Source: Oenococcus sicerae
GTDB taxonomy: Bacteria; Bacillota; Bacilli; Lactobacillales; Lactobacillaceae
Length of the DNA: 64,000 bases
Assembly: GCF_004102045.2 (NCBI RefSeq)
Contig: NZ_CP029684.2
Location: 1,426,001 to 1,490,000 of the forward strand
Direction: 5' to 3'
Positions 1-64,000 of the stretch are shown here, piece after piece. A program made the position numbers and the translations under genes. The notes beneath the pieces are model-generated. The model saw only the letters and a list, made by a program, of their open reading frames with translations, was not told where the DNA came from and did no database searches. Numbering within the stretch: the stretch's first letter is position 1; each line of letters opens with the position of its first letter.

Positions 1-692
1 AAAAACCAGCAGCTAAAGCCGATGATCTAAAAAAAGCGACCTATGGTCTATGCGAATTTCATCCAAAATTAAGTCGATATGTCGCAAACCCCGGCTGCTA
101 TGCTACAGCAACTTTACTAGGATTGGCGCCAGTCGTTTTAAATAATTTGATTGATTTAGATTCGATTATTGTCGATGCTAAATCCGGTGTCTCAGGAGCT
201 GGTAAAAAATTAGCCCCTGGGAGTGCATTTATGACCGTCAATGAAAATTTAACCGTGTACAAGGCGAATCGACATCAGCATATTCCAGAAATCGTGCAAG
301 AATTAAAAAACTGGAATCCTCAACTTAGATCCATTCAATTTACGACAACTTTATTGCCGATCACGCGCGGCATTATGGCGACAATTTATGCTCATGTTGC
401 AAAGGGAATACAGGATCCGGAAAAAATCATCAGTCAGGCTTTTATCGACACTTATGAAGATAAGCCGTTTATCAAACTACACGGATCAAATTTACCATCG
501 ATCAAAGATGCTGCTTACAGTAATTTGGACGCGATCGGTTGGCAATATAATCCGGTCACAGGCGTTATCTTGATCGTCAGTGTGATCGATAATCTGCTCA
601 AAGGCGCAGCTGGACAAGCTGTTCAAAACTTTAACATGATGTTTGGATTTAATGAAAGGATCGGTCTACCCATTGTACCGATCATGATCTAG
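1..692 (+). CDS. argC: N-acetyl-gamma-glutamyl-phosphate reductase, 5'-truncated by the window edge
   Basis: Cytoplasmic NADPH-dependent reductase of arginine synthesis, turning N-acetylglutamyl phosphate into the semialdehyde. The reading frame is open from base 3, so the gene continues upstream of the window. The active-site cysteine motif NPGCYATATLLGLAP lies at about 93-137, and the C-terminal part with LLKGAAGQAVQN is intact. A TTG at 123 is in frame but sits inside the active-site motif, so it is not the start. The stop codon TAG (690-692) overlaps the AGGAG ribosome binding site of argJ. It is the first visible gene of the argCJDF-carAB-argB operon. Confidence 0.95.
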   Translation, partial: KPAAKADDLKKATYGLCEFHPKLSRYVANPGCYATATLLGLAPVVLNNLIDLDSIIVDAKSGVSGAGKKLAPGSAFMTVNENLTVYKANRHQHIPEIVQELKNWNPQLRSIQFTTTLLPITRGIMATIYAHVAKGIQDPEKIISQAFIDTYEDKPFIKLHGSNLPSIKDAAYSNLDAIGWQYNPVTGVILIVSVIDNLLKGAAGQAVQNFNMMFGFNERIGLPIVPIMI

Positions 693-701
693 GAGAATTT
701 T

Positions 702-1883
702 ATGAAAATTTTAAATCAATTAATTTGGCCTAAGGGCTTTCAAAGCGACGCTATCAAGGCAGATTTACGCAGCAATTCTGAAAAAGCAGATCTAGGATGG
801 ATCGTTTCGGATGTACTAGCAGATGCTGCGGCGGTGTTCACTTTGAATCAATTCCCAGCCGCACCGGTCCAATTGACAAAATCAACGATTACACAGGATC
901 AAAAACTGCAAGCGCTGGTTGTCAATTCATCCAATGCAAATTCTTTTACGGGGATGCAAGGATTAAAAAATGCTGAACTAGAACAGCAATTAGTTGCTGA
1001 CAAGCTGGCATTGAGCCCGAAGGTCATAGCTGTTTCCTCGACGGGTATTATTGGCAAACAGCTGCCAATGGACAAGATCACCGCCGGAATTGCGAAACTG
1101 CAGAAAAGCCAAAACTCAGAGATCGCACAAGCGATCATGACTACGGATACAGTTTCCAAAACGATCAGTCTCGATTTTGACGGCATGATCATGTCAGGTA
1201 TCGCAAAAGGGTCAGGTATGATCCATCCAAATATGGGGACGATGCTTTCTTTTATTACTACGGACGCCAAAATTGATGGTCAGCTGCTGCAAAAATTACT
1301 CAGACAATTGACTGATATTACCTTTAATCAGATCACGATAGATGGCGATACATCAACAAACGATATGCTGATCGTGATGGCTAATGGTCAAGCCGGTCAA
1401 GAAGAGATTTTAGCTGATTCGCCTGCCTACGAAACTTTTAAAGCGGCACTTCATAAAGTGATGCAGACACTCGCAATCAAAATTGCCAAAGACGGCGAGG
1501 GTGCTTCTAAGCTTGTGACGGCAAATGTTTGCGGTAGTCAAAATGATTTAGCTGCGCGTATGATCGCTAAAACAATTGTTGGATCGAATCTTGTCAAAGC
1601 AGCAGCTTTTGGTGAGGATCCCAATTGGGGTCGTGTGATCGATGCGATCGGAAATGCTGGTGTTGATCTGGCTGCCAAAGACATTCAATTAGCGATCAAT
1701 CATGTTTTGATCATTAGTCAGGGGGAGCTGCTTGAAATGAATTCAGATGCTTTAGAACAGGCTGTTAAATCAGATCAAGTGACTTTTGATGTTTCGGTCG
1801 GCAGTGGAGCGGGGCAAGGCCAGGCTTGGGGAGCAGATCTAACTTATGAATACGTCAAAATTAACGCGATGTACAGGACTTGA
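702..1883 (+). CDS. argJ: Glutamate N-acetyltransferase / amino-acid acetyltransferase (ornithine acetyltransferase)
   Basis: Transfers acetyl from N-acetylornithine to glutamate, closing the acetyl cycle of arginine synthesis. The 393 aa length is normal for the family. The precursor normally cleaves itself before a conserved Thr; here the site is in KGSGMIHPNMGTML, with the nucleophile at Thr180. The residue before it is Gly179, where the family usually has Ala. The oxyanion-hole motif STGIIG is at 113-118. ATG at 702 is preceded by AGGAG at 691-695. No separate argA is seen, so whether it also acetylates from acetyl-CoA cannot be decided here. Confidence 0.95.
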   Translation: MKILNQLIWPKGFQSDAIKADLRSNSEKADLGWIVSDVLADAAAVFTLNQFPAAPVQLTKSTITQDQKLQALVVNSSNANSFTGMQGLKNAELEQQLVADKLALSPKVIAVSSTGIIGKQLPMDKITAGIAKLQKSQNSEIAQAIMTTDTVSKTISLDFDGMIMSGIAKGSGMIHPNMGTMLSFITTDAKIDGQLLQKLLRQLTDITFNQITIDGDTSTNDMLIVMANGQAGQEEILADSPAYETFKAALHKVMQTLAIKIAKDGEGASKLVTANVCGSQNDLAARMIAKTIVGSNLVKAAAFGEDPNWGRVIDAIGNAGVDLAAKDIQLAINHVLIISQGELLEMNSDALEQAVKSDQVTFDVSVGSGAGQGQAWGADLTYEYVKINAMYRT

Positions 1884-1890
1884 GGGGAAT

Positions 1891-3051
1891 ATGACACATT
1901 TGTTTAATACATACAATCGATATCCGATCGAATTAGTTGATGGACATGATTTTCACTTAGTCGATCGCAATGGCAAGGAATATGTTGATTTAGCTGCTGG
2001 TATTGGCGTCATGAGTTTTGGTTATCATAATCAGCTGATTCAAAGATCAGTTCAGGCCCAGCTGGAAAAAGTTTGGCATACTTCTAACCTATATGAAAAT
2101 TCGCTGCAAGAGAAAGTGGCTGATAAACTGGTTCAATTATCTGGCGGCGACCAGCTTGTTTTCTTTGCTAATTCGGGTACCGAAGCGAATGAGGCAGCAT
2201 TGAAATTAGCACATAAGTATACAGGCAAGGCTAAAGTCATGACTTTTACGAACTCATTTCATGGCCGTACTTATGGTTCGCTAGCAGTCACGGATTATCC
2301 CGGTATCAAACAAGGATTTTTTGTTGATACGACTGAAGTTGTCGTAGCGGATTATAACGACCCAGCAGCCTTTGATCTGCTTGATGACAGCTTTGCAGCT
2401 GTCATCGTGGAGATCGTTCAAGGCGAGGGAGGTGTTAATCTCATTGATCCCGATTGGCTGAAGGAACTGGTTTTCAAAACACATGATAAACATGCTTTAG
2501 TGATTATCGATGAAGTGCAGACCGGTATCGGACGAACTGGCAAATTCTTCGCTTTTCAGCATTACGGTATTAGGCCGGATATCATCACCAGCGCAAAAGC
2601 ACTGGGATCGGGTTTGCCGATCGGCGCGATGATCGGTAGACAAAAATTAGCCAGTGCCTTTACACCGGGATCTCATGGCACGACTTTTGGCGGCAATATG
2701 CTGGCGATGGCTAGTACTGATGCCGTGTTGACCCAAATGACTCCTGATTTTTTGGCCGATGTCAGCCATAAGGGCGCGATGCTGATTTCGGCACTGAAAA
2801 TAGGCCTGGTTGATGTTGATCAAGTACTGGCGATTCGCGGACTTGGGCTAATGGTCGGTATCCAATTAGCAGCTGATTTACCGGTTGAATCAATTATTTC
2901 TGATCTGCAGGCAGCTGGTTATCTCACAATTTCTTCAAAACACAATACTTTGCGGCTATTGCCGGTACTTGTGATCGACGAAGCCAGCTTACTGCAGGCA
3001 GCCAAAAAAATAAGCCAAATTATCAAGACGAAAGCAGAGGTTTTAGCATGA
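1891..3051 (+). CDS. argD: Acetylornithine aminotransferase
   Basis: PLP-dependent class III aminotransferase making N-acetylornithine from the semialdehyde. Landmarks are [14 protein letters not shown] at about 94-107, the DEVQTG motif at 207-212 and the PLP lysine in [12 protein letters not shown] (Lys236). I place the start at ATG 1891 because GAGGGG (1882-1887) sits just before it and the resulting N-terminus [12 protein letters not shown] aligns with the family. An in-frame ATG at 1846 would overlap argJ by 38 bp and lacks a good ribosome binding site. The gene is 386 aa and overlaps argF by ATGA. Confidence 0.94.
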
Positions 3052-4061
3052 CGAACATTTTTCAGGGACGTTCATTTCTCAAAGAAGCCGACTTTACAGC
3101 TGATGAATTCTATACGCTGATCAAATTGGCCGAACATTTAAAGGACTTAAAGGCTCGCAATATTGAACATCATTATATGACTGGTAAAAATATTGCGCTT
3201 TTATTTGAGAAAACCAGTACTCGAACACGGTCTTCTTTTACTGTCGGCGCAAACGATTTAGGCGCTCATGTGGAATTTTTGGGCGCTCATGACATTCAGT
3301 TTGGCAAAAAAGAATCCTTGATCGATACAGCTAAAGTTTTGGGCAGCATGTATGACGGTATCGAGTATCGCGGCTTTGATCAGTCGATCGTCGAAAGCTT
3401 GGCCCAGTATTCTCATGTGCCGGTCTGGAATGGCTTGACCACAAGTTGGCATCCGACGCAAATGCTGGCCGATTTTATGACGATCGATGAACTATTCGGC
3501 CATATTAGAGGCGTTAAATTAGCTTATCTCGGGGATGCACGGAATAATGTGGCTAATTCGCTGCTTATCGCTGGGTCGATGCTGGGTGTTGAAATCCACT
3601 TGGTCGCGCCGAAATCTTTACAGCCTGAAGAATCAATCGTCAAAATTGCTAGACAGTACTCGAACAGCTTTATGATCACGGATGATTTGGATCAAGGTGT
3701 TGAGGGTGCCGATGTTTTGTATACGGATATTTGGGCTTCGATGGGTGAAGAAGATTTGTGGGGAAAACGAATCAAACTGCTTCAACCTTATCAATTAAAT
3801 GCACAGGCTGTGGCTAAGACACACAATCCTAATACGATCGTTTTGCATGATCTACCAGCTTTTCATGATCTGAAGACGAGCATGGCACAAGATGTTTTTG
3901 AAAAATTCGGCATTAAAGAAATGGAAATTACCGATGAGGTTTTCAATGCGCCTTATGCACATCAATTTCAGCAGGCTGCTAACCGAATGCACACGATCAA
4001 GGCTGTTATGGCAGCTAGCTTAGGTAATTTATTTATCCCGCAGGCAATGAGTCAGCCATGA
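3048..4061 (+). CDS. argF: Ornithine carbamoyltransferase with altered HCLP motif
   Basis: Joins ornithine and carbamoyl phosphate to citrulline in the cytoplasm. The carbamoyl-phosphate site STRTR (57-61), HPTQ (135-138) and the SMG loop (231-233) are all present, and the 337 aa length is normal. The ornithine-binding HCLP motif reads HDLP (277-280), with Asp278 where a near-invariant Cys is expected, while the following AFHD is intact. Position between argD and carA, with 4-bp overlaps on both sides, says it is the anabolic enzyme. The substitution could alter ornithine affinity or substrate choice. Confidence 0.92.
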
Positions 4062-5137
4062 CCACACGCTATCTTCTTTTAGAAAACGGCTCTGTCTACA
4101 CGGGCCAAGCCTTTGGTTTGACTAAGATCGAAAATCTGCTGTCGGGTGAACTGGTCTTTAATACAGGCATGACGGGTTATCAAGAAAGTTTGACTGATCC
4201 CTCATATTTTGGCCAGCTTTTAGTCTTCACTTATCCGTTGATTGGTAATTACGGGATTAGCAAAACAGCGAGCGAAAGTTTCAAAACACAGGCTAGTGCT
4301 GTCATTGTTCATGAACTAGCCCGCCGGCCAAGCCACAATCACATGCAGTTATCCTTTGATCAATGGGCTAAACAAATGTCTTTACCTGGATTGACAGGGA
4401 TCGACACACGGGCTTTGACAATTGAATTACGTCAGTTCGGCACAATGAAAGCTGTGATGACAGATGTTTTATCTGATCAGACGCTCGCTAACTTAAAGGC
4501 CGGCAGTTTAGATGATCAGCAGGTCCAACAGGTCACGACCCCGCAGATCTATGAGCAGCCTGGCCGGGGATTGACGATCGCCGTTGTTGATTTTGGCTTA
4601 AAACAGTCTATATTGCACTGTTTAAAAGCTAGACACTGCCGAGTGATCGTCTTGCCCGCTGATAGTGATGCGCAAACGATTCTTGCCTACCATCCTGATG
4701 GTGTCCTGCTTTCTAACGGCCCTGGAGATCCGAAATCTCAGCATGCTGCGTTGGATATGATTCGGACAATTGAACAGGTCAAGCCGCTGTTTGGCATCTG
4801 CCTAGGCCATCAATTGTTCGCCTTAGCTAATGGTGCCAGTACTTATAAGATGTCCTTTGGTCACAGAGGCTTTAACCATGCTGTGTCTTCGTCAGACCAC
4901 CGGCATTTGGATTTTACAGCTCAAAATCATGGCTATGCTGTCGATGAGGCTTCGCTGGCTGATACGGATTTATTGGTGACTTATCGTGAAGTCAATGATC
5001 ATACAGTTGAAGGTCTCAAGTCCACGAAATATCCTGCTTTTTCTGTTCAGTTTCATCCAGAAGCAGCACCTGGGCCGCATGATACGGGCTATTTATATGA
5101 TGATTTTCTCAAAATGATTCAAAAGGCGGGCACATGA
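4058..5137 (+). CDS. carA: Carbamoyl-phosphate synthase small (glutaminase) subunit
   Basis: Splits glutamine and passes ammonia to the large subunit. The N-terminal CPSase domain occupies about 1-165 and a class I glutamine amidotransferase domain about 172-355. The triad is visible as Cys248 in FGICLGHQL and His333/Glu335 in FHPEAAPG. Length 359 aa is typical. It overlaps argF (ATGA) and carB (ATGA), so the three are translationally coupled. Being inside an arginine operon suggests this copy serves arginine synthesis; a pyrimidine-linked copy could exist elsewhere. Confidence 0.95.
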
Positions 5138-8100
5138 CAAAAAGAACAGATATTAAAAAAATCCTCGTGATCGGATCAGGTCCGATCGTGATCGGTCAAG
5201 CTGCCGAATTTGATTACTCAGGGACACAAGCAAGTCTATCCTTAAGAGAAGAAGGCTACTACGTGATTTTGGTCAACTCGAATCCGGCTACGATCATGAC
5301 TGATAAGCAAACGGCTGATAAAGTTTATATCGAACCTTTGACTTTAGCCTATTTAAAAGACATCTTAAAAAAAGAACGGCCGCAAGCAATTTTAGCGACT
5401 CTTGGCGGTCAAACGGGTTTGAACTTAGCCAAAGCGCTAGCTGAAGATGGCATATTAGAAGAGCTCAGTGTCGAACTGATCGGTACAAAATTAGCTTCGA
5501 TTCAGGCTGCGGAAGATCGCCAAGAGTTCAAAGCCTTGATGAAAAAGCTGCATCAGCCGATAGCTGATTCCAGCATTGCTGAAAACATACCAGCTGCCTT
5601 ATCTTTTGCCAAACAAAATGGTTATCCCGTGATCGTGCGGCCAGCTTATACCTTGGGCGGCACAGGCGGCGGCATGGCCCATAACGAAAATGAATTGACT
5701 CTGATCGCGGCTAATGGGTTGGAGCGGTCGCCTGTGACGCAGATCCTTGTCGAGAACTCACTCGCAGGTTATAAAGAGATCGAGTTTGAAGTCATGCGTG
5801 ATCATGATGATAATGCCTTAGTCGTAGCCTCGATGGAAAACGTTGATCCGGTCGGTATCCATACAGGCGATTCGATCGTTGTCGCTCCCGTACAGACACT
5901 ATCTGATCATGATTATCAAATGTTGCGTGATGCGGCTTTAAAAATCATTCGTGCGCTGAAGATCGAAGGTGGTGTCAATATCCAAATGGCCTTAGATCCT
6001 GATAGTGATCAATACGACATCATTGAGGTCAATCCAAGAGTATCGCGTTCATCGGCTTTAGCTTCTAAAGCCACAGGTTATCCGATCGCCAAGATCGCGG
6101 CCAAGATCGCGGTTGGATTGACTTTAGACCAAATTCTCAATCCTGTTACAGGCACAACGACAGCGGCTTTTGAACCGGCTTTGGATTATGTCGTTGTGAA
6201 GATCCCACGCTGGCCTTTTGACAAATTTACACAAGCTGATCGAACCTTAGGTACACAAATGAAAGCCACAGGCGAGGTGATGGCTATTGGCCGCCATTTG
6301 GAGGCGGCCTTCTTAAAAGCAGTCAGATCTTTGGAAATCGGCGCTTTGGGTCTGATGGATATTAGTTATGACGATTGGCCGACTGACCCTTTGATGGCCG
6401 CTTTGATGCCGGCTAGAGATGATCGTTTATTTATGATCAGTGAACTTCTCAGACGGGGCCAAAGTTTAAACAGCATTCATGAATGCACGAAAATCGATAT
6501 CTTTTTTTTGGACAAATTACTGCATATTATTGAAATTGAACAGGCTTTAAAAGCTCAGCCGAATGATCTTCAGACGCTTCAGACGGCCAAATCTTACGGT
6601 TTTAGCGATCACACGATCGCACAGATCTGGCAAGCTCAGGAGACTGAAATTCGTCAAATTCGTCAGCGTCAAGGAATCCAAGCAGTCTATAAAATGGTTG
6701 ATACGGCAGCTGGTGAATTTGCATGCCAAACGCCTTACTACTATTCAACTTATGAACAGGTAAATGAGTCGATCAAAGAAAGTCGTCCCAGTGTCTTGGT
6801 ATTAGGATCCGGTCCAATTCGTATCGGCCAAGGCGTGGAATTTGATTATGCGACAGTTCACGCGATCAAGGCTATTCAAAAAGCTGGCTATCGGGCTATC
6901 GTGATCAATTCCAATCCGGAAACAGTTTCGACAGATTTTTCGATTTCAGACAAGCTCTACTTTGAGCCTTTGACCTTGGAAGATGTCTTGAATGTTGTTG
7001 ATTTGGAACAGTCGATCGGTGTGGTTGTACAGTTTGGCGGTCAAACAGCTATCAACCTCGCTGCACCGCTGGCACACGCTGGTGTGAAAATTCTCGGCAC
7101 AAGATTAGCTGATATCAATTTGGCTGAAGATCGTCAGGCTTTTAATCATGTGATCAAACAGCTCACGTTGTCGCAGCCTTTTGGCAAAACAGCGACGACG
7201 GTTGCACAAGCTTTAACTGCCGCTAAGCAAGTTGGCTACCCTGTGCTGATTCGGCCTTCTTATGTATTAGGCGGTCGGGCTATGGAGATCGTGGCCAATG
7301 AAAACGATCTGAGCAGTTATATGAAACGGGCTGTGGCAGTTTCTCATCAACATCCAGTTCTGATCGATTCTTATCTGATAGGCCAGGAAGCCGAAGTGGA
7401 TGTTGTCAGTGATGGTACAACGACTGTCATTCCCGGCATCATGGCTCATATTGAACGAGCCGGTGTTCATTCTGGTGATTCGATGTCAGTTTATCCGGCT
7501 CAGCTCAGCCAAAAAATTCAAGCACAAATCGTGACGGCTGCTCTAAAACTTGCCAAGGCTCTGCATACAGTCGGTTTGATGAATGTCCAGTACGTGATTC
7601 ACGATGAACAAGTTTATGTTATCGAAGTTAATCCGCGTGCTTCTCGAACAGTACCATTTATCTCAAAAGCGACGGACATTCCTTTAGCCCAGTTAGCCAC
7701 ACAAGCCATGCTGGGTATTAAATTAGCTGATCTAGGCTATCAAACAGGCCTGGCAGCTGCCAAAGATCAAGTTTATGTCAAGGCGCCCGTTTTCTCCTTT
7801 TCTAAGCTAGCAAAAGTTGATTCGTCTTTGGGCCCGGAAATGAAATCAACAGGAGAAGTCATGGCAATTGATGATACGCTGCCTAAAGCGCTGCATAAGG
7901 CTTTCGTTGCCTGCGGTTTTCATGCTGCTGGTCAGGGAAATATATTGTTCACGGTTGCAGATGATGATAGATCCGAGGCCTTGACCATGGCTAAGAAATT
8001 TGATCGGATCGGTTACACAATTTTTAGTGGGCCGAAAACAGGCAAATACTTCAGTCAAGGTGCTTTAGGAAACCACACCATAGACAAACAAGCTGATTAT

Positions 8101-8337
8101 CTGAAAGTATTTCGTGAAAACGATATTCAGCTGGTCGTTAGTACGGCGGATGTTTCAGATGAAGCCGATAGTCAGGCGATTCGAGCTGCAGCAATTGCCG
8201 ATGGTATCAAAACATTTACTTGCTTGGATACTGTGGCGGCATTTTTAAAAATATTTGAAAGTTCAGAAGATAAGCATGATGAAAAAATCAGAAATGACCA
8301 ACAAAATGGCGACAATCAATATTCGACAACGTGTTGA
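5134..8337 (+). CDS. carB: Carbamoyl-phosphate synthase large subunit
   Basis: Makes carbamoyl phosphate from bicarbonate, ammonia and two ATP. Two homologous ATP-grasp halves are seen (about 1-400 and 555-935), each with a phosphate-binding start ([20 protein letters not shown]) and a metal site ([19 protein letters not shown]). An oligomerisation region lies between them and an MGS-like domain lies at the end. At 1067 aa it is slightly long. The last roughly 20 residues are hydrophilic, look unlike the family and are encoded by DNA that also encodes the start of argB, as if the original stop codon had been lost. Confidence 0.95.
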
Positions 8338-9163
8338 AATTTTATTAGACGGCCTACTTTACATGCGAAAATATGCTGGTCGGACGATCGTGATTAAATA
8401 CGGCGGCAATGCCATGGTTAATGAAGAATTGAAAACGTCTGTGATGCGTGATCTTTATCTTTTACAGACGATCGGAATGAAAATAGTTTTGGTTCATGGT
8501 GGTGGTCCAGCTATCGATCAAGCGATGTCCAGACTGAATAAACCGACGAAATTTATTGATGGTTTGCGATATACAGACGGGGATGATATTCAAATCATTA
8601 ATGCTGTTTTATCCGGGCAAGTCAATAAAAGCCTCGTAGCCGATTTACATAAAATAGGTGCTAGGGCGATTGGTTTATCGGGCGCAGATGGTCATTTAAT
8701 TCAAACAAAACAATTGTCAACGGAACTGGGTTATGTCGGCAAGATCTCAAAAATTGATGCCGAGGCGATCAAATTGCTTTTGAATGCCAACTATATTCCT
8801 GTGATCGCAAGTATCGGCATTGATGATCGTGGCCAGCTGTATAACGTTAATGCTGATACAGCTGCCTCTGAAATCGCAGCTGCACTGAATGCTGAACAAT
8901 TTATTTTGATGACTGATGTCCGCGGGATATTGCGCGATATCAAGGATCCTGATTCTCTTTATCACGAATTATCTGTCGACCAGGTGCAGCAAATGCTTGG
9001 CTCAGGTGCTTTAAAGGGCGGCATGATTCCGAAAATAAGAGCTATTATTGCTGCTATCAACAACGGCTTAAAAGAAGCTGTTATTTTAGATGGCCGGGTT
9101 GAACATTCAATCTTACTAGAGCTGTTTTCTACTGAAGGGTATGGTAGTTTAATTACGCAATAA
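8276..9163 (+). CDS. argB: Acetylglutamate kinase
   Basis: Phosphorylates N-acetylglutamate, usually the committed and arginine-sensitive step. Amino-acid kinase fold with [16 protein letters not shown] and a lysine in LKGGMIPK near the C-terminus. The start is uncertain: ATG 8276 follows AGAAG (8265-8269) with a 6-nt spacer; ATG 8294 and 8306 are also in frame and closer to the family's usual N-terminus. All three overlap the 3' end of carB. Its place after carB is unusual, since argB normally lies between argJ and argD in lactic acid bacteria. Confidence 0.93.
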
Positions 9164-9208
9164 CGATTGCAGTTATTATTGAAAAGGCTTTCATTTATGA
9201 GCAGACTG

Positions 9209-9217
9209 TGCTAAACT
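9209..9217 (+). promoter_or_regulatory. Extended -10 element before the structured RNA
   Basis: TGCTAAACT reads as an extended -10 box (TG-n-TAAACT) 45 bp after the argB stop. No good -35 lies at the right distance. It would start transcription at about 9224, exactly at the foot of the first long stem of the RNA candidate that follows. Confidence 0.35.
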
Positions 9218-9224
9218 GTAAGTA

Positions 9225-9440
9225 AGGATTCAGTGAGATCCAGTCGATAATTAAGTTTGTTGCATTTCCCGTAAAGGTGAATAGGATCTCAAGTAATCCT
9301 AAATAGCAATTCCATCAGCGTTTGGTGACATGACTAATTAGATTCTAGAGCTAGTTAGATACAGTCATACAGATGTTAAGCAATCAATAAAGACGTGGGT
9401 GATGCCAAGGGCTTTTGATTGTTGATGGGATTGTTTTTTT
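9225..9440 (+). ncRNA. Candidate structured small RNA of unknown class
   Basis: The 290-bp gap between argB and the convergent regulator gene holds no convincing reading frame but strong secondary structure. Stem A pairs AGGATT (9225-9230) with AATCCT (9295-9300) and TGAGATCC (9234-9241) with GGATCTCA (9284-9291), separated by a symmetric 3x3 loop. Stem B pairs CTAATTAG (9334-9341) with CTAGTTAG (9351-9358). A third stem pairs CAATCA (9381-9386) with TGATTG (9416-9421); CAATC can instead pair with GATTG (9429-9433) directly before a run of seven T. It does not show the signatures of tmRNA, RNase P, SRP RNA or a T-box that I can recognise. It may also serve as the argB terminator region. Confidence 0.45.
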
Positions 9441-9453
9441 ATATTTAAGGTAA

Positions 9454-10569
9454 TTATTTACGATCTTCGTTTTCAACGATCAAAAAGCCTCTTTCACGAC
9501 GGTAGGAACTGGGTGTTTGTTTTGTATATTTTTTAAAAGTTCGCAAAAAATAGGATTTATCTGTAAAAGACAAATAATCGGAAATTTGGTCCAAACTATA
9601 TTCTGTTCTTTCTAATAATATTTTCGCGGCTTCGACTTTGGCAATTCTGATGTATTGGTTCAGACTGATTTGATACTGCTGTTTGAAAGCGAGCGATAAA
9701 TTTTGTTTTGATGAATACAAGACTTTAGAAATATCACTAATTTTCAGTTTTTCGCTCAAATTTGTATCTATGTATTTTTTGCATTTCTCGGCCAATTTCA
9801 GCGATTGGTTTTTTGTGTACTCTGCTAAAGTTTGAAAATAAAAATAAGTAATTTCGTTGATCCAAATGTTAAAAGTCGGCAAGGCAGCTTTCAATTCGAT
9901 TTTTTGTATTAACAAATTTTCGATATTGAAAGCTTTTTGTGCAGGCAAACCACCATCGATCACCGCTTGAGTTAATTTAACGACCATGGAAATCAAGGCA
10001 TTTTTTTCACCTCGTACAAAATTATTCTCTGCAAATAATTCGCCAATGATTTGTGTGTGTGTCAATTTACTTAATTCAAAAACCATTGTTTGACGATCTA
10101 ATGTTTTGACAGCGTTGAGCAAATTTTTTTCATTATTATAGAGTTCCTGATCGCTGACTTTGTTTTGCTGAAAGTGGATCCATTCACCTTCAAGATCAAA
10201 ACGATTAACGGTCAGCTGCCAATTGGGTGCATCCTCATTTTTATAAAGTGTATAGACAAGTTGACAGATGCTGCTCATTTGACCAAGAAAATTGATGATG
10301 CCAAAATCTTGCAGAGGTGGATGATAAACACGAAAGTTTGGCACTAAAATGAGTTTTTCACCTTGGCTGATCGGTACGACCAGAAAATAATTTCGCGGTT
10401 GTTTGACCAGAGTATACACATTTTCAGCCGCATGGCCAGCCATCTTTGAAAGGCCTTTTTTATTCGCTGATCCCATTTCAATAAAAACCGAACTCAATGT
10501 TTCTTTGTCGGCAAATTTTTGATATATATCGATGCCAATTGATTTAGCAAAAAGTTCCAATCCCACCAC
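9454..10569 (-). CDS. AraC-family transcriptional regulator, divergent from the pilus operon
   Basis: 371 aa protein with a C-terminal AraC-type double helix-turn-helix (about 265-360, including LKISDISKVLYSSKQNLS and LDQISDYLSFTDKSYFLRTF). The N-terminal 250 residues are not recognised; they probably sense a signal or allow dimer formation. The start is GTG 10569 with GAGGT nearby upstream on this strand. AraC-like activators are known next to pilus islands of Gram-positive cocci, for example in group B streptococci, so control of the adjacent pilus genes is the likely job (inference). Confidence 0.8.
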   Translation of the reverse strand: MVGLELFAKSIGIDIYQKFADKETLSSVFIEMGSANKKGLSKMAGHAAENVYTLVKQPRNYFLVVPISQGEKLILVPNFRVYHPPLQDFGIINFLGQMSSICQLVYTLYKNEDAPNWQLTVNRFDLEGEWIHFQQNKVSDQELYNNEKNLLNAVKTLDRQTMVFELSKLTHTQIIGELFAENNFVRGEKNALISMVVKLTQAVIDGGLPAQKAFNIENLLIQKIELKAALPTFNIWINEITYFYFQTLAEYTKNQSLKLAEKCKKYIDTNLSEKLKISDISKVLYSSKQNLSLAFKQQYQISLNQYIRIAKVEAAKILLERTEYSLDQISDYLSFTDKSYFLRTFKKYTKQTPSSYRRERGFLIVENEDRK

Positions 10570-10875
10570 GATATCAACCTCAAATTCAATATATATTCAA
10601 TCTATATGTAAATTATATCAATCATGAGAAATTTAAGTAAATAATCCTATTTAACATCATATTGTTCAATGACTGTTTTTAACGGGACTGATAATTTGAA
10701 GACGGGCAGATTTTTTCCAAAATTTACCGAATTTATTATTGTTTGAGAAAAAATCGTTTTGCCCTTTCTGAGTAGATTTTGATTAAAAATTACCGGGCAG
10801 TACGATCTTTTTTCTTCGCAACTTTCATGAATTAAATATTTTGATCGTATTTATGGAGAGAGGAGCAACAATAAT
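10570..10875. promoter_or_regulatory. Divergent control region between the AraC regulator and the pilus genes
   Basis: 306 bp without a gene. Near the regulator start there is an 11-bp tandem repeat, ATTCAATATAT then ATTCAATCTAT (10584-10605), spaced by one helical turn. Two copies of CGGGCAG (10703-10709 and 10794-10800), each followed within about 12 bp by a T-rich tract, lie nearer the pilus side. These are candidate regulator sites. I could not fix -35/-10 boxes with confidence. Confidence 0.35.
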
Positions 10876-13530
10876 TTGAAAAGATTTAAGAAAACAACTA
10901 TTTTTTCATTATTAATCTTAGCTATTTCTATTTTTCTGCCACTGGCAAATTTATCAGGTTTGAGCAATAGCGCGAAAGCTGATACAACGAGTTATAGCAA
11001 TATTTCTCCGAATTATCAATCTAACGCTAGCGGCACTAGACCGAACACTGCAAATAGCTGGACGATTCCTGGCCAAACAGATGTCGTTAACCATCAAGGT
11101 GGAACGGCAGCTGGCTGGGATGGCGTGAGTTCTTGGAATGGCGATTCATCTAATACGACGAGTTCATACATTAAATATGGCACTAACAGCGGCAATCCGG
11201 ATTTTGCGATTCGTAAATATGCCAAACAAACGACAACACCGGGTCTGTATGACGTCTATTTAAATGCCAGAGGCAATACGCAGCAAGATATCAAGCCGAT
11301 CGATATTGTCTTAGTTGTCGATATGTCTGGTTCGATGACCCAAACCACTAATGGCGTTTCTAAGGCCACAGCTGTACAAAATGGTATTGCACAGTTTATG
11401 AGTTCGATCGCAGCTGCTGGCTATGCCAACTACGTCAATGTTGGTTTGGTTGGCTATTCAAACGTCATCAGAACAACGGTGCCTATGGCTAGTATGACAT
11501 CCAATGCTAGCAACATTAACAATGCTATTTCCACAAATGGACCCAACGGAACAACTTTCACACAATTAGGCATTCGAAATGGTGCTGCGATGCTAAATGC
11601 TGATACCAGCGGCAATAAGAAAATGATGATTCTGATGACTGATGGCATTCCTAATCAGTCTTATCATGTTTTGACCGCTTCGACGGTCAATGGTTTGGTA
11701 AACGGCAATACTTTCAGCAGTATTCAAATTGATTCTGCTGATACAGCCACTTCAAAATTTAATAATTCTTACGCTGCAAGTGGTCTCACGATTGCTGATA
11801 CTTGGGCAGCAACGATGGGTGAGGCTGGAATTGCGAAAGCTAGTCCCAATAATGATGAAATTCATGTCTTGGGAATTCAGCTGACCGGCAACAACTATTT
11901 GAACATCGGCCAAATCACAACTCGTATGCAAGCACTGGCTTCCTCAGATACCAATGGGCCGATGTATCAGGCAGCAGCTTCACCAACTGAAGTGCAGAGC
12001 TATTTAGTTAGTCAGGCCCAAAACGTGATCAGCAGTTTTAACACGATCGTGAATGGTTCGATCACAGATCCATTGGGCAGCCAGTTCATTTATTCAGGTG
12101 CTAATCCACAGGTTACTAGTGTTGGTTCAGTAGCAGTCGATACAAGTTTGATATCTGCCGGTATTGCCAATGGCACGATCAATATTGCAAATTTAAATCT
12201 TGGCAAGAACCAAGAAATTCAGATTCACTATCAAGTACGGATCAATACTGAAGATCCAAACTTCGTGCCTGACAAATGGTACCAAATGAATGGCAAAACA
12301 ACGCTCACAGCCGACGGCAGCAAGCCGACGATTCAGTACGATTTTGCGGTTCCTTCGGCTAAAGCGTCCGGTGTTTCGATTAATGTGAATAAAATTTGGC
12401 ATACATTGACGAATACAAGTCAGATACCTGATTCGATCACATTTACGGTTCAAAGGGCGACGACGACGCTGGCTGGTACTTGGCAGCAGGCAGCCGGTAC
12501 ATTGACAAAAGCCAATAATTGGACTGGTAGTTTTGCTCAATTAACGAGTAATGGCCAAAATGTTTATTTACCGAAGTTCAATAATTTGGGCCAGGATTTT
12601 ACCTACCAAGTGACAGCTGAAAATTCAGTAACGGGATTTGTTTCCAACATCGCTAATAATGCTGGGATGTCAATGATCACAAATAGTGAATTAGGTGTGA
12701 ATGTCGAGAAGTATAGTGCTAATGATGGTCATAAATTAACTGGTGCTAGTTTCACACTTTACCGCTATAGCACTAACTGGGCGTCGCAAGATAGTAGCTT
12801 TTCGCCAATCACGATCAATGGCAATCAGGCGCTGATCAATCAGATCACACCAGGTTATTACCAGATCAAAGAAGCGACGGTTCCTGATGGCTATCAGCTG
12901 AATACGACAGCCTTTAATTTCAGAGTCGATGCAAATGGTAAATTTTATGAGCAGAATGGTCAAGAAATCACGGCGACTGTTTTGCCAAATACGGATGCTT
13001 TCTACTTGAAAACAACCGCAACTGGCGGTAAAGAAATTATTTTAGCCGCATATAATGGACTGAAAAATTTTGATCTAACTGTTAATAAAACAGATGCAGC
13101 CAACGGCAAAGCAGTCACTGGTGCTGAATTTACGTTAAAAAACGCCAACGGCAATACGATCGCTGTTTCAGTATCGAATTCTGGATCGACTTTCAATTTT
13201 AGCGGCTTAAAGGCTGGCACTTATAGCTTAAGCGAAAGCAAGACACCTGATGGCTATATACCGATCGCAAACGCCATTCAGATTACGATCAATCAAGATG
13301 GCACTGTTTCGATTCCAGGAAACACGCACTGGCAGTCAGTGCTGACTTCGGGCGGGACGGCAAACACGATCACTTTGACTGTTCCGAATTCTGTGAAGGG
13401 CATTCTACCGGTTACAGGCGGCCCGGGAAACATGGTCTATGTAACAGTCTCAATTTCACTTATCACGATCGCGCTCATTAGCAGCGGCTATTATTTCTAC
13501 CGGATCAAAAGGAGGCAGCAAGATGATTAA
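10876..13530 (+). CDS. Pilus tip adhesin with von Willebrand A domain, LPVTG-anchored
   Basis: 884 aa secreted surface protein. A signal peptide covers about 1-36. A von Willebrand factor A domain follows with an intact metal-ion site DMSGS (Asp149, Ser151, Ser153) and a downstream MTDGIPN. The second half contains SpaA/Cna_B-type domains with lysines suited to isopeptide bonds and E-box-like motifs. The cell-wall sorting signal LPVTG begins at residue 844, followed by a membrane span and KRRQQDD. The start is TTG 10876 with AGGAG (10861-10865) upstream. First gene of the pilus operon and overlapping the next gene by 8 bp. Confidence 0.85.
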   Translation: MKRFKKTTIFSLLILAISIFLPLANLSGLSNSAKADTTSYSNISPNYQSNASGTRPNTANSWTIPGQTDVVNHQGGTAAGWDGVSSWNGDSSNTTSSYIKYGTNSGNPDFAIRKYAKQTTTPGLYDVYLNARGNTQQDIKPIDIVLVVDMSGSMTQTTNGVSKATAVQNGIAQFMSSIAAAGYANYVNVGLVGYSNVIRTTVPMASMTSNASNINNAISTNGPNGTTFTQLGIRNGAAMLNADTSGNKKMMILMTDGIPNQSYHVLTASTVNGLVNGNTFSSIQIDSADTATSKFNNSYAASGLTIADTWAATMGEAGIAKASPNNDEIHVLGIQLTGNNYLNIGQITTRMQALASSDTNGPMYQAAASPTEVQSYLVSQAQNVISSFNTIVNGSITDPLGSQFIYSGANPQVTSVGSVAVDTSLISAGIANGTINIANLNLGKNQEIQIHYQVRINTEDPNFVPDKWYQMNGKTTLTADGSKPTIQYDFAVPSAKASGVSINVNKIWHTLTNTSQIPDSITFTVQRATTTLAGTWQQAAGTLTKANNWTGSFAQLTSNGQNVYLPKFNNLGQDFTYQVTAENSVTGFVSNIANNAGMSMITNSELGVNVEKYSANDGHKLTGASFTLYRYSTNWASQDSSFSPITINGNQALINQITPGYYQIKEATVPDGYQLNTTAFNFRVDANGKFYEQNGQEITATVLPNTDAFYLKTTATGGKEIILAAYNGLKNFDLTVNKTDAANGKAVTGAEFTLKNANGNTIAVSVSNSGSTFNFSGLKAGTYSLSESKTPDGYIPIANAIQITINQDGTVSIPGNTHWQSVLTSGGTANTITLTVPNSVKGILPVTGGPGNMVYVTVSISLITIALISSGYYFYRIKRRQQDD

Positions 13531-14662
13531 AAAAATGATTTATTTCTTGATCGCACTTTTAACTTTCTTGGCATTTTCCTTAACGATCAGCGATCAAAAA
13601 GCAGCTGCTGCAAGCGATACTGGCCAAACGACTGTCATTTTGCATCATCGGTTATTTTGGGATAATTTGCCGGCTGATCAGACCGTCACTTCTGATGACG
13701 GATCCTTTCCTGGCAAAAATACCACTTTTGCTGTTTACGACATTACGTCGGAATATCATCATGCTTTAAAGCAGCACGACAGTCATTTCCTCGCCTCCTT
13801 TAAAGGCATGACTGAGACTGAGATCAGCGATTATGTCAAAAAAAACGATCTGACAGAACTCGCTCAAACAGTGACCGACGAGAACGGTATTGCTAATTTC
13901 GATCTTGCAAGCAATGACCAGCAGGCTTATTTAATCGTTTCCGTTGGCAATAATCAAAAACAGGTGAATGATTTAGTGTTTGAACAAAGGCCGGATCCGA
14001 TCGCGATCAATTTTCCAATTTATGTTGGTGAAACGAATCAATTGCTTAATCCTGTCAATATCTATACGAAATCAGCTGTGATCAGTCGAGTACCTTATTT
14101 CTTCAAATATGGTGAGACTCTGTCAAAAGAAACAAAAGCACTGGCTGGCGTTCAGTTCGTTTTCTATAAAATTGATGCGGGTCAGAAATACTATTTGACC
14201 AGCGCTAATAACTGGATCCAAACAACTAGTCCTTTGTCAAATGAATTAGTCGAAAAGTTTGTTTCAGATAAGAACGGACTAGTTACTTTGAATAATAGTC
14301 AGTTACTAGCAGGCAGTTATTATTTTCAAGAAGTCAAAACAGCTGCCGGCTACACGATCTCTGCCGCAGCTGAAAAAATTGAAGTCGATATTCCAGCGAT
14401 TTCTGATATTTCCAATCTGCAGACAATTAAGGTTAACGGACAAGCTCTGTTAAAACTGACTGATGGGCAAATTCCAGATAGTGCTTATAAGACAGCTGTG
14501 CCTAAAGTCTATAACTATCAGGCTGGACCTAAAAAAACTGAGAATCAGCTTTTTCCATTTTTGCCGCAGACTGGCGAAACGATCGGTGCTATTTCACTGA
14601 TCGGTCTCTTAATAATTTTAGTTATCGGCCTGATTTTCATAAAAAAAAGGAAAGGGGTTTAA
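13523..14662 (+). CDS. Minor (probably basal) pilin, LPQTG-anchored
   Basis: 379 aa with signal peptide (about 1-30), Cna_B-like repeats in the middle (AGVQFVFYKI; an E-box-like YYFQEVKTAAGY) and a sorting signal LPQTG at 347 followed by a hydrophobic span and KKRKGV. A segment NPVNIYTKS resembles a degenerate pilin motif. ATG 13523 is inside the end of the tip gene and has AGGAGG at 13509-13514. Size and order suggest the basal or linking subunit; the exact role is inference. Confidence 0.8.
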   Translation: MIKKMIYFLIALLTFLAFSLTISDQKAAAASDTGQTTVILHHRLFWDNLPADQTVTSDDGSFPGKNTTFAVYDITSEYHHALKQHDSHFLASFKGMTETEISDYVKKNDLTELAQTVTDENGIANFDLASNDQQAYLIVSVGNNQKQVNDLVFEQRPDPIAINFPIYVGETNQLLNPVNIYTKSAVISRVPYFFKYGETLSKETKALAGVQFVFYKIDAGQKYYLTSANNWIQTTSPLSNELVEKFVSDKNGLVTLNNSQLLAGSYYFQEVKTAAGYTISAAAEKIEVDIPAISDISNLQTIKVNGQALLKLTDGQIPDSAYKTAVPKVYNYQAGPKKTENQLFPFLPQTGETIGAISLIGLLIILVIGLIFIKKRKGV

Positions 14663-14666
14663 AAAG

Positions 14667-16193
14667 ATGAAAAAGAGAATTTGGGCACTTTTGACCAGTC
14701 TGATCTTGGCGCTTCCGCTGTTTGCATCCTTATTTGTAGCCGGCGGTCAAGTATTCGCTACGACGACTGATACAGTTAATGTCACGATACACAAGCGTGT
14801 TTTTGATCAAGGCACTGTGCCGGCCAACAAACAAAATACTGGCGATACGATGAACGATTTTGGCGGTACACCATTAGCAGGTGTCACTTTTACAGCTTAT
14901 GATGTAACTGACCAATATCTTTCATATCGAAGCGATGGTGCTGGCATGACAGCCGAAGCAGCCATCCAAAAGATTCAAAACGATGCAGCTATGACTGCAC
15001 CGGCTTATGCAGCGAAAATTGCTGACGGTGTTACGACAAATCCTGACGGCACTTATACCTTTACTAATTTGGCATTAAAGAATGGTGATAAGGACAAGGT
15101 TTATCTCTTCGTTGAAACAAATTCACCATCAAATATTATTGCCAAAGCTGCACCGATCGTGTTAGCGATGCCGATTTTCAAGGGTAGCTCTAATACTGAT
15201 ATCAACAAAGATATTCATGTTTATCCAAAAAATGAACAAGCAACAGCTATCACCAAGGATCTTGATGATGCTAGCAAGACTAAGCTGGAAGTCACACTGC
15301 CTGATGGCAGCAAAATTTACAATGCCGGCTTTGGCCAAACATTCGGTTACAAAGTTGTTGTGGCCGTTCCTTGGAATATTCAAAGCAAAGATACCTTTAA
15401 TGTTATCGATAATCCTGACAAGGGAATTGATATTGATGCCAGCACGGTCACTGTTGCCGGTTTGACAAAAGGAAGCGACTATACTGTTCAGACTAATCAG
15501 GTTGCTGGACATGGAGCTGGTTACAAAATTACTTTTAATACCCAATCTGCTGGCGTGATCGCGAATGCTGGAAAACTGCTGACGATCAGTTATCAGGCTG
15601 TTCTAACAAATGATGCTGTTGCCGATACAGCTATTAACAATACGGCTACTTTAACGATCGGCAATGGCACTGATTTGACAACGACACCAACTGATGGGCC
15701 AAATATCTATACAGGCGGTGCTAAATTCATCAAGCAGGATAAGCAAAGCTCAGCTGCTTTGGCTGGCGCGAAGTTCGTCTTGGTCACTCTTGATAGCAAT
15801 GGTAATGTGGCTCAATATGCTTCTCAAGATGCTAATGGCAAGTACACTTGGAGCAATGATGCTTCAACAGCAACGACCTATACATCTGGCGCGAATGGCG
15901 GATTCACACTTGAAGGTCTTAATTATTCAAGCACTTTAGAAAATGGCGGCAGTTATGCTGTTGTTGAAACACAGGCGCCTGATGGTTATGCACTTTTGAC
16001 AGATCCGCTAAAGTTCACAATTACGAAAGGAAGTTTCTCGGACAGCAGTATCATTCATGTTCTCGATATTAAAAAAGGTGTATTGCCGGCGACTGGCGGA
16101 ACTGGTATTTACCTGTTCTTGATCGCTGGTTCGCTATTAATGTCTGGTGCATATGTCTGGAACAAGAGAAACAAGCGGAATTCAGAAATTTGA
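14667..16193 (+). CDS. Major pilin (shaft) subunit, LPATG-anchored
   Basis: 508 aa backbone pilin. It has a signal peptide (about 1-31), a pilin motif HVYPKN with the polymerising Lys188, an E-box YAVVETQAPDGY starting at 430 (Glu434), Cna_B-type domains, and the sorting signal LPATG at 473. In this family a class C sortase joins the pilin-motif lysine of one subunit to the LPxTG threonine of the next. No sortase gene lies beside it. The gene ends the operon, followed by a strong terminator. Confidence 0.88.
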   Translation: MKKRIWALLTSLILALPLFASLFVAGGQVFATTTDTVNVTIHKRVFDQGTVPANKQNTGDTMNDFGGTPLAGVTFTAYDVTDQYLSYRSDGAGMTAEAAIQKIQNDAAMTAPAYAAKIADGVTTNPDGTYTFTNLALKNGDKDKVYLFVETNSPSNIIAKAAPIVLAMPIFKGSSNTDINKDIHVYPKNEQATAITKDLDDASKTKLEVTLPDGSKIYNAGFGQTFGYKVVVAVPWNIQSKDTFNVIDNPDKGIDIDASTVTVAGLTKGSDYTVQTNQVAGHGAGYKITFNTQSAGVIANAGKLLTISYQAVLTNDAVADTAINNTATLTIGNGTDLTTTPTDGPNIYTGGAKFIKQDKQSSAALAGAKFVLVTLDSNGNVAQYASQDANGKYTWSNDASTATTYTSGANGGFTLEGLNYSSTLENGGSYAVVETQAPDGYALLTDPLKFTITKGSFSDSSIIHVLDIKKGVLPATGGTGIYLFLIAGSLLMSGAYVWNKRNKRNSEI

Positions 16194-16222
16194 TTTTCAT
16201 TAATTTATATCATTTTGTTAAG

Positions 16223-16259
16223 CTTCGATCGCTGATGATTTCAAAGATCGAAGTTTTTT
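16223..16259 (+). terminator. Rho-independent terminator of the pilus operon
   Basis: CTTCGATC (16223-16230) pairs perfectly with GATCGAAG (16246-16253), followed by TTTTTT. Confidence 0.9.
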
Positions 16260-16334
16260 AATACAAAGAGAACTAGCAAATGTAATAAGTTTTTCACATG
16301 CCTACTTAAAACAAAAATACTTATTTACAAGGTG

Positions 16335-16362
16335 TTGACAGCGCTTACATTTAGGTTATAAT
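16335..16362 (+). promoter_or_regulatory. Promoter with overlapping cre (CcpA) site for pyruvate oxidase
   Basis: Consensus -35 TTGACA (16335-16340) and -10 TATAAT (16357-16362) with a 16-bp spacer. TGACAGCGCTTACA (16336-16349) matches the catabolite-responsive element consensus at all but one defined position and covers the -35 box, which predicts repression by CcpA on preferred sugars. Confidence 0.85.
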
Positions 16363-16395
16363 TCTTACTTGTGAACCAAAAAAGGAGAAAATAAT

Positions 16396-18156
16396 ATGAC
16401 AAAAATGATCGCTGGACAAGCATTAGTCAAAGCTCTGGAAGAATGGGGCGTTGATCACGTCTACGGTATTCCAGGCGGATCTATTAATCATACGGTCGAA
16501 GGACTTTTTTTAGAAAAAGATAAGGTGAAATATATTCAAGTGCGTCATGAAGAAGTTGGTGCGATCGCCGCTTCAGCTGACGCAAAGTTTACAGGTAAGA
16601 TCGGCGTTGCCTTCGGATCAGCCGGACCTGGTGCAACACATTTATTCAATGGTTTATATGATGCCAAAATGGATCATGTGCCAGTATTGGCTTTGGTTGG
16701 TCAGGTACCTCAGGCAACCATGAATACGAATTATTTCCAAGAGATGGATGAAGTACCGATGTTCAGTGATGTTGCCGTCTATAATCGGACGATTACGACT
16801 GCTGCACAAATTCCTTATGTGATCAATCAGGCGATTCGAGAAGCTTATCGTCAAAAGGGTGTCTCAGTCGTTGTTATACCGGAAAATTTGGCAAGTGAAG
16901 AAATTGATTACCAGCCAGTTAAAACGCCAAAGGTTGTTGCGAATAATTTTTCTCAGTCTGTCGATCCTAAGGCGGTCAACGATACATTGGCCTTGATCAA
17001 GGCGGCCAAACACCCGTTAGTATACGCTGGACGCGGGCTATTAGGTGCTCGTGATGTGTTGACAAAGTTTTCTGAACAATTTAATTTGCCGATTATGAAT
17101 ACGGTTCCGGCCACAGGTGTCATCAGCACCGACCATCCGAATTTTATTGGCACATTTGGCCGTTTGGGCAGCAAATCCGGCTTTGAAGCACTGCAGCACA
17201 CTGATCTGATCTTATTTTTGGGGTCTGAATTTCCTTTTGCAGGTTTTTGGCCAAAAAATATCAAAATTATTCAAGTCAACAATAATCCTTTTGATATTGG
17301 CAAAACAGTCGATGTTGACTACGCCATTATTTCTGATGCTAAAAGTTATTTGCAGGCCCTGATCGATACAAAAGAGACGCTGCCGGCCGGTACTTGGCTG
17401 AAAGCAAACCAACAGAATAAGCACAATTGGAGCAGTTGGTTAAATGAACTAGCTAAGGATGATAGTGAAGGTCTGAATCCGGAATCTGTCACTGCTAAGA
17501 TCACGGAAATCTCTGGTCCAAAGGATACTTTTGCTGTTGATACAGGAAATGTTTCTGAATGGGGTGTTCGCGGTTTACCAATGAATCATGAGCAGCGTTT
17601 TGCACTTTCTGGTTTGTTTGCCACGATGGGCTTCGGTTTGCCGGGTGGATTAGCTGGTGCTTTGAGCGTACCAGAGGGTCAGGCTTGGTCTCTTTCAGGG
17701 GATGGTGGTTTTTCCATGGTCGTACAAGATTTGATCACGGAAGTTCGTTATGGCCTGCCTGTGATCAATGTTGTCTTTACAAATAATCGTTTTGGTTTTA
17801 TCTATCACGAACAAGTACAAACCAAACAGCATTTTTATGGTGTTGATCTGACCTCTGCTGATTGGGCAAAGGTTGGTGAGGGTCTTGGTGCTATCGCCTT
17901 TACAGCTAAAAGTATCGCTGATCTAAATGATGTATTCGCCAAGATCAAAGAACTGCAAGCTCAAGGCAACAAAAAGCCAATTGTGATCAATGCCATCATC
18001 AAAGAAGCCGATCCAATTCCAACTGATTTCATGCCATTTGATGCTAAACTTTATGGTCAGGACACTGTTGATGCTTTTACTAAACAATATAAAATCGATC
18101 CTAAAAAGCAGCCTTCCTTAGGAGAATTGCTCCGTGCTCAGGGCGATGAATTGTAA
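16396..18156 (+). CDS. pox: Pyruvate oxidase (acetyl-phosphate and hydrogen peroxide forming)
   Basis: TPP- and FAD-dependent cytoplasmic enzyme turning pyruvate, phosphate and oxygen into acetyl phosphate, CO2 and H2O2. 586 aa matches SpxB/Pox proteins of lactic acid bacteria. Seen motifs are YGIPGGSINHT near the N-terminus, the TPP-activating Glu in QVRHEEVGA, the FGSAGPGATHLFNGLYDAK segment typical of pyruvate oxidase rather than acetolactate synthase, and the TPP/Mg site GDGG...NN at about 435-470. AAAGGAG precedes ATG 16396. Monocistronic, with its own promoter, cre site and terminator. Confidence 0.9.
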   Translation: MTKMIAGQALVKALEEWGVDHVYGIPGGSINHTVEGLFLEKDKVKYIQVRHEEVGAIAASADAKFTGKIGVAFGSAGPGATHLFNGLYDAKMDHVPVLALVGQVPQATMNTNYFQEMDEVPMFSDVAVYNRTITTAAQIPYVINQAIREAYRQKGVSVVVIPENLASEEIDYQPVKTPKVVANNFSQSVDPKAVNDTLALIKAAKHPLVYAGRGLLGARDVLTKFSEQFNLPIMNTVPATGVISTDHPNFIGTFGRLGSKSGFEALQHTDLILFLGSEFPFAGFWPKNIKIIQVNNNPFDIGKTVDVDYAIISDAKSYLQALIDTKETLPAGTWLKANQQNKHNWSSWLNELAKDDSEGLNPESVTAKITEISGPKDTFAVDTGNVSEWGVRGLPMNHEQRFALSGLFATMGFGLPGGLAGALSVPEGQAWSLSGDGGFSMVVQDLITEVRYGLPVINVVFTNNRFGFIYHEQVQTKQHFYGVDLTSADWAKVGEGLGAIAFTAKSIADLNDVFAKIKELQAQGNKKPIVINAIIKEADPIPTDFMPFDAKLYGQDTVDAFTKQYKIDPKKQPSLGELLRAQGDEL

Positions 18157-18169
18157 AAAACACTAAAAA

Positions 18170-18215
18170 AATAGTCTTGGTAAACTTCGTTGCAAGTTGC
18201 CGAGGCTATTTTTTT
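18170..18215 (+). terminator. Terminator of pyruvate oxidase gene
   Basis: AATAGTCTTGG (18170-18180) pairs with CCGAGGCTATT (18200-18210) using two G-U pairs, ending in a T run. The converging transporter gene ends 9 bp further on, so it may act for both strands. Confidence 0.88.
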
Positions 18216-18223
18216 GACTCTGA

Positions 18224-19030
18224 TTATTGGTAATCAGCAACTTTTGTGCCCATCCATTTTTTCGCGATTTTTTTGAGTGTACCATCTTTTTTGTATTTTT
18301 TAAGTTTTTGATTAATCGCGGCCTGCAGCTTTTTGTTCTTGCCCTTGGTAAAGGCTATTGAAAAAGTGTTTGGTGTGGATAAATTAAGTTCTTTATTGGT
18401 GAAAACATAATAGCTGTATCCTTTATGATCTTTTAATAAGGTCTCAGCCTTCGTTTGATCCATCATGGCCGCTTGGACACTACCATTCCATAAATCCTGC
18501 GCAACTAGTGTGCCTGTATCTAATGTGGTGACTTTAGCAGCTAATTTTTTAGCTTGGTCAGCATATTGCGTATTAAATACAGCGGCAACTTTCAAACCTT
18601 TGAGATCTTTGCCAGATTTGATTTTAATGTTATTTTTGTGAAGAACAGCCGTTTTAGCATTAAAGTAACTTTTTGAAAAATCAACACTCTTAGCACGTTC
18701 GGGAGTAGCGGTCATACCGGAAATAACCAGGCTTGCACGTCCAGATTGCAGATATCCGATCAGGCCGGTGAAATCAGTTTCCTTAATTTTATATTTGAAA
18801 CCAAGATCTTTGGACAATTTTTTAAGCAGATCCATATCGAAACCAACGATTTTCGAATCACCATTTGAATCAACGGTCTTATTTTCAAAGGGTGGAAAAT
18901 TTGGACTTGTTGCAACGCTAAATGTTTTTCCGGAAAAAGGTTTTTTAGCAGATGAAGAGACGGATAGCATTGTATTAAAAACCAGTAATAGCGTAAAAAT
19001 GCTGGTTAATAATTTTATTAGTTGTTTCAT
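18224..19030 (-). CDS. Amino-acid ABC transporter substrate-binding protein (family 3)
   Basis: 268 aa periplasmic-type binding protein of the polar amino acid family, with the typical PNFPPFE and GFDMDLLKKLSKDLGF near the N-terminus and ISGMTATPERAKSVDFS in the middle. The N-terminus is a hydrophobic signal segment (about 5-28) that lacks a lipobox cysteine, so the usual lipid anchor is missing; it may be held by an uncleaved signal anchor. It overlaps the permease gene by ATGA and follows argG in the same direction, so an arginine-related substrate is likely (inference). Confidence 0.85.
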   Translation of the reverse strand: MKQLIKLLTSIFTLLLVFNTMLSVSSSAKKPFSGKTFSVATSPNFPPFENKTVDSNGDSKIVGFDMDLLKKLSKDLGFKYKIKETDFTGLIGYLQSGRASLVISGMTATPERAKSVDFSKSYFNAKTAVLHKNNIKIKSGKDLKGLKVAAVFNTQYADQAKKLAAKVTTLDTGTLVAQDLWNGSVQAAMMDQTKAETLLKDHKGYSYYVFTNKELNLSTPNTFSIAFTKGKNKKLQAAINQKLKKYKKDGTLKKIAKKWMGTKVADYQ

Positions 19031-19695
19031 TGAACAAGATTCCTTTCGAGTTTTCTAGAAAAATAGCTGAGTATCATAACTAAAATATAGTAAATAATTG
19101 CAATGACTAAAAAGGGTTCAAAGGCCAGATAAGTTTCTCCTTGTGCGATCATACCGGCACGCATGAGATCAAGCATACCGACAGTCGAAACGAGTGAGGT
19201 GTCTTTTAAGAGACTGATAGATTCATTGACCATTGATGGCAAAACGGCTTTCAAACCTTGTGGAATCACGATATTTATCATCGAACGCCAATAACCAAGT
19301 CCTAAAGATCTGGCAGCTTCATTTTGTCCACCATCAACCGCTTGAATACCGCCGCGGAGAATTTCTGAGATGTAGGCACCCGCATTGAGGGAAAGCGAAA
19401 GTAAGGCAGAAGGGAAAGCGTCAATATTGAACCCGATTACTTCCTTAGCACCAAAATAGATAAGAAATATTTGAACGAGCAAAGGCGTACCTCGAAAAAT
19501 CGAAGTATAAAAACGAGCTAAGCAGCCCAATAAGGGTAGTTTTGCGATCTTGACCAAGGCTAGGATCAAGCCTAAAAAGATGCCGAATACCAATGCTAAA
19601 ATAGTTAATTCTAATGTATTGAACAAACCATTGATGAAAATTTTCCGAAAAGGCCACATTTTTGAGAAGTTGAGTGCCGCCATTGCTAAAAACAT
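19027..19695 (-). CDS. Amino-acid ABC transporter permease
   Basis: 222 aa inner-membrane subunit of the His/Glu/Gln/Arg permease family, with about five membrane spans, the family's FYTSIFRGTPLLVQIFLIYFG segment and the ATPase-contact loop EAARSLGLGYWRS. Its start is 3 nt after the argG stop, so it is cotranscribed with argG. No ATP-binding subunit is encoded nearby; the pair must borrow one from elsewhere. Confidence 0.88.
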   Translation of the reverse strand: MFLAMAALNFSKMWPFRKIFINGLFNTLELTILALVFGIFLGLILALVKIAKLPLLGCLARFYTSIFRGTPLLVQIFLIYFGAKEVIGFNIDAFPSALLSLSLNAGAYISEILRGGIQAVDGGQNEAARSLGLGYWRSMINIVIPQGLKAVLPSMVNESISLLKDTSLVSTVGMLDLMRAGMIAQGETYLAFEPFLVIAIIYYILVMILSYFSRKLERNLVQ

Positions 19696-19698
19696 TAA

Positions 19699-20919
19699 TT
19701 AGATCTCTTCTTTTTGTTCAGAATGAATATGGTTGACTTGTTCATAGACTGTAGCGGGCAGGGTATAAAGTTTTAGAAAACCGACAGCTGCTTGTTCATC
19801 AAAGGAATTAGCTGACGTGTAGGTCGCTAGTTTTTCCGAATAGAGGGAATTGGTCTCGGACTTTCTAGCGACCGCAGTTGCAGAACCTTTATATAGCTTG
19901 ATTTTAACGACACCATTAACGACTTTTTGCGTCTCGTCAATAAAAGTGTTCAAAGCATCAAATAAGGGTGAAATCCACATTGCATTGTAGATCAGGTTTG
20001 TGATCTGTTGTTCAATGATCGGCTTAAAATGAGCAACGTCGTGTTCCAACGTGATATCTTCTAAATCTTTATGGGCAGTCATAATAACGGCTGCTGCAGG
20101 AGCTTCATAAATTTCACGAGACTTGATACCGATCAAACGGTTTTCAACATGATCAATTCTGCCAATACCGTTGGCGCCAGCTAATTGATTTAATGTGACG
20201 ATCAAATCTGATAGCTTCATCTGTTCGCCATTAATTGCCGCTGGCAGACCATTTTTAAATGTCAGATCAACGAAAACTGCCTGGTCAGGTGCTTGTTCAG
20301 CTGGAACAGTTAAGGCATAGGCATCTGCTGGTGCTTGATTCCATGGATTTTCCAAAATACCGGCTTCATTAGAGCGGCCCCAAAGATTTTCATCGATGGA
20401 ATAGGGAGAATCGAAGTTGATCGGGACCGGCACGTTATGAGTATGGGCATATTCAATTTCTTCTTCACGCGACCATTGAAAATCACGAATTGGCGCCTCG
20501 ATCTTCATTTCTGGATCAAACGCGTGAATGGCAGCTTCAAAACGAACTTGGTCATTGCCTTTACCGGTCGAACCATGTGCGATCGCAACAGCATTATTTT
20601 CGTGGGCGATTTTGACTAGTTTAGTAATGATCAAAGGCCGTGACAGAGCTGATAAAAGCGGATATTCACCTTCATATAAGGCATTAGATTTGATGACTTT
20701 GCTAACGTAGTTATCGGCAAATTCGTCTTTAGCATCGATCACAATTGATTGTACAGCGCCGATTTTTAAAGCTTTTTGCTGAATAGCCGACATTTGTTTG
20801 CCATGCTGGCCGACATCAAGCGACACAGCGATGACATCGTATCCTTTATCACCAAGCCAGGGGATGGCTACAGAAGTATCTAAACCGCCTGAATAAGCTA
20901 AAACAATTTTCTTTGACAT
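19699..20919 (-). CDS. argG: Argininosuccinate synthase
   Basis: Joins citrulline and aspartate using ATP. 406 aa; N-terminal ATP pyrophosphatase loop AYSGGLDTS at 8-16, and [14 protein letters not shown] at about 115-128, the usual citrulline/aspartate site. AAGGAG lies just before ATG 20919 on this strand. It lies downstream of argH (order H-G rather than the common G-H) and is followed at once by the transporter genes. Confidence 0.96.
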
Positions 20920-20979
20920 AATAGTCTCCTTAAAATAAATGAATCATTTTTTGTATTTGTTGATCTGGCAGCTGAATCT

Positions 20980-21036
20980 TTAGCCGCTGCTGATGCCAAT
21001 GCAATGATACTTGTGTTTATGTTTGTGAATGGACAT
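20980..21036 (-). CDS. Possible 18-codon peptide between argH and argG
   Basis: The 200-bp gap between argH and argG contains ATG 21036 with AAAGAGAAA upstream, opening an 18-residue frame MSIHKHKHKYHCIGISSG. The Lys/His content is striking, but nothing else supports it; it may be chance. The rest of the gap shows only the argG ribosome binding site and no convincing terminator. Confidence 0.15.
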   Translation of the reverse strand: MSIHKHKHKYHCIGISSG

Positions 21037-21119
21037 GATTTTCTCTTTTCGCGTATTTCTAAATTAGAATTGAGTCGATCGTCGTCGCAGACCACATAAG
21101 ATGCTAGCAAACAAGCTGG

Positions 21120-22439
21120 TCATAGCATCTCCTTTTTGATGCCTTTAGTCATTGACTTTTCAACATTCAAATATGAGTAAACGTGGTCGTCAATAATTGA
21201 GCTAAAGCTTTGCAGCTGCTCAATTGTCAAATCTTCAAGCCTTTCGTTGTGTTCTTCGGCAAAAAGAACTGCCTGACCCACTACGGCATGAGCATCTCTG
21301 AAAGCAAGACCTTTTTTGACTAAATAATCAGCTAGATCAGTCGCATTGAGAAAACCATTTTTAACAGCTTCTTCTAGTTTTGTCTGATTAACTTTCAAAC
21401 TGGCAATGATTTTTGTCATGATCAGCAGCATTTTTTCAATGTGATCAAAAGCCGGCAAAAAGGTTTCTTTATCCAACTGCATATCCTTGTTGTACGCTAA
21501 AGGCAGTCCCTTCATGATGATAAGCATTTGATTTAATTCACCGATTAGTAGTGCAGCATTACCACGAATTAATTCAGCTGAATCAGCGTTTTTCTTTTGC
21601 GGCATCATTGAGGATCCTGTTGAAAAAGCATCGTCGAATGTCACGTAATGAAATTCTTGACTAGCAAAAATAATTAATTCTTCAGACAAGCGCGAAAGGT
21701 GCATGCCCATAATTGAAAAATCCGAAAGCACCTCAATAATGTAATCACGATCAGAAACGCCATCGATGAAATTTTCTACTGGTTTTTTAAAATCGAGCAG
21801 TTCAGTTGTCAACTGTCGATCAATGTTATGTGTTGTGCCTGCCAGTGCACCGCAGCCAAGGGGATTTTCATCCATAATATCGATCGCATTCAGTAGCCGT
21901 TTTTTATCCCGCAGCAGCATCTGGGCGTAAGCATCTAAATAATATTTAAAGGTGACTGCCTGCGCTTTTTGCAGGTGTGTGTAACCTGGCATGATATAAG
22001 GATTTTGTTGACCTTTTGTAGCAAAGGTCGTTACGAGTTGATCGATTTGATCTAAAATGCCTTGCAAACGATTTTTGAAATACATTTTTGTGTCAACTGC
22101 AACTTGATCATTTCTGGACCTAGCCGTGTGTAATTTTTTCCCAGCCTCGCCGATTTTTTTTGTCAAAACTGATTCGACAAAACTGTGAATATCTTCATAG
22201 CCGTTATCCGGAATGACGATTTTGCCTTGCTTGATATCGCTCAGAATTTCTTTGAGACCTTTTACGATTGCGTCAGCATCAGCCTGATCAATGATCGCTT
22301 GTTGGCCGAGCATCGTCGCATGCGCAATTGAACCTGTGATGTCTTCTTGGTACATTAACTTGCCAGCTGGCAAAGAATTGTCGAAGGCCTGCATATCAGC
22401 ATCTTCGGCTTTTTGGAAACGTCCGCCCCATAATTTCAT
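21120..22439 (-). CDS. argH: Argininosuccinate lyase
   Basis: Cleaves argininosuccinate to arginine and fumarate, the last step. 439 aa, a little shorter than the usual 460. N-terminal KLWGGRFQK, the central TARSRNDQVAVD, and the fumarase-superfamily signature GSSMMPQKKN are all present. AGGAGA precedes the ATG. The start is only 26 nt behind a terminator hairpin, implying attenuation control. It heads an operon with argG and two transporter genes. Confidence 0.96.
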   Translation of the reverse strand: MKLWGGRFQKAEDADMQAFDNSLPAGKLMYQEDITGSIAHATMLGQQAIIDQADADAIVKGLKEILSDIKQGKIVIPDNGYEDIHSFVESVLTKKIGEAGKKLHTARSRNDQVAVDTKMYFKNRLQGILDQIDQLVTTFATKGQQNPYIMPGYTHLQKAQAVTFKYYLDAYAQMLLRDKKRLLNAIDIMDENPLGCGALAGTTHNIDRQLTTELLDFKKPVENFIDGVSDRDYIIEVLSDFSIMGMHLSRLSEELIIFASQEFHYVTFDDAFSTGSSMMPQKKNADSAELIRGNAALLIGELNQMLIIMKGLPLAYNKDMQLDKETFLPAFDHIEKMLLIMTKIIASLKVNQTKLEEAVKNGFLNATDLADYLVKKGLAFRDAHAVVGQAVLFAEEHNERLEDLTIEQLQSFSSIIDDHVYSYLNVEKSMTKGIKKEML

Positions 22440-22464
22440 TTATCTATTCTCCTAATTTTGTGTA

Positions 22465-22513
22465 CAAAAAAACAACTATTTAACACTGAAAAAATGCGTC
22501 AAAAAGTTGTTTT
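22465..22513 (-). terminator. Terminator hairpin directly before argH (probable attenuator)
   Basis: Read on the minus strand, AAAACAACT pairs perfectly with AGTTGTTTT over a 27-nt loop and is followed by a T run. It ends 25 nt before the argH ATG, too close to fit a separate promoter after it. Upstream (22514-22629) is a leader of over 100 nt with a short hairpin ATCG-cccga-CGAT and an ACACT that could pair with AGTGT in the terminator loop. No known riboswitch class recognised. Confidence 0.6.
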
Positions 22514-22629
22514 ATCGTCGGGCGATATTAGTGTGAATAGATGAACTTGTGAGGATTTGGCTCTTCATATTTCTAACTTGATATTAACAATACATGATTT
22601 TTAAAAAAAAGCAAGAACTTTCTTTAATT

Positions 22630-24600
22630 TTATATTTTATACAATTCGTCTGCGTGTTCAGCTAGCAAAATATGTGTTTTGGCCTGTTTGTTAATCGCTT
22701 TTGAAACAGTTTTGACCAGCCGGCCTTTTTCAATGACCCAAGCTGCGATCTTGGCGTTCTGACTGCCAGCAGTCAGAATACGGATGCCATGCGTACCAAA
22801 ATAAAAATATTTAATTTGTCCTAGAACAACCATTTTTTTAAACTGGCTAAAGCTGATAGCCGGATCAGTACCATTATAACCACCTATCGCCATGACAGCT
22901 CTTTTCGATTGAATGATGAAGGGAGCAGCTGTTGATGAGTCAGTTGTTGCAAACATAAATCGGCTTGAATGATTATCAGCTATCGGACTTTGTAAATAAG
23001 TCAGCAGTTTTGTATTTTGATTGGGTACAATGCGACCATTTTTTAGTTTGCCGAGCCCAAGAGGAATGCCTGTATCTTTATCATCGAGGTATTGATCGAT
23101 GATTTTGCCAACCGATGTTGTCAAAAGCAGTTTTGGATTTGCCGATGGAAAAGCAGCTGAAGAAGCACCAAACGTAGCTACTAAGCACCATAGAAGAGGC
23201 AAAAAACAGCTGGTTAACAAAAGATAATGAATTCGCTTGATGCTAAATAGGCAATAGGCAAATACAAGCAGGCTGATAATCAGCATAGCAATAGATAAAT
23301 GCGTCTCATAATACCAACAGTAATAAATCTGCAAAAACACCGTGTCCAAAAAAACGAAGACCAAGATGATTTTGGGCCAGCGTTTTTTAGTTACGAAACA
23401 TTGACTGATGCCAATACTGGCAAGAGCGGCAATTGCTGGTGCTAGAAGAATTGTGTAATAAGGATGGAAGAATCCGGCAATACTGAAAAATCCAGCAGCT
23501 GGGATTAACCAACCCGCCCATAAAATTGTTTCAATTTGTTGGTCAGTAAAGTGCCAGAATTGGCTTTTTGGTTTTTTCTTGTTAAAAAGACCAACAGCCA
23601 AACCAAATAGGGCCAATGGCAAAAACCAGCTGATCTGTGTCCCCAGTGATAGACCGAATAGGCGAAACAAACCCGGATTGCCAATATTGCTTGGTCTGCC
23701 AAGATTTTCAAGAATTTTTTTCGGACTAACAGTTAGTTCTAATGGTCCAATATTTTCTTGATTAAAAAGACTATTTTTCATGCCTTGATGTGTGCTTGAA
23801 GTGCCGGATGACTGGCCCAATAATCGTTGAACACCATTGTAACCGAAAGCTAAATTTAAAAGCGAATCATTTTGGGATGAACCGACATAGGGGCGCTGCG
23901 TCTTAGGAGTATTATCCACAATGATAGGATAGCTAAAGGAAAAAATTCCGAGTCCGGCTAAAGCAACGAAAGCCCCGAGTATCAGTCGCGATTTTTTGAC
24001 TTGTTTGCTAGCTAGAAAATAATAGATAAACATGGTTGGCAAAATCATGAATGCTTCAAGCATTTTGATATTAAAAGCGATACCAATAAGGGCAAAAGAA
24101 ATAAAAATATCGCTTAATTTATGACTGATAACAGCTTTTTGCAAGACATCGATAGCGAGCAGCATGCAAAAAATCATCATTGCGTCTAAATTATTGGTTC
24201 GTGTGTCAGCGACAACAATTGGTGTAACAGTCATGAATAGTGCGGCAATTCTGCCTGCGAAAGGACCAAATTTAAAACGGATCATGTTATAAAGCAGCAA
24301 AACGCTGCCAAGACTTGCTAACAGATTCGGCAAAGCCAGCGACCAGCCGTGAATACCGAATATTTTGGTGGAAATAGCAATCAGCCATAGTGCAATTGGT
24401 GGCTTGTCTACCGTGATGAAATTAGCCGGATCAAAAGAACCGTACCAAAAAGCTTTCCAGTTCTCCAGCATCGACGTTGTGGCAGCTGTATAAAAAGTAT
24501 TGGCATTACCGATACTGTTTATGCGCCAAGCGTATAAAAAGAGGGCTATCGCTAAAATGACTAACAGCCATGGATCAATTTTCTTTAGTTTATTCACCAT
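22630..24600 (-). CDS. GT39 (PMT-type) membrane glycosyltransferase, YkcB-like
   Basis: 656 aa polytopic protein with about 11-12 membrane spans. The first external loop holds the acidic GT-C site (SFDPANFITVDKPP, about residues 55-68), and a second acidic site VVADTRTNNLDAM follows. The family moves a sugar from a polyprenyl-phosphate donor to a cell-surface acceptor. A hydrophilic C-terminal domain (about 500-656) faces outside. It is transcribed divergently from the envelope cluster that carries a matching GT2 donor synthase. Acceptor unknown. Confidence 0.82.
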   Translation of the reverse strand: MVNKLKKIDPWLLVILAIALFLYAWRINSIGNANTFYTAATTSMLENWKAFWYGSFDPANFITVDKPPIALWLIAISTKIFGIHGWSLALPNLLASLGSVLLLYNMIRFKFGPFAGRIAALFMTVTPIVVADTRTNNLDAMMIFCMLLAIDVLQKAVISHKLSDIFISFALIGIAFNIKMLEAFMILPTMFIYYFLASKQVKKSRLILGAFVALAGLGIFSFSYPIIVDNTPKTQRPYVGSSQNDSLLNLAFGYNGVQRLLGQSSGTSSTHQGMKNSLFNQENIGPLELTVSPKKILENLGRPSNIGNPGLFRLFGLSLGTQISWFLPLALFGLAVGLFNKKKPKSQFWHFTDQQIETILWAGWLIPAAGFFSIAGFFHPYYTILLAPAIAALASIGISQCFVTKKRWPKIILVFVFLDTVFLQIYYCWYYETHLSIAMLIISLLVFAYCLFSIKRIHYLLLTSCFLPLLWCLVATFGASSAAFPSANPKLLLTTSVGKIIDQYLDDKDTGIPLGLGKLKNGRIVPNQNTKLLTYLQSPIADNHSSRFMFATTDSSTAAPFIIQSKRAVMAIGGYNGTDPAISFSQFKKMVVLGQIKYFYFGTHGIRILTAGSQNAKIAAWVIEKGRLVKTVSKAINKQAKTHILLAEHADELYKI

Positions 24601-24857
24601 TAACTATTTGCCCGTTCATTCATAAAAGCTATTCTAATGACTTTTGCCGGCCAAATCGTGAGTCTTTGATGATAGCAAACTTGCAAATTCTCATAATTTC
24701 GATCAAAAGTTAACAGCCGCCATGTTGGGGGAACACGCGATTCTGATAAATTATCATTAAATTATCATAAAAAACACGACGATCACGATGCTGATCACTC
24801 ATATGATTGAGTCTGTTGATGGTTCGTTCGTTGAATGATCAATCAATTTCAAAAGAG
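24601..24857. promoter_or_regulatory. Divergent control region with tandem 11-bp repeat
   Basis: No gene. TAAATTATCAT occurs twice head to tail (24747-24757, 24758-24768), a perfect 11-bp direct repeat of the kind bound by OmpR/PhoB-type regulators. A TATGAT (-10 candidate) lies at 24802-24807 for the rightward operon, without a clear -35, as expected for an activated promoter. The operon encodes an OmpR-type regulator. Confidence 0.5.
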
Positions 24858-25613
24858 GTGAAAAAAATCGATCAGGATACCATTTTGAATAAAGTACCTG
24901 CCGTGACGGTGATGTTTTGGATCACAAAAATTGTTTCAACGGCCATGGGCGAGTCGATGTCGGATTTTTTGAGCCGAACTTTCAATCCTTATGTCACTGT
25001 CATTCTTACTGGAATTATCACTTTTTTTGCTATTATTTACCAAATCAGACGGCGACGATATCATATTTTCTTTTATTGGATAGCGGTTGCAATGGTCGCG
25101 ATTTTTGGCACAATGCTAGCCGACAGTATTCATATTGTTTTGCGAATTCCGTATGCTATTTCCGCTACTGCTTTTCTGCTGCTGCTAGGCTTTAATTTCT
25201 ATTTTTGGTATCGTAGTGAAAAAACACTATCAGTCCACGAAATCACAAATCGAAAACGTGAAATATTTTACTGGTTTTCAATTTTGTTTACCTTTGGTCT
25301 TGGGACTGCTTTAGGCGACTATACAGCCTATGTTTTGAGATGGGGAACTTTGATTTCGACTTTTGTCTTTTTGGCAGTGTTTATTGTTTTGATGATTTGG
25401 CGAATGTTTGCGAAAAATCTGGAAGTGCTTACTTTTTGGCTGGCTTATGTGCTAACGAGACCGTTGGGCGCATCATTTGCTGATTGGAGCAGTTATCGTC
25501 TTTTGGATCAGGATCCGACGATCGTTGCCATATTTTTGCTCGTGATCTTCATATGTTTGCTAATTTTTATGGCTACTAAAAGAACAATTAATGTAAACAA
25601 ACAAAACTTTTAA
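24858..25613 (+). CDS. COG4705-type multi-pass membrane protein, function unknown
   Basis: About 251 aa with seven or eight hydrophobic spans and a repeated internal pattern: FWITKIVSTAMGESMSDFL in the first half and a similar ALGDYTAYVL/ASFADWSSYRL in later loops. Related proteins are conserved in Leuconostocaceae and other bacteria but have no assigned role. The start is unsure: GTG 24858 gives the family-like N-terminus VKKIDQDTILNKVP but the AGAG lies right against it; TTG 24807 and ATG 24819 are alternatives. First gene of the envelope cluster. Confidence 0.65.
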   Translation: MKKIDQDTILNKVPAVTVMFWITKIVSTAMGESMSDFLSRTFNPYVTVILTGIITFFAIIYQIRRRRYHIFFYWIAVAMVAIFGTMLADSIHIVLRIPYAISATAFLLLLGFNFYFWYRSEKTLSVHEITNRKREIFYWFSILFTFGLGTALGDYTAYVLRWGTLISTFVFLAVFIVLMIWRMFAKNLEVLTFWLAYVLTRPLGASFADWSSYRLLDQDPTIVAIFLLVIFICLLIFMATKRTINVNKQNF

Positions 25614-25630
25614 TGAAAGGTGCTACACCT

Positions 25631-26272
25631 ATGTTTCTTCTTTTCTTCTCGAATTTATTAAATGTGAATAAATTGCTGCCTGATCTGATGGGCAGTCACG
25701 GGATATTGGTTTATGGTTTATTATTTTTAATTATTTTTATTGAAACAGGCCTAGTTTTTGTTCCTTTTTTACCAGGCGATTCCATTTTATTCGTCTGCGG
25801 TAGTCTGGCTGCTATTGACGGAGGACTCAATTTATTGGCTATTATTTGCGGTTTTATTATTGCTGCAGTTCTCGGTGATTGGCTTAATTTCGAGTTAGGC
25901 CAGCATTTTGGCAGTCAGCTGAAACGCTTTATTAAGCCGAAGCATATGCAGGCTTCAGAGCATTTTTACAGTAAGTACGGTAAAATAGCTATATTCCTTG
26001 GTCGTTTTGTACCAATAGTTAGAACAATCGTGCCTTTTACAGCCGGTATGAGCAGGATGCCTTATAGAAGTTTTTTTAAATACAACATTATTGGTGCGAT
26101 TGCGTGGATCTGCCTCATGACGATTACAGGCTTCTACTTTGGTAATTTAGCAATCGTCAAAAATAATTTCGAACTTGTTTCGATCGGTATTGTGATTTTG
26201 TCGCTTATGCCGATTCTTGTTATTAGTCTGCGCCATCGTTTGTCGCCAGTAGTAAAGGACGATCAGCTATGA
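25631..26272 (+). CDS. DedA-family membrane protein (possible undecaprenyl-phosphate translocase)
   Basis: 213 aa DedA/SNARE-associated protein. It shows the family segments FIETGLVFVPFLPGDSILF and the conserved GRFVPIVRTIVPFTAGMSRM. Some DedA proteins, such as UptA, return undecaprenyl phosphate to the inner leaflet; that role would fit the neighbouring PAP2 and glycosyltransferase genes. I prefer ATG 25631, with AAAGGTG 9 nt upstream, over the in-frame ATG at 25613 that overlaps the previous stop. Confidence 0.87.
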   Translation: MFLLFFSNLLNVNKLLPDLMGSHGILVYGLLFLIIFIETGLVFVPFLPGDSILFVCGSLAAIDGGLNLLAIICGFIIAAVLGDWLNFELGQHFGSQLKRFIKPKHMQASEHFYSKYGKIAIFLGRFVPIVRTIVPFTAGMSRMPYRSFFKYNIIGAIAWICLMTITGFYFGNLAIVKNNFELVSIGIVILSLMPILVISLRHRLSPVVKDDQL

Positions 26273-26931
26273 TGGTTAAGCAGTTGAACAAATTAGATAA
26301 AACAGCTTTATTTGCTGGTTTTGGTATTTTCTTGATTTTGGCAATCTCTGTCTTGGCGCAAAGCAGTTGGTTGATTTATTCTGACAATAGTGTCATGAAT
26401 GTGATTAGTCTGTACCAAGATAAAATGGATATTCAAATTGCTGAGTGGATCAGTTTTTTCGGCAGTCCTACCGTTGCCACTGTTCTGTCGATTTTAATTA
26501 TTCTATTTGCTATTTGGTATCAGCAGAAGTACGTCGAAGCTATTTGGTCAGTGGCATTTCTAGCCACGACTAGTCTAGTGGGCGTTTTGCTGAAATTATT
26601 GTTTGCTAGACCAAGACCATTGGATAAACTGGTGCCAGCATCGGGGTTCTCTTTTCCTTCAGGCCATGTATTGGCGACGATGATTTTAATCATTTTGTTC
26701 TGGCATTTTATGCTGCCGTATGTAAAAAAAGGCTTTTGGCAAAGGACAGCGGAATTTTTGTTGATTTTTTGGGTTTTGCTTGTGGCACTTAGCAGAGTTT
26801 ACCTGCACGTTCATTTTCCAAGCGATACAATTGCGAGTGTTTGTCTTGCATTGGGTATGGCGGCTTTTACAAAATTAGGACTAGAACCAATTCGATCAGA
26901 GCGAAATTATAAGCATTTTTTTAGATCATGA
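26269..26931 (+). CDS. PAP2-family membrane phosphatase
   Basis: 220 aa with the three-part phosphatase signature: KLLFARPRP (about 107-115), PSGH (about 127-130) and SRVYLHVHFPSD (about 174-185). Such enzymes remove phosphate from undecaprenyl pyrophosphate or phosphatidylglycerol phosphate outside the membrane. It overlaps the DedA gene by ATGA. Together they could regenerate lipid carrier for the glycosyltransferases that follow. Confidence 0.9.
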   Translation: MMVKQLNKLDKTALFAGFGIFLILAISVLAQSSWLIYSDNSVMNVISLYQDKMDIQIAEWISFFGSPTVATVLSILIILFAIWYQQKYVEAIWSVAFLATTSLVGVLLKLLFARPRPLDKLVPASGFSFPSGHVLATMILIILFWHFMLPYVKKGFWQRTAEFLLIFWVLLVALSRVYLHVHFPSDTIASVCLALGMAAFTKLGLEPIRSERNYKHFFRS

Positions 26932-26951
26932 TAAGCAAAAGGGAGAAATTG

Positions 26952-27947
26952 ATGGACAAATTAGTTGTTGTAATACCAGCATATTTTGAAGAAGAAATTC
27001 TAGATTCGACCATTTCCACTTTGACCGACATCTATGAGGAACTACTGAAGGACAAAAAAATAAGCCAGGATTCAACCATGCTATTTGTGAATGATGGTTC
27101 TACGGACCAGACTTGGTCGATTATTGAAAACAGCCGCAAAGGTAATCCTTTTGTTACAGGCATTAATCTTAGCCGCAATACAGGCCACCAAAACGCACTA
27201 TGGGCCGGAATGACTGTTGCGAGTCAAGATGCAGATATGATCGTGACGATTGATGCTGATTTGCAGGATGATCCCAGGGCAATCATTGAAATGGTTGATG
27301 ATTATCATGCTGGTTACGATGTGGTTTATGGTGTACGCAATAATCGTGATAGCGATACAGCTTTTAAACGTGATACGGCTGGACTGTTTTATAAATTTAT
27401 GAACAAAATCGGCGTTAAAACGATTCCGAATCATGCCGATTTTCGTTTACTAAGCAACCGCGCTGTCAAAAATTTGCTTGCATTTCCAGAACGCAATCTT
27501 TTTTTACGCGGCATGGTTCCTTTAGTTGGTTTTCCCAGCACAAAAGTGTTTTATGCGCGTCGCGTTAGAAAAGCCGGCAAATCAAAGTATCCACTGCGAA
27601 AAATGCTGTTGTTTGCTTGGGATGGCATTACTTCTTTTAGCGAGGTCCCAATCAGAGCCATTATGGTATTGGGATTGACGATGGTTGTATTTTCTGCGAT
27701 TTATGTGCTGTACGCTTTGATCCGCTGGCTGACCGGTTATACGACGACTGGCTGGACATCCATCATGATCTCAATCTGGCTGCTTGGCGGTATTGAATTA
27801 ATTGTCGTTGGTATTGTTGGTGAGTATATCGGCAAAATATTCAAGGAGGTAAAACGCCGTCCGCGTTTTATCATCCAAGAGGACTTATATACAAAAGCAA
27901 ATCCAGTTCCTAGATCTAAAAAAATGGACAAATCGACTCATGCATAA
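26952..27947 (+). CDS. GT2 polyprenyl-phosphate glycosyltransferase (CsbB/YkcC-like)
   Basis: 331 aa. A cytoplasmic GT-A domain (VVVIPAYFEEEILDST, FVNDGSTDQTW, metal site DADLQDDP) is followed by two membrane spans (about 237-300), the layout of enzymes that load a sugar onto undecaprenyl phosphate. ATG 26952 has GGGAGA upstream; an in-frame ATG at 26928 would overlap the PAP2 gene. It probably supplies lipid-linked sugar to the GT-C genes on either side. Confidence 0.88.
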   Translation: MDKLVVVIPAYFEEEILDSTISTLTDIYEELLKDKKISQDSTMLFVNDGSTDQTWSIIENSRKGNPFVTGINLSRNTGHQNALWAGMTVASQDADMIVTIDADLQDDPRAIIEMVDDYHAGYDVVYGVRNNRDSDTAFKRDTAGLFYKFMNKIGVKTIPNHADFRLLSNRAVKNLLAFPERNLFLRGMVPLVGFPSTKVFYARRVRKAGKSKYPLRKMLLFAWDGITSFSEVPIRAIMVLGLTMVVFSAIYVLYALIRWLTGYTTTGWTSIMISIWLLGGIELIVVGIVGEYIGKIFKEVKRRPRFIIQEDLYTKANPVPRSKKMDKSTHA

Positions 27948-29965
27948 AAAATTCAATTTTGTTTTTTCCTTTAAACAATTGTTGATTCTTATTTTAATGT
28001 TTTCACTGATCATTGGTATTTGCGGTAATATTGCTTATCCATTTGAGAATAGTGGTTTCTTGATTCTGGTTCCTTTAGTCCTGATCGGACCATTTTTAGT
28101 GATTCGGTTATATCGTTATTTGAGACGGCTGCCGCAGAGGCTGTTAAAACGCATTTTCTGGATATTCTTTGGATTGATCATTCTTGTTCAGATCTATATT
28201 TTTTCAGCAATGCCCGCAACTGTTTATCACGATCCATTTCGTGTCATTCAGCAGGCCGAACAATTTAGTACGGGTGATATCGATTGGACCAGCAACTATT
28301 TCTGGCGTTATCCGAATAATATCCCGTTAACGATTTTGATCGGAAATTGGTTTAAATTCATGAATTTGCTTGGTCTAACGCCGAATACTGCGATCCACGT
28401 TCTCAGTATGGTGACAACTGACAGCTTGATTCTATTATTATCGATCATTGCGCGAAAAATTAGTCAGAATTGGGCATTAGTCGTCATCGGACAACTTTTT
28501 TTCCTATTCAGTTCCTACGCTTACACCTATAATTTGCAGGTTTTTTATTCGGATGTGCCAATTTATTTAGCGGTTGCCGGTACATTGCTGATTTTATTGA
28601 AATGGCAGAAATCGGATTTTAAAAACAAGCGGAACAGATACTTAAGCCTGTGCTTGCTATTCGGCGAAGTTTTATTAGCCGAGGTTATTAAACCGAATTT
28701 TTTGATCATTGCCATTGCTGCCTTTTTAACTTTAGTTTTGCTTCTGATCACCAAACAACATGACATGCGCCAAATTTGGCCGCCGTTTTTAACAATTATT
28801 TGTGCGATCATCCTGTCTTTTCCGGCTACGAAGATTCTTGATAATTCGATTAATTTTAAAAACAATTTGCGCTATGAACTGCCCGTGACGCACTGGATCT
28901 ATATGGGCTTGAATACATCTAACGGTGGTTCATATAGTGGTCCGGATACTCAAGCGGCCAGCGCACTTCCTAATTTGAAAGCCCGTGAAAAGGCCGATTT
29001 AAAAGGAATCAGCAGGCGTTTGAAAACTGCTGGTCTATCTGGTCTGATCAAGTTATGGGTGACAAAAGTTGGTGTTCTGCTGAACGTTGCGAATTATAAT
29101 CGTTCCTACACTGGCGGCTACGTTAAATCACCGGTTTGGTTTCAAAGCTGGCAGACGTGGTGGTCTAATATTGCCTCTTTAGTTTTGCGGCTTGCTTTTG
29201 TCACAATTTATGCACTAGCCTTGATTAGTCTTTACCGACTTTTTAAAGAGAGGAATGTTACGCCGCTGATCATGTTTTCACTATTGACCATTGTTGGCTA
29301 CTTGGCTTTTCATACTTTCTTTTGGGAAGCTGAAGATCGCTATGGCCAGGCGATTATTCCGGCGATTTTCCTAATTATTGATCAGGCATTTGCGACGAAT
29401 GATCTAGCGTTAAAAAAAACTGAAAATCAAACCGGTCGTGCCGATCTTAGCTTCTACTGCCGCAGTATTCATGATTGCTGGGTATTTAAAAGTTAATAGC
29501 CAATTGATCAGCCAGCAGGGAATCGTGACCATTGCTCAGCGAAGCCAGTTGTCAAGCCAATACGGGCCGAAAACAACTTGGCTGCCGCCGCATCGTTCGG
29601 TGACGCAAAATGTCACAATTGACGCAACGAATGATTATTTCTCGATGCTAAAAGTGAACAAAAGTAAAGCAACTGCGACATTGACTAATCGCAGTAGTGA
29701 AAAAAAATTCAATATTACGGCCGGACATACATCTTATAAGATTTTAAATCAGTTAAAACCTGGCCAGTATCAAATCAAAGTGACCAATCCGACGAATCAT
29801 AGACAAAAAATATGGCTTGTGAAAACACATGCCTATCAATTGGGACAAGACTCAGCGACAACGCCGAGCCCCACCTGGGGTAAACGTTCTTTTGTTTATT
29901 TATTCTCTCAAAACCGTGTTTATTACGATCAATCGAGTTCCGACATTGTTAAAGTTAGGAAATAG
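27940..29965 (+). pseudogene. GT-C-type membrane glycosyltransferase split by a frameshift in an A8 run
   Basis: The first frame (27940-29496) gives a polytopic protein of 518 aa with 10-11 spans and an early external loop with YHDPFRVIQQAEQF and DIDWTSNYFWRYP. At 29412-29419 there are eight A. Removing one A joins it to a second frame that continues KKLKIKPVVPILASTAAVF, a last membrane span and a roughly 150-residue external domain ending at 29965. The joined product would be 674 aa, like YfhO/PMT-type enzymes. This is either an inactivating indel, a phase-variable switch, a site of transcript slippage, or a sequencing error. Confidence 0.75.
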
Positions 29966-29981
29966 TTTTTGAAGGATTCTT

Positions 29982-30668
29982 ATGACCAAACCAATTATTT
30001 TAATAATTGAAGATGAAGCTGCCATTGTTGCTTATTTGCAAACGGAACTGAAATTTGAAGATTATATCGTCCTTACAGCTAGTGATGGTGACATGGGACT
30101 TTCAGTTTTCGAACAAAACGCAACAAAAATTAGTGTTGTTTTGCTAGATTGGATGCTGCCAAAGCGTAATGGCCTTGAAGTGTTGCGACGAATTCGAAAA
30201 TTAAATGGTCAGGTTCCTGTGATTTTAATGACGGCTAAAAATGATGTTGGCGATAAAGTTGCAGCACTAGATGCCGGTGCTGATGACTATATTACTAAGC
30301 CTTTTGAAATTGAGGAATTGCTGGCGCGTTTGCGAGTTTCCATTCGCAGGCAAAGCAAGGATAGCCCGAGAAAATATCAGCTTGCTGATTTGTCTTTGGA
30401 TCTAGACACGCATCGCGTTATACGAGCTGGCCAAATAATCGATTTAACGCAACGAGAATTTCAGCTTTTGACTTATATGATGCAAAATTCTGGCAAGATA
30501 CTTAATCGAGATGATCTGCTTGATAATGTTTGGGGTTTAGATTTTGACGGGCAGTACAATACGGCAGACGTTTATATTCGCTATTTGCGGCAAAAAATCG
30601 ATGATCATTTCTCGCCGAAACTCATTCACACAGTCCGGAGTGTCGGATATGTTTTAAGGACAGATTGA
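29982..30668 (+). CDS. OmpR-family response regulator
   Basis: 228 aa: receiver domain (about 1-118) with acidic pocket EDE (10-12), phospho-acceptor Asp56 in VVLLDWMLP and Lys in ITKPF, then a winged-helix DNA-binding domain (about 130-226). GAAGGA lies ahead of ATG 29982. It overlaps the kinase gene by TGATG. It most likely acts on its own operon through the tandem repeat at 24747-24768 (inference). Confidence 0.95.
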   Translation: MTKPIILIIEDEAAIVAYLQTELKFEDYIVLTASDGDMGLSVFEQNATKISVVLLDWMLPKRNGLEVLRRIRKLNGQVPVILMTAKNDVGDKVAALDAGADDYITKPFEIEELLARLRVSIRRQSKDSPRKYQLADLSLDLDTHRVIRAGQIIDLTQREFQLLTYMMQNSGKILNRDDLLDNVWGLDFDGQYNTADVYIRYLRQKIDDHFSPKLIHTVRSVGYVLRTD

Positions 30669-32086
30669 TGACTAAATTAAAAGCTATTTTTCATCATTTT
30701 TCTTTAATTTTGAAACCTTTGAAGCATAGCAGCGCCGCTATTATGGCACATTCGTATTTCTTTCTACTGGTTATAACAACCTTGGCGATGGGTATTTCTG
30801 TACCGCTTGTACTTGGTTATCAGTTGATCGTGAACCAAGACCAAAATGCGAATCAGTATTTGGCAAGTTTACAGAAAACTAATATTGATTCAGCGCATGA
30901 TTGGCAAGTTTGGAGTAAGAACAATGTTTTTGATAATGAAGTTATTTTTATCAAAGCTATAACGCACAGGGGCCATGTTTTTTATTCCGAAAATGCCAGC
31001 CGTGTTGCCAATCAAAAGCATCGACCGTTATTATTTTCAAACAATTATTTGCTAGATACGAAATCATGGTTTAATTTTGATAGCTATCATCTTTATTACA
31101 CTAAGACTGTTAGTCAGTATGGCAATCATTTTACAGTTTGGATCAACTTGTATAAAGTCGTGGATATTATCAAAATCACGCTTTACACGATACTGACTGT
31201 TATTTGTTTAACGCTCATTTTTGGTATTTGGCGTGTTTGGCAGTTGTCGCAGCGTTTGGTTGCTCCTTTGGCTGATCTAAGTTCAGCGACAGAAAAAGTG
31301 AGCTTAAAAATTGAGCAAAGCAACCAAGGAATCAAAGACCGTTTGCCGGAACCTACAACGCCAATTGAAGTTAATGAATTAGCAAAATCTTTTAATCAGC
31401 TGCTTGATGTCATTGGTGAAAAAGAAGATCGAGAGAAGCAGTTTGTTTCGGATGCTTCGCACGAGCTTAAAACACCAATAGCAGCTATTAACGGACATTT
31501 GAAATTGATCAAACGTCGTGGACAGGCACATCCTGAAATTATTGCAGACTCATTAGCTTATATTTCTCAGGAGACACAAAGAATGCAGCGTTTGGTTCAA
31601 AACCTGTTGGATTTATCACATGCAGAACGTGATGAAATCAAAATCACACAGGTTAACTTAGGCAGTATGCTGTCTGAAATAGCTGCTAATATGGCTTTTC
31701 CGCAAGAAATAAAAATGACAACACCAGGTATTTTTATTGTTTCGGCTGATTTTGATCAACTACGAGAAATTATTTTAGCCTTGATCGAAAATGCCAGCAA
31801 ATATAGCTCTGAAAACAAAAAAATACTTCTATCATTAAAAAAATCGACGAAAAATACCATTTTGGAGATTAAAGATTTTGGTATTGGTATTCCCAAAGAT
31901 GCTCAAAAACATATTTTTGAACGCTTTTACAGGGTTGATGAGTCTCGCAGCAGTAAAATTCCCGGATCGGGTTTAGGCTTGTCAATCGTTAAGGAATTGG
32001 CAGATCATCAGCATATTCAGATAAAAGTCTTCGAAAATCATCCGCAGGGAAGTATTTTTCAGTTAATTTTTCCAAACGAACCTTGA
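30668..32086 (+). CDS. Sensor histidine kinase
   Basis: 472 aa with two membrane spans (about 31-53 and 168-190) enclosing a 115-residue external sensor domain, a HAMP linker, the phospho-acceptor His265 in SDASHELKTP, and an ATPase domain with N box NASKYS and G boxes DFGIGI and GSGLGL. Start ATG 30668 overlaps the regulator stop; a TTG three bases earlier is possible. Signal unknown; location among lipid-carrier and glycosyltransferase genes suggests envelope stress. Confidence 0.94.
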   Translation: MTKLKAIFHHFSLILKPLKHSSAAIMAHSYFFLLVITTLAMGISVPLVLGYQLIVNQDQNANQYLASLQKTNIDSAHDWQVWSKNNVFDNEVIFIKAITHRGHVFYSENASRVANQKHRPLLFSNNYLLDTKSWFNFDSYHLYYTKTVSQYGNHFTVWINLYKVVDIIKITLYTILTVICLTLIFGIWRVWQLSQRLVAPLADLSSATEKVSLKIEQSNQGIKDRLPEPTTPIEVNELAKSFNQLLDVIGEKEDREKQFVSDASHELKTPIAAINGHLKLIKRRGQAHPEIIADSLAYISQETQRMQRLVQNLLDLSHAERDEIKITQVNLGSMLSEIAANMAFPQEIKMTTPGIFIVSADFDQLREIILALIENASKYSSENKKILLSLKKSTKNTILEIKDFGIGIPKDAQKHIFERFYRVDESRSSKIPGSGLGLSIVKELADHQHIQIKVFENHPQGSIFQLIFPNEP

Positions 32087-32167
32087 TAAAAAATGAACTC
32101 AGATAATTTAATTTTAAATTTAACTTGAGTTTATAAATAATTTATGTGAAGGACTTTTAATACAGAT

Positions 32168-32623
32168 ATGGTCAAAAAAATAGCAGCTCTTTTAATCAGT
32201 TTTGCAGTCGTTATTGCAGTTTTTATCGATGGTTACTTGTTATTTTTCAAGAAAAATACGGCGGCCAGCCTGATAAATGCATCAACAAGTACGACGGCTG
32301 CCAGCAGCCAGCCGAGTAGCGCCAGTTCACAAAGTTCGAGTTACACAAACGGCAGTTATACAGGCAATTCAGTTAGTATGCGTTGGGGCAATGTGCAAGT
32401 TAAGATTACGATCACTGGCGGCAAGATCACAAAAGTACAAACGATCGATTACCCACAAGATAATAATCACGATCAGCAGGTTAATTCCATGGCTTTACCG
32501 ACTTACGAATCTGAGTCAGTCAAAAATAATTCTTCAAATATTCAGGCTGTGAGTGGTGCTACGGAAACTTGGAAAGCCTTTAAAAGTTCGCTTCAAAGCG
32601 CACTAAATCAAGCAAAGGTGTGA
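32168..32623 (+). CDS. FMN-binding domain protein, membrane-anchored
   Basis: 151 aa. An N-terminal membrane span (about 5-27) and a Ser/Thr-rich linker (30-65) lead to one FMN_bind domain. The flavinylation motif SGATET (129-134) is intact, with Thr134 the expected site of covalent FMN attachment. It should be flavinylated by the ApbE encoded next to it and act as an extracytosolic electron carrier. The 81-bp gap before it has an AACTCA/TGAGTT dyad but no clear promoter. Confidence 0.88.
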   Translation: MVKKIAALLISFAVVIAVFIDGYLLFFKKNTAASLINASTSTTAASSQPSSASSQSSSYTNGSYTGNSVSMRWGNVQVKITITGGKITKVQTIDYPQDNNHDQQVNSMALPTYESESVKNNSSNIQAVSGATETWKAFKSSLQSALNQAKV

Positions 32624-32629
32624 GTGCAA

Positions 32630-33469
32630 ATGCATATATATACGAAAAAAATTGATAAATATTCGCTGCTTACTTTTGAGATCAAACAAATGAATCTTCC
32701 TTTTACAGGACAAGTCGTTGTTGCACATGATGATGAATTGACGCGATCACTGCTTTTAAAAAAGGCCTTAGCAATTGAAAAATGGCTGATGGACGTCGAT
32801 CAGCGTTTTTCGCCATTTCGCTCGGATTCAGAATTGAGTCTATATAATGCCGGCAAACTTGATTTCGAACAAACAAGTCCTATTTTTAAACAAATTTTTG
32901 CATTGACCGTTTTTGCAGAAGAACAAACACAAGGCCTTTTTTCTGCGAATTATCGTGGTCAGTATGATCCTACAGGCCTTGTAAAGGGGTGGGCGATTGA
33001 AAAAGCGCAGCAGATACAATTAAAGCCTCTATTATCTGATCCTAATTTCATAGCCATTAATCTTAATGGCGGTGGTGATATGCAATTTGCGACGCGTTTA
33101 GATTCTGATTGGAATTGGTCGATCGGCATTAGCGATCCTTTTGATAATGAGAAAATTCTCAGTAAAATCGTGATGAAAAATGCGGCAATTGCAACTTCCG
33201 GTACTAGTCAGCGAGGTGATCATTTGATCGATCCTGCAAGTGGACAGGCCGTTTTAAAACAAAAAAATAGCATTATTAGCACTAGCGTTCTCTGCCCCAG
33301 CTTGACTTTAGCTGATATCTGGGCGACTGCAATTGCTATTCCTGCTATTAATGATCATGATTGGCTCGATCATATTCCGGGATCGGGACTGCGTATTAGT
33401 TATAGCAAAACAGCCGAACGCTGGCTTGATCACAAACTCGTCGATCAAAAGGAGTTGCGTTATGCTTAA
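32630..33469 (+). CDS. apbE: FAD:protein FMN transferase
   Basis: About 279 aa ApbE. Seen motifs are the N-terminal segment KWLMDVDQRFSPFRSDSELS, DPTGLVKGWAIEKA and the cofactor region INLNGGGDM. It transfers FMN from FAD to a Thr in [S/D]GATxT motifs; the adjoining FMN_bind protein carries one. No signal peptide or lipobox is seen, unusual for an enzyme acting outside the membrane. Start ATG 32630 follows AAAGGTG at 32614-32620; GTG 32624 is an alternative. Confidence 0.9.
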   Translation: MHIYTKKIDKYSLLTFEIKQMNLPFTGQVVVAHDDELTRSLLLKKALAIEKWLMDVDQRFSPFRSDSELSLYNAGKLDFEQTSPIFKQIFALTVFAEEQTQGLFSANYRGQYDPTGLVKGWAIEKAQQIQLKPLLSDPNFIAINLNGGGDMQFATRLDSDWNWSIGISDPFDNEKILSKIVMKNAAIATSGTSQRGDHLIDPASGQAVLKQKNSIISTSVLCPSLTLADIWATAIAIPAINDHDWLDHIPGSGLRISYSKTAERWLDHKLVDQKELRYA

Positions 33470-34769
33470 AAGCCATCGATATTTATTAGGTCTTTTTTGG
33501 ATGCTGGCCATTTTTATATTTCCATTGCCGCTTATTCAAGCACTAGCTAACGGTTTGACTGGACCGGCCATCTCGAATCTTGGTATTCAATTAGGCACGA
33601 TTGCTTATGCTTGGATGCTATTGATTATTTTCATTTCCACAAAACCAAAATGGTTAGATCGCATTATTGGCTTGCCATCTATGTATTTTCTGCATGGTGG
33701 ATTAGCGATTATTATGATCGTATTTGCCTATGTTCATAAACTTATGACTTCTTCAAATGGTTTGATCAAGCTCACTGGTGATATAGGTCTGTGGATTTTA
33801 ATCGGAACGGCAGTTTATTCGATTTTCTTTTTAAGCGGCTGGCTGACTGACCGAATTCATTGGTTGAAGATTTGGATCAGATTTTTTGAAAAACATATTT
33901 TTAAACATGAAGTTAGTGTTTGGCTGCATCGGCTTAATATATTAGCAACTTTATTTGTTTTTATTCATGTACTGCTGATTGATTATATTATGCAAATTAA
34001 AGGGTTTGCAATTCTCTTTTATGCCTACTCGTTGATAGTGTTTGCTTTATATGCCTACTTTCTGATCTCGAAGACTTGGCGTTTCAATCGGGCAAAAGTT
34101 ATTGATATCAGACCTTTATCCGCGAACATGACGCAAGTAACTTTAAGGTTTAGTCATACGAGAGCCGAAAAGCTAAAAAAATATCAGGCAGGTGACTACT
34201 TGTTTATTGATTTCCCTAACATTGAGGGCATGAAGGAAATGCATCCTTTTTCTTTTGTTGATTTTGATTATGAGAAAAGGCAAGTCGTTTTAGCCATTCG
34301 TGCCGATGGTGATTTTTCTCATAAAATTGCCAAGATCACCATTGGTGAATCAGCACGGATCGACGGTCCTTTCGGCACATTAAATAATCAAATTTTGAAT
34401 CAAGATGACAAACAGCAAGCATTGATTTTATTGGCAGGAGGTACCGGTGTTGTTCCGCTAATTAGTTTAGCTTTGGCCTACGCGTCAAAAAGGGAAATAT
34501 ACTTTATTTGGACAGTATCTAGCGAAGATGATCTCGTTTATCGCAAACTGCTGCTGCAATTGGCTGATCAATGGCCGAATTTTTACTATTTTGAATCGAT
34601 TCATCGTTTGAATTTAGAAAAAATTTCAGCTATTTTACCAGAAACAATCATTGATCAGGCTTACTTTTTAATGTCTGGTTCCAATAAAATGATGATCGGC
34701 TATCGTTCCTTATTAGCGAAATTTGGTGTGAAGGCTAAAAATATTTATTATGAGAAATTTAGTTTTTAG
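33462..34769 (+). CDS. Ferric-reductase-like heme/FAD/NAD(P)H transmembrane oxidoreductase
   Basis: 435 aa. The N-terminal half has six membrane spans with two histidine pairs suited to bind two b hemes (His78-x13-His92 and His156-x12-His169), as in NOX and ferric reductases. The C-terminal half has an FAD-binding barrel (HPFSFVDFDY, DGPFG) and an NAD(P)H domain (LAGGTGVVPLISLA). It could move electrons from cytosolic NAD(P)H across the membrane to the flavinylated partner. ATG 33462 lies inside the end of apbE (8-bp overlap). Confidence 0.87.
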   Translation: MLKSHRYLLGLFWMLAIFIFPLPLIQALANGLTGPAISNLGIQLGTIAYAWMLLIIFISTKPKWLDRIIGLPSMYFLHGGLAIIMIVFAYVHKLMTSSNGLIKLTGDIGLWILIGTAVYSIFFLSGWLTDRIHWLKIWIRFFEKHIFKHEVSVWLHRLNILATLFVFIHVLLIDYIMQIKGFAILFYAYSLIVFALYAYFLISKTWRFNRAKVIDIRPLSANMTQVTLRFSHTRAEKLKKYQAGDYLFIDFPNIEGMKEMHPFSFVDFDYEKRQVVLAIRADGDFSHKIAKITIGESARIDGPFGTLNNQILNQDDKQQALILLAGGTGVVPLISLALAYASKREIYFIWTVSSEDDLVYRKLLLQLADQWPNFYYFESIHRLNLEKISAILPETIIDQAYFLMSGSNKMMIGYRSLLAKFGVKAKNIYYEKFSF

Positions 34770-34779
34770 TTAATTGCAT

Positions 34780-34811
34780 AAAAAAACGATCCAGCCAAAT
34801 TGGTTGGATCG
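34780..34811 (-). terminator. Terminator of the dextransucrase gene
   Basis: On the minus strand CGATCCAACCA pairs with TGGCTGGATCG (one mismatch), followed by seven T. It lies between the two convergent genes, 19 bp past the dextransucrase stop. Confidence 0.88.
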
Positions 34812-34829
34812 CTAATATTGTGATTGTTT

Positions 34830-37800
34830 TTAACTAATGACGCTGCCGTTGCCTTTGTTGGCATCGAAATAGAACCACTGTTTTGATTGAGGATTATAGG
34901 CGGAACCGTTTTTTAACTGAATTCCGTTTTTATCAAAATATTGTACTTGACCATTGATAGTTTGAAAGCCTGTCTGCTTTTGACCATTTTCATCGGCGTG
35001 ATACCAGTCGGTACCATTATTCGTGAAATAATCATTTTCAACGATTTTACCGCTAGTTCCATTAAAATAGTAACTTATGCCTGTCTTTGGATCCGTAGCA
35101 AAGTTATTTTTGACTTGCGTGAAATCATGATTAAAGAAATTAAGCTTGCCATTAATCAGAGTTAAGCCTTGAACAGCTTCGCCGTTTTCATTGAGATAGA
35201 CCCAATTACCATTATCTTCACGGGCGAATTGATCGACCTGCATTTGACCGCTAATTTTATCAAAGTACTGCAAATGACCGTTAATCGTTTGAAAACCTGT
35301 GACGATGTGTCCTTGATCATCTGCATAATACCAATGATTAGGATTACCGCTATAGCTGTTATTTTCTGAATTGGGAATATCAGCGTAAGGGGAGGACGAG
35401 CTGTAGATGAAATCATTTTTGACTAGGTCACCAGTAGTCCCATTAAAATAAAGTCGCTGACCGTTTTCATCAGTGTAGAAAATATCCTTATTTTGTTGAC
35501 CATCGTTATCAAAATAAAGTTGGCGACCATCAATTGTTTGTAATCCTTTGACGGCGATACCATCGTTAGCGAGGTAGGCCCATTCGCCAGAAGGCAATTG
35601 CTTAAATTCGTTTGTGACCATGTTGCCATTGCCGCTTTCGAAATAACGCAGATTGCCATCGTTATCTTTGATAAAGGCATTTTTTACTTGAATACCGCTC
35701 GTTTTAAAGAATTGAGTATGCCCGTCAATCACCGCTAATTGATTTGACAGCATGATGCCATTTTCATCAAAACGATAACTATTATTGTTTTGATCTGTAA
35801 TATAAGTGTTTGTCGCGCGACGACCTTTATCATTGTAATAATAGGTATTACCGTCAGCATCTTGTAAAAAGACATTTTGCAGTTCGACACCATTCGGCAA
35901 AAAGAAGTAAACATGATTGTTGATCGTTTGCTGTCCTGTAACCATATGACCACTGTTATCAAAGTAGTAGTAGTTGCCGTTATCATCTTGAATGAAACTA
36001 TTTTTTGCCTCATAGCCGCTGGTTGAATAGTAGGTCATGCCTTGATCATCTTTAATAAAACCAGTTTCAGAAATTTGATTCGTTAATTGTTTTGGCAGAA
36101 AATCCTCATCTTGATCATTGGAAGTGACTCTAAAATATTGATCGTTATTGTCTCTGAGCACGTAATAAGCACCGCGTCCTTGGATGTTTGAGCCGTTAAA
36201 GTATTTAGCTGACCATTCGGTTATTTTTTGGCTGGGATCGATTGCTAGCCCGGTTGACAGCTGTTTGTCCGTAAACAAATCAGGATACAGATTTTGTAAA
36301 GTCCCCAAAAAAGCACCGCCAAACTGTTCTTGATACTTGCCGCCACCCTTGGTCTGGGATACATACAGATCGTTTTGCATATCCGAATCATCATCTTCTT
36401 GACCATATGAATTAGTCCGGTCAACGGTGACAACTTGTGCATCTTGCAGATTATAGATTTGATCAGGGACCCAGTCTGCAATCGCTTGTAGACCATCAGC
36501 ATGCAGCGCTTTTATAGCATCTCTCAAATCGTCGACTGTACCGTACTTTGTGGGTGTATCAAAACCAAGATCGTAGCGGTCCGTGAAGGCATATCCGTTT
36601 TGAATGATTGAATCCAAAAAACTTTGATCAGTACTTGAACGATACTGTGGTGCTAATTGAAAACTAGTAATTCCCCAATCTTTGAAAGTATCAGCATTTT
36701 TTGCGATCACAACGTTTGTGTATTCATCATGCGTTGTTGGCGTAGCTTGAAAATTAGAGAAACCTTCATAAATCACTTGAGAATCTAAAGCAGCGTTTGA
36801 ATGTAGTACTTTGCCATCTGTTGATGCTTCGTCGTCAGCTTGTGTTCTGGCGTCTTGATCAGAGCTAGCACCAACTGGTACCCAAACGGCTAGGTATCCA
36901 GAAACTTGTGAATTTTGAACGCCAAATATATCACTCGCATTAAAAATAAGATCGCCATTAGCATCCGTGTATTTCACTGGTGCACCATCATCCGACTGAT
37001 AACTTATTAAGCCGTTCAAAGTTGTTAAGAGTGCTGCCCGGAAAGCCTGGTTTTTATGAGCAGCACCCATATGAAGAACCACTTGATCATTTGTCGTCAA
37101 CTTTAAAGAAGCATTGTTACTGACGATAACGCCAATCCCTTGGGTCCTTGTGGCTGAACTGCCAGAATCTTCAGCTGTCAGGGCATCCTGGCCATAGCGA
37201 ACGCTGGTTAGGATATCATGATTATCAACGGCCATGCTTTGACCACCGGCAACGTATTTGATTCGTGATTTAAGCAGATTATCAATAGCATCGAAATAAG
37301 GTGATTGAGTAGCCATATATTGGCCGTTGTCTGTGTAAAGATCACCATAATAAACACGTGGAACGGTATCTTTGTTCGTTAATAGCATTGCATAAGCACT
37401 CGGTATATTGTACTGGGTATACTTTTTATCCGCTGACTGCATGTCGGCATTATAGACTTTAAAAGCGGCATCCATTTCTTCTTGGGTCGGGATCAAACCA
37501 CTGCCAGAATTTGGATATAGATCCGAAATGATTTGGGCAATCACTGTTTGGACCTCACTGTCATGGGCACGAACAAAAGAGTAGTTCGGTGTCGCTGTGT
37601 CTTCAGTACTGTCGCTGGCACGATTGACCAGATAATAGTCCATAAATCGCTGCATCGTACCACGAATATCACTGGATTTGGTTAAGGACCAGATTAGCTG
37701 AGTATGCAGATAATCATCCATTGTTAACTGATTGCTGCCATTATCAGTCACATAGGTCGGATCGTTATGGCTCCAATCTTCAAGAATTGATAGGTGCTGA

Positions 37801-39404
37801 TCAGCTGTGGCATCATTTTTGTCGACACCATAAGCATCTTTAAAATAGTCGGCCGCGATTTGCAGCAGATCTGCGTCTACGTTATCAACGGCATCAATTC
37901 GGATACCATCAAAATTTGCGTCAGCATCATTGTTTGTAATTGAACCAAAATTCATTAAATAGTAAAGCCAATTTAATTGTTCGGCCTGAACAACTGGATT
38001 AGAATTATCTACGTCGTTTGCGAGTAAGAGTTCAAAACCCCCTAAAGAATTGTCTGTTGTATATTCAGGAGTTCCAGTTTGGTTTGTTGGCGTTCTGTTC
38101 AATAAGCGAAAATTAGAATCGGCGTCTGGTGTTAAGGGGCTATTGATATAAGTAAGCGCACCCCCTTGAAGATGATCTGTATTTGGATCTTCACTGCTGG
38201 AATTCCAAGCCGGCTGCTGATCGACGAAAGTCTGCATGATCGTTTTTAACCAATCAGTTGATTTTTCTAAACTAATCTTTTTTTCAATTTCACTTTGAAC
38301 TGCTTGAGCTGATTGATTAAGAAAGGTCTGATCATCAGTCGTTTTAAAATCGTCTATTTTGCTAATAAAGCCCTGGTTCTTCATATAATTCAGATAGTTT
38401 ACCTGTGTTTGCTTATCAGGCCACCAACTGGTTAAAATGGGGCGAAAATCAGTGACTGTTGAAGGTCGCCAAGTCTGACCGTTATCCAGAATATCTTTAG
38501 GCCGGTACCAAGCAGCAGCTGTCAGATACCCATCAACATTCGTAAAACTATCGATCGTCGTTGTGTTAGCAGCATTATGCTGTGTAAAATCGTCATTTTG
38601 AACAGTCAGACCTTCTTTGATATCTGACACAGTTGCTGAAGTTGAAGCACCGGTTATTTTGTCAAAATAAAGAACTTGATTATTGAAAACGGCTGAAAAA
38701 CCTTTGCGTTGATGTCCATCTTGATCAAAATAGTAAGTTAGATTATCGATAACTTTCAGACCTGTCACCATTTGACCATTTTCGTCAAAGTAATAGTTGT
38801 TGCCTTGGTCATCTTTGGCATAAACGTTTTTGCTTTCTCGACCATCATTGTCAAAATCAATTAAATGCCCATTGACTGTTTGCAAGCCCGTGACGGCATT
38901 TCCGGAATTTAAATCGAAATAATAAGTTTGTTCTTCAACAGTCACTAATTGACCCTTGACTTGACTACCGTCAGCAGCAAAATACTGTGTTTGACCGTCT
39001 ATTTTCTGCAGACCGGTCACGATTTGACCGCTGGTGTCTAAGTAATACCAGTGACCATTTTTTTCCACATAATGTCCGACTGAATCGACTGTTTCAGATT
39101 GCTGATTACTGGTATCTGCTGAATTAGTTGTTTGAACGCCATCATTTGTTTGCAGATCAGTTGAAACTGTTTTCGCTGTGGCAGCTGTTTGTTTTTCAGT
39201 GTCAGAAGAATCATTTCCAGTTATCGCAGTACCAGCAGAAGCTTTATCTGTACTGACACTTGTATTTGGTCCATTAGTGTTTGTATCCGCCTGAGCTGAT
39301 TGAATGTTCAAACTCAAAATTGCAGCTGATGACAAACAAGCTACGACCCAAATTTTTCCTTTTTTGTACATTTTTTTACGAAATAATGTTTCTGTTTTCC
39401 TCAT
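34830..39404 (-). CDS. dsr: Secreted GH70 dextransucrase (glucansucrase)
   Basis: 1524 aa enzyme that builds alpha-glucan from sucrose outside the cell. The N-terminus [11 protein letters not shown] is a KxYKxGKxW-type signal peptide. A Ser/Thr-rich linker (40-105) leads to N-terminal YG-type glucan-binding repeats (about 110-250). The circularly permuted catalytic core has nucleophile Asp504 ([13 protein letters not shown]), acid/base Glu542 (ILEDWSH) and transition-state Asp615 ([11 protein letters not shown]); motif I ([10 protein letters not shown]) follows. Ser-Glu-Val after Asp615 is typical of alpha-1,6-linking dextransucrases. More glucan-binding repeats fill about 1190-1524. It closely matches what is known of the O. 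kitaharae enzyme DSR-OK. The gene is monocistronic. Confidence 0.95.
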
Positions 39405-39454
39405 GCTAAAAAAATCCCATCCCTATTCAATTTTTTGGTTAAAATAAATTAGCC

Positions 39455-39514
39455 AAATATCCTCAATTGGATTCGAACCAATTCTATGCATCCCATTTTT
39501 GATGCAGGAAATTT
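39455..39514 (-). other. tRNA-like three-stem element upstream of dextransucrase
   Basis: On the minus strand AAATTTCCT (39514-39506) pairs with AGGATATTT (39463-39455) at 8 of 9 positions. Inside are a hairpin GCATC/GATGC with an 8-nt loop, a 4-5 nt spacer, and a perfect T-arm lookalike AATTGG-TTCGAAT-CCAATT. The order is that of acceptor, anticodon and T arms, but the D arm is absent. It lies 51 nt before the dextransucrase ATG, so could be in its 5' leader, or be the relic of a tRNA gene. Remaining sequence of 39405-39757 holds A/T-rich promoter-like DNA (TATTAT at about 39540 on this strand). Confidence 0.4.
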
Positions 39515-39677
39515 TAGTGAAAAAAATAGTCAAATAATATCTCTAAACTCTTGAAATTGTGTCATTCAGTTGTCATACAATGTCATGATGATCATTGCTA
39601 TAAGTGGAAAAATAAGATGACAGATCGGTTTTGACAGAAAGGGTAGTGTCTATTAGAAAAGCAGTTAGCTGAAAGTA

Positions 39678-39693
39678 TGATAAGCGTTTATCA
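39678..39693. promoter_or_regulatory. 16-bp palindrome, operator candidate
   Basis: TGATAAGCGTTTATCA is an inverted repeat (TGATAA, TTATCA) around GCGT, with a central CG as in LacI/CcpA-family operators, but two bases longer than a standard cre. It lies between the dextransucrase promoter region and the end of the DUF1836 gene. Confidence 0.4.
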
Positions 39694-39724
39694 ATTTTTT
39701 GCGATCTCTGACCCGGTTTTCTCA

Positions 39725-39753
39725 AATAACTTTACCCTAGCAGCAAAGTTATT
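39725..39753 (-). terminator. Hairpin after the degV-DUF1836 pair
   Basis: AATAACTTT (39725-39733) pairs perfectly with AAAGTTATT (39745-39753) just past the DUF1836 stop. There is no T run after it, so it is a weak terminator or an mRNA 3'-end stabiliser. Confidence 0.4.
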
Positions 39754-39757
39754 GAAA

Positions 39758-40294
39758 CTAATTCTGAAAACTTTCAGAAGAGGTGTTTTTTTGTTTTTTT
39801 ACGTCTGATATTGGTGTTGTAAGCGTCTGCAAGAGTATTTTTCTCATTGTAGCAATAGCTCTCAAATGGTAAGTTACGGATAGGATTGCCTGATATTGGA
39901 TCATTGCGGCTTGAGAATTCGGGTTTTCACTGCCTGAATATTCGCTATCACTTGTTTTCGATACCTGATTGAACATATTAACAAAACGATCATAAGCTTC
40001 TTGGGCACTATCTTGTTCCATCTCGATCTGAAAACCGTTTTTGATTGTGTCAAGTGAGAAAACACTTTTTAATAGCGATACAACAATAGCGCCTGCCAAA
40101 TGAATTTTTAGATACCTTTTGTTCCGCGGTCTCACGATTACTTCTGCTTTTGTATAATTGTGCATCATTGTTCGTGTTAAATGTTCACCAGTAATTGGAT
40201 AAACATAATTATTAGCAAGATCCAATAATTGATCTAAATAGATTTCAAAAGTTGGTAACTCATCCCAGAGTGGCAGCTTATTCTCTTTATCCAT
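39758..40294 (-). CDS. DUF1836 family protein
   Basis: 178 aa. The segment LPLWDELPTFEIYLDQLL, then LTRTMMHNYTKAEVIVRP and HLAGAIVVSLLKSVFSLDTI, is the pattern of DUF1836, common in Firmicutes and probably a small winged-helix-like protein. No catalytic residues are evident. Its ATG begins 1 nt after the degV stop, so the two are coupled. Function unknown. Confidence 0.8.
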   Translation of the reverse strand: MDKENKLPLWDELPTFEIYLDQLLDLANNYVYPITGEHLTRTMMHNYTKAEVIVRPRNKRYLKIHLAGAIVVSLLKSVFSLDTIKNGFQIEMEQDSAQEAYDRFVNMFNQVSKTSDSEYSGSENPNSQAAMIQYQAILSVTYHLRAIATMRKILLQTLTTPISDVKKQKNTSSESFQN

Positions 40295-40295
40295 T

Positions 40296-41162
40296 TTAAA
40301 TAACCTCTTTTGCGATATGCACTGCTACACCAATCAATCCGGGACCTGTGTGAACACCCAGAGCTGGAGAAATATTACCAGTATAAATCTGCTGATGAGG
40401 ATACAGTTTTTTTAACTGTTCGCAAGTTGATTTTAGCAATTCTTTATTATCGCCTTCAGCAACAGCCAAGCGGACATACTTGTGTCCATCAACCGTCTTA
40501 GCGACCAGCGCTAGTAATTTTTCGATAGCTTTTTTCTCCCCGCGAGCCTTGGCGATCGAGTAGTAAATGCCTTGTTCGTTGCAAGAAATAATTGGTTTTA
40601 TATTTAATGCTGAACCGAGAATATTAGCGACCTTGCCAATACGACCACCGGCAGCCAAATATTTTAATGTTGGGATATAGAAGAAAATCTTGCTGCTTGA
40701 AACCGAAGCATTTACTAAATTAACAATTGTCTTGAAAGGTAATTTTTGTTGAATTAGGTCATCAGCATAAACGGCAAATAAGCCACTGCCAATACCAATA
40801 TTTTTTGTATTAATTACTTTGACATCGATATTTTTTTCATCAACAGCAAGGGAACTGACTTGGCTGAAAGTCGCTGACAGACCACTCGAAATACAAATAG
40901 CGATCACATGCGTAAAACCTTCTTTTTTTAATTCTTCAAATTTTTCAATGATATCACCACTTTGAGGGCTGGATGTCGTTGGAATCGTTGAACTATGTTT
41001 CATACGATCGTAAAATTCATCCGGCGTGATATCTACGCGATCACGCAGAACCTCACCATCCCAATGCAATTGCATCGGCATTGTTTTCACGTATTCTTTA
41101 TCTTGCAAATATTGCGGCGCGTCCGAACATGAATCGATTAAAATGGCAATTTTTTCGGTCAT
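40296..41162 (-). CDS. DegV family fatty-acid-binding protein
   Basis: 288 aa. N-terminal IAILIDSCSDAP and TTSSPQSGDIIEKFEEL are DegV hallmarks; family members (FakB) hold a fatty acid for the kinase FakA so that it can enter phospholipid synthesis. Start ATG 41162 has AAGAGGT upstream on this strand; an in-frame ATG at 41207 has none. Its fatty-acid kinase partner is not in the window. Confidence 0.9.
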   Translation of the reverse strand: MTEKIAILIDSCSDAPQYLQDKEYVKTMPMQLHWDGEVLRDRVDITPDEFYDRMKHSSTIPTTSSPQSGDIIEKFEELKKEGFTHVIAICISSGLSATFSQVSSLAVDEKNIDVKVINTKNIGIGSGLFAVYADDLIQQKLPFKTIVNLVNASVSSSKIFFYIPTLKYLAAGGRIGKVANILGSALNIKPIISCNEQGIYYSIAKARGEKKAIEKLLALVAKTVDGHKYVRLAVAEGDNKELLKSTCEQLKKLYPHQQIYTGNISPALGVHTGPGLIGVAVHIAKEVI

Positions 41163-41322
41163 TTGAAACCTCTTTGAATTATATTTGTTCCTTGTAGTAT
41201 TGAACACTATATAATATAGTTTATAAAACTACATAAAGCAAGTGGCCGAATTTCGTCTTTTTTCCAATGAAAATATAGCAGAAAAATTAAAAATCACTTT
41301 TATAATATGCGATAATTTACGC

Positions 41323-42177
41323 ATGGTTCAGATACTGGATGGAAAAAAGCTTTCAAAAAAAATTCTTGAAAAAATTGCTGAAAATGTCAAAGAAGCAGCT
41401 TTTTCAATTAAATTAGCAAGCATCTATAATGAAAAAAATCCTGGCAGCAAAATGTATGTTGGCATGAAGGTTCGTAGGGCTGCTAGTGTTGGGATCGATT
41501 CTGAAGAATTCAAAATAGATGATACTTGGAATACTGATCAAGTTCTTCGATTGATCGATAAATTGAATCATGACGATAGTGTTTCTGGGATTTTAGTTCA
41601 ATCCCCCTTGGGGCAGCATATTGACGAATCAGCTGTTTTCAATGCAATATCTCCTATTAAAGATGTTGATGGCCTGGCAGCCTATAACCAAGGTCTTTTG
41701 TTTGAAAATGCTGAGGAAAAACATGTCGTGTCAGCAACGCCCGCTGGCGTCATGGCGCTTTTAAAAGCTTATGATTATTCGTTTACAGGCAAAAATGCCT
41801 TAGTGATCGGCCGATCTGTTTTGTTCGGCCGGCCTATGAGTATCCTGTTAACTAATGCGGACATGACCGTGACCTTGGCTCATTCTAAGACACCGACAGA
41901 CCAACTGCAGCAATTTGCGCAAACAGCTGATTTGATCGTGGTGGCAGTGGGCAAGGCTAATTGGTTTCAATTAGATCATTTAAAAGCAACTGCCACTGTC
42001 ATTGATGTTGGCGCTAATAAGTTAGATGGCCAAACAGTTGGCGATGTTGTTTTTCAAAAAACTGCTGCACAAGTTTCTTGGATAACGCCAGTGCCCGGTG
42101 GCGTGGGACCAATGACGATCGCAACACTGATTCAGCACACCTACGAATTAGCTAAATTTCAGCACAGAGGAGAATGA
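41323..42177 (+). CDS. folD: Bifunctional methylene-tetrahydrofolate dehydrogenase / cyclohydrolase
   Basis: 284 aa FolD, linking 5,10-methylene-THF and 10-formyl-THF in one-carbon metabolism. Family motifs are MYVGMKVRRAASVGI with the catalytic Lys region, VQSPLGQHID, VIGRSVLFGRPM for NADP, and PVPGGVGPMTIATL. The start is ATG 41323; frame upstream is open but not conserved. There is no ribosome binding site, and a TATAAT (41301-41306) lies 16 nt before the ATG, so the mRNA leader would be only about 10 nt. It probably heads a long operon running to miaA. Confidence 0.94.
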   Translation: MVQILDGKKLSKKILEKIAENVKEAAFSIKLASIYNEKNPGSKMYVGMKVRRAASVGIDSEEFKIDDTWNTDQVLRLIDKLNHDDSVSGILVQSPLGQHIDESAVFNAISPIKDVDGLAAYNQGLLFENAEEKHVVSATPAGVMALLKAYDYSFTGKNALVIGRSVLFGRPMSILLTNADMTVTLAHSKTPTDQLQQFAQTADLIVVAVGKANWFQLDHLKATATVIDVGANKLDGQTVGDVVFQKTAAQVSWITPVPGGVGPMTIATLIQHTYELAKFQHRGE

Positions 42178-42178
42178 G

Positions 42179-42451
42179 ATGAAAAGAGCCGTTGTGACAG
42201 TGATTGGCAAAGATAAAACTGGAATTATCGCTGAAGTTGCAAGAACGTTAGCAGATAATCAGGCTAATATTTTAGATGTTTCTCAAACATTGATGGATGA
42301 TATTTTTACAATGAGCATGTTGGTTGATATTACTGATATCGATGCTAAATTTACTGAGCTGCAAACAAAATTGACGGCATTAGGCGCCAAACTCTCAATT
42401 TCGATTCAAGTTCAACGCGAAGAAATTTTTAACTCTATTTCACAAATTTAG
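42179..42451 (+). CDS. ACT-domain protein (UPF0237)
   Basis: 90 aa single ACT domain with [26 protein letters not shown]. Such stand-alone ACT proteins are presumed amino-acid-binding regulators, related to GcvR. GAGGAG lies before ATG 42179. In many Firmicutes it is paired with the DUF711 gene that follows here, so the two likely act together; the role is not known. Confidence 0.9.
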
Positions 42452-42462
42452 CTGGAGCGATC

Positions 42463-43806
42463 ATGGATATAAAAAATATTAACACGACTATTCAAATGAT
42501 CTCTGAGGAACATTTTGATATTCGAACCATCACGATGGGCATTTCACTTTTAGATTGTATTGGTGCTAATGGTGAAGAAACAGCAGCAAAAATTTATAAA
42601 AAAATCATCGATAAAGCAGGAAAACTCGTCGAAACTGCCAATCAGCTGGAACGTGATTTCAGTGTGCCGATTGTCAATAAACGTATTTCTATTACGCCGA
42701 TATCTTTACTAGCAGGCAACTGTAATTATGATGGGTTATTGAAAATCGCACATAGCCTTGATCAGGCGGCCGCTGATGTTCATGTGGACTTCGTTGGCGG
42801 CTATTCAGCCTTAATTCAAAAAGGGACCACACCTAGCGAAAAAATGTTGATCGATAGTTTACCAGAAGTGTTATCCACAACTGATTTATTGATGTCGAGT
42901 ATTAACGTCGCTTCAACGAAAGCTGGCATTAATTTAAATGCGATTCGTAAAATGGGCACAACGATCAAAAGAATCTCTGAAGTCGATCCACTTGGCAATG
43001 CTAAGCTAGTCGTTTTTGCTAATGCTGTTGAAGATAATCCCTTTATGGCTGGTGCTTTTCATGGTGTCTCAGAAGATGATGTTGTCATTAATGTAGGCGT
43101 TTCCGGTCCAGGCGTTGTCAAGCGAGCTCTAGAGACCGTTAAAGGAGCGCCGATTGATGTTGTTGCGGAAAAAATTAAAACCACAGCTTTCAAAATTACT
43201 CGTATTGGCCAATTAATTGGCAGTTTAGCAGCTCAAAAATTGAATGTACCATTTGGCATCGTCGATCTAAGTTTGGCACCGACGCCAGCTCGTGGTGATT
43301 CAGTTGCTGAAGTGTTAGAAGAAATCGGTTTGGAACAAGTTGGCACACACGGTACAACGGCCGCTTTAATGTTATTAAATGATGCTGTTAAAAAAGGTGG
43401 TGTCATGGCTAGTCAACGAGTAGGCGGACTCAGTGGCGCTTTCATTCCTGTTTCCGAAGATGCTGGGATGATTGACTCAGCTGTTGCCGGTATTTTAACG
43501 ATTAGTAAACTAGAAGCCATGACTGCCGTTTGTTCAGTTGGCCTAGACATGATCGCGATAGCAGGAGACACGCCGGCGACAACGATTGCTGCGATGATCG
43601 CTGATGAGGCAGCCATTGGGGTTCAAAATAACAAAACGACAGCCGTTAGAGTTATTCCAGTACCTGGCAAAAAAGTCGGTGATGAGATTGATTTTGGCGG
43701 TTTATTGGGAAGAGCACCAATCATGCCGATGATCGAAAGATCATCAGCTGATTTTATTAATCGAGGCGGGCATATTCCAGCTCCGATTCATTCGTTTAAA
43801 AATTAA
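42463..43806 (+). CDS. DUF711 / UPF0210 family protein
   Basis: 447 aa cytoplasmic protein of a widely conserved family related by fold to pyruvate-formate-lyase-like proteins. Recognisable segments are [13 protein letters not shown], a long Gly/Val-rich centre ([16 protein letters not shown]) and [19 protein letters not shown]. No glycyl radical motif is present. Its usual partner, a UPF0237 ACT protein, lies 11 bp upstream. Biochemical function is unknown to me. Confidence 0.88.
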
Positions 43807-43818
43807 GAGGAGAACATC

Positions 43819-44595
43819 ATGAAATATGGTTTTTTAGGTGCAGGTCATTTAGCTTCGGCTGTTGTTTTTGGATTGATTAAAGCCGGCGTTCAACCAGACG
43901 ATATTTTTGTTAATTCCCCTGCTAGTGCAAGATCTTTAGCTGATAAAACTGGTATACATTATGCTGAAGAAAAACAATTAATAGGCGATTCAGATTTGAT
44001 CGTGCTAGCTTTTTTACCTGAGCAATTAAAAAAAATAATCCAACATCTGCCAGCCGATTGCTTTCAAAACAAGTTGATTATTTCTTTTTTAGGATCAACA
44101 AGTCTTGATGAATTGCAAAAATCACTGCCTGCAGCCGAGATTGTTCGCTCGTTGCCAAATGTCAATGCTGAGTTCGATCGTTCTTTGACATCAATTATTT
44201 TCGGATCAACTATTTCTGAAAAATCCAAACAGTTAGTGAAAGATTTTTTCAATAAAATTGGCTCTTTTGTTGAATTACCAGAAAAAGATTTTCCTGCTTT
44301 CTCCGCTATTGCAGGTTCTGGACCGGCTTTTGTGGCTTTATTTGCCCAGTCTTTGCAAAAAGCCGCGATCAATCAAGGCATTGATCCTGAGACTGCATTG
44401 ACTATTTCTTTAAAAACACTTGAAGGAAGCACGGAAAATTTGTTATCTAGACAGTTGCTGCCAAATGATTTAATCAAAGCAGTAGCTTCGCCAGGCGGAT
44501 CAACAGCCGACGGAATTGTATCTTTTGAAAAAGACGATTTTGCAAATATTGTGAATCGTGCTATTCTTGCGACAATTAATCATGGCACAAAATAA
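43819..44595 (+). CDS. proC: Pyrroline-5-carboxylate reductase
   Basis: 258 aa. Last step of proline synthesis, reducing pyrroline-5-carboxylate with NAD(P)H. N-terminal Rossmann motif GFLGAGHLASAVV, and the C-terminal family signature around SPGGSTADGIVSFEKDDF. AGGAG lies before ATG 43819. It overlaps proB by 14 bp. The order proC-proB-proA makes a full proline pathway. Confidence 0.93.
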   Translation: MKYGFLGAGHLASAVVFGLIKAGVQPDDIFVNSPASARSLADKTGIHYAEEKQLIGDSDLIVLAFLPEQLKKIIQHLPADCFQNKLIISFLGSTSLDELQKSLPAAEIVRSLPNVNAEFDRSLTSIIFGSTISEKSKQLVKDFFNKIGSFVELPEKDFPAFSAIAGSGPAFVALFAQSLQKAAINQGIDPETALTISLKTLEGSTENLLSRQLLPNDLIKAVASPGGSTADGIVSFEKDDFANIVNRAILATINHGTK

Positions 44596-45379
44596 TTTTG
44601 ACAACTGGAGAAGAATTGTCGTTAAAGTCGGCACATCAACGATCGTATTAAAAAATGGTCAGATAAATTTGCCTGTGATCGGTCAGTTGGTTCAAACGCT
44701 TTGTGCTTTAAGAAATCAGAACCGCGAGGTTATTTTTGTGACTTCTGGTGCGATCGGTGTTGCGATCCATCAATTGTCTTTTAAAAAACGACCTTCAAAA
44801 ATTTCGCAGCAGCAAGCTTTGGCTGCGATCGGTCAAGCTGATTTAATGGCAATCTATAACCAAACTTTTTCTTTCTATCATCAGCTGACTGGACAAATTC
44901 TGCTGACATATGATGTTTTTGACAACTCGAAAATGCTGGAAAATATGTTAAATGCGCTTGGCGAATTATTAGCGTTGCAGGCGATTCCGATTATCAACGA
45001 AAATGATGTGATAGCTGTTGACGAAATGGACCATCAGCATTCTTTTGGCGACAATGACCGTTTGGCTGCAATGGTAACGAAAGCTGTTGATGCTGACGGA
45101 CTGATCATTTTGTCTGACGTGGATGCACTCTATGATAAAAACCCCTATGAATTCAGCGAAGCATCTCCGTTTCGTCGTATTCAAGCAATTACAGATCAGA
45201 CGTTGAATCTCGCTTCTGGAAAAAGTGATTTGGGAAAAGGTGGTATGCTGACAAAATTAAAGGCTGCTGAATACCTTTTGGAAAATGATAAACAGATGCT
45301 GTTGTTATCAGGCAGTCAGCCTGATGCTATTTTGCAAGCTTTAGCAGGGAAGGAAATCGGGACTTTGTTTTCAAAATGA
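44582..45379 (+). CDS. proB: Glutamate 5-kinase
   Basis: 265 aa amino-acid kinase that activates glutamate for proline synthesis. VVKVGTSTIV, VTSGAIGVA, NENDVIAVDE and GKGGMLTKLKAA are seen. The C-terminal PUA domain of many homologues is absent, as in other short Firmicute forms. ATG 44582 lies within the end of proC. It overlaps proA by ATGA. Confidence 0.93.
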   Translation: MAQNNFDNWRRIVVKVGTSTIVLKNGQINLPVIGQLVQTLCALRNQNREVIFVTSGAIGVAIHQLSFKKRPSKISQQQALAAIGQADLMAIYNQTFSFYHQLTGQILLTYDVFDNSKMLENMLNALGELLALQAIPIINENDVIAVDEMDHQHSFGDNDRLAAMVTKAVDADGLIILSDVDALYDKNPYEFSEASPFRRIQAITDQTLNLASGKSDLGKGGMLTKLKAAEYLLENDKQMLLLSGSQPDAILQALAGKEIGTLFSK

Positions 45380-46632
45380 CTAAATTACATGATGACATAA
45401 TTTTAATGGGACAACGTGGCAAACAAGCTGCCATAGAAACTGCCCAACTTTCAATTGAAGATAGAAATACTGTTTTATTGGCTTTTGCAAATGCGATTCA
45501 AGCAAAGACGGATAAAATTTTACAAGTTAATGCAAAAGACGTTGCAGAATATCGGCAAACACTTAGTCTGACGATGCAAAAACGCCTGGAACTTACGCCG
45601 ATCAAAATTGCTGACATGATTAATTCTTTACGTGCCCTAGCGAAACTGCCCGATCCCTTAGCGGATCGAGATGAACAGTGGCAGGCAGCAGCTGGTTTTA
45701 AAATCGTTAAAAAAATTGTGCCCCTGGGTGTGGTAGCGATGGTTTACGAAGCGCGGCCTAACGTGACGGTTGATGCCGCAGCCTTAGCGATAAAATCAGG
45801 TAATGCGATTATTTTGCGTGGCGGCAAAGAGGCAATTAGAACAAACAGTTTCATTGCAGATATTTTGCGAAAAGCTTTAAATCAATTAAACTATAGCGAA
45901 GATTTTATTCAACTTATCACAGACACAAGTCATGACTCTGTTGACGAACTGCTGCATTTGAGAAAGTATCTTGATCTGTTAATTCCACGTGGTTCGGGGT
46001 CTTTTATCAACCATGTGGTGAAGAATGCTGCTGTTCCTGTTATTGAGACAGGTGCCGGCAATGATCATATTTTTGTCGATCAGTCGGCTGATTTAGAACA
46101 GGCGATTAAGATTATCCTCAATTCGAAGGTTCAGAATCCTTCTGTCTGCAATTCAGCAGAAAAACTTTTGATACATGCAGAAATCGCCCATGAATTTTTG
46201 CCTAAACTATTTTCTAGCTTAATCGAAGCCGGCGTTGAGATAAGAGGCGATGAAAAGACGATCCAAATTGATCATCGAGCCCAAGCAGCCACAGACGCTG
46301 ACTGGGATACGGAATATAATGACTTGATTATTGCAGTTAAAGTGGTCAGCGGCCTTGACCAAGCCATTGATTGGATCAGCCAGCATACGACCCATCACAC
46401 AGAAGCTATTTTGACTAAATCTGCGGAAAATACTGAAAAATTTATGAATAATGTTGATGCGGCTGTGGTTGTTGAAAACGCCTCCACACGTTTCACCGAT
46501 GGTTTCGAATTTGGATTTGGTGCTGAAATAGGTATCAGCACACAAAAACTGCATGCACGCGGTCCCATGGGATTATCAGCTTTAACCAGTTATAAATACG
46601 AAATTTTCGGTCATGGCGAAGTCCGAAAATAA
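45376..46632 (+). CDS. proA: Glutamate-5-semialdehyde dehydrogenase (gamma-glutamyl phosphate reductase)
   Basis: 418 aa aldehyde-dehydrogenase-fold enzyme, second step of proline synthesis. The catalytic Cys is in NPSVCNSAEKLLIH, and the EARPNVTVDAAALAIKSGNAIILRGG segment is cut short here as the cofactor region. C-terminal signature TDGFEFGFGAEIGIS is intact. Translation is coupled to proB through a 4-bp overlap. Confidence 0.94.
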   Translation: MTKLHDDIILMGQRGKQAAIETAQLSIEDRNTVLLAFANAIQAKTDKILQVNAKDVAEYRQTLSLTMQKRLELTPIKIADMINSLRALAKLPDPLADRDEQWQAAAGFKIVKKIVPLGVVAMVYEARPNVTVDAAALAIKSGNAIILRGGKEAIRTNSFIADILRKALNQLNYSEDFIQLITDTSHDSVDELLHLRKYLDLLIPRGSGSFINHVVKNAAVPVIETGAGNDHIFVDQSADLEQAIKIILNSKVQNPSVCNSAEKLLIHAEIAHEFLPKLFSSLIEAGVEIRGDEKTIQIDHRAQAATDADWDTEYNDLIIAVKVVSGLDQAIDWISQHTTHHTEAILTKSAENTEKFMNNVDAAVVVENASTRFTDGFEFGFGAEIGISTQKLHARGPMGLSALTSYKYEIFGHGEVRK

Positions 46633-46633
46633 A

Positions 46634-47401
46634 ATGCAGACTAGAATTTTTGCTCATCGAGGCTATAAAAATGCCGCGCCCGAAAACACTTTGCCAAGCT
46701 TTCAAGCAGCTGTAAAATATCCAATTGATGGTCTGGAAATTGATGTTCATATGACCAAGGATCACGAGCTCGTTGTCATTCATGACGAAAAAGTGGATCG
46801 AACTTCTAATGGGTCGGGATATGTCAAAAATAAGACGCTAGCTGAATTAAAATCTTTAGACTTTGGCAGCTGGTTTTCTAAAACATATGAACACACGCAA
46901 ATTATGACTTTGCATGAATTTTTAAATTGGCTGTCGTTGATTCAATTTAATAAAATACTGTTGATTGAGTTAAAAACTGATCATGTTGATTATCCTGGCA
47001 TTGAAGAAGCTGTTTTAAACACTCTGAGCAGTTTTCCGACTGCTCAGTGGCAATTAGTTCTCCAGTCTTTTAATCGTAAAACAGTTCATCGTTTACGGCA
47101 GCTTGATGGTTCAATTGATTTGGCAAAACTGACTTTTTTGATCGCCCCAAGAGATGTTTTTGATTTTCTTACAAAAAGAATTCAACAGATCAATCCTGAT
47201 TTTCGTTTTGTTTTTAATCGCATGCTAATAACTTGTTTTAAAAAATCTTGTTTTGCACCTTGGGTTGTTGACGAACCTCGAGATTTAATAAATATTTTTA
47301 AAAAACCACTTCATGCAGTTATCACTAATCAGATCGAATTAGCGACTCAGCTGCGTGATAGTATTCAAGGATCAAACCAAGAGAATCATGTTAAACAATA
47401 A
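46634..47401 (+). CDS. Glycerophosphodiester phosphodiesterase family protein
   Basis: 255 aa cytoplasmic GDPD-fold enzyme: FAHRGYKNAAPENTLPSF, then LEIDVHMTKDHELVVIHDE with the metal-binding acids and the catalytic His. Likely hydrolyses glycerophosphodiesters from lipid turnover to glycerol 3-phosphate. ATG 46634 lies 1 nt after proA; ATG 46613 inside proA is also in frame and neither has a clear ribosome binding site. It overlaps miaA by 14 bp. Confidence 0.88.
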   Translation: MQTRIFAHRGYKNAAPENTLPSFQAAVKYPIDGLEIDVHMTKDHELVVIHDEKVDRTSNGSGYVKNKTLAELKSLDFGSWFSKTYEHTQIMTLHEFLNWLSLIQFNKILLIELKTDHVDYPGIEEAVLNTLSSFPTAQWQLVLQSFNRKTVHRLRQLDGSIDLAKLTFLIAPRDVFDFLTKRIQQINPDFRFVFNRMLITCFKKSCFAPWVVDEPRDLINIFKKPLHAVITNQIELATQLRDSIQGSNQENHVKQ

Positions 47402-48155
47402 ACAAAAAATGATTGCCATTGTTGGCCCAACCGCTAGCGGAAAAACAGCACTAGCTATTAAAGTAGCACGATTATTGCAAACTGAAATAATATCTGAGGA
47501 CGCTTTTCAAATTTATCGCACATTAGATATTGGCACTGCTAAACCTAATCAACAGGAACTAGCAGCAGTTAAAGAGCATTTTATTAATATCAAAGATCCT
47601 AGCGACTCTTATAATGCTTATGAATTTATGAATGATGCGAGAAAACTAATAGATCATTTTGTAAATCGAAATAAATTGCCGGTCGTCGTGGGTGGCTCAG
47701 GATTTTTTTTGCAGACTTTATTAGGTGATCGTCAGCTTTCAAGCCAAAATACTGCTCCGATCCCTCAAGAGGCCAGTCCTAAAAATCGACTTTATCAGGC
47801 ATTATTGGTTGGCCTAGAGATGGACCGTTCTTTACTGTACGATCGGATTAATCGAAGAGTTGATTTAATGTTTCAGCAAGGACTCTTGGCTGAAGCAGAA
47901 ACATTATTTCAGCTGGAAGGCGATTTTCAATCAAAAAAAGCTATCGGTTATCGAGAATTCTTGGCTTATTTCGATGGTCGGCAAAGTTTGGATCGAACTA
48001 AAGAATTGATTAAACGTGATTCAAGAAGGTATGCTAAGCGCCAGTTAACTTATTTTCGGAATCAATTTCCAGATATTCATTGGTTTGATGCAATTGAAAT
48101 CTCCAAAAACCCTGAAAAAATCTTTGATTTGGTCAAAAAATTCGACCAATTATAG
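47388..48155 (+). CDS. miaA: tRNA dimethylallyltransferase, shortened form lacking the insertion domain
   Basis: Adds an isopentenyl group to A37 of tRNAs reading UNN codons. P-loop GPTASGKTALA, substrate segment QIYRTLDIGTAKPNQ, VVVGGSGFFLQTLLGD, KAIGYREF and RRYAKRQLTYFRNQFP are all clear. At 255 aa it is about 50-60 shorter than usual. The missing part falls between LLGD and LLVGLEMDR, where homologues have a helical insertion with the PND..R..RALE motif; only about 30 residues remain. ATG 47388 follows AAGAG. Confidence 0.88.
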   Translation: MLNNKQKMIAIVGPTASGKTALAIKVARLLQTEIISEDAFQIYRTLDIGTAKPNQQELAAVKEHFINIKDPSDSYNAYEFMNDARKLIDHFVNRNKLPVVVGGSGFFLQTLLGDRQLSSQNTAPIPQEASPKNRLYQALLVGLEMDRSLLYDRINRRVDLMFQQGLLAEAETLFQLEGDFQSKKAIGYREFLAYFDGRQSLDRTKELIKRDSRRYAKRQLTYFRNQFPDIHWFDAIEISKNPEKIFDLVKKFDQL

Positions 48156-48160
48156 ACCAA

Positions 48161-48177
48161 TGTCAGCTTTTCTTACA
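48161..48177 (+). promoter_or_regulatory. GlnR operator
   Basis: TGTCAGCTTTTCTTACA fits TGTNA-N7-TNACA exactly, the binding site of GlnR. Its right half overlaps the -35 box of the glnRA promoter, so bound GlnR would block it. Confidence 0.88.
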
Positions 48178-48201
48178 ATTTTATTAAAAAATATCTATAA
48201 T
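48173..48201 (+). promoter_or_regulatory. Promoter of glnR-glnA
   Basis: TTACAA (48173-48178) and TATAAT (48196-48201) with a 17-bp spacer, ahead of the glnR start at 48227. Confidence 0.8.
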
Positions 48202-48226
48202 TTTAGTTAGATGGATTTAGTAAGAG

Positions 48227-48559
48227 ATGATTGATGAGCGATTAAAAAAGGATTTAGCAATTTTACCGATTAGTACGATTCGTGCGTTGACGAATCTTTC
48301 TGATAGGCAGATTCGCTATTACGAAAGTCAAGATTTGCTTACGACAAAAAGAGGAAAGGGTGGACAAAGGCGTTTTTCTTTGAATGATGTTGAGCGATTG
48401 ATTGAGATCAGAACGATGATGGAATCTGGTGACAGTTTAAAAGATATTCATGATCTTTATGAGACCAATAGAGTCAGGAATCGTCAAGATGAGAAGATCG
48501 ATTTTGTTCGTTCGCTTGAAAACGAATTTTTGAAAATCGGAAGGCTGGAAAAACATTAA
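48227..48559 (+). CDS. glnR: MerR-family glutamine repressor GlnR
   Basis: 110 aa. A MerR-type helix-turn-helix ([24 protein letters not shown]) with the [11 protein letters not shown] wing is followed by a dimerisation helix. GlnR represses glnRA and other nitrogen genes when glutamine is plentiful, with glutamine synthetase as co-signal. Homologues usually end in a tail like QGDLSRFF that contacts the synthetase; here the protein stops at [10 protein letters not shown] without it. The stop overlaps the glnA start (TAATG). Confidence 0.9.
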
Positions 48560-49902
48560 TGACAAAATTAACAAAAGAAGCAATTAAAACAGCGGTTAAG
48601 GACGAGGGTGTCAACTTTTTGCGGGTGATGTTTACCGACGTTTTCGGCATGATAAAAAATGTTGAAATTCCTGTTAGTGAACTTGACACAGTCCTAGATG
48701 ACGATTTATTGTTTGATGGATCTTCAATTGATGGTTTTGTGCGCATTGAAGAATCCGATATGTATCTGTACCCGGATTTAGATACTTTTAAAATTCTACC
48801 GGATTCCATGACTGGTGAACACGATGGTAAAGTCGCTATGATTACAGCTAATGTATACACTAGCGATCGTAAGCCTTTCGAAGGAGATCCCAGGAATAAT
48901 TTGATTCGTGTGCTGACAGAAATGAAAAAAGATGGTTTTTCTGACTTCAACGTTGGCACAGAGCCTGAATTCTTTTTGTTTAAAGTCGGTGAAGATGGCA
49001 AACCAACCATGAAACTCAATGACAATGGCGGTTATTTTGATTTAGCGCCCTTGGATCTGGGTGAACATGTTCGTCGAGAAATCGTGCTTACTTTGGAACA
49101 GATGGGCTTTGAAGTTGAAGCTGCCCACCATGAAGTTGCGCCTGGGCAACATGAAGTTGATTTTCGTTACGCCGATGCCGTAACCGCTGCTGATCATATC
49201 CAATTATTTAAATTGATCGTAAAAACAGTTGCTCGTAAATATGGTTATTATGCAACCTTTATGCCAAAACCGATTGCTGGTATTAATGGTAACGGTATGC
49301 ATACAAATATGAGCCTTTCTAAAGATGGCAAAAATGTTTTTGATGATCCTAAAGATGAACTCGGTTTATCAAAAACTGCTTATCATTTTTTGGCGGGTAT
49401 CTTGGATCATGCCCAGAATTTTGTTGCGATCACAAATCCTACTGTGAATTCCTTTAAGCGTTTAACGCCTGGATTTGAAGCACCAGTTTATATTGCTTGG
49501 TCCGCTTCGAACCGTTCGCCAATGGTGCGTGTTCCTGCTTCTCGAGGGGCTTCAACGCGTTTGGAGCTAAGAATGGTTGATCCAACAGCTAATCCATATC
49601 TTGCCTTTGCTGTTGTATTAGCCTCTGGTTTGGATGGCATTGAAAAAGAAATCACACCAGAACACTCGGTAGATCGTAACATTTTCTTAATGGATGCCAG
49701 TGAACGGAAAAAAGCTGGTATCAAAGATTTGCCGGATACGCTGCTTGCAGCCGTTGAGAATCTTGAAACGGACGATGTTATTACGAAGGCCATTTCTAAA
49801 CGAATCGCTGATACATTCGTTGAAGCGAAAAAACTTGAATATCAGTCTTATCGTGCCTCAGTTTCAAAGTGGGAAATCGAACAATATCTGGAAACCTTTT
49901 AA
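48559..49902 (+). CDS. glnA: Glutamine synthetase, type I-alpha
   Basis: 447 aa, makes glutamine from glutamate, ammonia and ATP. Seen are [22 protein letters not shown] cut here as the N-terminal latch region, GTEPEFFLF with metal ligands, NGNGMHTN, and the glutamate-gated loop [10 protein letters not shown]. The length and absence of an adenylylation segment match the alpha subtype of Firmicutes, regulated by feedback and GlnR rather than adenylylation. Coupled to glnR. Confidence 0.96.
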
Positions 49903-49929
49903 AATTCTTAAAGAAAATAATATTTAATT

Positions 49930-49952
49930 AACGTCTGGTCATAGACGTTTTT
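49930..49952 (+). terminator. Terminator after glnA
   Basis: AACGTCT (49930-49936) pairs perfectly with AGACGTT (49943-49949), followed by a short T tract. Confidence 0.8.
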
Positions 49953-49970
49953 GTTTGCAAAAATTAGGAT

Positions 49971-50663
49971 ATGGCAAAAGAGACTGATGTTCGTGCGACC
50001 AGTGACAATCAAATACATTTATTGAAGAACTTAATTGATAGCAAAGTTACTTATTTGCTTACAATGAATAAAGCCATTGCTGATCATGATGATGCGCTCA
50101 TTTACGAGCTGCTTGATTCTGCGCGTTATAACGAGCAGGTCCGTCAGTGGCCGCACGCTGATCCGAACAATTTTCTTAGCAGCATGACTGAAACATTTCA
50201 GCCCGATCTAGCGGCGTTTTTATCAGCAAAATTAATAGATTTCATTCGTGAAAACTTTCCTTTTCTGATTTTTAAAGAGATTAAAACTGGCGTTTTCGAA
50301 ATTGTCTTTGGCACTTGGCCTTCAGCTCGAACTTTTGGATTGCTGGATATTATTCGCGTTGCTTTCATTTTTAACGATTCAGAAATGAATCAGTTAAAAG
50401 CCTTTATGGATGATCCGCAAACGTCAAAAGAACAAGATCTACAAATTACCGAATTACATCAAGCGAACAAAATTTACGCAGAAAAAGGCCTTGCATCAGT
50501 CAAAAAAGATATTGACAATAATAAACTGGAAATTATTCAATTAGAAAAAAATCGTGCAATTCTTCAACTAGAATGTGAACAGATCGAAAAATACTTTGGC
50601 AGTTTTCAACATTTCGTTGATCAGGCTGATCATCTTTACACTGATTACTTAACGAGCTTTTAA
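49971..50663 (+). CDS. Hypothetical protein with C-terminal coiled coil
   Basis: 230 aa, not recognised. It is soluble, without signal peptide or membrane span. The first 145 residues look globular (LIDFIRENFPFLIFKEIKTG); about 155-215 are heptad-like and charged (SVKKDIDNNKLEIIQLEKNR), suggesting a coiled coil. AGGA lies only 1 nt before the ATG, so initiation is unusual or the start is wrong. It is followed 11 bp later by another unknown gene of similar theme; the two probably form a pair. Confidence 0.6.
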   Translation: MAKETDVRATSDNQIHLLKNLIDSKVTYLLTMNKAIADHDDALIYELLDSARYNEQVRQWPHADPNNFLSSMTETFQPDLAAFLSAKLIDFIRENFPFLIFKEIKTGVFEIVFGTWPSARTFGLLDIIRVAFIFNDSEMNQLKAFMDDPQTSKEQDLQITELHQANKIYAEKGLASVKKDIDNNKLEIIQLEKNRAILQLECEQIEKYFGSFQHFVDQADHLYTDYLTSF

Positions 50664-50673
50664 GAGGGATACA

Positions 50674-51597
50674 ATGACCAAAGATTCAGCACAATCTCAA
50701 CTATTCTTAAATGATTTTCAAAGAAAACTCGCACACGATAGCCAACAACTAGATGTTTTTAGTCGATCTTTGTCTGATTTTTTAAATGCACAGACAACCG
50801 TTGAAACAGTAGATGCTATGTCTGTTTTGTTGAAAAATCAATTAGAGAGTTACGAACGAACAACACCGCTTTTTCATTTTAGCGAAAGTTTTTGGTTATC
50901 TCAAATGTTGGTAAAGCTCTTTAATCTAAAAGGATCTACTTTTTTTTCGACTTTAAATTCAGAAAATGAATTACTTGGCAGTTTAAGAGCAGATGCATTG
51001 CCGAATTTCGAATTTTATTTTGTTAAAGCCCAGATTCCAGCTGGTGGCTTTTATTTGCGTGAAACGAGTTTGCAAAATAATTTGTTTTATCTCGACATTT
51101 TTAATCGACGTTTTTTTATTGATGCATCTGATTTTGTTCAGTTAATTGCATCGCAGGTAGGCAGGAGACTAACGGATCAGCAGATTGCTAATTTATCATC
51201 AGCATTTAATCAATTGGCCGAGATACTTTCGGAAGACCAATTTGCTTTGGACTTAAATTTGATTCAGCCAGAGAATGATGCTGTTTTAGAAATCGATAAA
51301 GTTGATTTACCCGCAATTGTTACCGACAAACTTTTTATTTTAGCTCAAGCTCATCATACGGATATCGTTGCTTTAGATAATGGATTTGAAATTAGCTTTA
51401 ATGAAGACTTGAAATTATATTTAACACAGCGTTTAGATCCCATCGGACACTCTCAGTGGTCTTTTAAAGTAGTGGATTTATATGATCAATGGTCTCTGAT
51501 GGCGGTTTTAGCAAAATATGACTGGTTTTTAAATTGGTACTTAGATGATTTGGCGAAGTTACAAATTGCTTACCGCCGTGAGTTTTTTGCTGGATGA
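50674..51597 (+). CDS. Hypothetical protein
   Basis: 307 aa soluble protein that I do not recognise. It starts at ATG 50674 with GAGGG upstream. The sequence is rich in Phe and Leu with alternating polar residues, and no catalytic motif stands out. It is cotranscribed with the preceding coiled-coil protein and ends 40 bp before tRNA-Arg. Possibly specific to Oenococcus or its close relatives. Confidence 0.65.
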   Translation: MTKDSAQSQLFLNDFQRKLAHDSQQLDVFSRSLSDFLNAQTTVETVDAMSVLLKNQLESYERTTPLFHFSESFWLSQMLVKLFNLKGSTFFSTLNSENELLGSLRADALPNFEFYFVKAQIPAGGFYLRETSLQNNLFYLDIFNRRFFIDASDFVQLIASQVGRRLTDQQIANLSSAFNQLAEILSEDQFALDLNLIQPENDAVLEIDKVDLPAIVTDKLFILAQAHHTDIVALDNGFEISFNEDLKLYLTQRLDPIGHSQWSFKVVDLYDQWSLMAVLAKYDWFLNWYLDDLAKLQIAYRREFFAG

Positions 51598-51636
51598 TGA
51601 TAATTTTTACCCTTTTTTAGTTATACTAAGAGGTAC

Positions 51637-51710
51637 GCGGAAGTGGCTCAACTGGATAGAGCATCGGAGTTCTAATCCGCAGGTTGTGGGTTCAAGTCCC
51701 ACCTTCCGCA
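51637..51710 (+). tRNA. tRNA-Arg (anticodon UCU)
   Basis: 74 nt cloverleaf: acceptor GCGGAAG/CTTCCGC, D stem GCTC/GAGC, anticodon loop GTTCTAA giving UCU for AGA codons, T arm GTGGG-TTCAAGT-CCCAC, discriminator A. CCA is not encoded. The outermost anticodon-stem pair (T-C) is mismatched. TATACT at 51622-51627 is a likely -10 box. A protein start codon follows 8 nt after the 3' end. Confidence 0.95.
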
Positions 51711-51718
51711 TTGAAATT

Positions 51719-52234
51719 ATGAAGAAAAGTTTTTGGATTTTAGCATCGGTCGTTATCGTTCTGCTTGGGGCAGCTTATTTCTTGTATCCTCGAGCATCTT
51801 TTGGTGGCGTTCAGATGTCGGAAAAACAATTTAAGCAAGTCAATCGTTCGAAAGATAATATTGATGTTTTGCTGCAAGATTTAAATAAATATAAACCAAC
51901 GAGTCCTAAGACGGTGACAAAAATTAAGCAGGACGTGGATCAATTGATTGCTCAAAACGGCGAGAATCTTTCGACGGCTGATTTTGATAAATTGGAGACA
52001 GCGGCCGGTGACAAGAACGGTGGTGTCCTGGCAACGATTGAGGCTGCTCAAAAAGGTCATTATTTAATTGATGGCGATATTGCTTCAGTCCTGCACACGA
52101 AGTTCTCAATTATTGTTTTACAGTCTGCTAAATCAGCGACTGAGTCAGATTCTCAGGCCAAAAAGGTTGCTAGCCAGATTGAAAAAGATTTAAGCATTGA
52201 TTCTCGTTTGTACAAAATAGGAATTAAGAGCTGA
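51719..52234 (+). CDS. Small membrane-anchored or secreted hypothetical protein, starting 8 nt behind tRNA-Arg
   Basis: 171 aa. The N-terminus MKKSFWILASVVIVLLGAAY is a signal anchor or uncleaved signal peptide, which fixes the start at ATG 51719. The external part (about 30-171) is Lys/Asp-rich and helical with no known domain. No ribosome binding site exists because the preceding bases are the tRNA. It must be read from the tRNA transcript; cutting at the tRNA 3' end would leave an 8-nt leader. Confidence 0.7.
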   Translation: MKKSFWILASVVIVLLGAAYFLYPRASFGGVQMSEKQFKQVNRSKDNIDVLLQDLNKYKPTSPKTVTKIKQDVDQLIAQNGENLSTADFDKLETAAGDKNGGVLATIEAAQKGHYLIDGDIASVLHTKFSIIVLQSAKSATESDSQAKKVASQIEKDLSIDSRLYKIGIKS

Positions 52235-52237
52235 CCG

Positions 52238-52267
52238 TTGACCCATTGAGGTCTTTTTTGTTACAAT
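52238..52267 (+). promoter_or_regulatory. Promoter of rplU-rpmA
   Basis: TTGACC (52238-52243) and TACAAT (52262-52267) with an 18-bp spacer, immediately after the preceding stop codon. Confidence 0.7.
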
Positions 52268-52269
52268 AA

Positions 52270-52350
52270 TTCAGTTGTTGCAATGCTTCAACCACTCTGA
52301 AGCGGTTTCAAGTGATTCGTCACACCGCCACGGTGAGTATAAGAGGAGGC
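52270..52350 (+). ncRNA. Probable L21 leader RNA (autoregulatory)
   Basis: The 80-nt untranslated leader before rplU folds into hairpins, including CACCG/CGGTG (at about 52323-52335) and CACT...AGTG (52300-52314), ending at the GAGGAGG ribosome binding site. Position and size match the known L21 leader of Firmicutes, where L21 is thought to control its own synthesis. Not tested against a covariance model. Confidence 0.6.
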
Positions 52351-52354
52351 CTAA

Positions 52355-52657
52355 ATGGCTAATAAGTACGCAGTTATTGAAACTGGTGGAAAGCAGTATC
52401 GCGTCGAAGCAGGAGATGCTATCTTCGTTGAAAAACTCGAAGCAAATGAAGGTGATAAAGTAACTTTTGATAAAGTGTTGCTTGCTTCTGGGAAGTTTGG
52501 TGATCCATATGTTTCTGGTGCAGCTGTTACTGGAACAGTCGCTAAACAAGGCAAAGAAAAGAAAGTCGTTACCTTTAAATATAAGGCAAAAAAGCATGGC
52601 CATGTTAAAAAAGGTCACCGCCAGCCATACACTAAAGTAATGATTGAGAATGTTTAA
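52355..52657 (+). CDS. rplU: 50S ribosomal protein L21
   Basis: 100 aa. Starts [21 protein letters not shown] and contains the conserved [25 protein letters not shown]-type C-terminus (shown in part: [13 protein letters not shown]). It binds 23S rRNA in the large subunit. In most Firmicutes a gene for the protease Prp (YsxB) lies between rplU and rpmA; here only 11 bp separate them. Confidence 0.97.
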
Positions 52658-52668
52658 GGAGGCACACA

Positions 52669-52989
52669 ATGTTAGAAAAATTACAGAACCTAATTAAGTT
52701 AGCCCACCATAAGGGCGGCGGATCTTCATCCAACGGTCGTGACTCTGCTGGACGTCGTCTGGGAGCAAAACGTGCCGATGGCCAAGACGTTCTTGCCGGT
52801 ACGATTATTTATCGCCAACGTGGTACACATATTTATCCAGGTATTAACGTTGGTCGTGGTGATGACGATACACTTTATGCATTAGCTGATGGTGTCGTTC
52901 GCTATGAACGTAAAGGAAAAGCACAGCGTCAAGCTTCTATTTATTCTCGTGAAGAATATGATACAAAGCTCGAACCCGCAGTTAAGTAA
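52669..52989 (+). CDS. rpmA: 50S ribosomal protein L27 with an atypical N-terminal extension
   Basis: 106 aa. From Ala12 ([15 protein letters not shown]) it is a standard L27, whose N-terminus reaches the peptidyl transferase centre. The first 11 residues, [11 protein letters not shown], form an extension as in Firmicutes, but lack the LQFF motif that Prp cuts. AGGAGG at 52657-52662 confirms ATG 52669 as the start. No prp gene is next to it. How the mature end is made is unclear. A terminator follows. Confidence 0.95.
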
Positions 52990-53004
52990 ATTTTTAATCA
53001 AAAA

Positions 53005-53028
53005 TAGCGGTTTTCCGCTTTTTTTTTT
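53005..53028 (+). terminator. Terminator of rplU-rpmA
   Basis: AGCGG-tttt-CCGCT with a run of about ten T directly after it. Confidence 0.9.
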
Positions 53029-53043
53029 AGGTAGGTATACTCG

Positions 53044-54132
53044 ATGAATGATAAATTTGTGAAAAGAATCAGCAAATTAAGGAAATTATTTGATGTATTA
53101 GAAGTTGATTCCATGGTCGTCTACCAGGGTTACAATCTGGAATATTTAACTGGTTTTGATGCTGGTAGTGGTGAGGGTATGTTTAGCTTGGACCGAAAGC
53201 ATGCTTTATTAGTGACAGATGGTCGCTATGAAGAGGCCTTCGATGGCAAACTGCCGGCTGGCGTTGATCTGAAAATTAGTCGTGATTATTATGGCGATAC
53301 AGCCAGTGCTCTGAATGCTTGGAAAGTAAAAAAAGTTGGTTTTGAAGAAGATCTGCCTTTTTATGTATTTGATTTTCTTGATGGCCAATTAGAATCAGAA
53401 TTCGTACCGACACCAGCTCCGATTGAAGCTTTGCGAGAGATCAAAGATGCAGAAGAACTGGAAAATCTGCGTCAGGCAACCAAACGCTCGGTTCTGGCTT
53501 TTAATCAACTTTTAGACTGGATTCAAGTCGGACAAACAGAAAAGGAAATCGCTGATCAACTAGATTACTTTGCACGCCGCCAAGGTCTTGAAAAAGCGAG
53601 TTTTGATACAATCGTTGCCTCTGGTGAAAATTCAGCAAAGCCGCATGGAACGGCTTCTTTGCGCAGGATTCAAGAGGGTGATCTAGTGACGATCGACTTT
53701 GGTTATTATTTTAATCATTACACATCAGATATCACTCGCACACTCGCTATTGGTGAAGTAGCTCCAAAACTAAAAGAAATTTATCAGATTGTCAAAAAGG
53801 CACAAGAATTGTCAATCCAAGCCGTTAAAGCAGATACTATGCTCAGTGACGTTGACAAAGCGGCACGAGCATACATTGCTTCTCAGGGATATGGCAAAGA
53901 ATACAACCACGGCGGCGGTCATGGAGCTGGACTGAATATTCATGAAGGACCGGCGGTATCACCGGGTTCTGAAGATGAAGCGACAAGTGGTCAAATGCTG
54001 ACTATCGAACCTGGAATTTATCTCTCTGGTTTAGCTGGTGTTCGTATTGAAGATGATGTTTTAGTTACTGAAGAGGGTTTTGAGAATTTGACAGCTGGTA
54101 TTACACGTGATTTAATCACAATCGAGAAATAA
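53044..54132 (+). CDS. Xaa-Pro aminopeptidase family M24 peptidase
   Basis: 362 aa. N-terminal creatinase-like domain (about 1-130, with YLTGFDAGSGEGMF) and C-terminal pita-bread fold with metal ligands in TIDFGYYFNHYTSDITRT, HGGGHGAGLNIHE and TIEPGIYL. Cytosolic metallopeptidase that likely releases residues next to proline. PepP or PepQ type cannot be decided. It follows the L27 terminator and is 2 bp from the next gene. Confidence 0.92.
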   Translation: MNDKFVKRISKLRKLFDVLEVDSMVVYQGYNLEYLTGFDAGSGEGMFSLDRKHALLVTDGRYEEAFDGKLPAGVDLKISRDYYGDTASALNAWKVKKVGFEEDLPFYVFDFLDGQLESEFVPTPAPIEALREIKDAEELENLRQATKRSVLAFNQLLDWIQVGQTEKEIADQLDYFARRQGLEKASFDTIVASGENSAKPHGTASLRRIQEGDLVTIDFGYYFNHYTSDITRTLAIGEVAPKLKEIYQIVKKAQELSIQAVKADTMLSDVDKAARAYIASQGYGKEYNHGGGHGAGLNIHEGPAVSPGSEDEATSGQMLTIEPGIYLSGLAGVRIEDDVLVTEEGFENLTAGITRDLITIEK

Positions 54133-54134
54133 TT

Positions 54135-54641
54135 ATGGCAATCAGATTAGATTATTTAATTTTTTATATTGGCAATTTAAGTTACGGCTTTGATTATGTC
54201 TACACAAAACGAATTAATGGACATGCTTTTTATTTACGGCGGCCGCCTCAAGCTGAGATTGCGGATGTCAATGATGAGAACTTTGATTTTTATAATCCAC
54301 ATTTCTCAACAGATACGCATACGGCTTTTAATTGGAAATATGATGAAAAATTCACGGATTTAACACGAATTTGGGATCATTATTCCGATGTTGCTTTGGG
54401 CTTTATTGAGGACTGGGCTGAGGATTATCGTGCACCAGTAGACCCTGATTCAGATCAGAATGTTGAATGGGGGGTACGCTTTCATTCACCTAGCCTGAAA
54501 GGTGAACAACTGATTTTCGGTGTAAATGCTTATCCTTCTGGCTTTGATGATTTTGTAAATTATCTTCGAAGCTTTGATCCGGAGACACCAACAAACGTTC
54601 CCGAGCATCTGCCTTACTCAAAAGGAAAATTTGCTAATTAA
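54135..54641 (+). CDS. Hypothetical acidic protein
   Basis: 168 aa, soluble, rich in aromatic and acidic residues (DVNDENFDFYNPHF, DPDSDQNVEWGVRFH). No known domain, signal or membrane segment recognised. It starts 2 bp after the peptidase stop, so it is in the same operon. Function unknown. Confidence 0.65.
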   Translation: MAIRLDYLIFYIGNLSYGFDYVYTKRINGHAFYLRRPPQAEIADVNDENFDFYNPHFSTDTHTAFNWKYDEKFTDLTRIWDHYSDVALGFIEDWAEDYRAPVDPDSDQNVEWGVRFHSPSLKGEQLIFGVNAYPSGFDDFVNYLRSFDPETPTNVPEHLPYSKGKFAN

Positions 54642-54681
54642 ATTAATTTAAAAAACTTTTACTAATCTCGTAAAAAGAAGT

Positions 54682-55356
54682 ATGCGAGCATTTATTGTAA
54701 AAGTTTTTTTGTCTAAAAAAATAGAAACAAAAGTTTTGATTATTGGTGGTGCTATTTTTGGTATCACACTTTTTGCGTTGCTTTTTATTTTTCCAAAATC
54801 AACTGAAAAAGCACCTGTTCAATTATTGTCGTCTGCTGATAGCTCCTCAACGTCAAAAACGACGCTAAAGAAAAGTTCAAGCAGCGAACCAGAAAAACGG
54901 ATTTTTTACGTCGACGTTAAAGGTGCCGTTTTAACTGCTCAAGTGATTAAAATACATGAGGGTGAGATTGTACAATCTGCCATCAATCAGGCTGGTGGGG
55001 CAAATTCTGAGGCTGATATGACCAAATTAAATTTAGCTGCGGAGGTAACCGCTGGTCAGGTTATTTATGTACCGAAAAAAGGCGAGGACATTCCAACACA
55101 GTTTTCAACTACAAATACTAATTCAACAGTTTCTTCAACGGGTAACACAAACTCAGAGAAGGCTAAAATTGACCTAAACACTGCTGATACAGCAGCCTTG
55201 CAGACAATTACAGGCGTGGGTATAAAAAAAGCTGAGGAAATTTTAAAATATCGTGATGAACACGGCAAATTTAAATCAGTGGAAGATTTAAAAAAAATAT
55301 CCGGTTTTGGTCAAAAAACGGTTGAAAAACTACTCGATTATGTTTGCGTTAACTAA
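54682..55356 (+). CDS. comEA: Competence DNA receptor ComEA
   Basis: 224 aa. One membrane anchor (about 17-38), a Ser/Thr-rich linker, an SLBB domain (about 75-130, YVDVKGAVLTAQVIKI) and a C-terminal helix-hairpin-helix DNA-binding domain (about 162-224, IDLNTADTAALQTITGVG). It binds double-stranded DNA outside the membrane and hands it to ComEC. The 40-bp gap before it has a CTTTTAC/GTAAAAAG hairpin. comEB is not between comEA and comEC. Confidence 0.94.
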   Translation: MRAFIVKVFLSKKIETKVLIIGGAIFGITLFALLFIFPKSTEKAPVQLLSSADSSSTSKTTLKKSSSSEPEKRIFYVDVKGAVLTAQVIKIHEGEIVQSAINQAGGANSEADMTKLNLAAEVTAGQVIYVPKKGEDIPTQFSTTNTNSTVSSTGNTNSEKAKIDLNTADTAALQTITGVGIKKAEEILKYRDEHGKFKSVEDLKKISGFGQKTVEKLLDYVCVN

Positions 55357-57634
55357 GTTTGCTCAAAATAATTATTTTTGTCTCGGTCTGTTGATCGCAG
55401 CTTTGACTGCAACGTATTTTCGTTTTTCTCTTTTGACTGTTTGCCTTTTTTTATTTGCTTTCGTCAGGGTCATTTTGTGTTATTCCAGAAAAATTATTTT
55501 CGCATCTGTCTTTTTAGTTATATTATTCTTGCTGCGTTTTTACTGTTTTCAAACAAGCTTGCAACAGCAAACATTACCAAATCAGCAAGATGCTCAAATA
55601 AAAGTAAGATTATACGCAGATGAAATAATCATTAATGGTGATCAGCTGAAAGCCAAGGCATTCGACCTGACTCACAAGCACAAGATCGTATTGTATGTCA
55701 AAATTAAATCAGCTGCTGAAAAGCTTTTTTGGGAAAACAATCGTGAAAATCTGATTTGTTTGGTTAACGGAGACGTTGGCAAGCCGCAAAGAGCGACGAA
55801 TTTCTTTCAATTTGATGTTCGCGATTATTTTTCAACACAATCGATCACAAATCAGCTGAGTCAAAGCAGTTTCGAACGGGTATCTAAATGGCGGCCGAAA
55901 AATATTTTCAATATCATTAACGAACGGATTCACTTTTTCAGAAAAGCATTAATTGACTATTTAAATGTGATGCCAAGTCCATTATCAGAATATGCGAGAT
56001 CCTTATTCATTGGTGATCTTGATAATGATTTTTACCAGCAATATCCCGGAGTGACTGATTTAGGCCTGATCCATCTCTTTAGTATTTCCGGTTTTCAGGT
56101 TAGCTATTTTTTTATTTTTTTGCGTAAACTATTCAAGCAAATTCATTTACGCAAAGAACATGCACTTATTTTGATTGCCGCCACAATGCCATTATTTTTT
56201 GTCTTTTCTGGAGCCGTTCAATCTTTGCTTCGACCGGTCATTGCTGCCGAATTGATGGCCGTTGGAGGTCTCTTTCATCTCAGGGTGAGTAAAGAAATAA
56301 TCTGGTCTGGGTCTTTATTGATTGGCATTGGACTTTCACCGATGATTTTATTTAGTATTGGTGGCCAATTATCATATTTACTGAGCTTTTCTTTGCTTTT
56401 TATTGGTCATTTAAAAAAATTTCAACAAGGTTTATTGATGAGTTTGGTTAGCATGCCAATCGTTTTGGGTGCAAAATTCACTTGGCATCTTCTAAGTACG
56501 CCGGCTAACTTCTTTGCGATACCGATATTTGGTATCGTGATAATGCCTTTGATTGCGATTGCGGCCTGTCTGCAACCTTTTCTACCAATTGTAACAAACA
56601 CAATTAATTACTTAATCCAATTATTTGCTGAGCTAATTGAATGGATTTCTCAATTACCTGGAAAAATTGTTTTTGGCAAGTTGGATGATTGGCTCATTGT
56701 GCCTCTTGTCATTTTAATTTTATTGGCTTTCGATGAAAGAAAAAAATTACGCAAGATATCAACAACCCTCGCTGCCATAATTCTTATCAGCAGTTTTCTT
56801 TGGATTCATTTGCCAAAAAATGGTGAATTTTCAGCTTTCGATATTGGTCAGGGCGATGCTCTGCTTTTAAGAACGCCAGGTAACCAGCAAACTGTTTTAA
56901 TTGATACGGGTGGTAAAGTGGTTTTGCCGAAACAAGGTTGGCAACAGTCTGTTGCTGTTTCTAATCAAGCGAAATCGATTATTGTGAATTATCTACAGGC
57001 AAAGGGTATAGGCCATGTTGATTTTCTCGTTTTATCTCATGGAGATATGGATCATATTGGCAATGCGAAATATTTATTTGCACAGATGAGAGTAGACCGT
57101 TTATTAATTCCAGCCGGTATGTTGCAAACACATGCGTTTAAAAAAGAAATTTTGCCATATTTGAATAAAACGCAAGTCATTGAGGTAACAGCCGATACGA
57201 AAATCAATCGTTTTCCATTCCAAATCGTTCATCCATTTACTTCGGGCCAGGCTGAGAATGAGGATTCAATTGCTTTGTTTACGAAAATTGGTGGTCTCAC
57301 TGTTTTTACAGCCGGAGATTTGCCTAAAGAAGGTGAAAGCGCAATTCAAAAACGCTATCCACAATTAAAAGTTGATTTAATTAAATTTGGACACCACGGT
57401 TCAAATACATCTAGTGACAAACGGGTTTTGCAAGACTGGCAAGTGCGTTTTGGTATTATTTCTGCAGGCAGGCATAACCGTTATGGACACCCGAAATCCG
57501 ATATGCAGAAAACTATTTCTGATTTACACATTCAATCTTTTAATACTCAAACCAATGGCATGACTCGCTTCGTTTATACTGATAAAAAGAGCTATTTTCA
57601 GACTTTTGCAAAGGACTTTGATGACACCGAATGA
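55340..57634 (+). CDS. comEC: DNA uptake channel ComEC/Rec2
   Basis: 764 aa polytopic protein. Early spans are followed by an OB-like external domain, the Competence core (about 215-480, with LFSISGFQVSYFFIFL), and a C-terminal metallo-beta-lactamase domain with LSHGDMDHIG and FGHHGSNTSSD, thought to degrade the non-transported strand. The frame appears intact. ATG 55340 lies within the end of comEA. It overlaps holA. Confidence 0.94.
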   Translation: MFALTKFAQNNYFCLGLLIAALTATYFRFSLLTVCLFLFAFVRVILCYSRKIIFASVFLVILFLLRFYCFQTSLQQQTLPNQQDAQIKVRLYADEIIINGDQLKAKAFDLTHKHKIVLYVKIKSAAEKLFWENNRENLICLVNGDVGKPQRATNFFQFDVRDYFSTQSITNQLSQSSFERVSKWRPKNIFNIINERIHFFRKALIDYLNVMPSPLSEYARSLFIGDLDNDFYQQYPGVTDLGLIHLFSISGFQVSYFFIFLRKLFKQIHLRKEHALILIAATMPLFFVFSGAVQSLLRPVIAAELMAVGGLFHLRVSKEIIWSGSLLIGIGLSPMILFSIGGQLSYLLSFSLLFIGHLKKFQQGLLMSLVSMPIVLGAKFTWHLLSTPANFFAIPIFGIVIMPLIAIAACLQPFLPIVTNTINYLIQLFAELIEWISQLPGKIVFGKLDDWLIVPLVILILLAFDERKKLRKISTTLAAIILISSFLWIHLPKNGEFSAFDIGQGDALLLRTPGNQQTVLIDTGGKVVLPKQGWQQSVAVSNQAKSIIVNYLQAKGIGHVDFLVLSHGDMDHIGNAKYLFAQMRVDRLLIPAGMLQTHAFKKEILPYLNKTQVIEVTADTKINRFPFQIVHPFTSGQAENEDSIALFTKIGGLTVFTAGDLPKEGESAIQKRYPQLKVDLIKFGHHGSNTSSDKRVLQDWQVRFGIISAGRHNRYGHPKSDMQKTISDLHIQSFNTQTNGMTRFVYTDKKSYFQTFAKDFDDTE

Positions 57635-58616
57635 TTTTAGAAAACAATTTCAACATGAGCAATTGCCATCCGTTATTTCTTTTACTGGTGATGAAGATTT
57701 TGTAGCGGAACAAACGATCACAGCACTCGAAAATTCGGTAGATAAAAATTTTCGTTCCTGGGATTTTGTTCGAGCTAATTATGACAATCAAAACATTCGT
57801 GAAATTTTGGCAGATGCCGCAACTTTGTCCTTTAATGCAAATCGTCGTTTTGTGATCATTGATAATCCACTTTTTTTGACGACAAAAGGCAGCTTGGAAA
57901 AATCAGAGGAAACATTATTACTCAACTATTTATCTCATCCAGAGCCGGAAAATACGTTAATTTTCAATGCTGTCGGACTGACCTTAGACCGCAGAAAAAA
58001 AATTGTCAAAAATTTAGCCAATCATGCTGAAAATATTGATTTTCAGCCGCTTTCGCAAAGAGAAATCGTTCAAGTCACCAAAAAACGTTTTAATGAGGCA
58101 CATATTTCAATTGCAGATAACGAGCTTAGCTATTACGTACAACGCCTTGGTTTAAATTTACGTCTGATCATAAACAACCTTAGCAAACTAATTATGTATG
58201 GCCAAAATCATCTGATTACCAAGGAAAGCATTGATGCACTAGTTACGCCCGAATTGACAGAATCAGCCTTCGATTTGGTTGAGGCATTGAATAAAAAACA
58301 AACCGAAAAAGCACTTGAAATATACAAAAATTTGCTAGATCAAGGTCAAGCAGCAATCAGGATCAACGCGCTGCTTTTATCTCAATATCGATTACTACTG
58401 CAAGCCAAAAGTCTTTCTTTAAGTGATGATAATTTAGCTAGAAAACTTCATATTCATCCATATCGAGCAAAGCTAGCTAATCAATTCGCCAGTCTTGAAC
58501 ATTTTTCCGAAATCAGTAATAGCTATCTTAATTTGGCCGATATTGATTTGAAACTTAAATCAACAAATCTAGATCCAAATTTATTATTTGAAATTTTTGT
58601 TTCAAGAAAAATTTAG
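57621..58616 (+). CDS. holA: DNA polymerase III delta subunit
   Basis: 331 aa clamp-loader subunit. Contains the N-terminal FTGDEDFVAEQTITAL and the downstream LLSQYRLLLQAK-type collar domain. ATG 57621 follows AAAGGA (57609-57614) and overlaps the end of comEC. In Firmicutes holA commonly follows comEC. Its last 15 bp overlap the end of the convergent CPBP gene, with no terminator between them. Confidence 0.93.
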   Translation: MTPNDFRKQFQHEQLPSVISFTGDEDFVAEQTITALENSVDKNFRSWDFVRANYDNQNIREILADAATLSFNANRRFVIIDNPLFLTTKGSLEKSEETLLLNYLSHPEPENTLIFNAVGLTLDRRKKIVKNLANHAENIDFQPLSQREIVQVTKKRFNEAHISIADNELSYYVQRLGLNLRLIINNLSKLIMYGQNHLITKESIDALVTPELTESAFDLVEALNKKQTEKALEIYKNLLDQGQAAIRINALLLSQYRLLLQAKSLSLSDDNLARKLHIHPYRAKLANQFASLEHFSEISNSYLNLADIDLKLKSTNLDPNLLFEIFVSRKI

Positions 58617-59447
58617 CTGATGTTTTTTCACCATTCGGAGAATCCAAGCTGCATAGATACAAGCAACTATAAGAATCAATGCATTTATTGAGAAATCAAG
58701 CAGATTTACTTTGGAATTTCCGAGACCGAAAATAGCATTCGGGTCCGCTAAAAATGCGATCATATCAATCGCGCTATGAAATAAAATTGTTGCAGTTAAA
58801 TTTTTTGTTGTTAAATAAATCAAACCAAACAACACGCCTAAAGACATTGTGTAGATCATTTGAATGCCTGTTACAGGTAAACTAGCTGCTGATAAAAGAT
58901 TTAATAGATGCAATCCTGAGAAGAAAATAGCTGAGATTATAATAATGCTATAGTTGGAGAATTTACTTTGATCATCTACGGTATCCAAATTGCCAATCAT
59001 GATTCCGCGCGCCGAATATTCTTCAAAAATACCAATTAATAATGATAGAACGATTGCGGTAAAGTAATTTAAAAAAGATAAATGAATTGCTTTGGCAAAT
59101 AGAACTAGAAAATTGATTACGATAAAAATTAAAGTGGGGAAACCGATAATTAGTGCTTTTAGAAAATTTTTATCAATAAATTTAATTTTAATTTTAAAAA
59201 CAAAATGATTAAATAACCAAATAAAAAAAATAGCTGCTGCTTCGCTAATGATAGCAAGCCAACTCAAGTAAACTTGATTGTTCGTTAATGAATTATAACT
59301 AACCCTGCCTGCGCCAAAAACTGCCTTGAATATAGAAAAAATAACTGACAAAATAGCTGTACCGGCAATTGATCCACATAATAAAGAAAAAATCGTTGCA
59401 AAAAAAATTTGCAACGACCGAAATAGTGTTTGTCTTTGACTTTTCAT
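58602..59447 (-). CDS. CPBP-family intramembrane protease, starting 4 nt behind tRNA-Ser
   Basis: 281 aa with seven or eight membrane spans. CAAX/bacteriocin-processing protease motifs are visible: IFEEYSARGIMIG (usual EExxxR), FSGLHLLNL, and a final FHSAIDMIAF. In motif 1 the usual EE pair is EE followed by YSAR. Members process prenyl or bacteriocin-type substrates or give immunity. ATG 59447 lies 4 nt after the tRNA-Ser acceptor end with no ribosome binding site, so its mRNA likely arises from tRNA processing. No substrate gene is nearby. Confidence 0.82.
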   Translation of the reverse strand: MKSQRQTLFRSLQIFFATIFSLLCGSIAGTAILSVIFSIFKAVFGAGRVSYNSLTNNQVYLSWLAIISEAAAIFFIWLFNHFVFKIKIKFIDKNFLKALIIGFPTLIFIVINFLVLFAKAIHLSFLNYFTAIVLSLLIGIFEEYSARGIMIGNLDTVDDQSKFSNYSIIIISAIFFSGLHLLNLLSAASLPVTGIQMIYTMSLGVLFGLIYLTTKNLTATILFHSAIDMIAFLADPNAIFGLGNSKVNLLDFSINALILIVACIYAAWILRMVKKHQLNFS

Positions 59448-59451
59448 CGAA

Positions 59452-59539
59452 GGAGACACGGGGATTCGAACCCCGGCGCCGACTCTACATCGGTTCGGCG
59501 GATTTCGAGTCCGCTGCATTACCACTCTGCCATGTCTCC
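59452..59539 (-). tRNA. tRNA-Ser (anticodon CGA)
   Basis: 88 nt with acceptor GGAGACA/TGTCTCC, anticodon stem GCGGA/TCCGC around loop CTCGAAA (CGA, reads UCG), a long variable arm CCGA/TCGG and T arm CGGGG-TTCGAAT-CCCCG. The base after the acceptor stem (discriminator) is T, where bacterial tRNA-Ser almost always has G. CCA is not encoded. An extended -10 TGCTAGAAT lies at 59562-59554 on this strand. Confidence 0.95.
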
Positions 59540-59653
59540 GAGCTACAGAAGTAATTCTAGCAAAAAAAAAAGCTTTTTTCCTATTGTAATTTAGATTAAT
59601 CAGATGGAAATTAAAATAATGCAGCTGATCTTAATTTTTTGATGTTTTCAATT

Positions 59654-59659
59654 TATAAT
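59654..59659 (+). promoter_or_regulatory. -10 box of mvaS, implying a leaderless mRNA
   Basis: TATAAT ends 7 nt before the mvaS ATG, so transcription would begin at or within 2 nt of the start codon. No ribosome binding site is present and the -35 is poor. Confidence 0.55.
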
Positions 59660-59666
59660 TAAATCT

Positions 59667-60854
59667 ATGACAGTTGGCATTGATGAAATATCTTTTTTTA
59701 CACCTAATCTTTATTTAGACTTGACTGATTTGGCTAAAGCGCGTGGTATTGATCCAAATAAATTTACGATCGGCATTGGTCAAGAAAAACAGAGTGTTGT
59801 ACCGCCATCACAGGATTCAGTCACAATGGCGGCCAGCGCTGGATCGATGCTTTTAACTGGTAAATCTACCGATTACATTAATTCCATCAGTGAAATCTTG
59901 TTTGCCAGTGAATCGGGCATTGATAATTCTAAATCAGGCGCAGTATATCTGCAAACAATGCTTCATCTGGCAAAAAACGTGCGTACGATCGAATTGAAAC
60001 AGGCTTGTTATGCAGGTACTTTTGCTTTAATGACTGCCTTTGATTATGTTAGCCTGCATCCAAATGAACGTGTGCTGGTTGTTGCGACCGATGTTGCTCG
60101 TTACGGTTTAAAAAGCGCAGGAGAGGTCACTCAAGGAGCTGGCGCGGTTGCCATGATCGTGAGTTCAGATCCAAAACTGGCTGGCTACAATCATGATTCG
60201 GTTTTTCAATCACAGGATTTGATGGATTTTTGGCGGCCATTAGATGAAACAGATGCTATTGTATCGGGGAAATTTAGTCAAGAAGCTTACGAGACTTTTT
60301 TTGCGAATGCTTGGCAAGATTATATCCGACGGACAGGTCGTCGAATCGCTGATTTTAAGGCTTTTGTTTTTCATCTGCCTTTTACGAAAATGGGGAAGAA
60401 AGCACTTGATCAGATAATCGATCAAGCTGATGGTCAACAACAACAAAACTTGGAACGAAATCGTTTGGCTGGCCAAATTTATGGCCGTCAGGTTGGCAAT
60501 ATTTACACTGGATCTTTGTATTTAAGCTTAATTTCGCTGTTAGACCATGGTGATGTTCAAGCTGGAGACCTGATTGCCATGTTTTCATATGGCAGTGGTG
60601 CAGAGGGCGAACTTTATTCATTAACTTTAATGGAAAATTATCAGCAAGCAATCAAAAGCCATGTTCAAAAAGATCTCAATGCGCGGCAGCGGCTTTCTGT
60701 TCTGGAATATGAAAAACTGTTCAAGCTTTTTCCAAAAAGCAGTGACGACCAGTCTTTAATGAATGAATATGACAAAAGTCTATTTCAATTGGCTGAAATT
60801 AAAAATCATCAACGAATTTACAAAGCGGCAGTATCTAAACTTTTGATAAAATAA
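59667..60854 (+). CDS. mvaS: Hydroxymethylglutaryl-CoA synthase
   Basis: 395 aa thiolase-fold enzyme of the mevalonate pathway, joining acetyl-CoA and acetoacetyl-CoA. Catalytic Cys114 in LKQACYAGTFALM, Glu82 in FASESGID and His in FHLPFTKMG are seen. Products feed isoprenoid synthesis, including the undecaprenyl carriers used by envelope enzymes elsewhere in the window. ATG 59667 lies directly behind a -10 box with no ribosome binding site. The next gene follows 13 bp after. Confidence 0.94.
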   Translation: MTVGIDEISFFTPNLYLDLTDLAKARGIDPNKFTIGIGQEKQSVVPPSQDSVTMAASAGSMLLTGKSTDYINSISEILFASESGIDNSKSGAVYLQTMLHLAKNVRTIELKQACYAGTFALMTAFDYVSLHPNERVLVVATDVARYGLKSAGEVTQGAGAVAMIVSSDPKLAGYNHDSVFQSQDLMDFWRPLDETDAIVSGKFSQEAYETFFANAWQDYIRRTGRRIADFKAFVFHLPFTKMGKKALDQIIDQADGQQQQNLERNRLAGQIYGRQVGNIYTGSLYLSLISLLDHGDVQAGDLIAMFSYGSGAEGELYSLTLMENYQQAIKSHVQKDLNARQRLSVLEYEKLFKLFPKSSDDQSLMNEYDKSLFQLAEIKNHQRIYKAAVSKLLIK

Positions 60855-60867
60855 CTTCGAGGTGAGT

Positions 60868-61311
60868 ATGGCAAAAAAAATATATTTGGCGAGTCCTTTT
60901 TTCAACGATGAACAAGTGACACGTATTGAGAAAATTGAGAAAGCGCTCGAAAACAATCCGACGATTGCTGAGTATTTTAATCCACGATTTCATCAGCATG
61001 AGGACTTTAAGTTTGGTAGTCCTGAGTGGCAGGATGTTACTTACCATGGTGACCTAGCTGCAGTTGAAGCGGCTGATGCGATCGTTGCGCTCGTCGATTT
61101 CGAAGGATCAAATGTTGATTCTGGCACTGCCATGGAAATTGGTTACGCAGTTAAAAAAGGCACACCAGTTATTATTTTTCAAGAAAAGAAATCAATGCTG
61201 AACTTAATGCTCTCGGTTCCTGTGCATGCTTATTTTGTGGAAGCTGAGGAACTTGAGCATTACGATTTTGATGCAATGAAAAAGGTCCCTTATACGGGAC
61301 CAGTTATCTAA
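60868..61311 (+). CDS. Nucleoside 2-deoxyribosyltransferase
   Basis: 147 aa, matching the size of lactobacillus-type NDT enzymes that swap the base of deoxynucleosides in salvage. N-terminal IYLASPFFNDEQ, central DVTYHGDLAAVEAADAIVAL and the catalytic Glu in DSGTAMEIGYA. GAGGTG lies just before ATG 60868; GTG 60862 is a less likely start. Converges with lexA. Confidence 0.92.
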   Translation: MAKKIYLASPFFNDEQVTRIEKIEKALENNPTIAEYFNPRFHQHEDFKFGSPEWQDVTYHGDLAAVEAADAIVALVDFEGSNVDSGTAMEIGYAVKKGTPVIIFQEKKSMLNLMLSVPVHAYFVEAEELEHYDFDAMKKVPYTGPVI

Positions 61312-61321
61312 AACAGGTATT

Positions 61322-61960
61322 TTAATAAATAGAATTTCGATAAAGACCAACGACTTTACCCAGAATAGCGACATTTTGAACAATAATTGGCGGCATAGTG
61401 TCATTTTCTGGTTGCAAACGATAATGGCCTGTTTCTTTAAAGAAACGCTTAACAGTTGCCTCGGCTTCACCGTTGCCGAAATCACTGGTCATCGCTACGA
61501 CGATATCGCCATTATCTGCATAATCTTGTTTACGTACAAAAACCATATCACCGTCAAGAATGCCAATATTGATCATTGATGTTCCAGAAACACGCAAAAC
61601 GAATAAATCGCCATCAAAGCGCTCGAGATCTGTTGGCAGCGGTAAAAACTCAGTAGCAGCTTGTTCGACAGCTAGTATCGGCATACCAGCAGTAACCAGA
61701 CCGATAATAGGTACTTTACCGGGAGTTTCAGGCACACCCAATGCGCGCAGACCTTTGTCTGTAATTTCGATCGCTCTGGGTTTGGTCGGATCTTTATGCA
61801 GCATGCCGTGTTTTTCTAAACGATCAATATGCCCATGAACCGTTGAAGTAGAGGACAAGCCAACAGCTTCACCTATTTCTCTAACTGTCGGTGGATAACC
61901 TTTTTCGTTTTGTTTATCATAAATAAAACGAAGAATTCCGAGCTGTTTTGTCTCTGCCAT
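61322..61960 (-). CDS. lexA: SOS repressor LexA
   Basis: 212 aa. N-terminal winged helix ([21 protein letters not shown]), autocleavage site Ala91-Gly92 in VTAGMPI, catalytic dyad Ser128 (VSGTSMIN) and Lys171 (ATVKRFFK). RecA-stimulated self-cleavage derepresses DNA repair genes. AAAGG precedes the ATG. Its promoter carries a LexA box, so it controls itself. Confidence 0.96.
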
Positions 61961-61997
61961 GAAATAATGCCTTTCTACTAACTTATTGCTATATGCA

Positions 61998-62026
61998 ATT
62001 ATAGCTGAAAAAGCTCATCAAAACAA
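61998..62026 (-). promoter_or_regulatory. lexA promoter
   Basis: On the minus strand TTGTTT (62026-62021) and TATAAT (62003-61998) have a 17-bp spacer. The -35 box touches the LexA operator. Confidence 0.75.
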
Positions 62027-62037
62027 ACACATGTTCG
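62024..62037. promoter_or_regulatory. LexA operator (SOS box)
   Basis: CAAACACATGTTCG matches the Gram-positive box CGAAC-N4-GTTCG at all but one position. It overlaps the lexA -35 and lies about 40 bp before the start of the divergent ynzC transcript (TATAAT at 62066-62071), so both directions may be SOS-controlled. Confidence 0.85.
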
Positions 62038-62088
62038 TGAAATTTAATAAAAACGCAAAATTTTGTATAATACAAGAAGGAGAATTTG

Positions 62089-62394
62089 ATGGCCGATAAT
62101 TCACGATCAGAACAAGAACACAAAGAAGCAAAGTTTATCGTTGATGAAGATGAACAGGCGGCAAATCAAGCGCTGCGGGCGCGAATCAATGAGCTGGCTG
62201 CAAAACAAAAATCATTAAAGGGACTAAACGAAGCCGAAAAACTAGAACAAAAACAGTTACGACAACAGTTTTTGGCAAATTTTCGTAAAACTTTTAAGTC
62301 ACAGGTTGAAATGCTGCAGGTTTTCGATGAGAATGGAAAGGAAGTTACTCCTAAAAAGGTAATTGATGTTCAAAAAAAGAAAGGACTACGTTAA
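62089..62394 (+). CDS. DUF896 (YnzC-family) protein
   Basis: 101 aa. RINELAAKQKSLKGLNEAEKLEQKQLRQQFLANFRK is cut here to its core: INELAAKQKSLKG and EQKQLRQQFLANFR, the DUF896 signature. In B. subtilis ynzC lies in the SOS-controlled yneA operon next to lexA; here it is also divergent from lexA and shares its SOS box. ATG 62089 has AAGGAG upstream. Possibly RNA- or ribosome-associated; role unknown. Confidence 0.9.
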   Translation: MADNSRSEQEHKEAKFIVDEDEQAANQALRARINELAAKQKSLKGLNEAEKLEQKQLRQQFLANFRKTFKSQVEMLQVFDENGKEVTPKKVIDVQKKKGLR

Positions 62395-62397
62395 ATA

Positions 62398-62604
62398 ATG
62401 AACTGGATATGGTTTGTCTTAATTGGTTTGGTTATCGGTTTAGCCGCTGGTATGTTGATTTCCCGTTTTACATTGAAGAGCTATCTAAGGAAAAATCCAC
62501 CTATCAACGAACAAATGCTTAAACAGATCGGTGCTTCTATGGGCCGAAATTTAAGTCAGAAACAAATTAACCAAATGATGGCACAGATGAAAAAAAATTC
62601 TTAA
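62398..62604 (+). CDS. UPF0154 (YneF-family) small membrane protein
   Basis: 68 aa with one N-terminal span (about 4-24) and a cytoplasmic tail containing LRKNPPINEQMLKQIGASMG, the conserved UPF0154 block. It starts 3 bp after ynzC, an order seen in other Firmicutes near lexA. Function unknown. Confidence 0.92.
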   Translation: MNWIWFVLIGLVIGLAAGMLISRFTLKSYLRKNPPINEQMLKQIGASMGRNLSQKQINQMMAQMKKNS

Positions 62605-62610
62605 AAAAAA

Positions 62611-62633
62611 AGACCTTTGGAGGTCTGTTTTTA
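62611..62633. terminator. Bidirectional terminator between yneF and plsC
   Basis: AGACCT (62611-62616) pairs with AGGTCT (62621-62626), flanked by an A run on the left and a T-rich tract on the right, so it can serve both converging genes. Confidence 0.8.
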
Positions 62634-63257
62634 TTTGTCTAAGTTTTCTTTTTCTGGATGCTGGTCAACATATTTCCAGTCTTTATTAATTTTTTTATCT
62701 AATTCTGCAAAAGCCTTCTGCATTTGAAGGATGACCCGCTCTTTGTCCGCGTGACGATCTACGGTTATTGCTGGTCCGATAGCAACACTGGTTGATCCAC
62801 GTTTGAAAAGTCCCTTAAACTGTAGCGGTCCCTGGTATACAACTGGCAGAAGACTTTTCCCGGACATTTTGGCAATCACAATCGCCCCGCCTTCTAGCTG
62901 AGATGAATGTCTGGATCCTGAAGGGAAGATCATAAAACTTCGTGATCCTGTTTTTAATTCTTGAACTGGTATTCTGATAGCTGAGGGTCCAGCGTGTTCT
63001 CGATCAACGGAAAAAGCACCTAAGCTGCTGATGAACCAACCTAGAAATTTGTTTTTAAACAGTTCCTTTTTCGCCATAAAAATAAACCTCATCGGCCACA
63101 TCACGATTGCAAACCAAACTGGATCCCACCAAGTTCGATGAGGTGCAACTAAAATGAACTTCTCATTTTTTGGAATATTTTCTTTACCGTAGACATTGAT
63201 TTTGCCGTTAATTAACCAAATAATCGCCCGAACAATTACTGAAATTAGTCTATACAT
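62631..63257 (-). CDS. plsC: 1-acyl-sn-glycerol-3-phosphate acyltransferase (PlsC-like)
   Basis: 208 aa. An N-terminal membrane segment is followed by the acyltransferase motif HRTWWD (usual HxxxxD), RFIFMAKKELF, and FPSGSRHS, a lactic-acid-bacterial variant of the FPEGTRS block. It makes phosphatidic acid for membrane lipid synthesis. I chose ATG 63257 because MYRLISVIVRAII is family-like; in-frame ATGs at 63344 and 63266 would run into or meet the divergent methyltransferase gene. Confidence 0.85.
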   Translation of the reverse strand: MYRLISVIVRAIIWLINGKINVYGKENIPKNEKFILVAPHRTWWDPVWFAIVMWPMRFIFMAKKELFKNKFLGWFISSLGAFSVDREHAGPSAIRIPVQELKTGSRSFMIFPSGSRHSSQLEGGAIVIAKMSGKSLLPVVYQGPLQFKGLFKRGSTSVAIGPAITVDRHADKERVILQMQKAFAELDKKINKDWKYVDQHPEKENLDK

Positions 63258-63275
63258 GACTATCATTATATAAAA

Positions 63276-64000
63276 ATGCAAAAAATCATACTCGCTCAAG
63301 ACGAAAAAATTGAAGAAATTAGTCAAAATTTCGGTATTATCCAAAGTGACTCTCTGCCAAAATTCGGTGTAGACGCGTTTTTATTGGCTGATTTCGCTGA
63401 TAAATCACTGTCCGCTACACAAATAGTGGCTGATTTCGGATCCGGCACAGGTGCGATCGGTCTTTTATATGCATTGAAAACTTTTGGCAAAATTTTTTTA
63501 ATCGAGAAAGATGAAAAATTGTCGCGTATGGCAGCTAAATCAATTCAATTAGACAACTTATCAAACAGAGTTCAGAGTATCAATCGTGATGTCAATCAAC
63601 TTGAAGACACTTTCGCTATCAATTCTTTGGACACGATCGTTGCCAATCCGCCTTATTTTGACTCGGTTAATTATGCTCAAAAAAACACATCAGAACGGCG
63701 AACTTTAGCCCGTCATGAAGAAAGTTTTAACTTACAGGTTTTGGTTGATCAAAGCCAAAAATATTTAAAATCTAAGGGAAAACTTTATTTTATTTACCGG
63801 GCTGAGAGAATTGCTGAGGTCATTAGTGTCCTTCAAGCTAGCCATTTTGGAATTACTAAAATTCGTTTCGTGTATGGCAAAAAAAATCATGAAGCTAAGC
63901 TTGTCTTAATCAAAGCTAATAAACAGGGCAGCAACGATAAGATCAAAGTCGACAAGCCATTGGCAATTTTCAATGAAAAAGATCAATATACGAATGAAAT
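63276..64000 (+). CDS. trmN: tRNA1(Val) adenine-N6 methyltransferase (TrmN6/YabB-like), 3'-truncated by the window edge
   Basis: Frame open from ATG 63276 to the end of the window (about 241 codons, no stop). Segments: SDSLPKFGVDAFLLADFA, SAM site VADFGSGTGAIGLL, and the N6-adenine motif NPPYF at about residues 124-128. The family methylates A37 of tRNA-Val. No ribosome binding site is seen and TATCAT/TATATA lies just upstream, so the leader may be very short. In Firmicutes yabB is usually followed by a GIY-YIG protein gene. Confidence 0.88.
   Translation, partial: MQKIILAQDEKIEEISQNFGIIQSDSLPKFGVDAFLLADFADKSLSATQIVADFGSGTGAIGLLYALKTFGKIFLIEKDEKLSRMAAKSIQLDNLSNRVQSINRDVNQLEDTFAINSLDTIVANPPYFDSVNYAQKNTSERRTLARHEESFNLQVLVDQSQKYLKSKGKLYFIYRAERIAEVISVLQASHFGITKIRFVYGKKNHEAKLVLIKANKQGSNDKIKVDKPLAIFNEKDQYTNE

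Follow-up and report, generated by a model that had tools for sequence, protein, structure and literature searches.

Closest described systems

In low-GC Gram-positive bacteria, leaderless translation is regarded as marginal, and tRNA punctuation is usually presented as a feature of mitochondria. In the Escherichia coli thrU-tyrU-glyT-thrT-tufB operon, tRNA and protein genes share a promoter and are separated by tRNA processing, and the mRNA keeps a leader with a Shine-Dalgarno (SD) sequence. A promoter common to a tRNA and a protein gene, with separation of the two by tRNA processing, is likewise proposed here for Oenococcus, but in contrast to tufB the SD sequence is lost and the leader would measure only 7–13 or 2–3 nt.

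The leaderless mRNAs of animal mitochondria are freed by RNase P together with RNase Z/ELAC2 (PMC11157125, PMC4493943). The Oenococcus arrangement resembles this punctuation in that a tRNA abuts a coding sequence, excision of the tRNA is predicted to create the mRNA 5' end, the leader would be absent or very short, and an SD sequence is missing. It differs in that Oenococcus is a bacterium with standard ribosomes and with SD sequences at most genes, that two clear junctions and not a whole genome are concerned, and that the cut is a predicted one.

Leaderless mRNAs are also made post-transcriptionally by the cutting activity of MazF in E. coli, according to the account cited in PMC3848588. The likeness lies in an endonuclease cut, and not a promoter, removing the leader, as is proposed for Oenococcus; MazF is, however, a stress toxin leaving 5'-hydroxyl ends, whereas RNase Z is a housekeeping tRNA enzyme from which a 5' phosphate is expected. 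Ordinary leaderless mRNAs of enterococci have a leader of under 10 nt, like the one predicted here for the window genome, but with a transcription start mapped at or near the start codon (PMC7724050); the Oenococcus end would be a processed one. A search of a collection of open-access papers yielded no bacterial precedent for this arrangement. On the best reading, this would not be a new mechanism class but a bacterial form of the logic of tRNA punctuation.

The tRNA-Arg(UCU) junction

A stretch of 64 kb of Oenococcus DNA, referred to as the window, was analysed. The preliminary description of this DNA had placed an ATG 8 nt behind tRNA-Arg(UCU) and had found no ribosome binding site ahead of it, and both statements were borne out. 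The elements of the junction are the following.

51622..51627, + strand: TATACT, likely the -10 box of the tRNA-Arg promoter; a good -35 box is absent
51637..51710, + strand: tRNA-Arg(UCU), delimited by ARAGORN and Rfam (67.1 bits); CCA not encoded
51711..51718, + strand: 8-nt spacer TTGAAATT; no SD sequence; U at +1 after the discriminator base
51719..52234, + strand: open reading frame, with its ATG at 51719, for a signal-anchor protein of 171 aa that belongs to an unnamed family of Lactobacillaceae
52240..52260, + strand: short hairpin (GACC-N6-GGTC) with a T run behind it, resembling an intrinsic terminator, 3' of the 171-aa reading frame (read from sequence)

The UCU anticodon is represented by a single copy among the tRNAs found in the genome. 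A terminator scan returned nothing between tRNA-Arg and the reading frame, and the spacing (7–13 nt here, 2–3 nt at the tRNA-Ser junction described below) is too tight to hold a promoter or terminator of its own. The hairpin behind the 171-aa gene scored under the threshold of the terminator scan; its stem reads GCCC/GGGC in genome G004. It is overlapped by a promoter-like site ahead of rplU (TTGACC-18-TACAAT, 52238-52267). In Firmicutes, the gene of the Prp protease usually sits between rplU (L21) and rpmA (L27). In the window (52355-52989) this gene is absent between the two, which are only 11 nt apart, and the L27 N-terminus lacks the usual cleavage motif.

SD pairing was computed against the 3' tail of the genome's own 16S rRNA, GGATCACCTCCTTTCT, on the 17 nt ending 3 nt ahead of the ATG. 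The region upstream of 51719 gave -0.1 kcal/mol, weaker than the median of -1.7 at random window positions. A candidate start at -4.5 or better was present in 79% of 53 large reading frames in the 64-kb window, a generous figure, as it takes the best start per frame. A GAAA within the spacer was rejected as an SD sequence; it lies too near the ATG and is missing in O. kitaharae.

The 171-aa protein was present in six of seven Oenococcus genomes. A comparison of the junction in other Oenococcus genomes, as proposed in the preliminary description, found it in five species with these spacers:

Window genome (G000): TTGAAATT, 8 nt
G001: TGAAATT, 7 nt
O. kitaharae (G002): TTAAATT, 7 nt
O. oeni DSM 20252 (G003) and G004: TTTAAAATTAATT, 13 nt

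AATT-ATG and the U at +1 are invariant in all five, and TATACT is identical in them, 8–9 nt upstream of tRNA-Arg. A sixth Oenococcus genome (G005), with 42% identity and the same gene order, has a 25-nt spacer with an SD-like GAGAGTGAG (-9.6). Because the junction is found in five species, it is judged from these comparisons not to be an annotation accident.

A profile search of 397 Lactobacillaceae genomes identified homologs in 51, spanning 10 of 40 genera, and the start was resolvable in 48. tRNA-Arg(UCU) adjoins most of these 48 homologs, usually in divergent orientation and about 100–200 nt off (28 genomes). In nine genomes, namely six Oenococcus, G034, G131 and G154, the tRNA is co-directional and no more than 300 nt away. 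The spacer in G034 measures 21 nt and contains the SD sequence AAGAAGG. The five tight Oenococcus junctions scored +1.9 to -0.1 kcal/mol, i.e., no SD sequence, whereas every one of the 43 other homologs, that of G005 included, scored -5.1 to -12.0 kcal/mol and has one. Since the tRNA adjoins most homologs and the SD sequence is lost only at abutting junctions, the tRNA neighbourhood is judged to be old. In these data the loss is specific, going with a reading frame that abuts the tRNA. The pairing of this family with tRNA-Arg(UCU) is strikingly stable across Lactobacillaceae despite the change of orientation in Oenococcus.

No significant match to the 171-aa family was found in Pfam, NCBIfam or PDB. 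A structure predicted by AlphaFold from three sequences came out helical but unreliable (pLDDT 47), and family members are lipoproteins in several relatives. The protein is small, exported or membrane-anchored, and probably helical. Searches for mobile elements led to no candidate: a plasmid link was rejected, as only short matches over the tRNA were returned, and so was a phage attachment site, with only partial matches to other tRNAs among phages. In the portion of PMC8074189 consulted, the prophage sites named for O. oeni involve tRNA-Glu, -Leu, -Lys, -Cys and -Ser but not tRNA-Arg.

The tRNA-Ser(CGA) junction

A survey of the genome's tRNAs identified one further abutting junction, which lies inside the same window.

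59451..59539, - strand: tRNA-Ser(CGA), the second tRNA with an abutting-type junction
59448..59450, - strand: 3-nt spacer TCG (TC in O. oeni G003 and in G004)
58602..59447, - strand: 281-aa Rce1-like membrane protein (PF02517, E 2.8e-16), its ATG abutting tRNA-Ser; SD sequence absent

The abutting arrangement, with 2–3 nt, occurs in three species (the window genome, O. oeni G003 and G004). In G003 and G004 a stop codon lies inside tRNA-Ser, and there is no start codon between it and the ATG of the Rce1-like gene. In O. kitaharae and G001 the spacing is about 82 nt, and a GTG start of the same gene follows a good SD sequence (-8.2 in O. kitaharae). The discriminator of tRNA-Ser(CGA), at 59451 in the window, is apparently U in five Oenococcus species; it is A at the other tRNA-Ser genes.

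Other co-directional pairs of a tRNA and a gene mostly have longer spacers with SD sequences (e.g., tRNA-Met, 32 nt, -10.0). Among the 47 tRNAs of the outgroup genome G059, not one was followed within 15 nt by the start of a reading frame of at least 70 codons; the nearest frames begin after 16 nt (a TTG overlapping a terminator-like hairpin) and then after at least 66 nt. A separate observation concerns tRNA-Gly(CCC), which is followed after 26–33 nt by a YitT-family gene in three species, the window genome (C1, about 1235200), O. oeni and O. kitaharae. The ATG of this gene lies exactly 6 nt behind a TATACT box in all three, a leaderless-promoter geometry, and is preceded by a weak AGGA/GGA at most.

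Proposed processing and competing explanations

RNase Z is encoded in the genome (343.9 bits), no CCA follows the discriminator in any of the tRNAs surveyed, and the base behind the tRNA-Arg discriminator is U in five of five species, so that both an enzyme and a suitable substrate for a tRNA 3' cut were found. In Bacillus subtilis, RNase Z acts on precursors that lack CCA, and a U at most 2 nt from the discriminator raises its activity about 200-fold (PMC10100781); a streptococcal RNase Z cuts directly behind the discriminator (PMC8549757). Given the enzyme, the CCA-less tRNAs and the U behind the tRNA, a cut leaving a leader of 7–13 nt would be the expected processing.

The best explanation, held to be probable though well short of certain, is tRNA punctuation: a near-leaderless mRNA for the 171-aa gene would arise from processing of the tRNA 3' end. 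One RNA would start at the tRNA-Arg promoter, span the tRNA and the 171-aa gene, and end at the short terminator ahead of rplU. RNase P and RNase Z would excise the tRNA; by cutting at 51710/51711, RNase Z would at the same time set the 5' end of the mRNA, whose leader would be 8 nt long and lack an SD sequence. Ribosomes would then start on the first AUG without the aid of an SD sequence, as on leaderless mRNAs. The tRNA-Ser(CGA)/Rce1-like pair would follow the same scheme with a 2–3-nt leader. Co-transcription, cutting by RNase Z and translation of the cut RNA are each proposed on the strength of the sequence. A tRNA-mRNA transcript from the tRNA promoter had already been suggested in the preliminary description; comparative evidence now favours this suggestion, as the -10-like TATACT before tRNA-Arg is conserved, a terminator is absent between the tRNA and the reading frame, and the SD sequence is lost only where the two abut.

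The leader predicted from a cut at the tRNA end is 7–8 nt in three species and 13 nt in G003 and G004, which is over the 10-nt convention. In Firmicutes, a 5' monophosphate exposes RNA to RNase J, and the cut RNA would carry such an end, a point against the best explanation. Enterococci do have mRNAs whose leaders measure under 10 nt, but these make up below 1% (PMC7724050), and a short-leader start may for this reason be weak in this bacterial group.

Any such scheme depends on the start codon, which the preliminary description had regarded as fixed by the hydrophobic N-terminus. Codons 2–32 are under purifying selection between the main lineages (dN 0.04–0.11 vs dS 0.43–1.23), and in all 16 aligned relatives a hydrophobic N-terminus lies at the same place, with a lipobox cysteine in several. 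In O. kitaharae, a TAA stands in frame two codons ahead of the ATG, so that a start farther upstream is impossible there. An N-terminal extension through the tRNA (a 229-aa frame) was rejected, as the frame length varies by species and the stop interrupts it in O. kitaharae. On account of the selection on the N-terminus and the upstream stop, the translation start at 51719 is judged to be real, the evidence being indirect. Among amino-acid-invariant codons, synonymous variation was found in one of six within codons 2–8 vs 91 of 109 in the rest (p = 0.001); reduced synonymous change near start codons is common and is no proof of leaderless initiation. The spacer and codons 5–9 can form a hairpin, and the coding sequence is conserved anyway. 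The earlier claim is qualified by an internal ATG at codon 33 behind a moderate SD sequence, GGTGG (-4.9 both in the window and in O. oeni, -6.1 in O. kitaharae), from which a soluble protein of 139 aa would be made. As the sole true start, this is the least probable of the alternatives, for it would leave the selection on the first 32 codons, and the N-termini shared by the relatives, unexplained; it may be a minor start alongside 51719.

With 51719 as the start, the origin and the state of the translated RNA have to be weighed. The uncut tRNA-mRNA might itself be the translated form, with the RNase Z cut ending its life through the 5' monophosphate, and a failure of RNase Z would then be expected to raise the amount of protein. 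A leader of this length cannot shield the cut end, and decay by RNase J from 5' monophosphates is established in Firmicutes; moreover, oxidative stress leads to the loss of a streptococcal RNase Z, which shows that uncut precursors can accumulate in nature (PMC8549757). A folded acceptor stem ending 8 nt before the AUG, and at the tRNA-Ser junction 2–3 nt before it, should however block 30S loading where an SD sequence is missing, and this reading, although foremost among the alternatives, is unlikely. Next in rank, and improbable, is a promoter inside the tRNA that starts an mRNA just ahead of the ATG, independent of the tRNA. The TAAAAT 5 nt before the ATG in O. oeni would suit it, as would the -10-like box in a comparable place at the tRNA-Gly(CCC)/YitT pair, but the promoter scan gave no sigma-70-type site here and the five spacers have no -10-like box in common. 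Ranked behind this again is a unit fed mainly by read-through from the upstream genes (49971-51597), with the tRNA as a passenger. The upstream reading frame does end at 51597, 39 nt before tRNA-Arg, with no terminator in the gap; set against this, TATACT is conserved at promoter distance, an essential tRNA needs a dependable promoter, and processing at 51710/51711 would be identical either way.

Under tRNA punctuation, output of the 171-aa gene would likely be low, coupled to growth and bound to a tRNA that is essential and present in a single copy; the link with tRNA-Arg may simply keep expression constant at a low level. A wider proposal, advanced tentatively and with slightly less than an even chance, holds that Oenococcus uses mitochondria-like tRNA punctuation at at least two loci, where RNase Z would make near-leaderless mRNAs of membrane proteins, SD sequences would have been lost since ribosomes accept the processed end, and tRNA processing would directly set the output. 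A conserved bacterial junction, together with relatives that keep an SD version of the gene, provides a natural before-and-after series. It can be tested directly in this system whether a housekeeping tRNA cut can yield a leaderless mRNA that ribosomes translate, and whether it can make a protein depend on the maturation of a tRNA.
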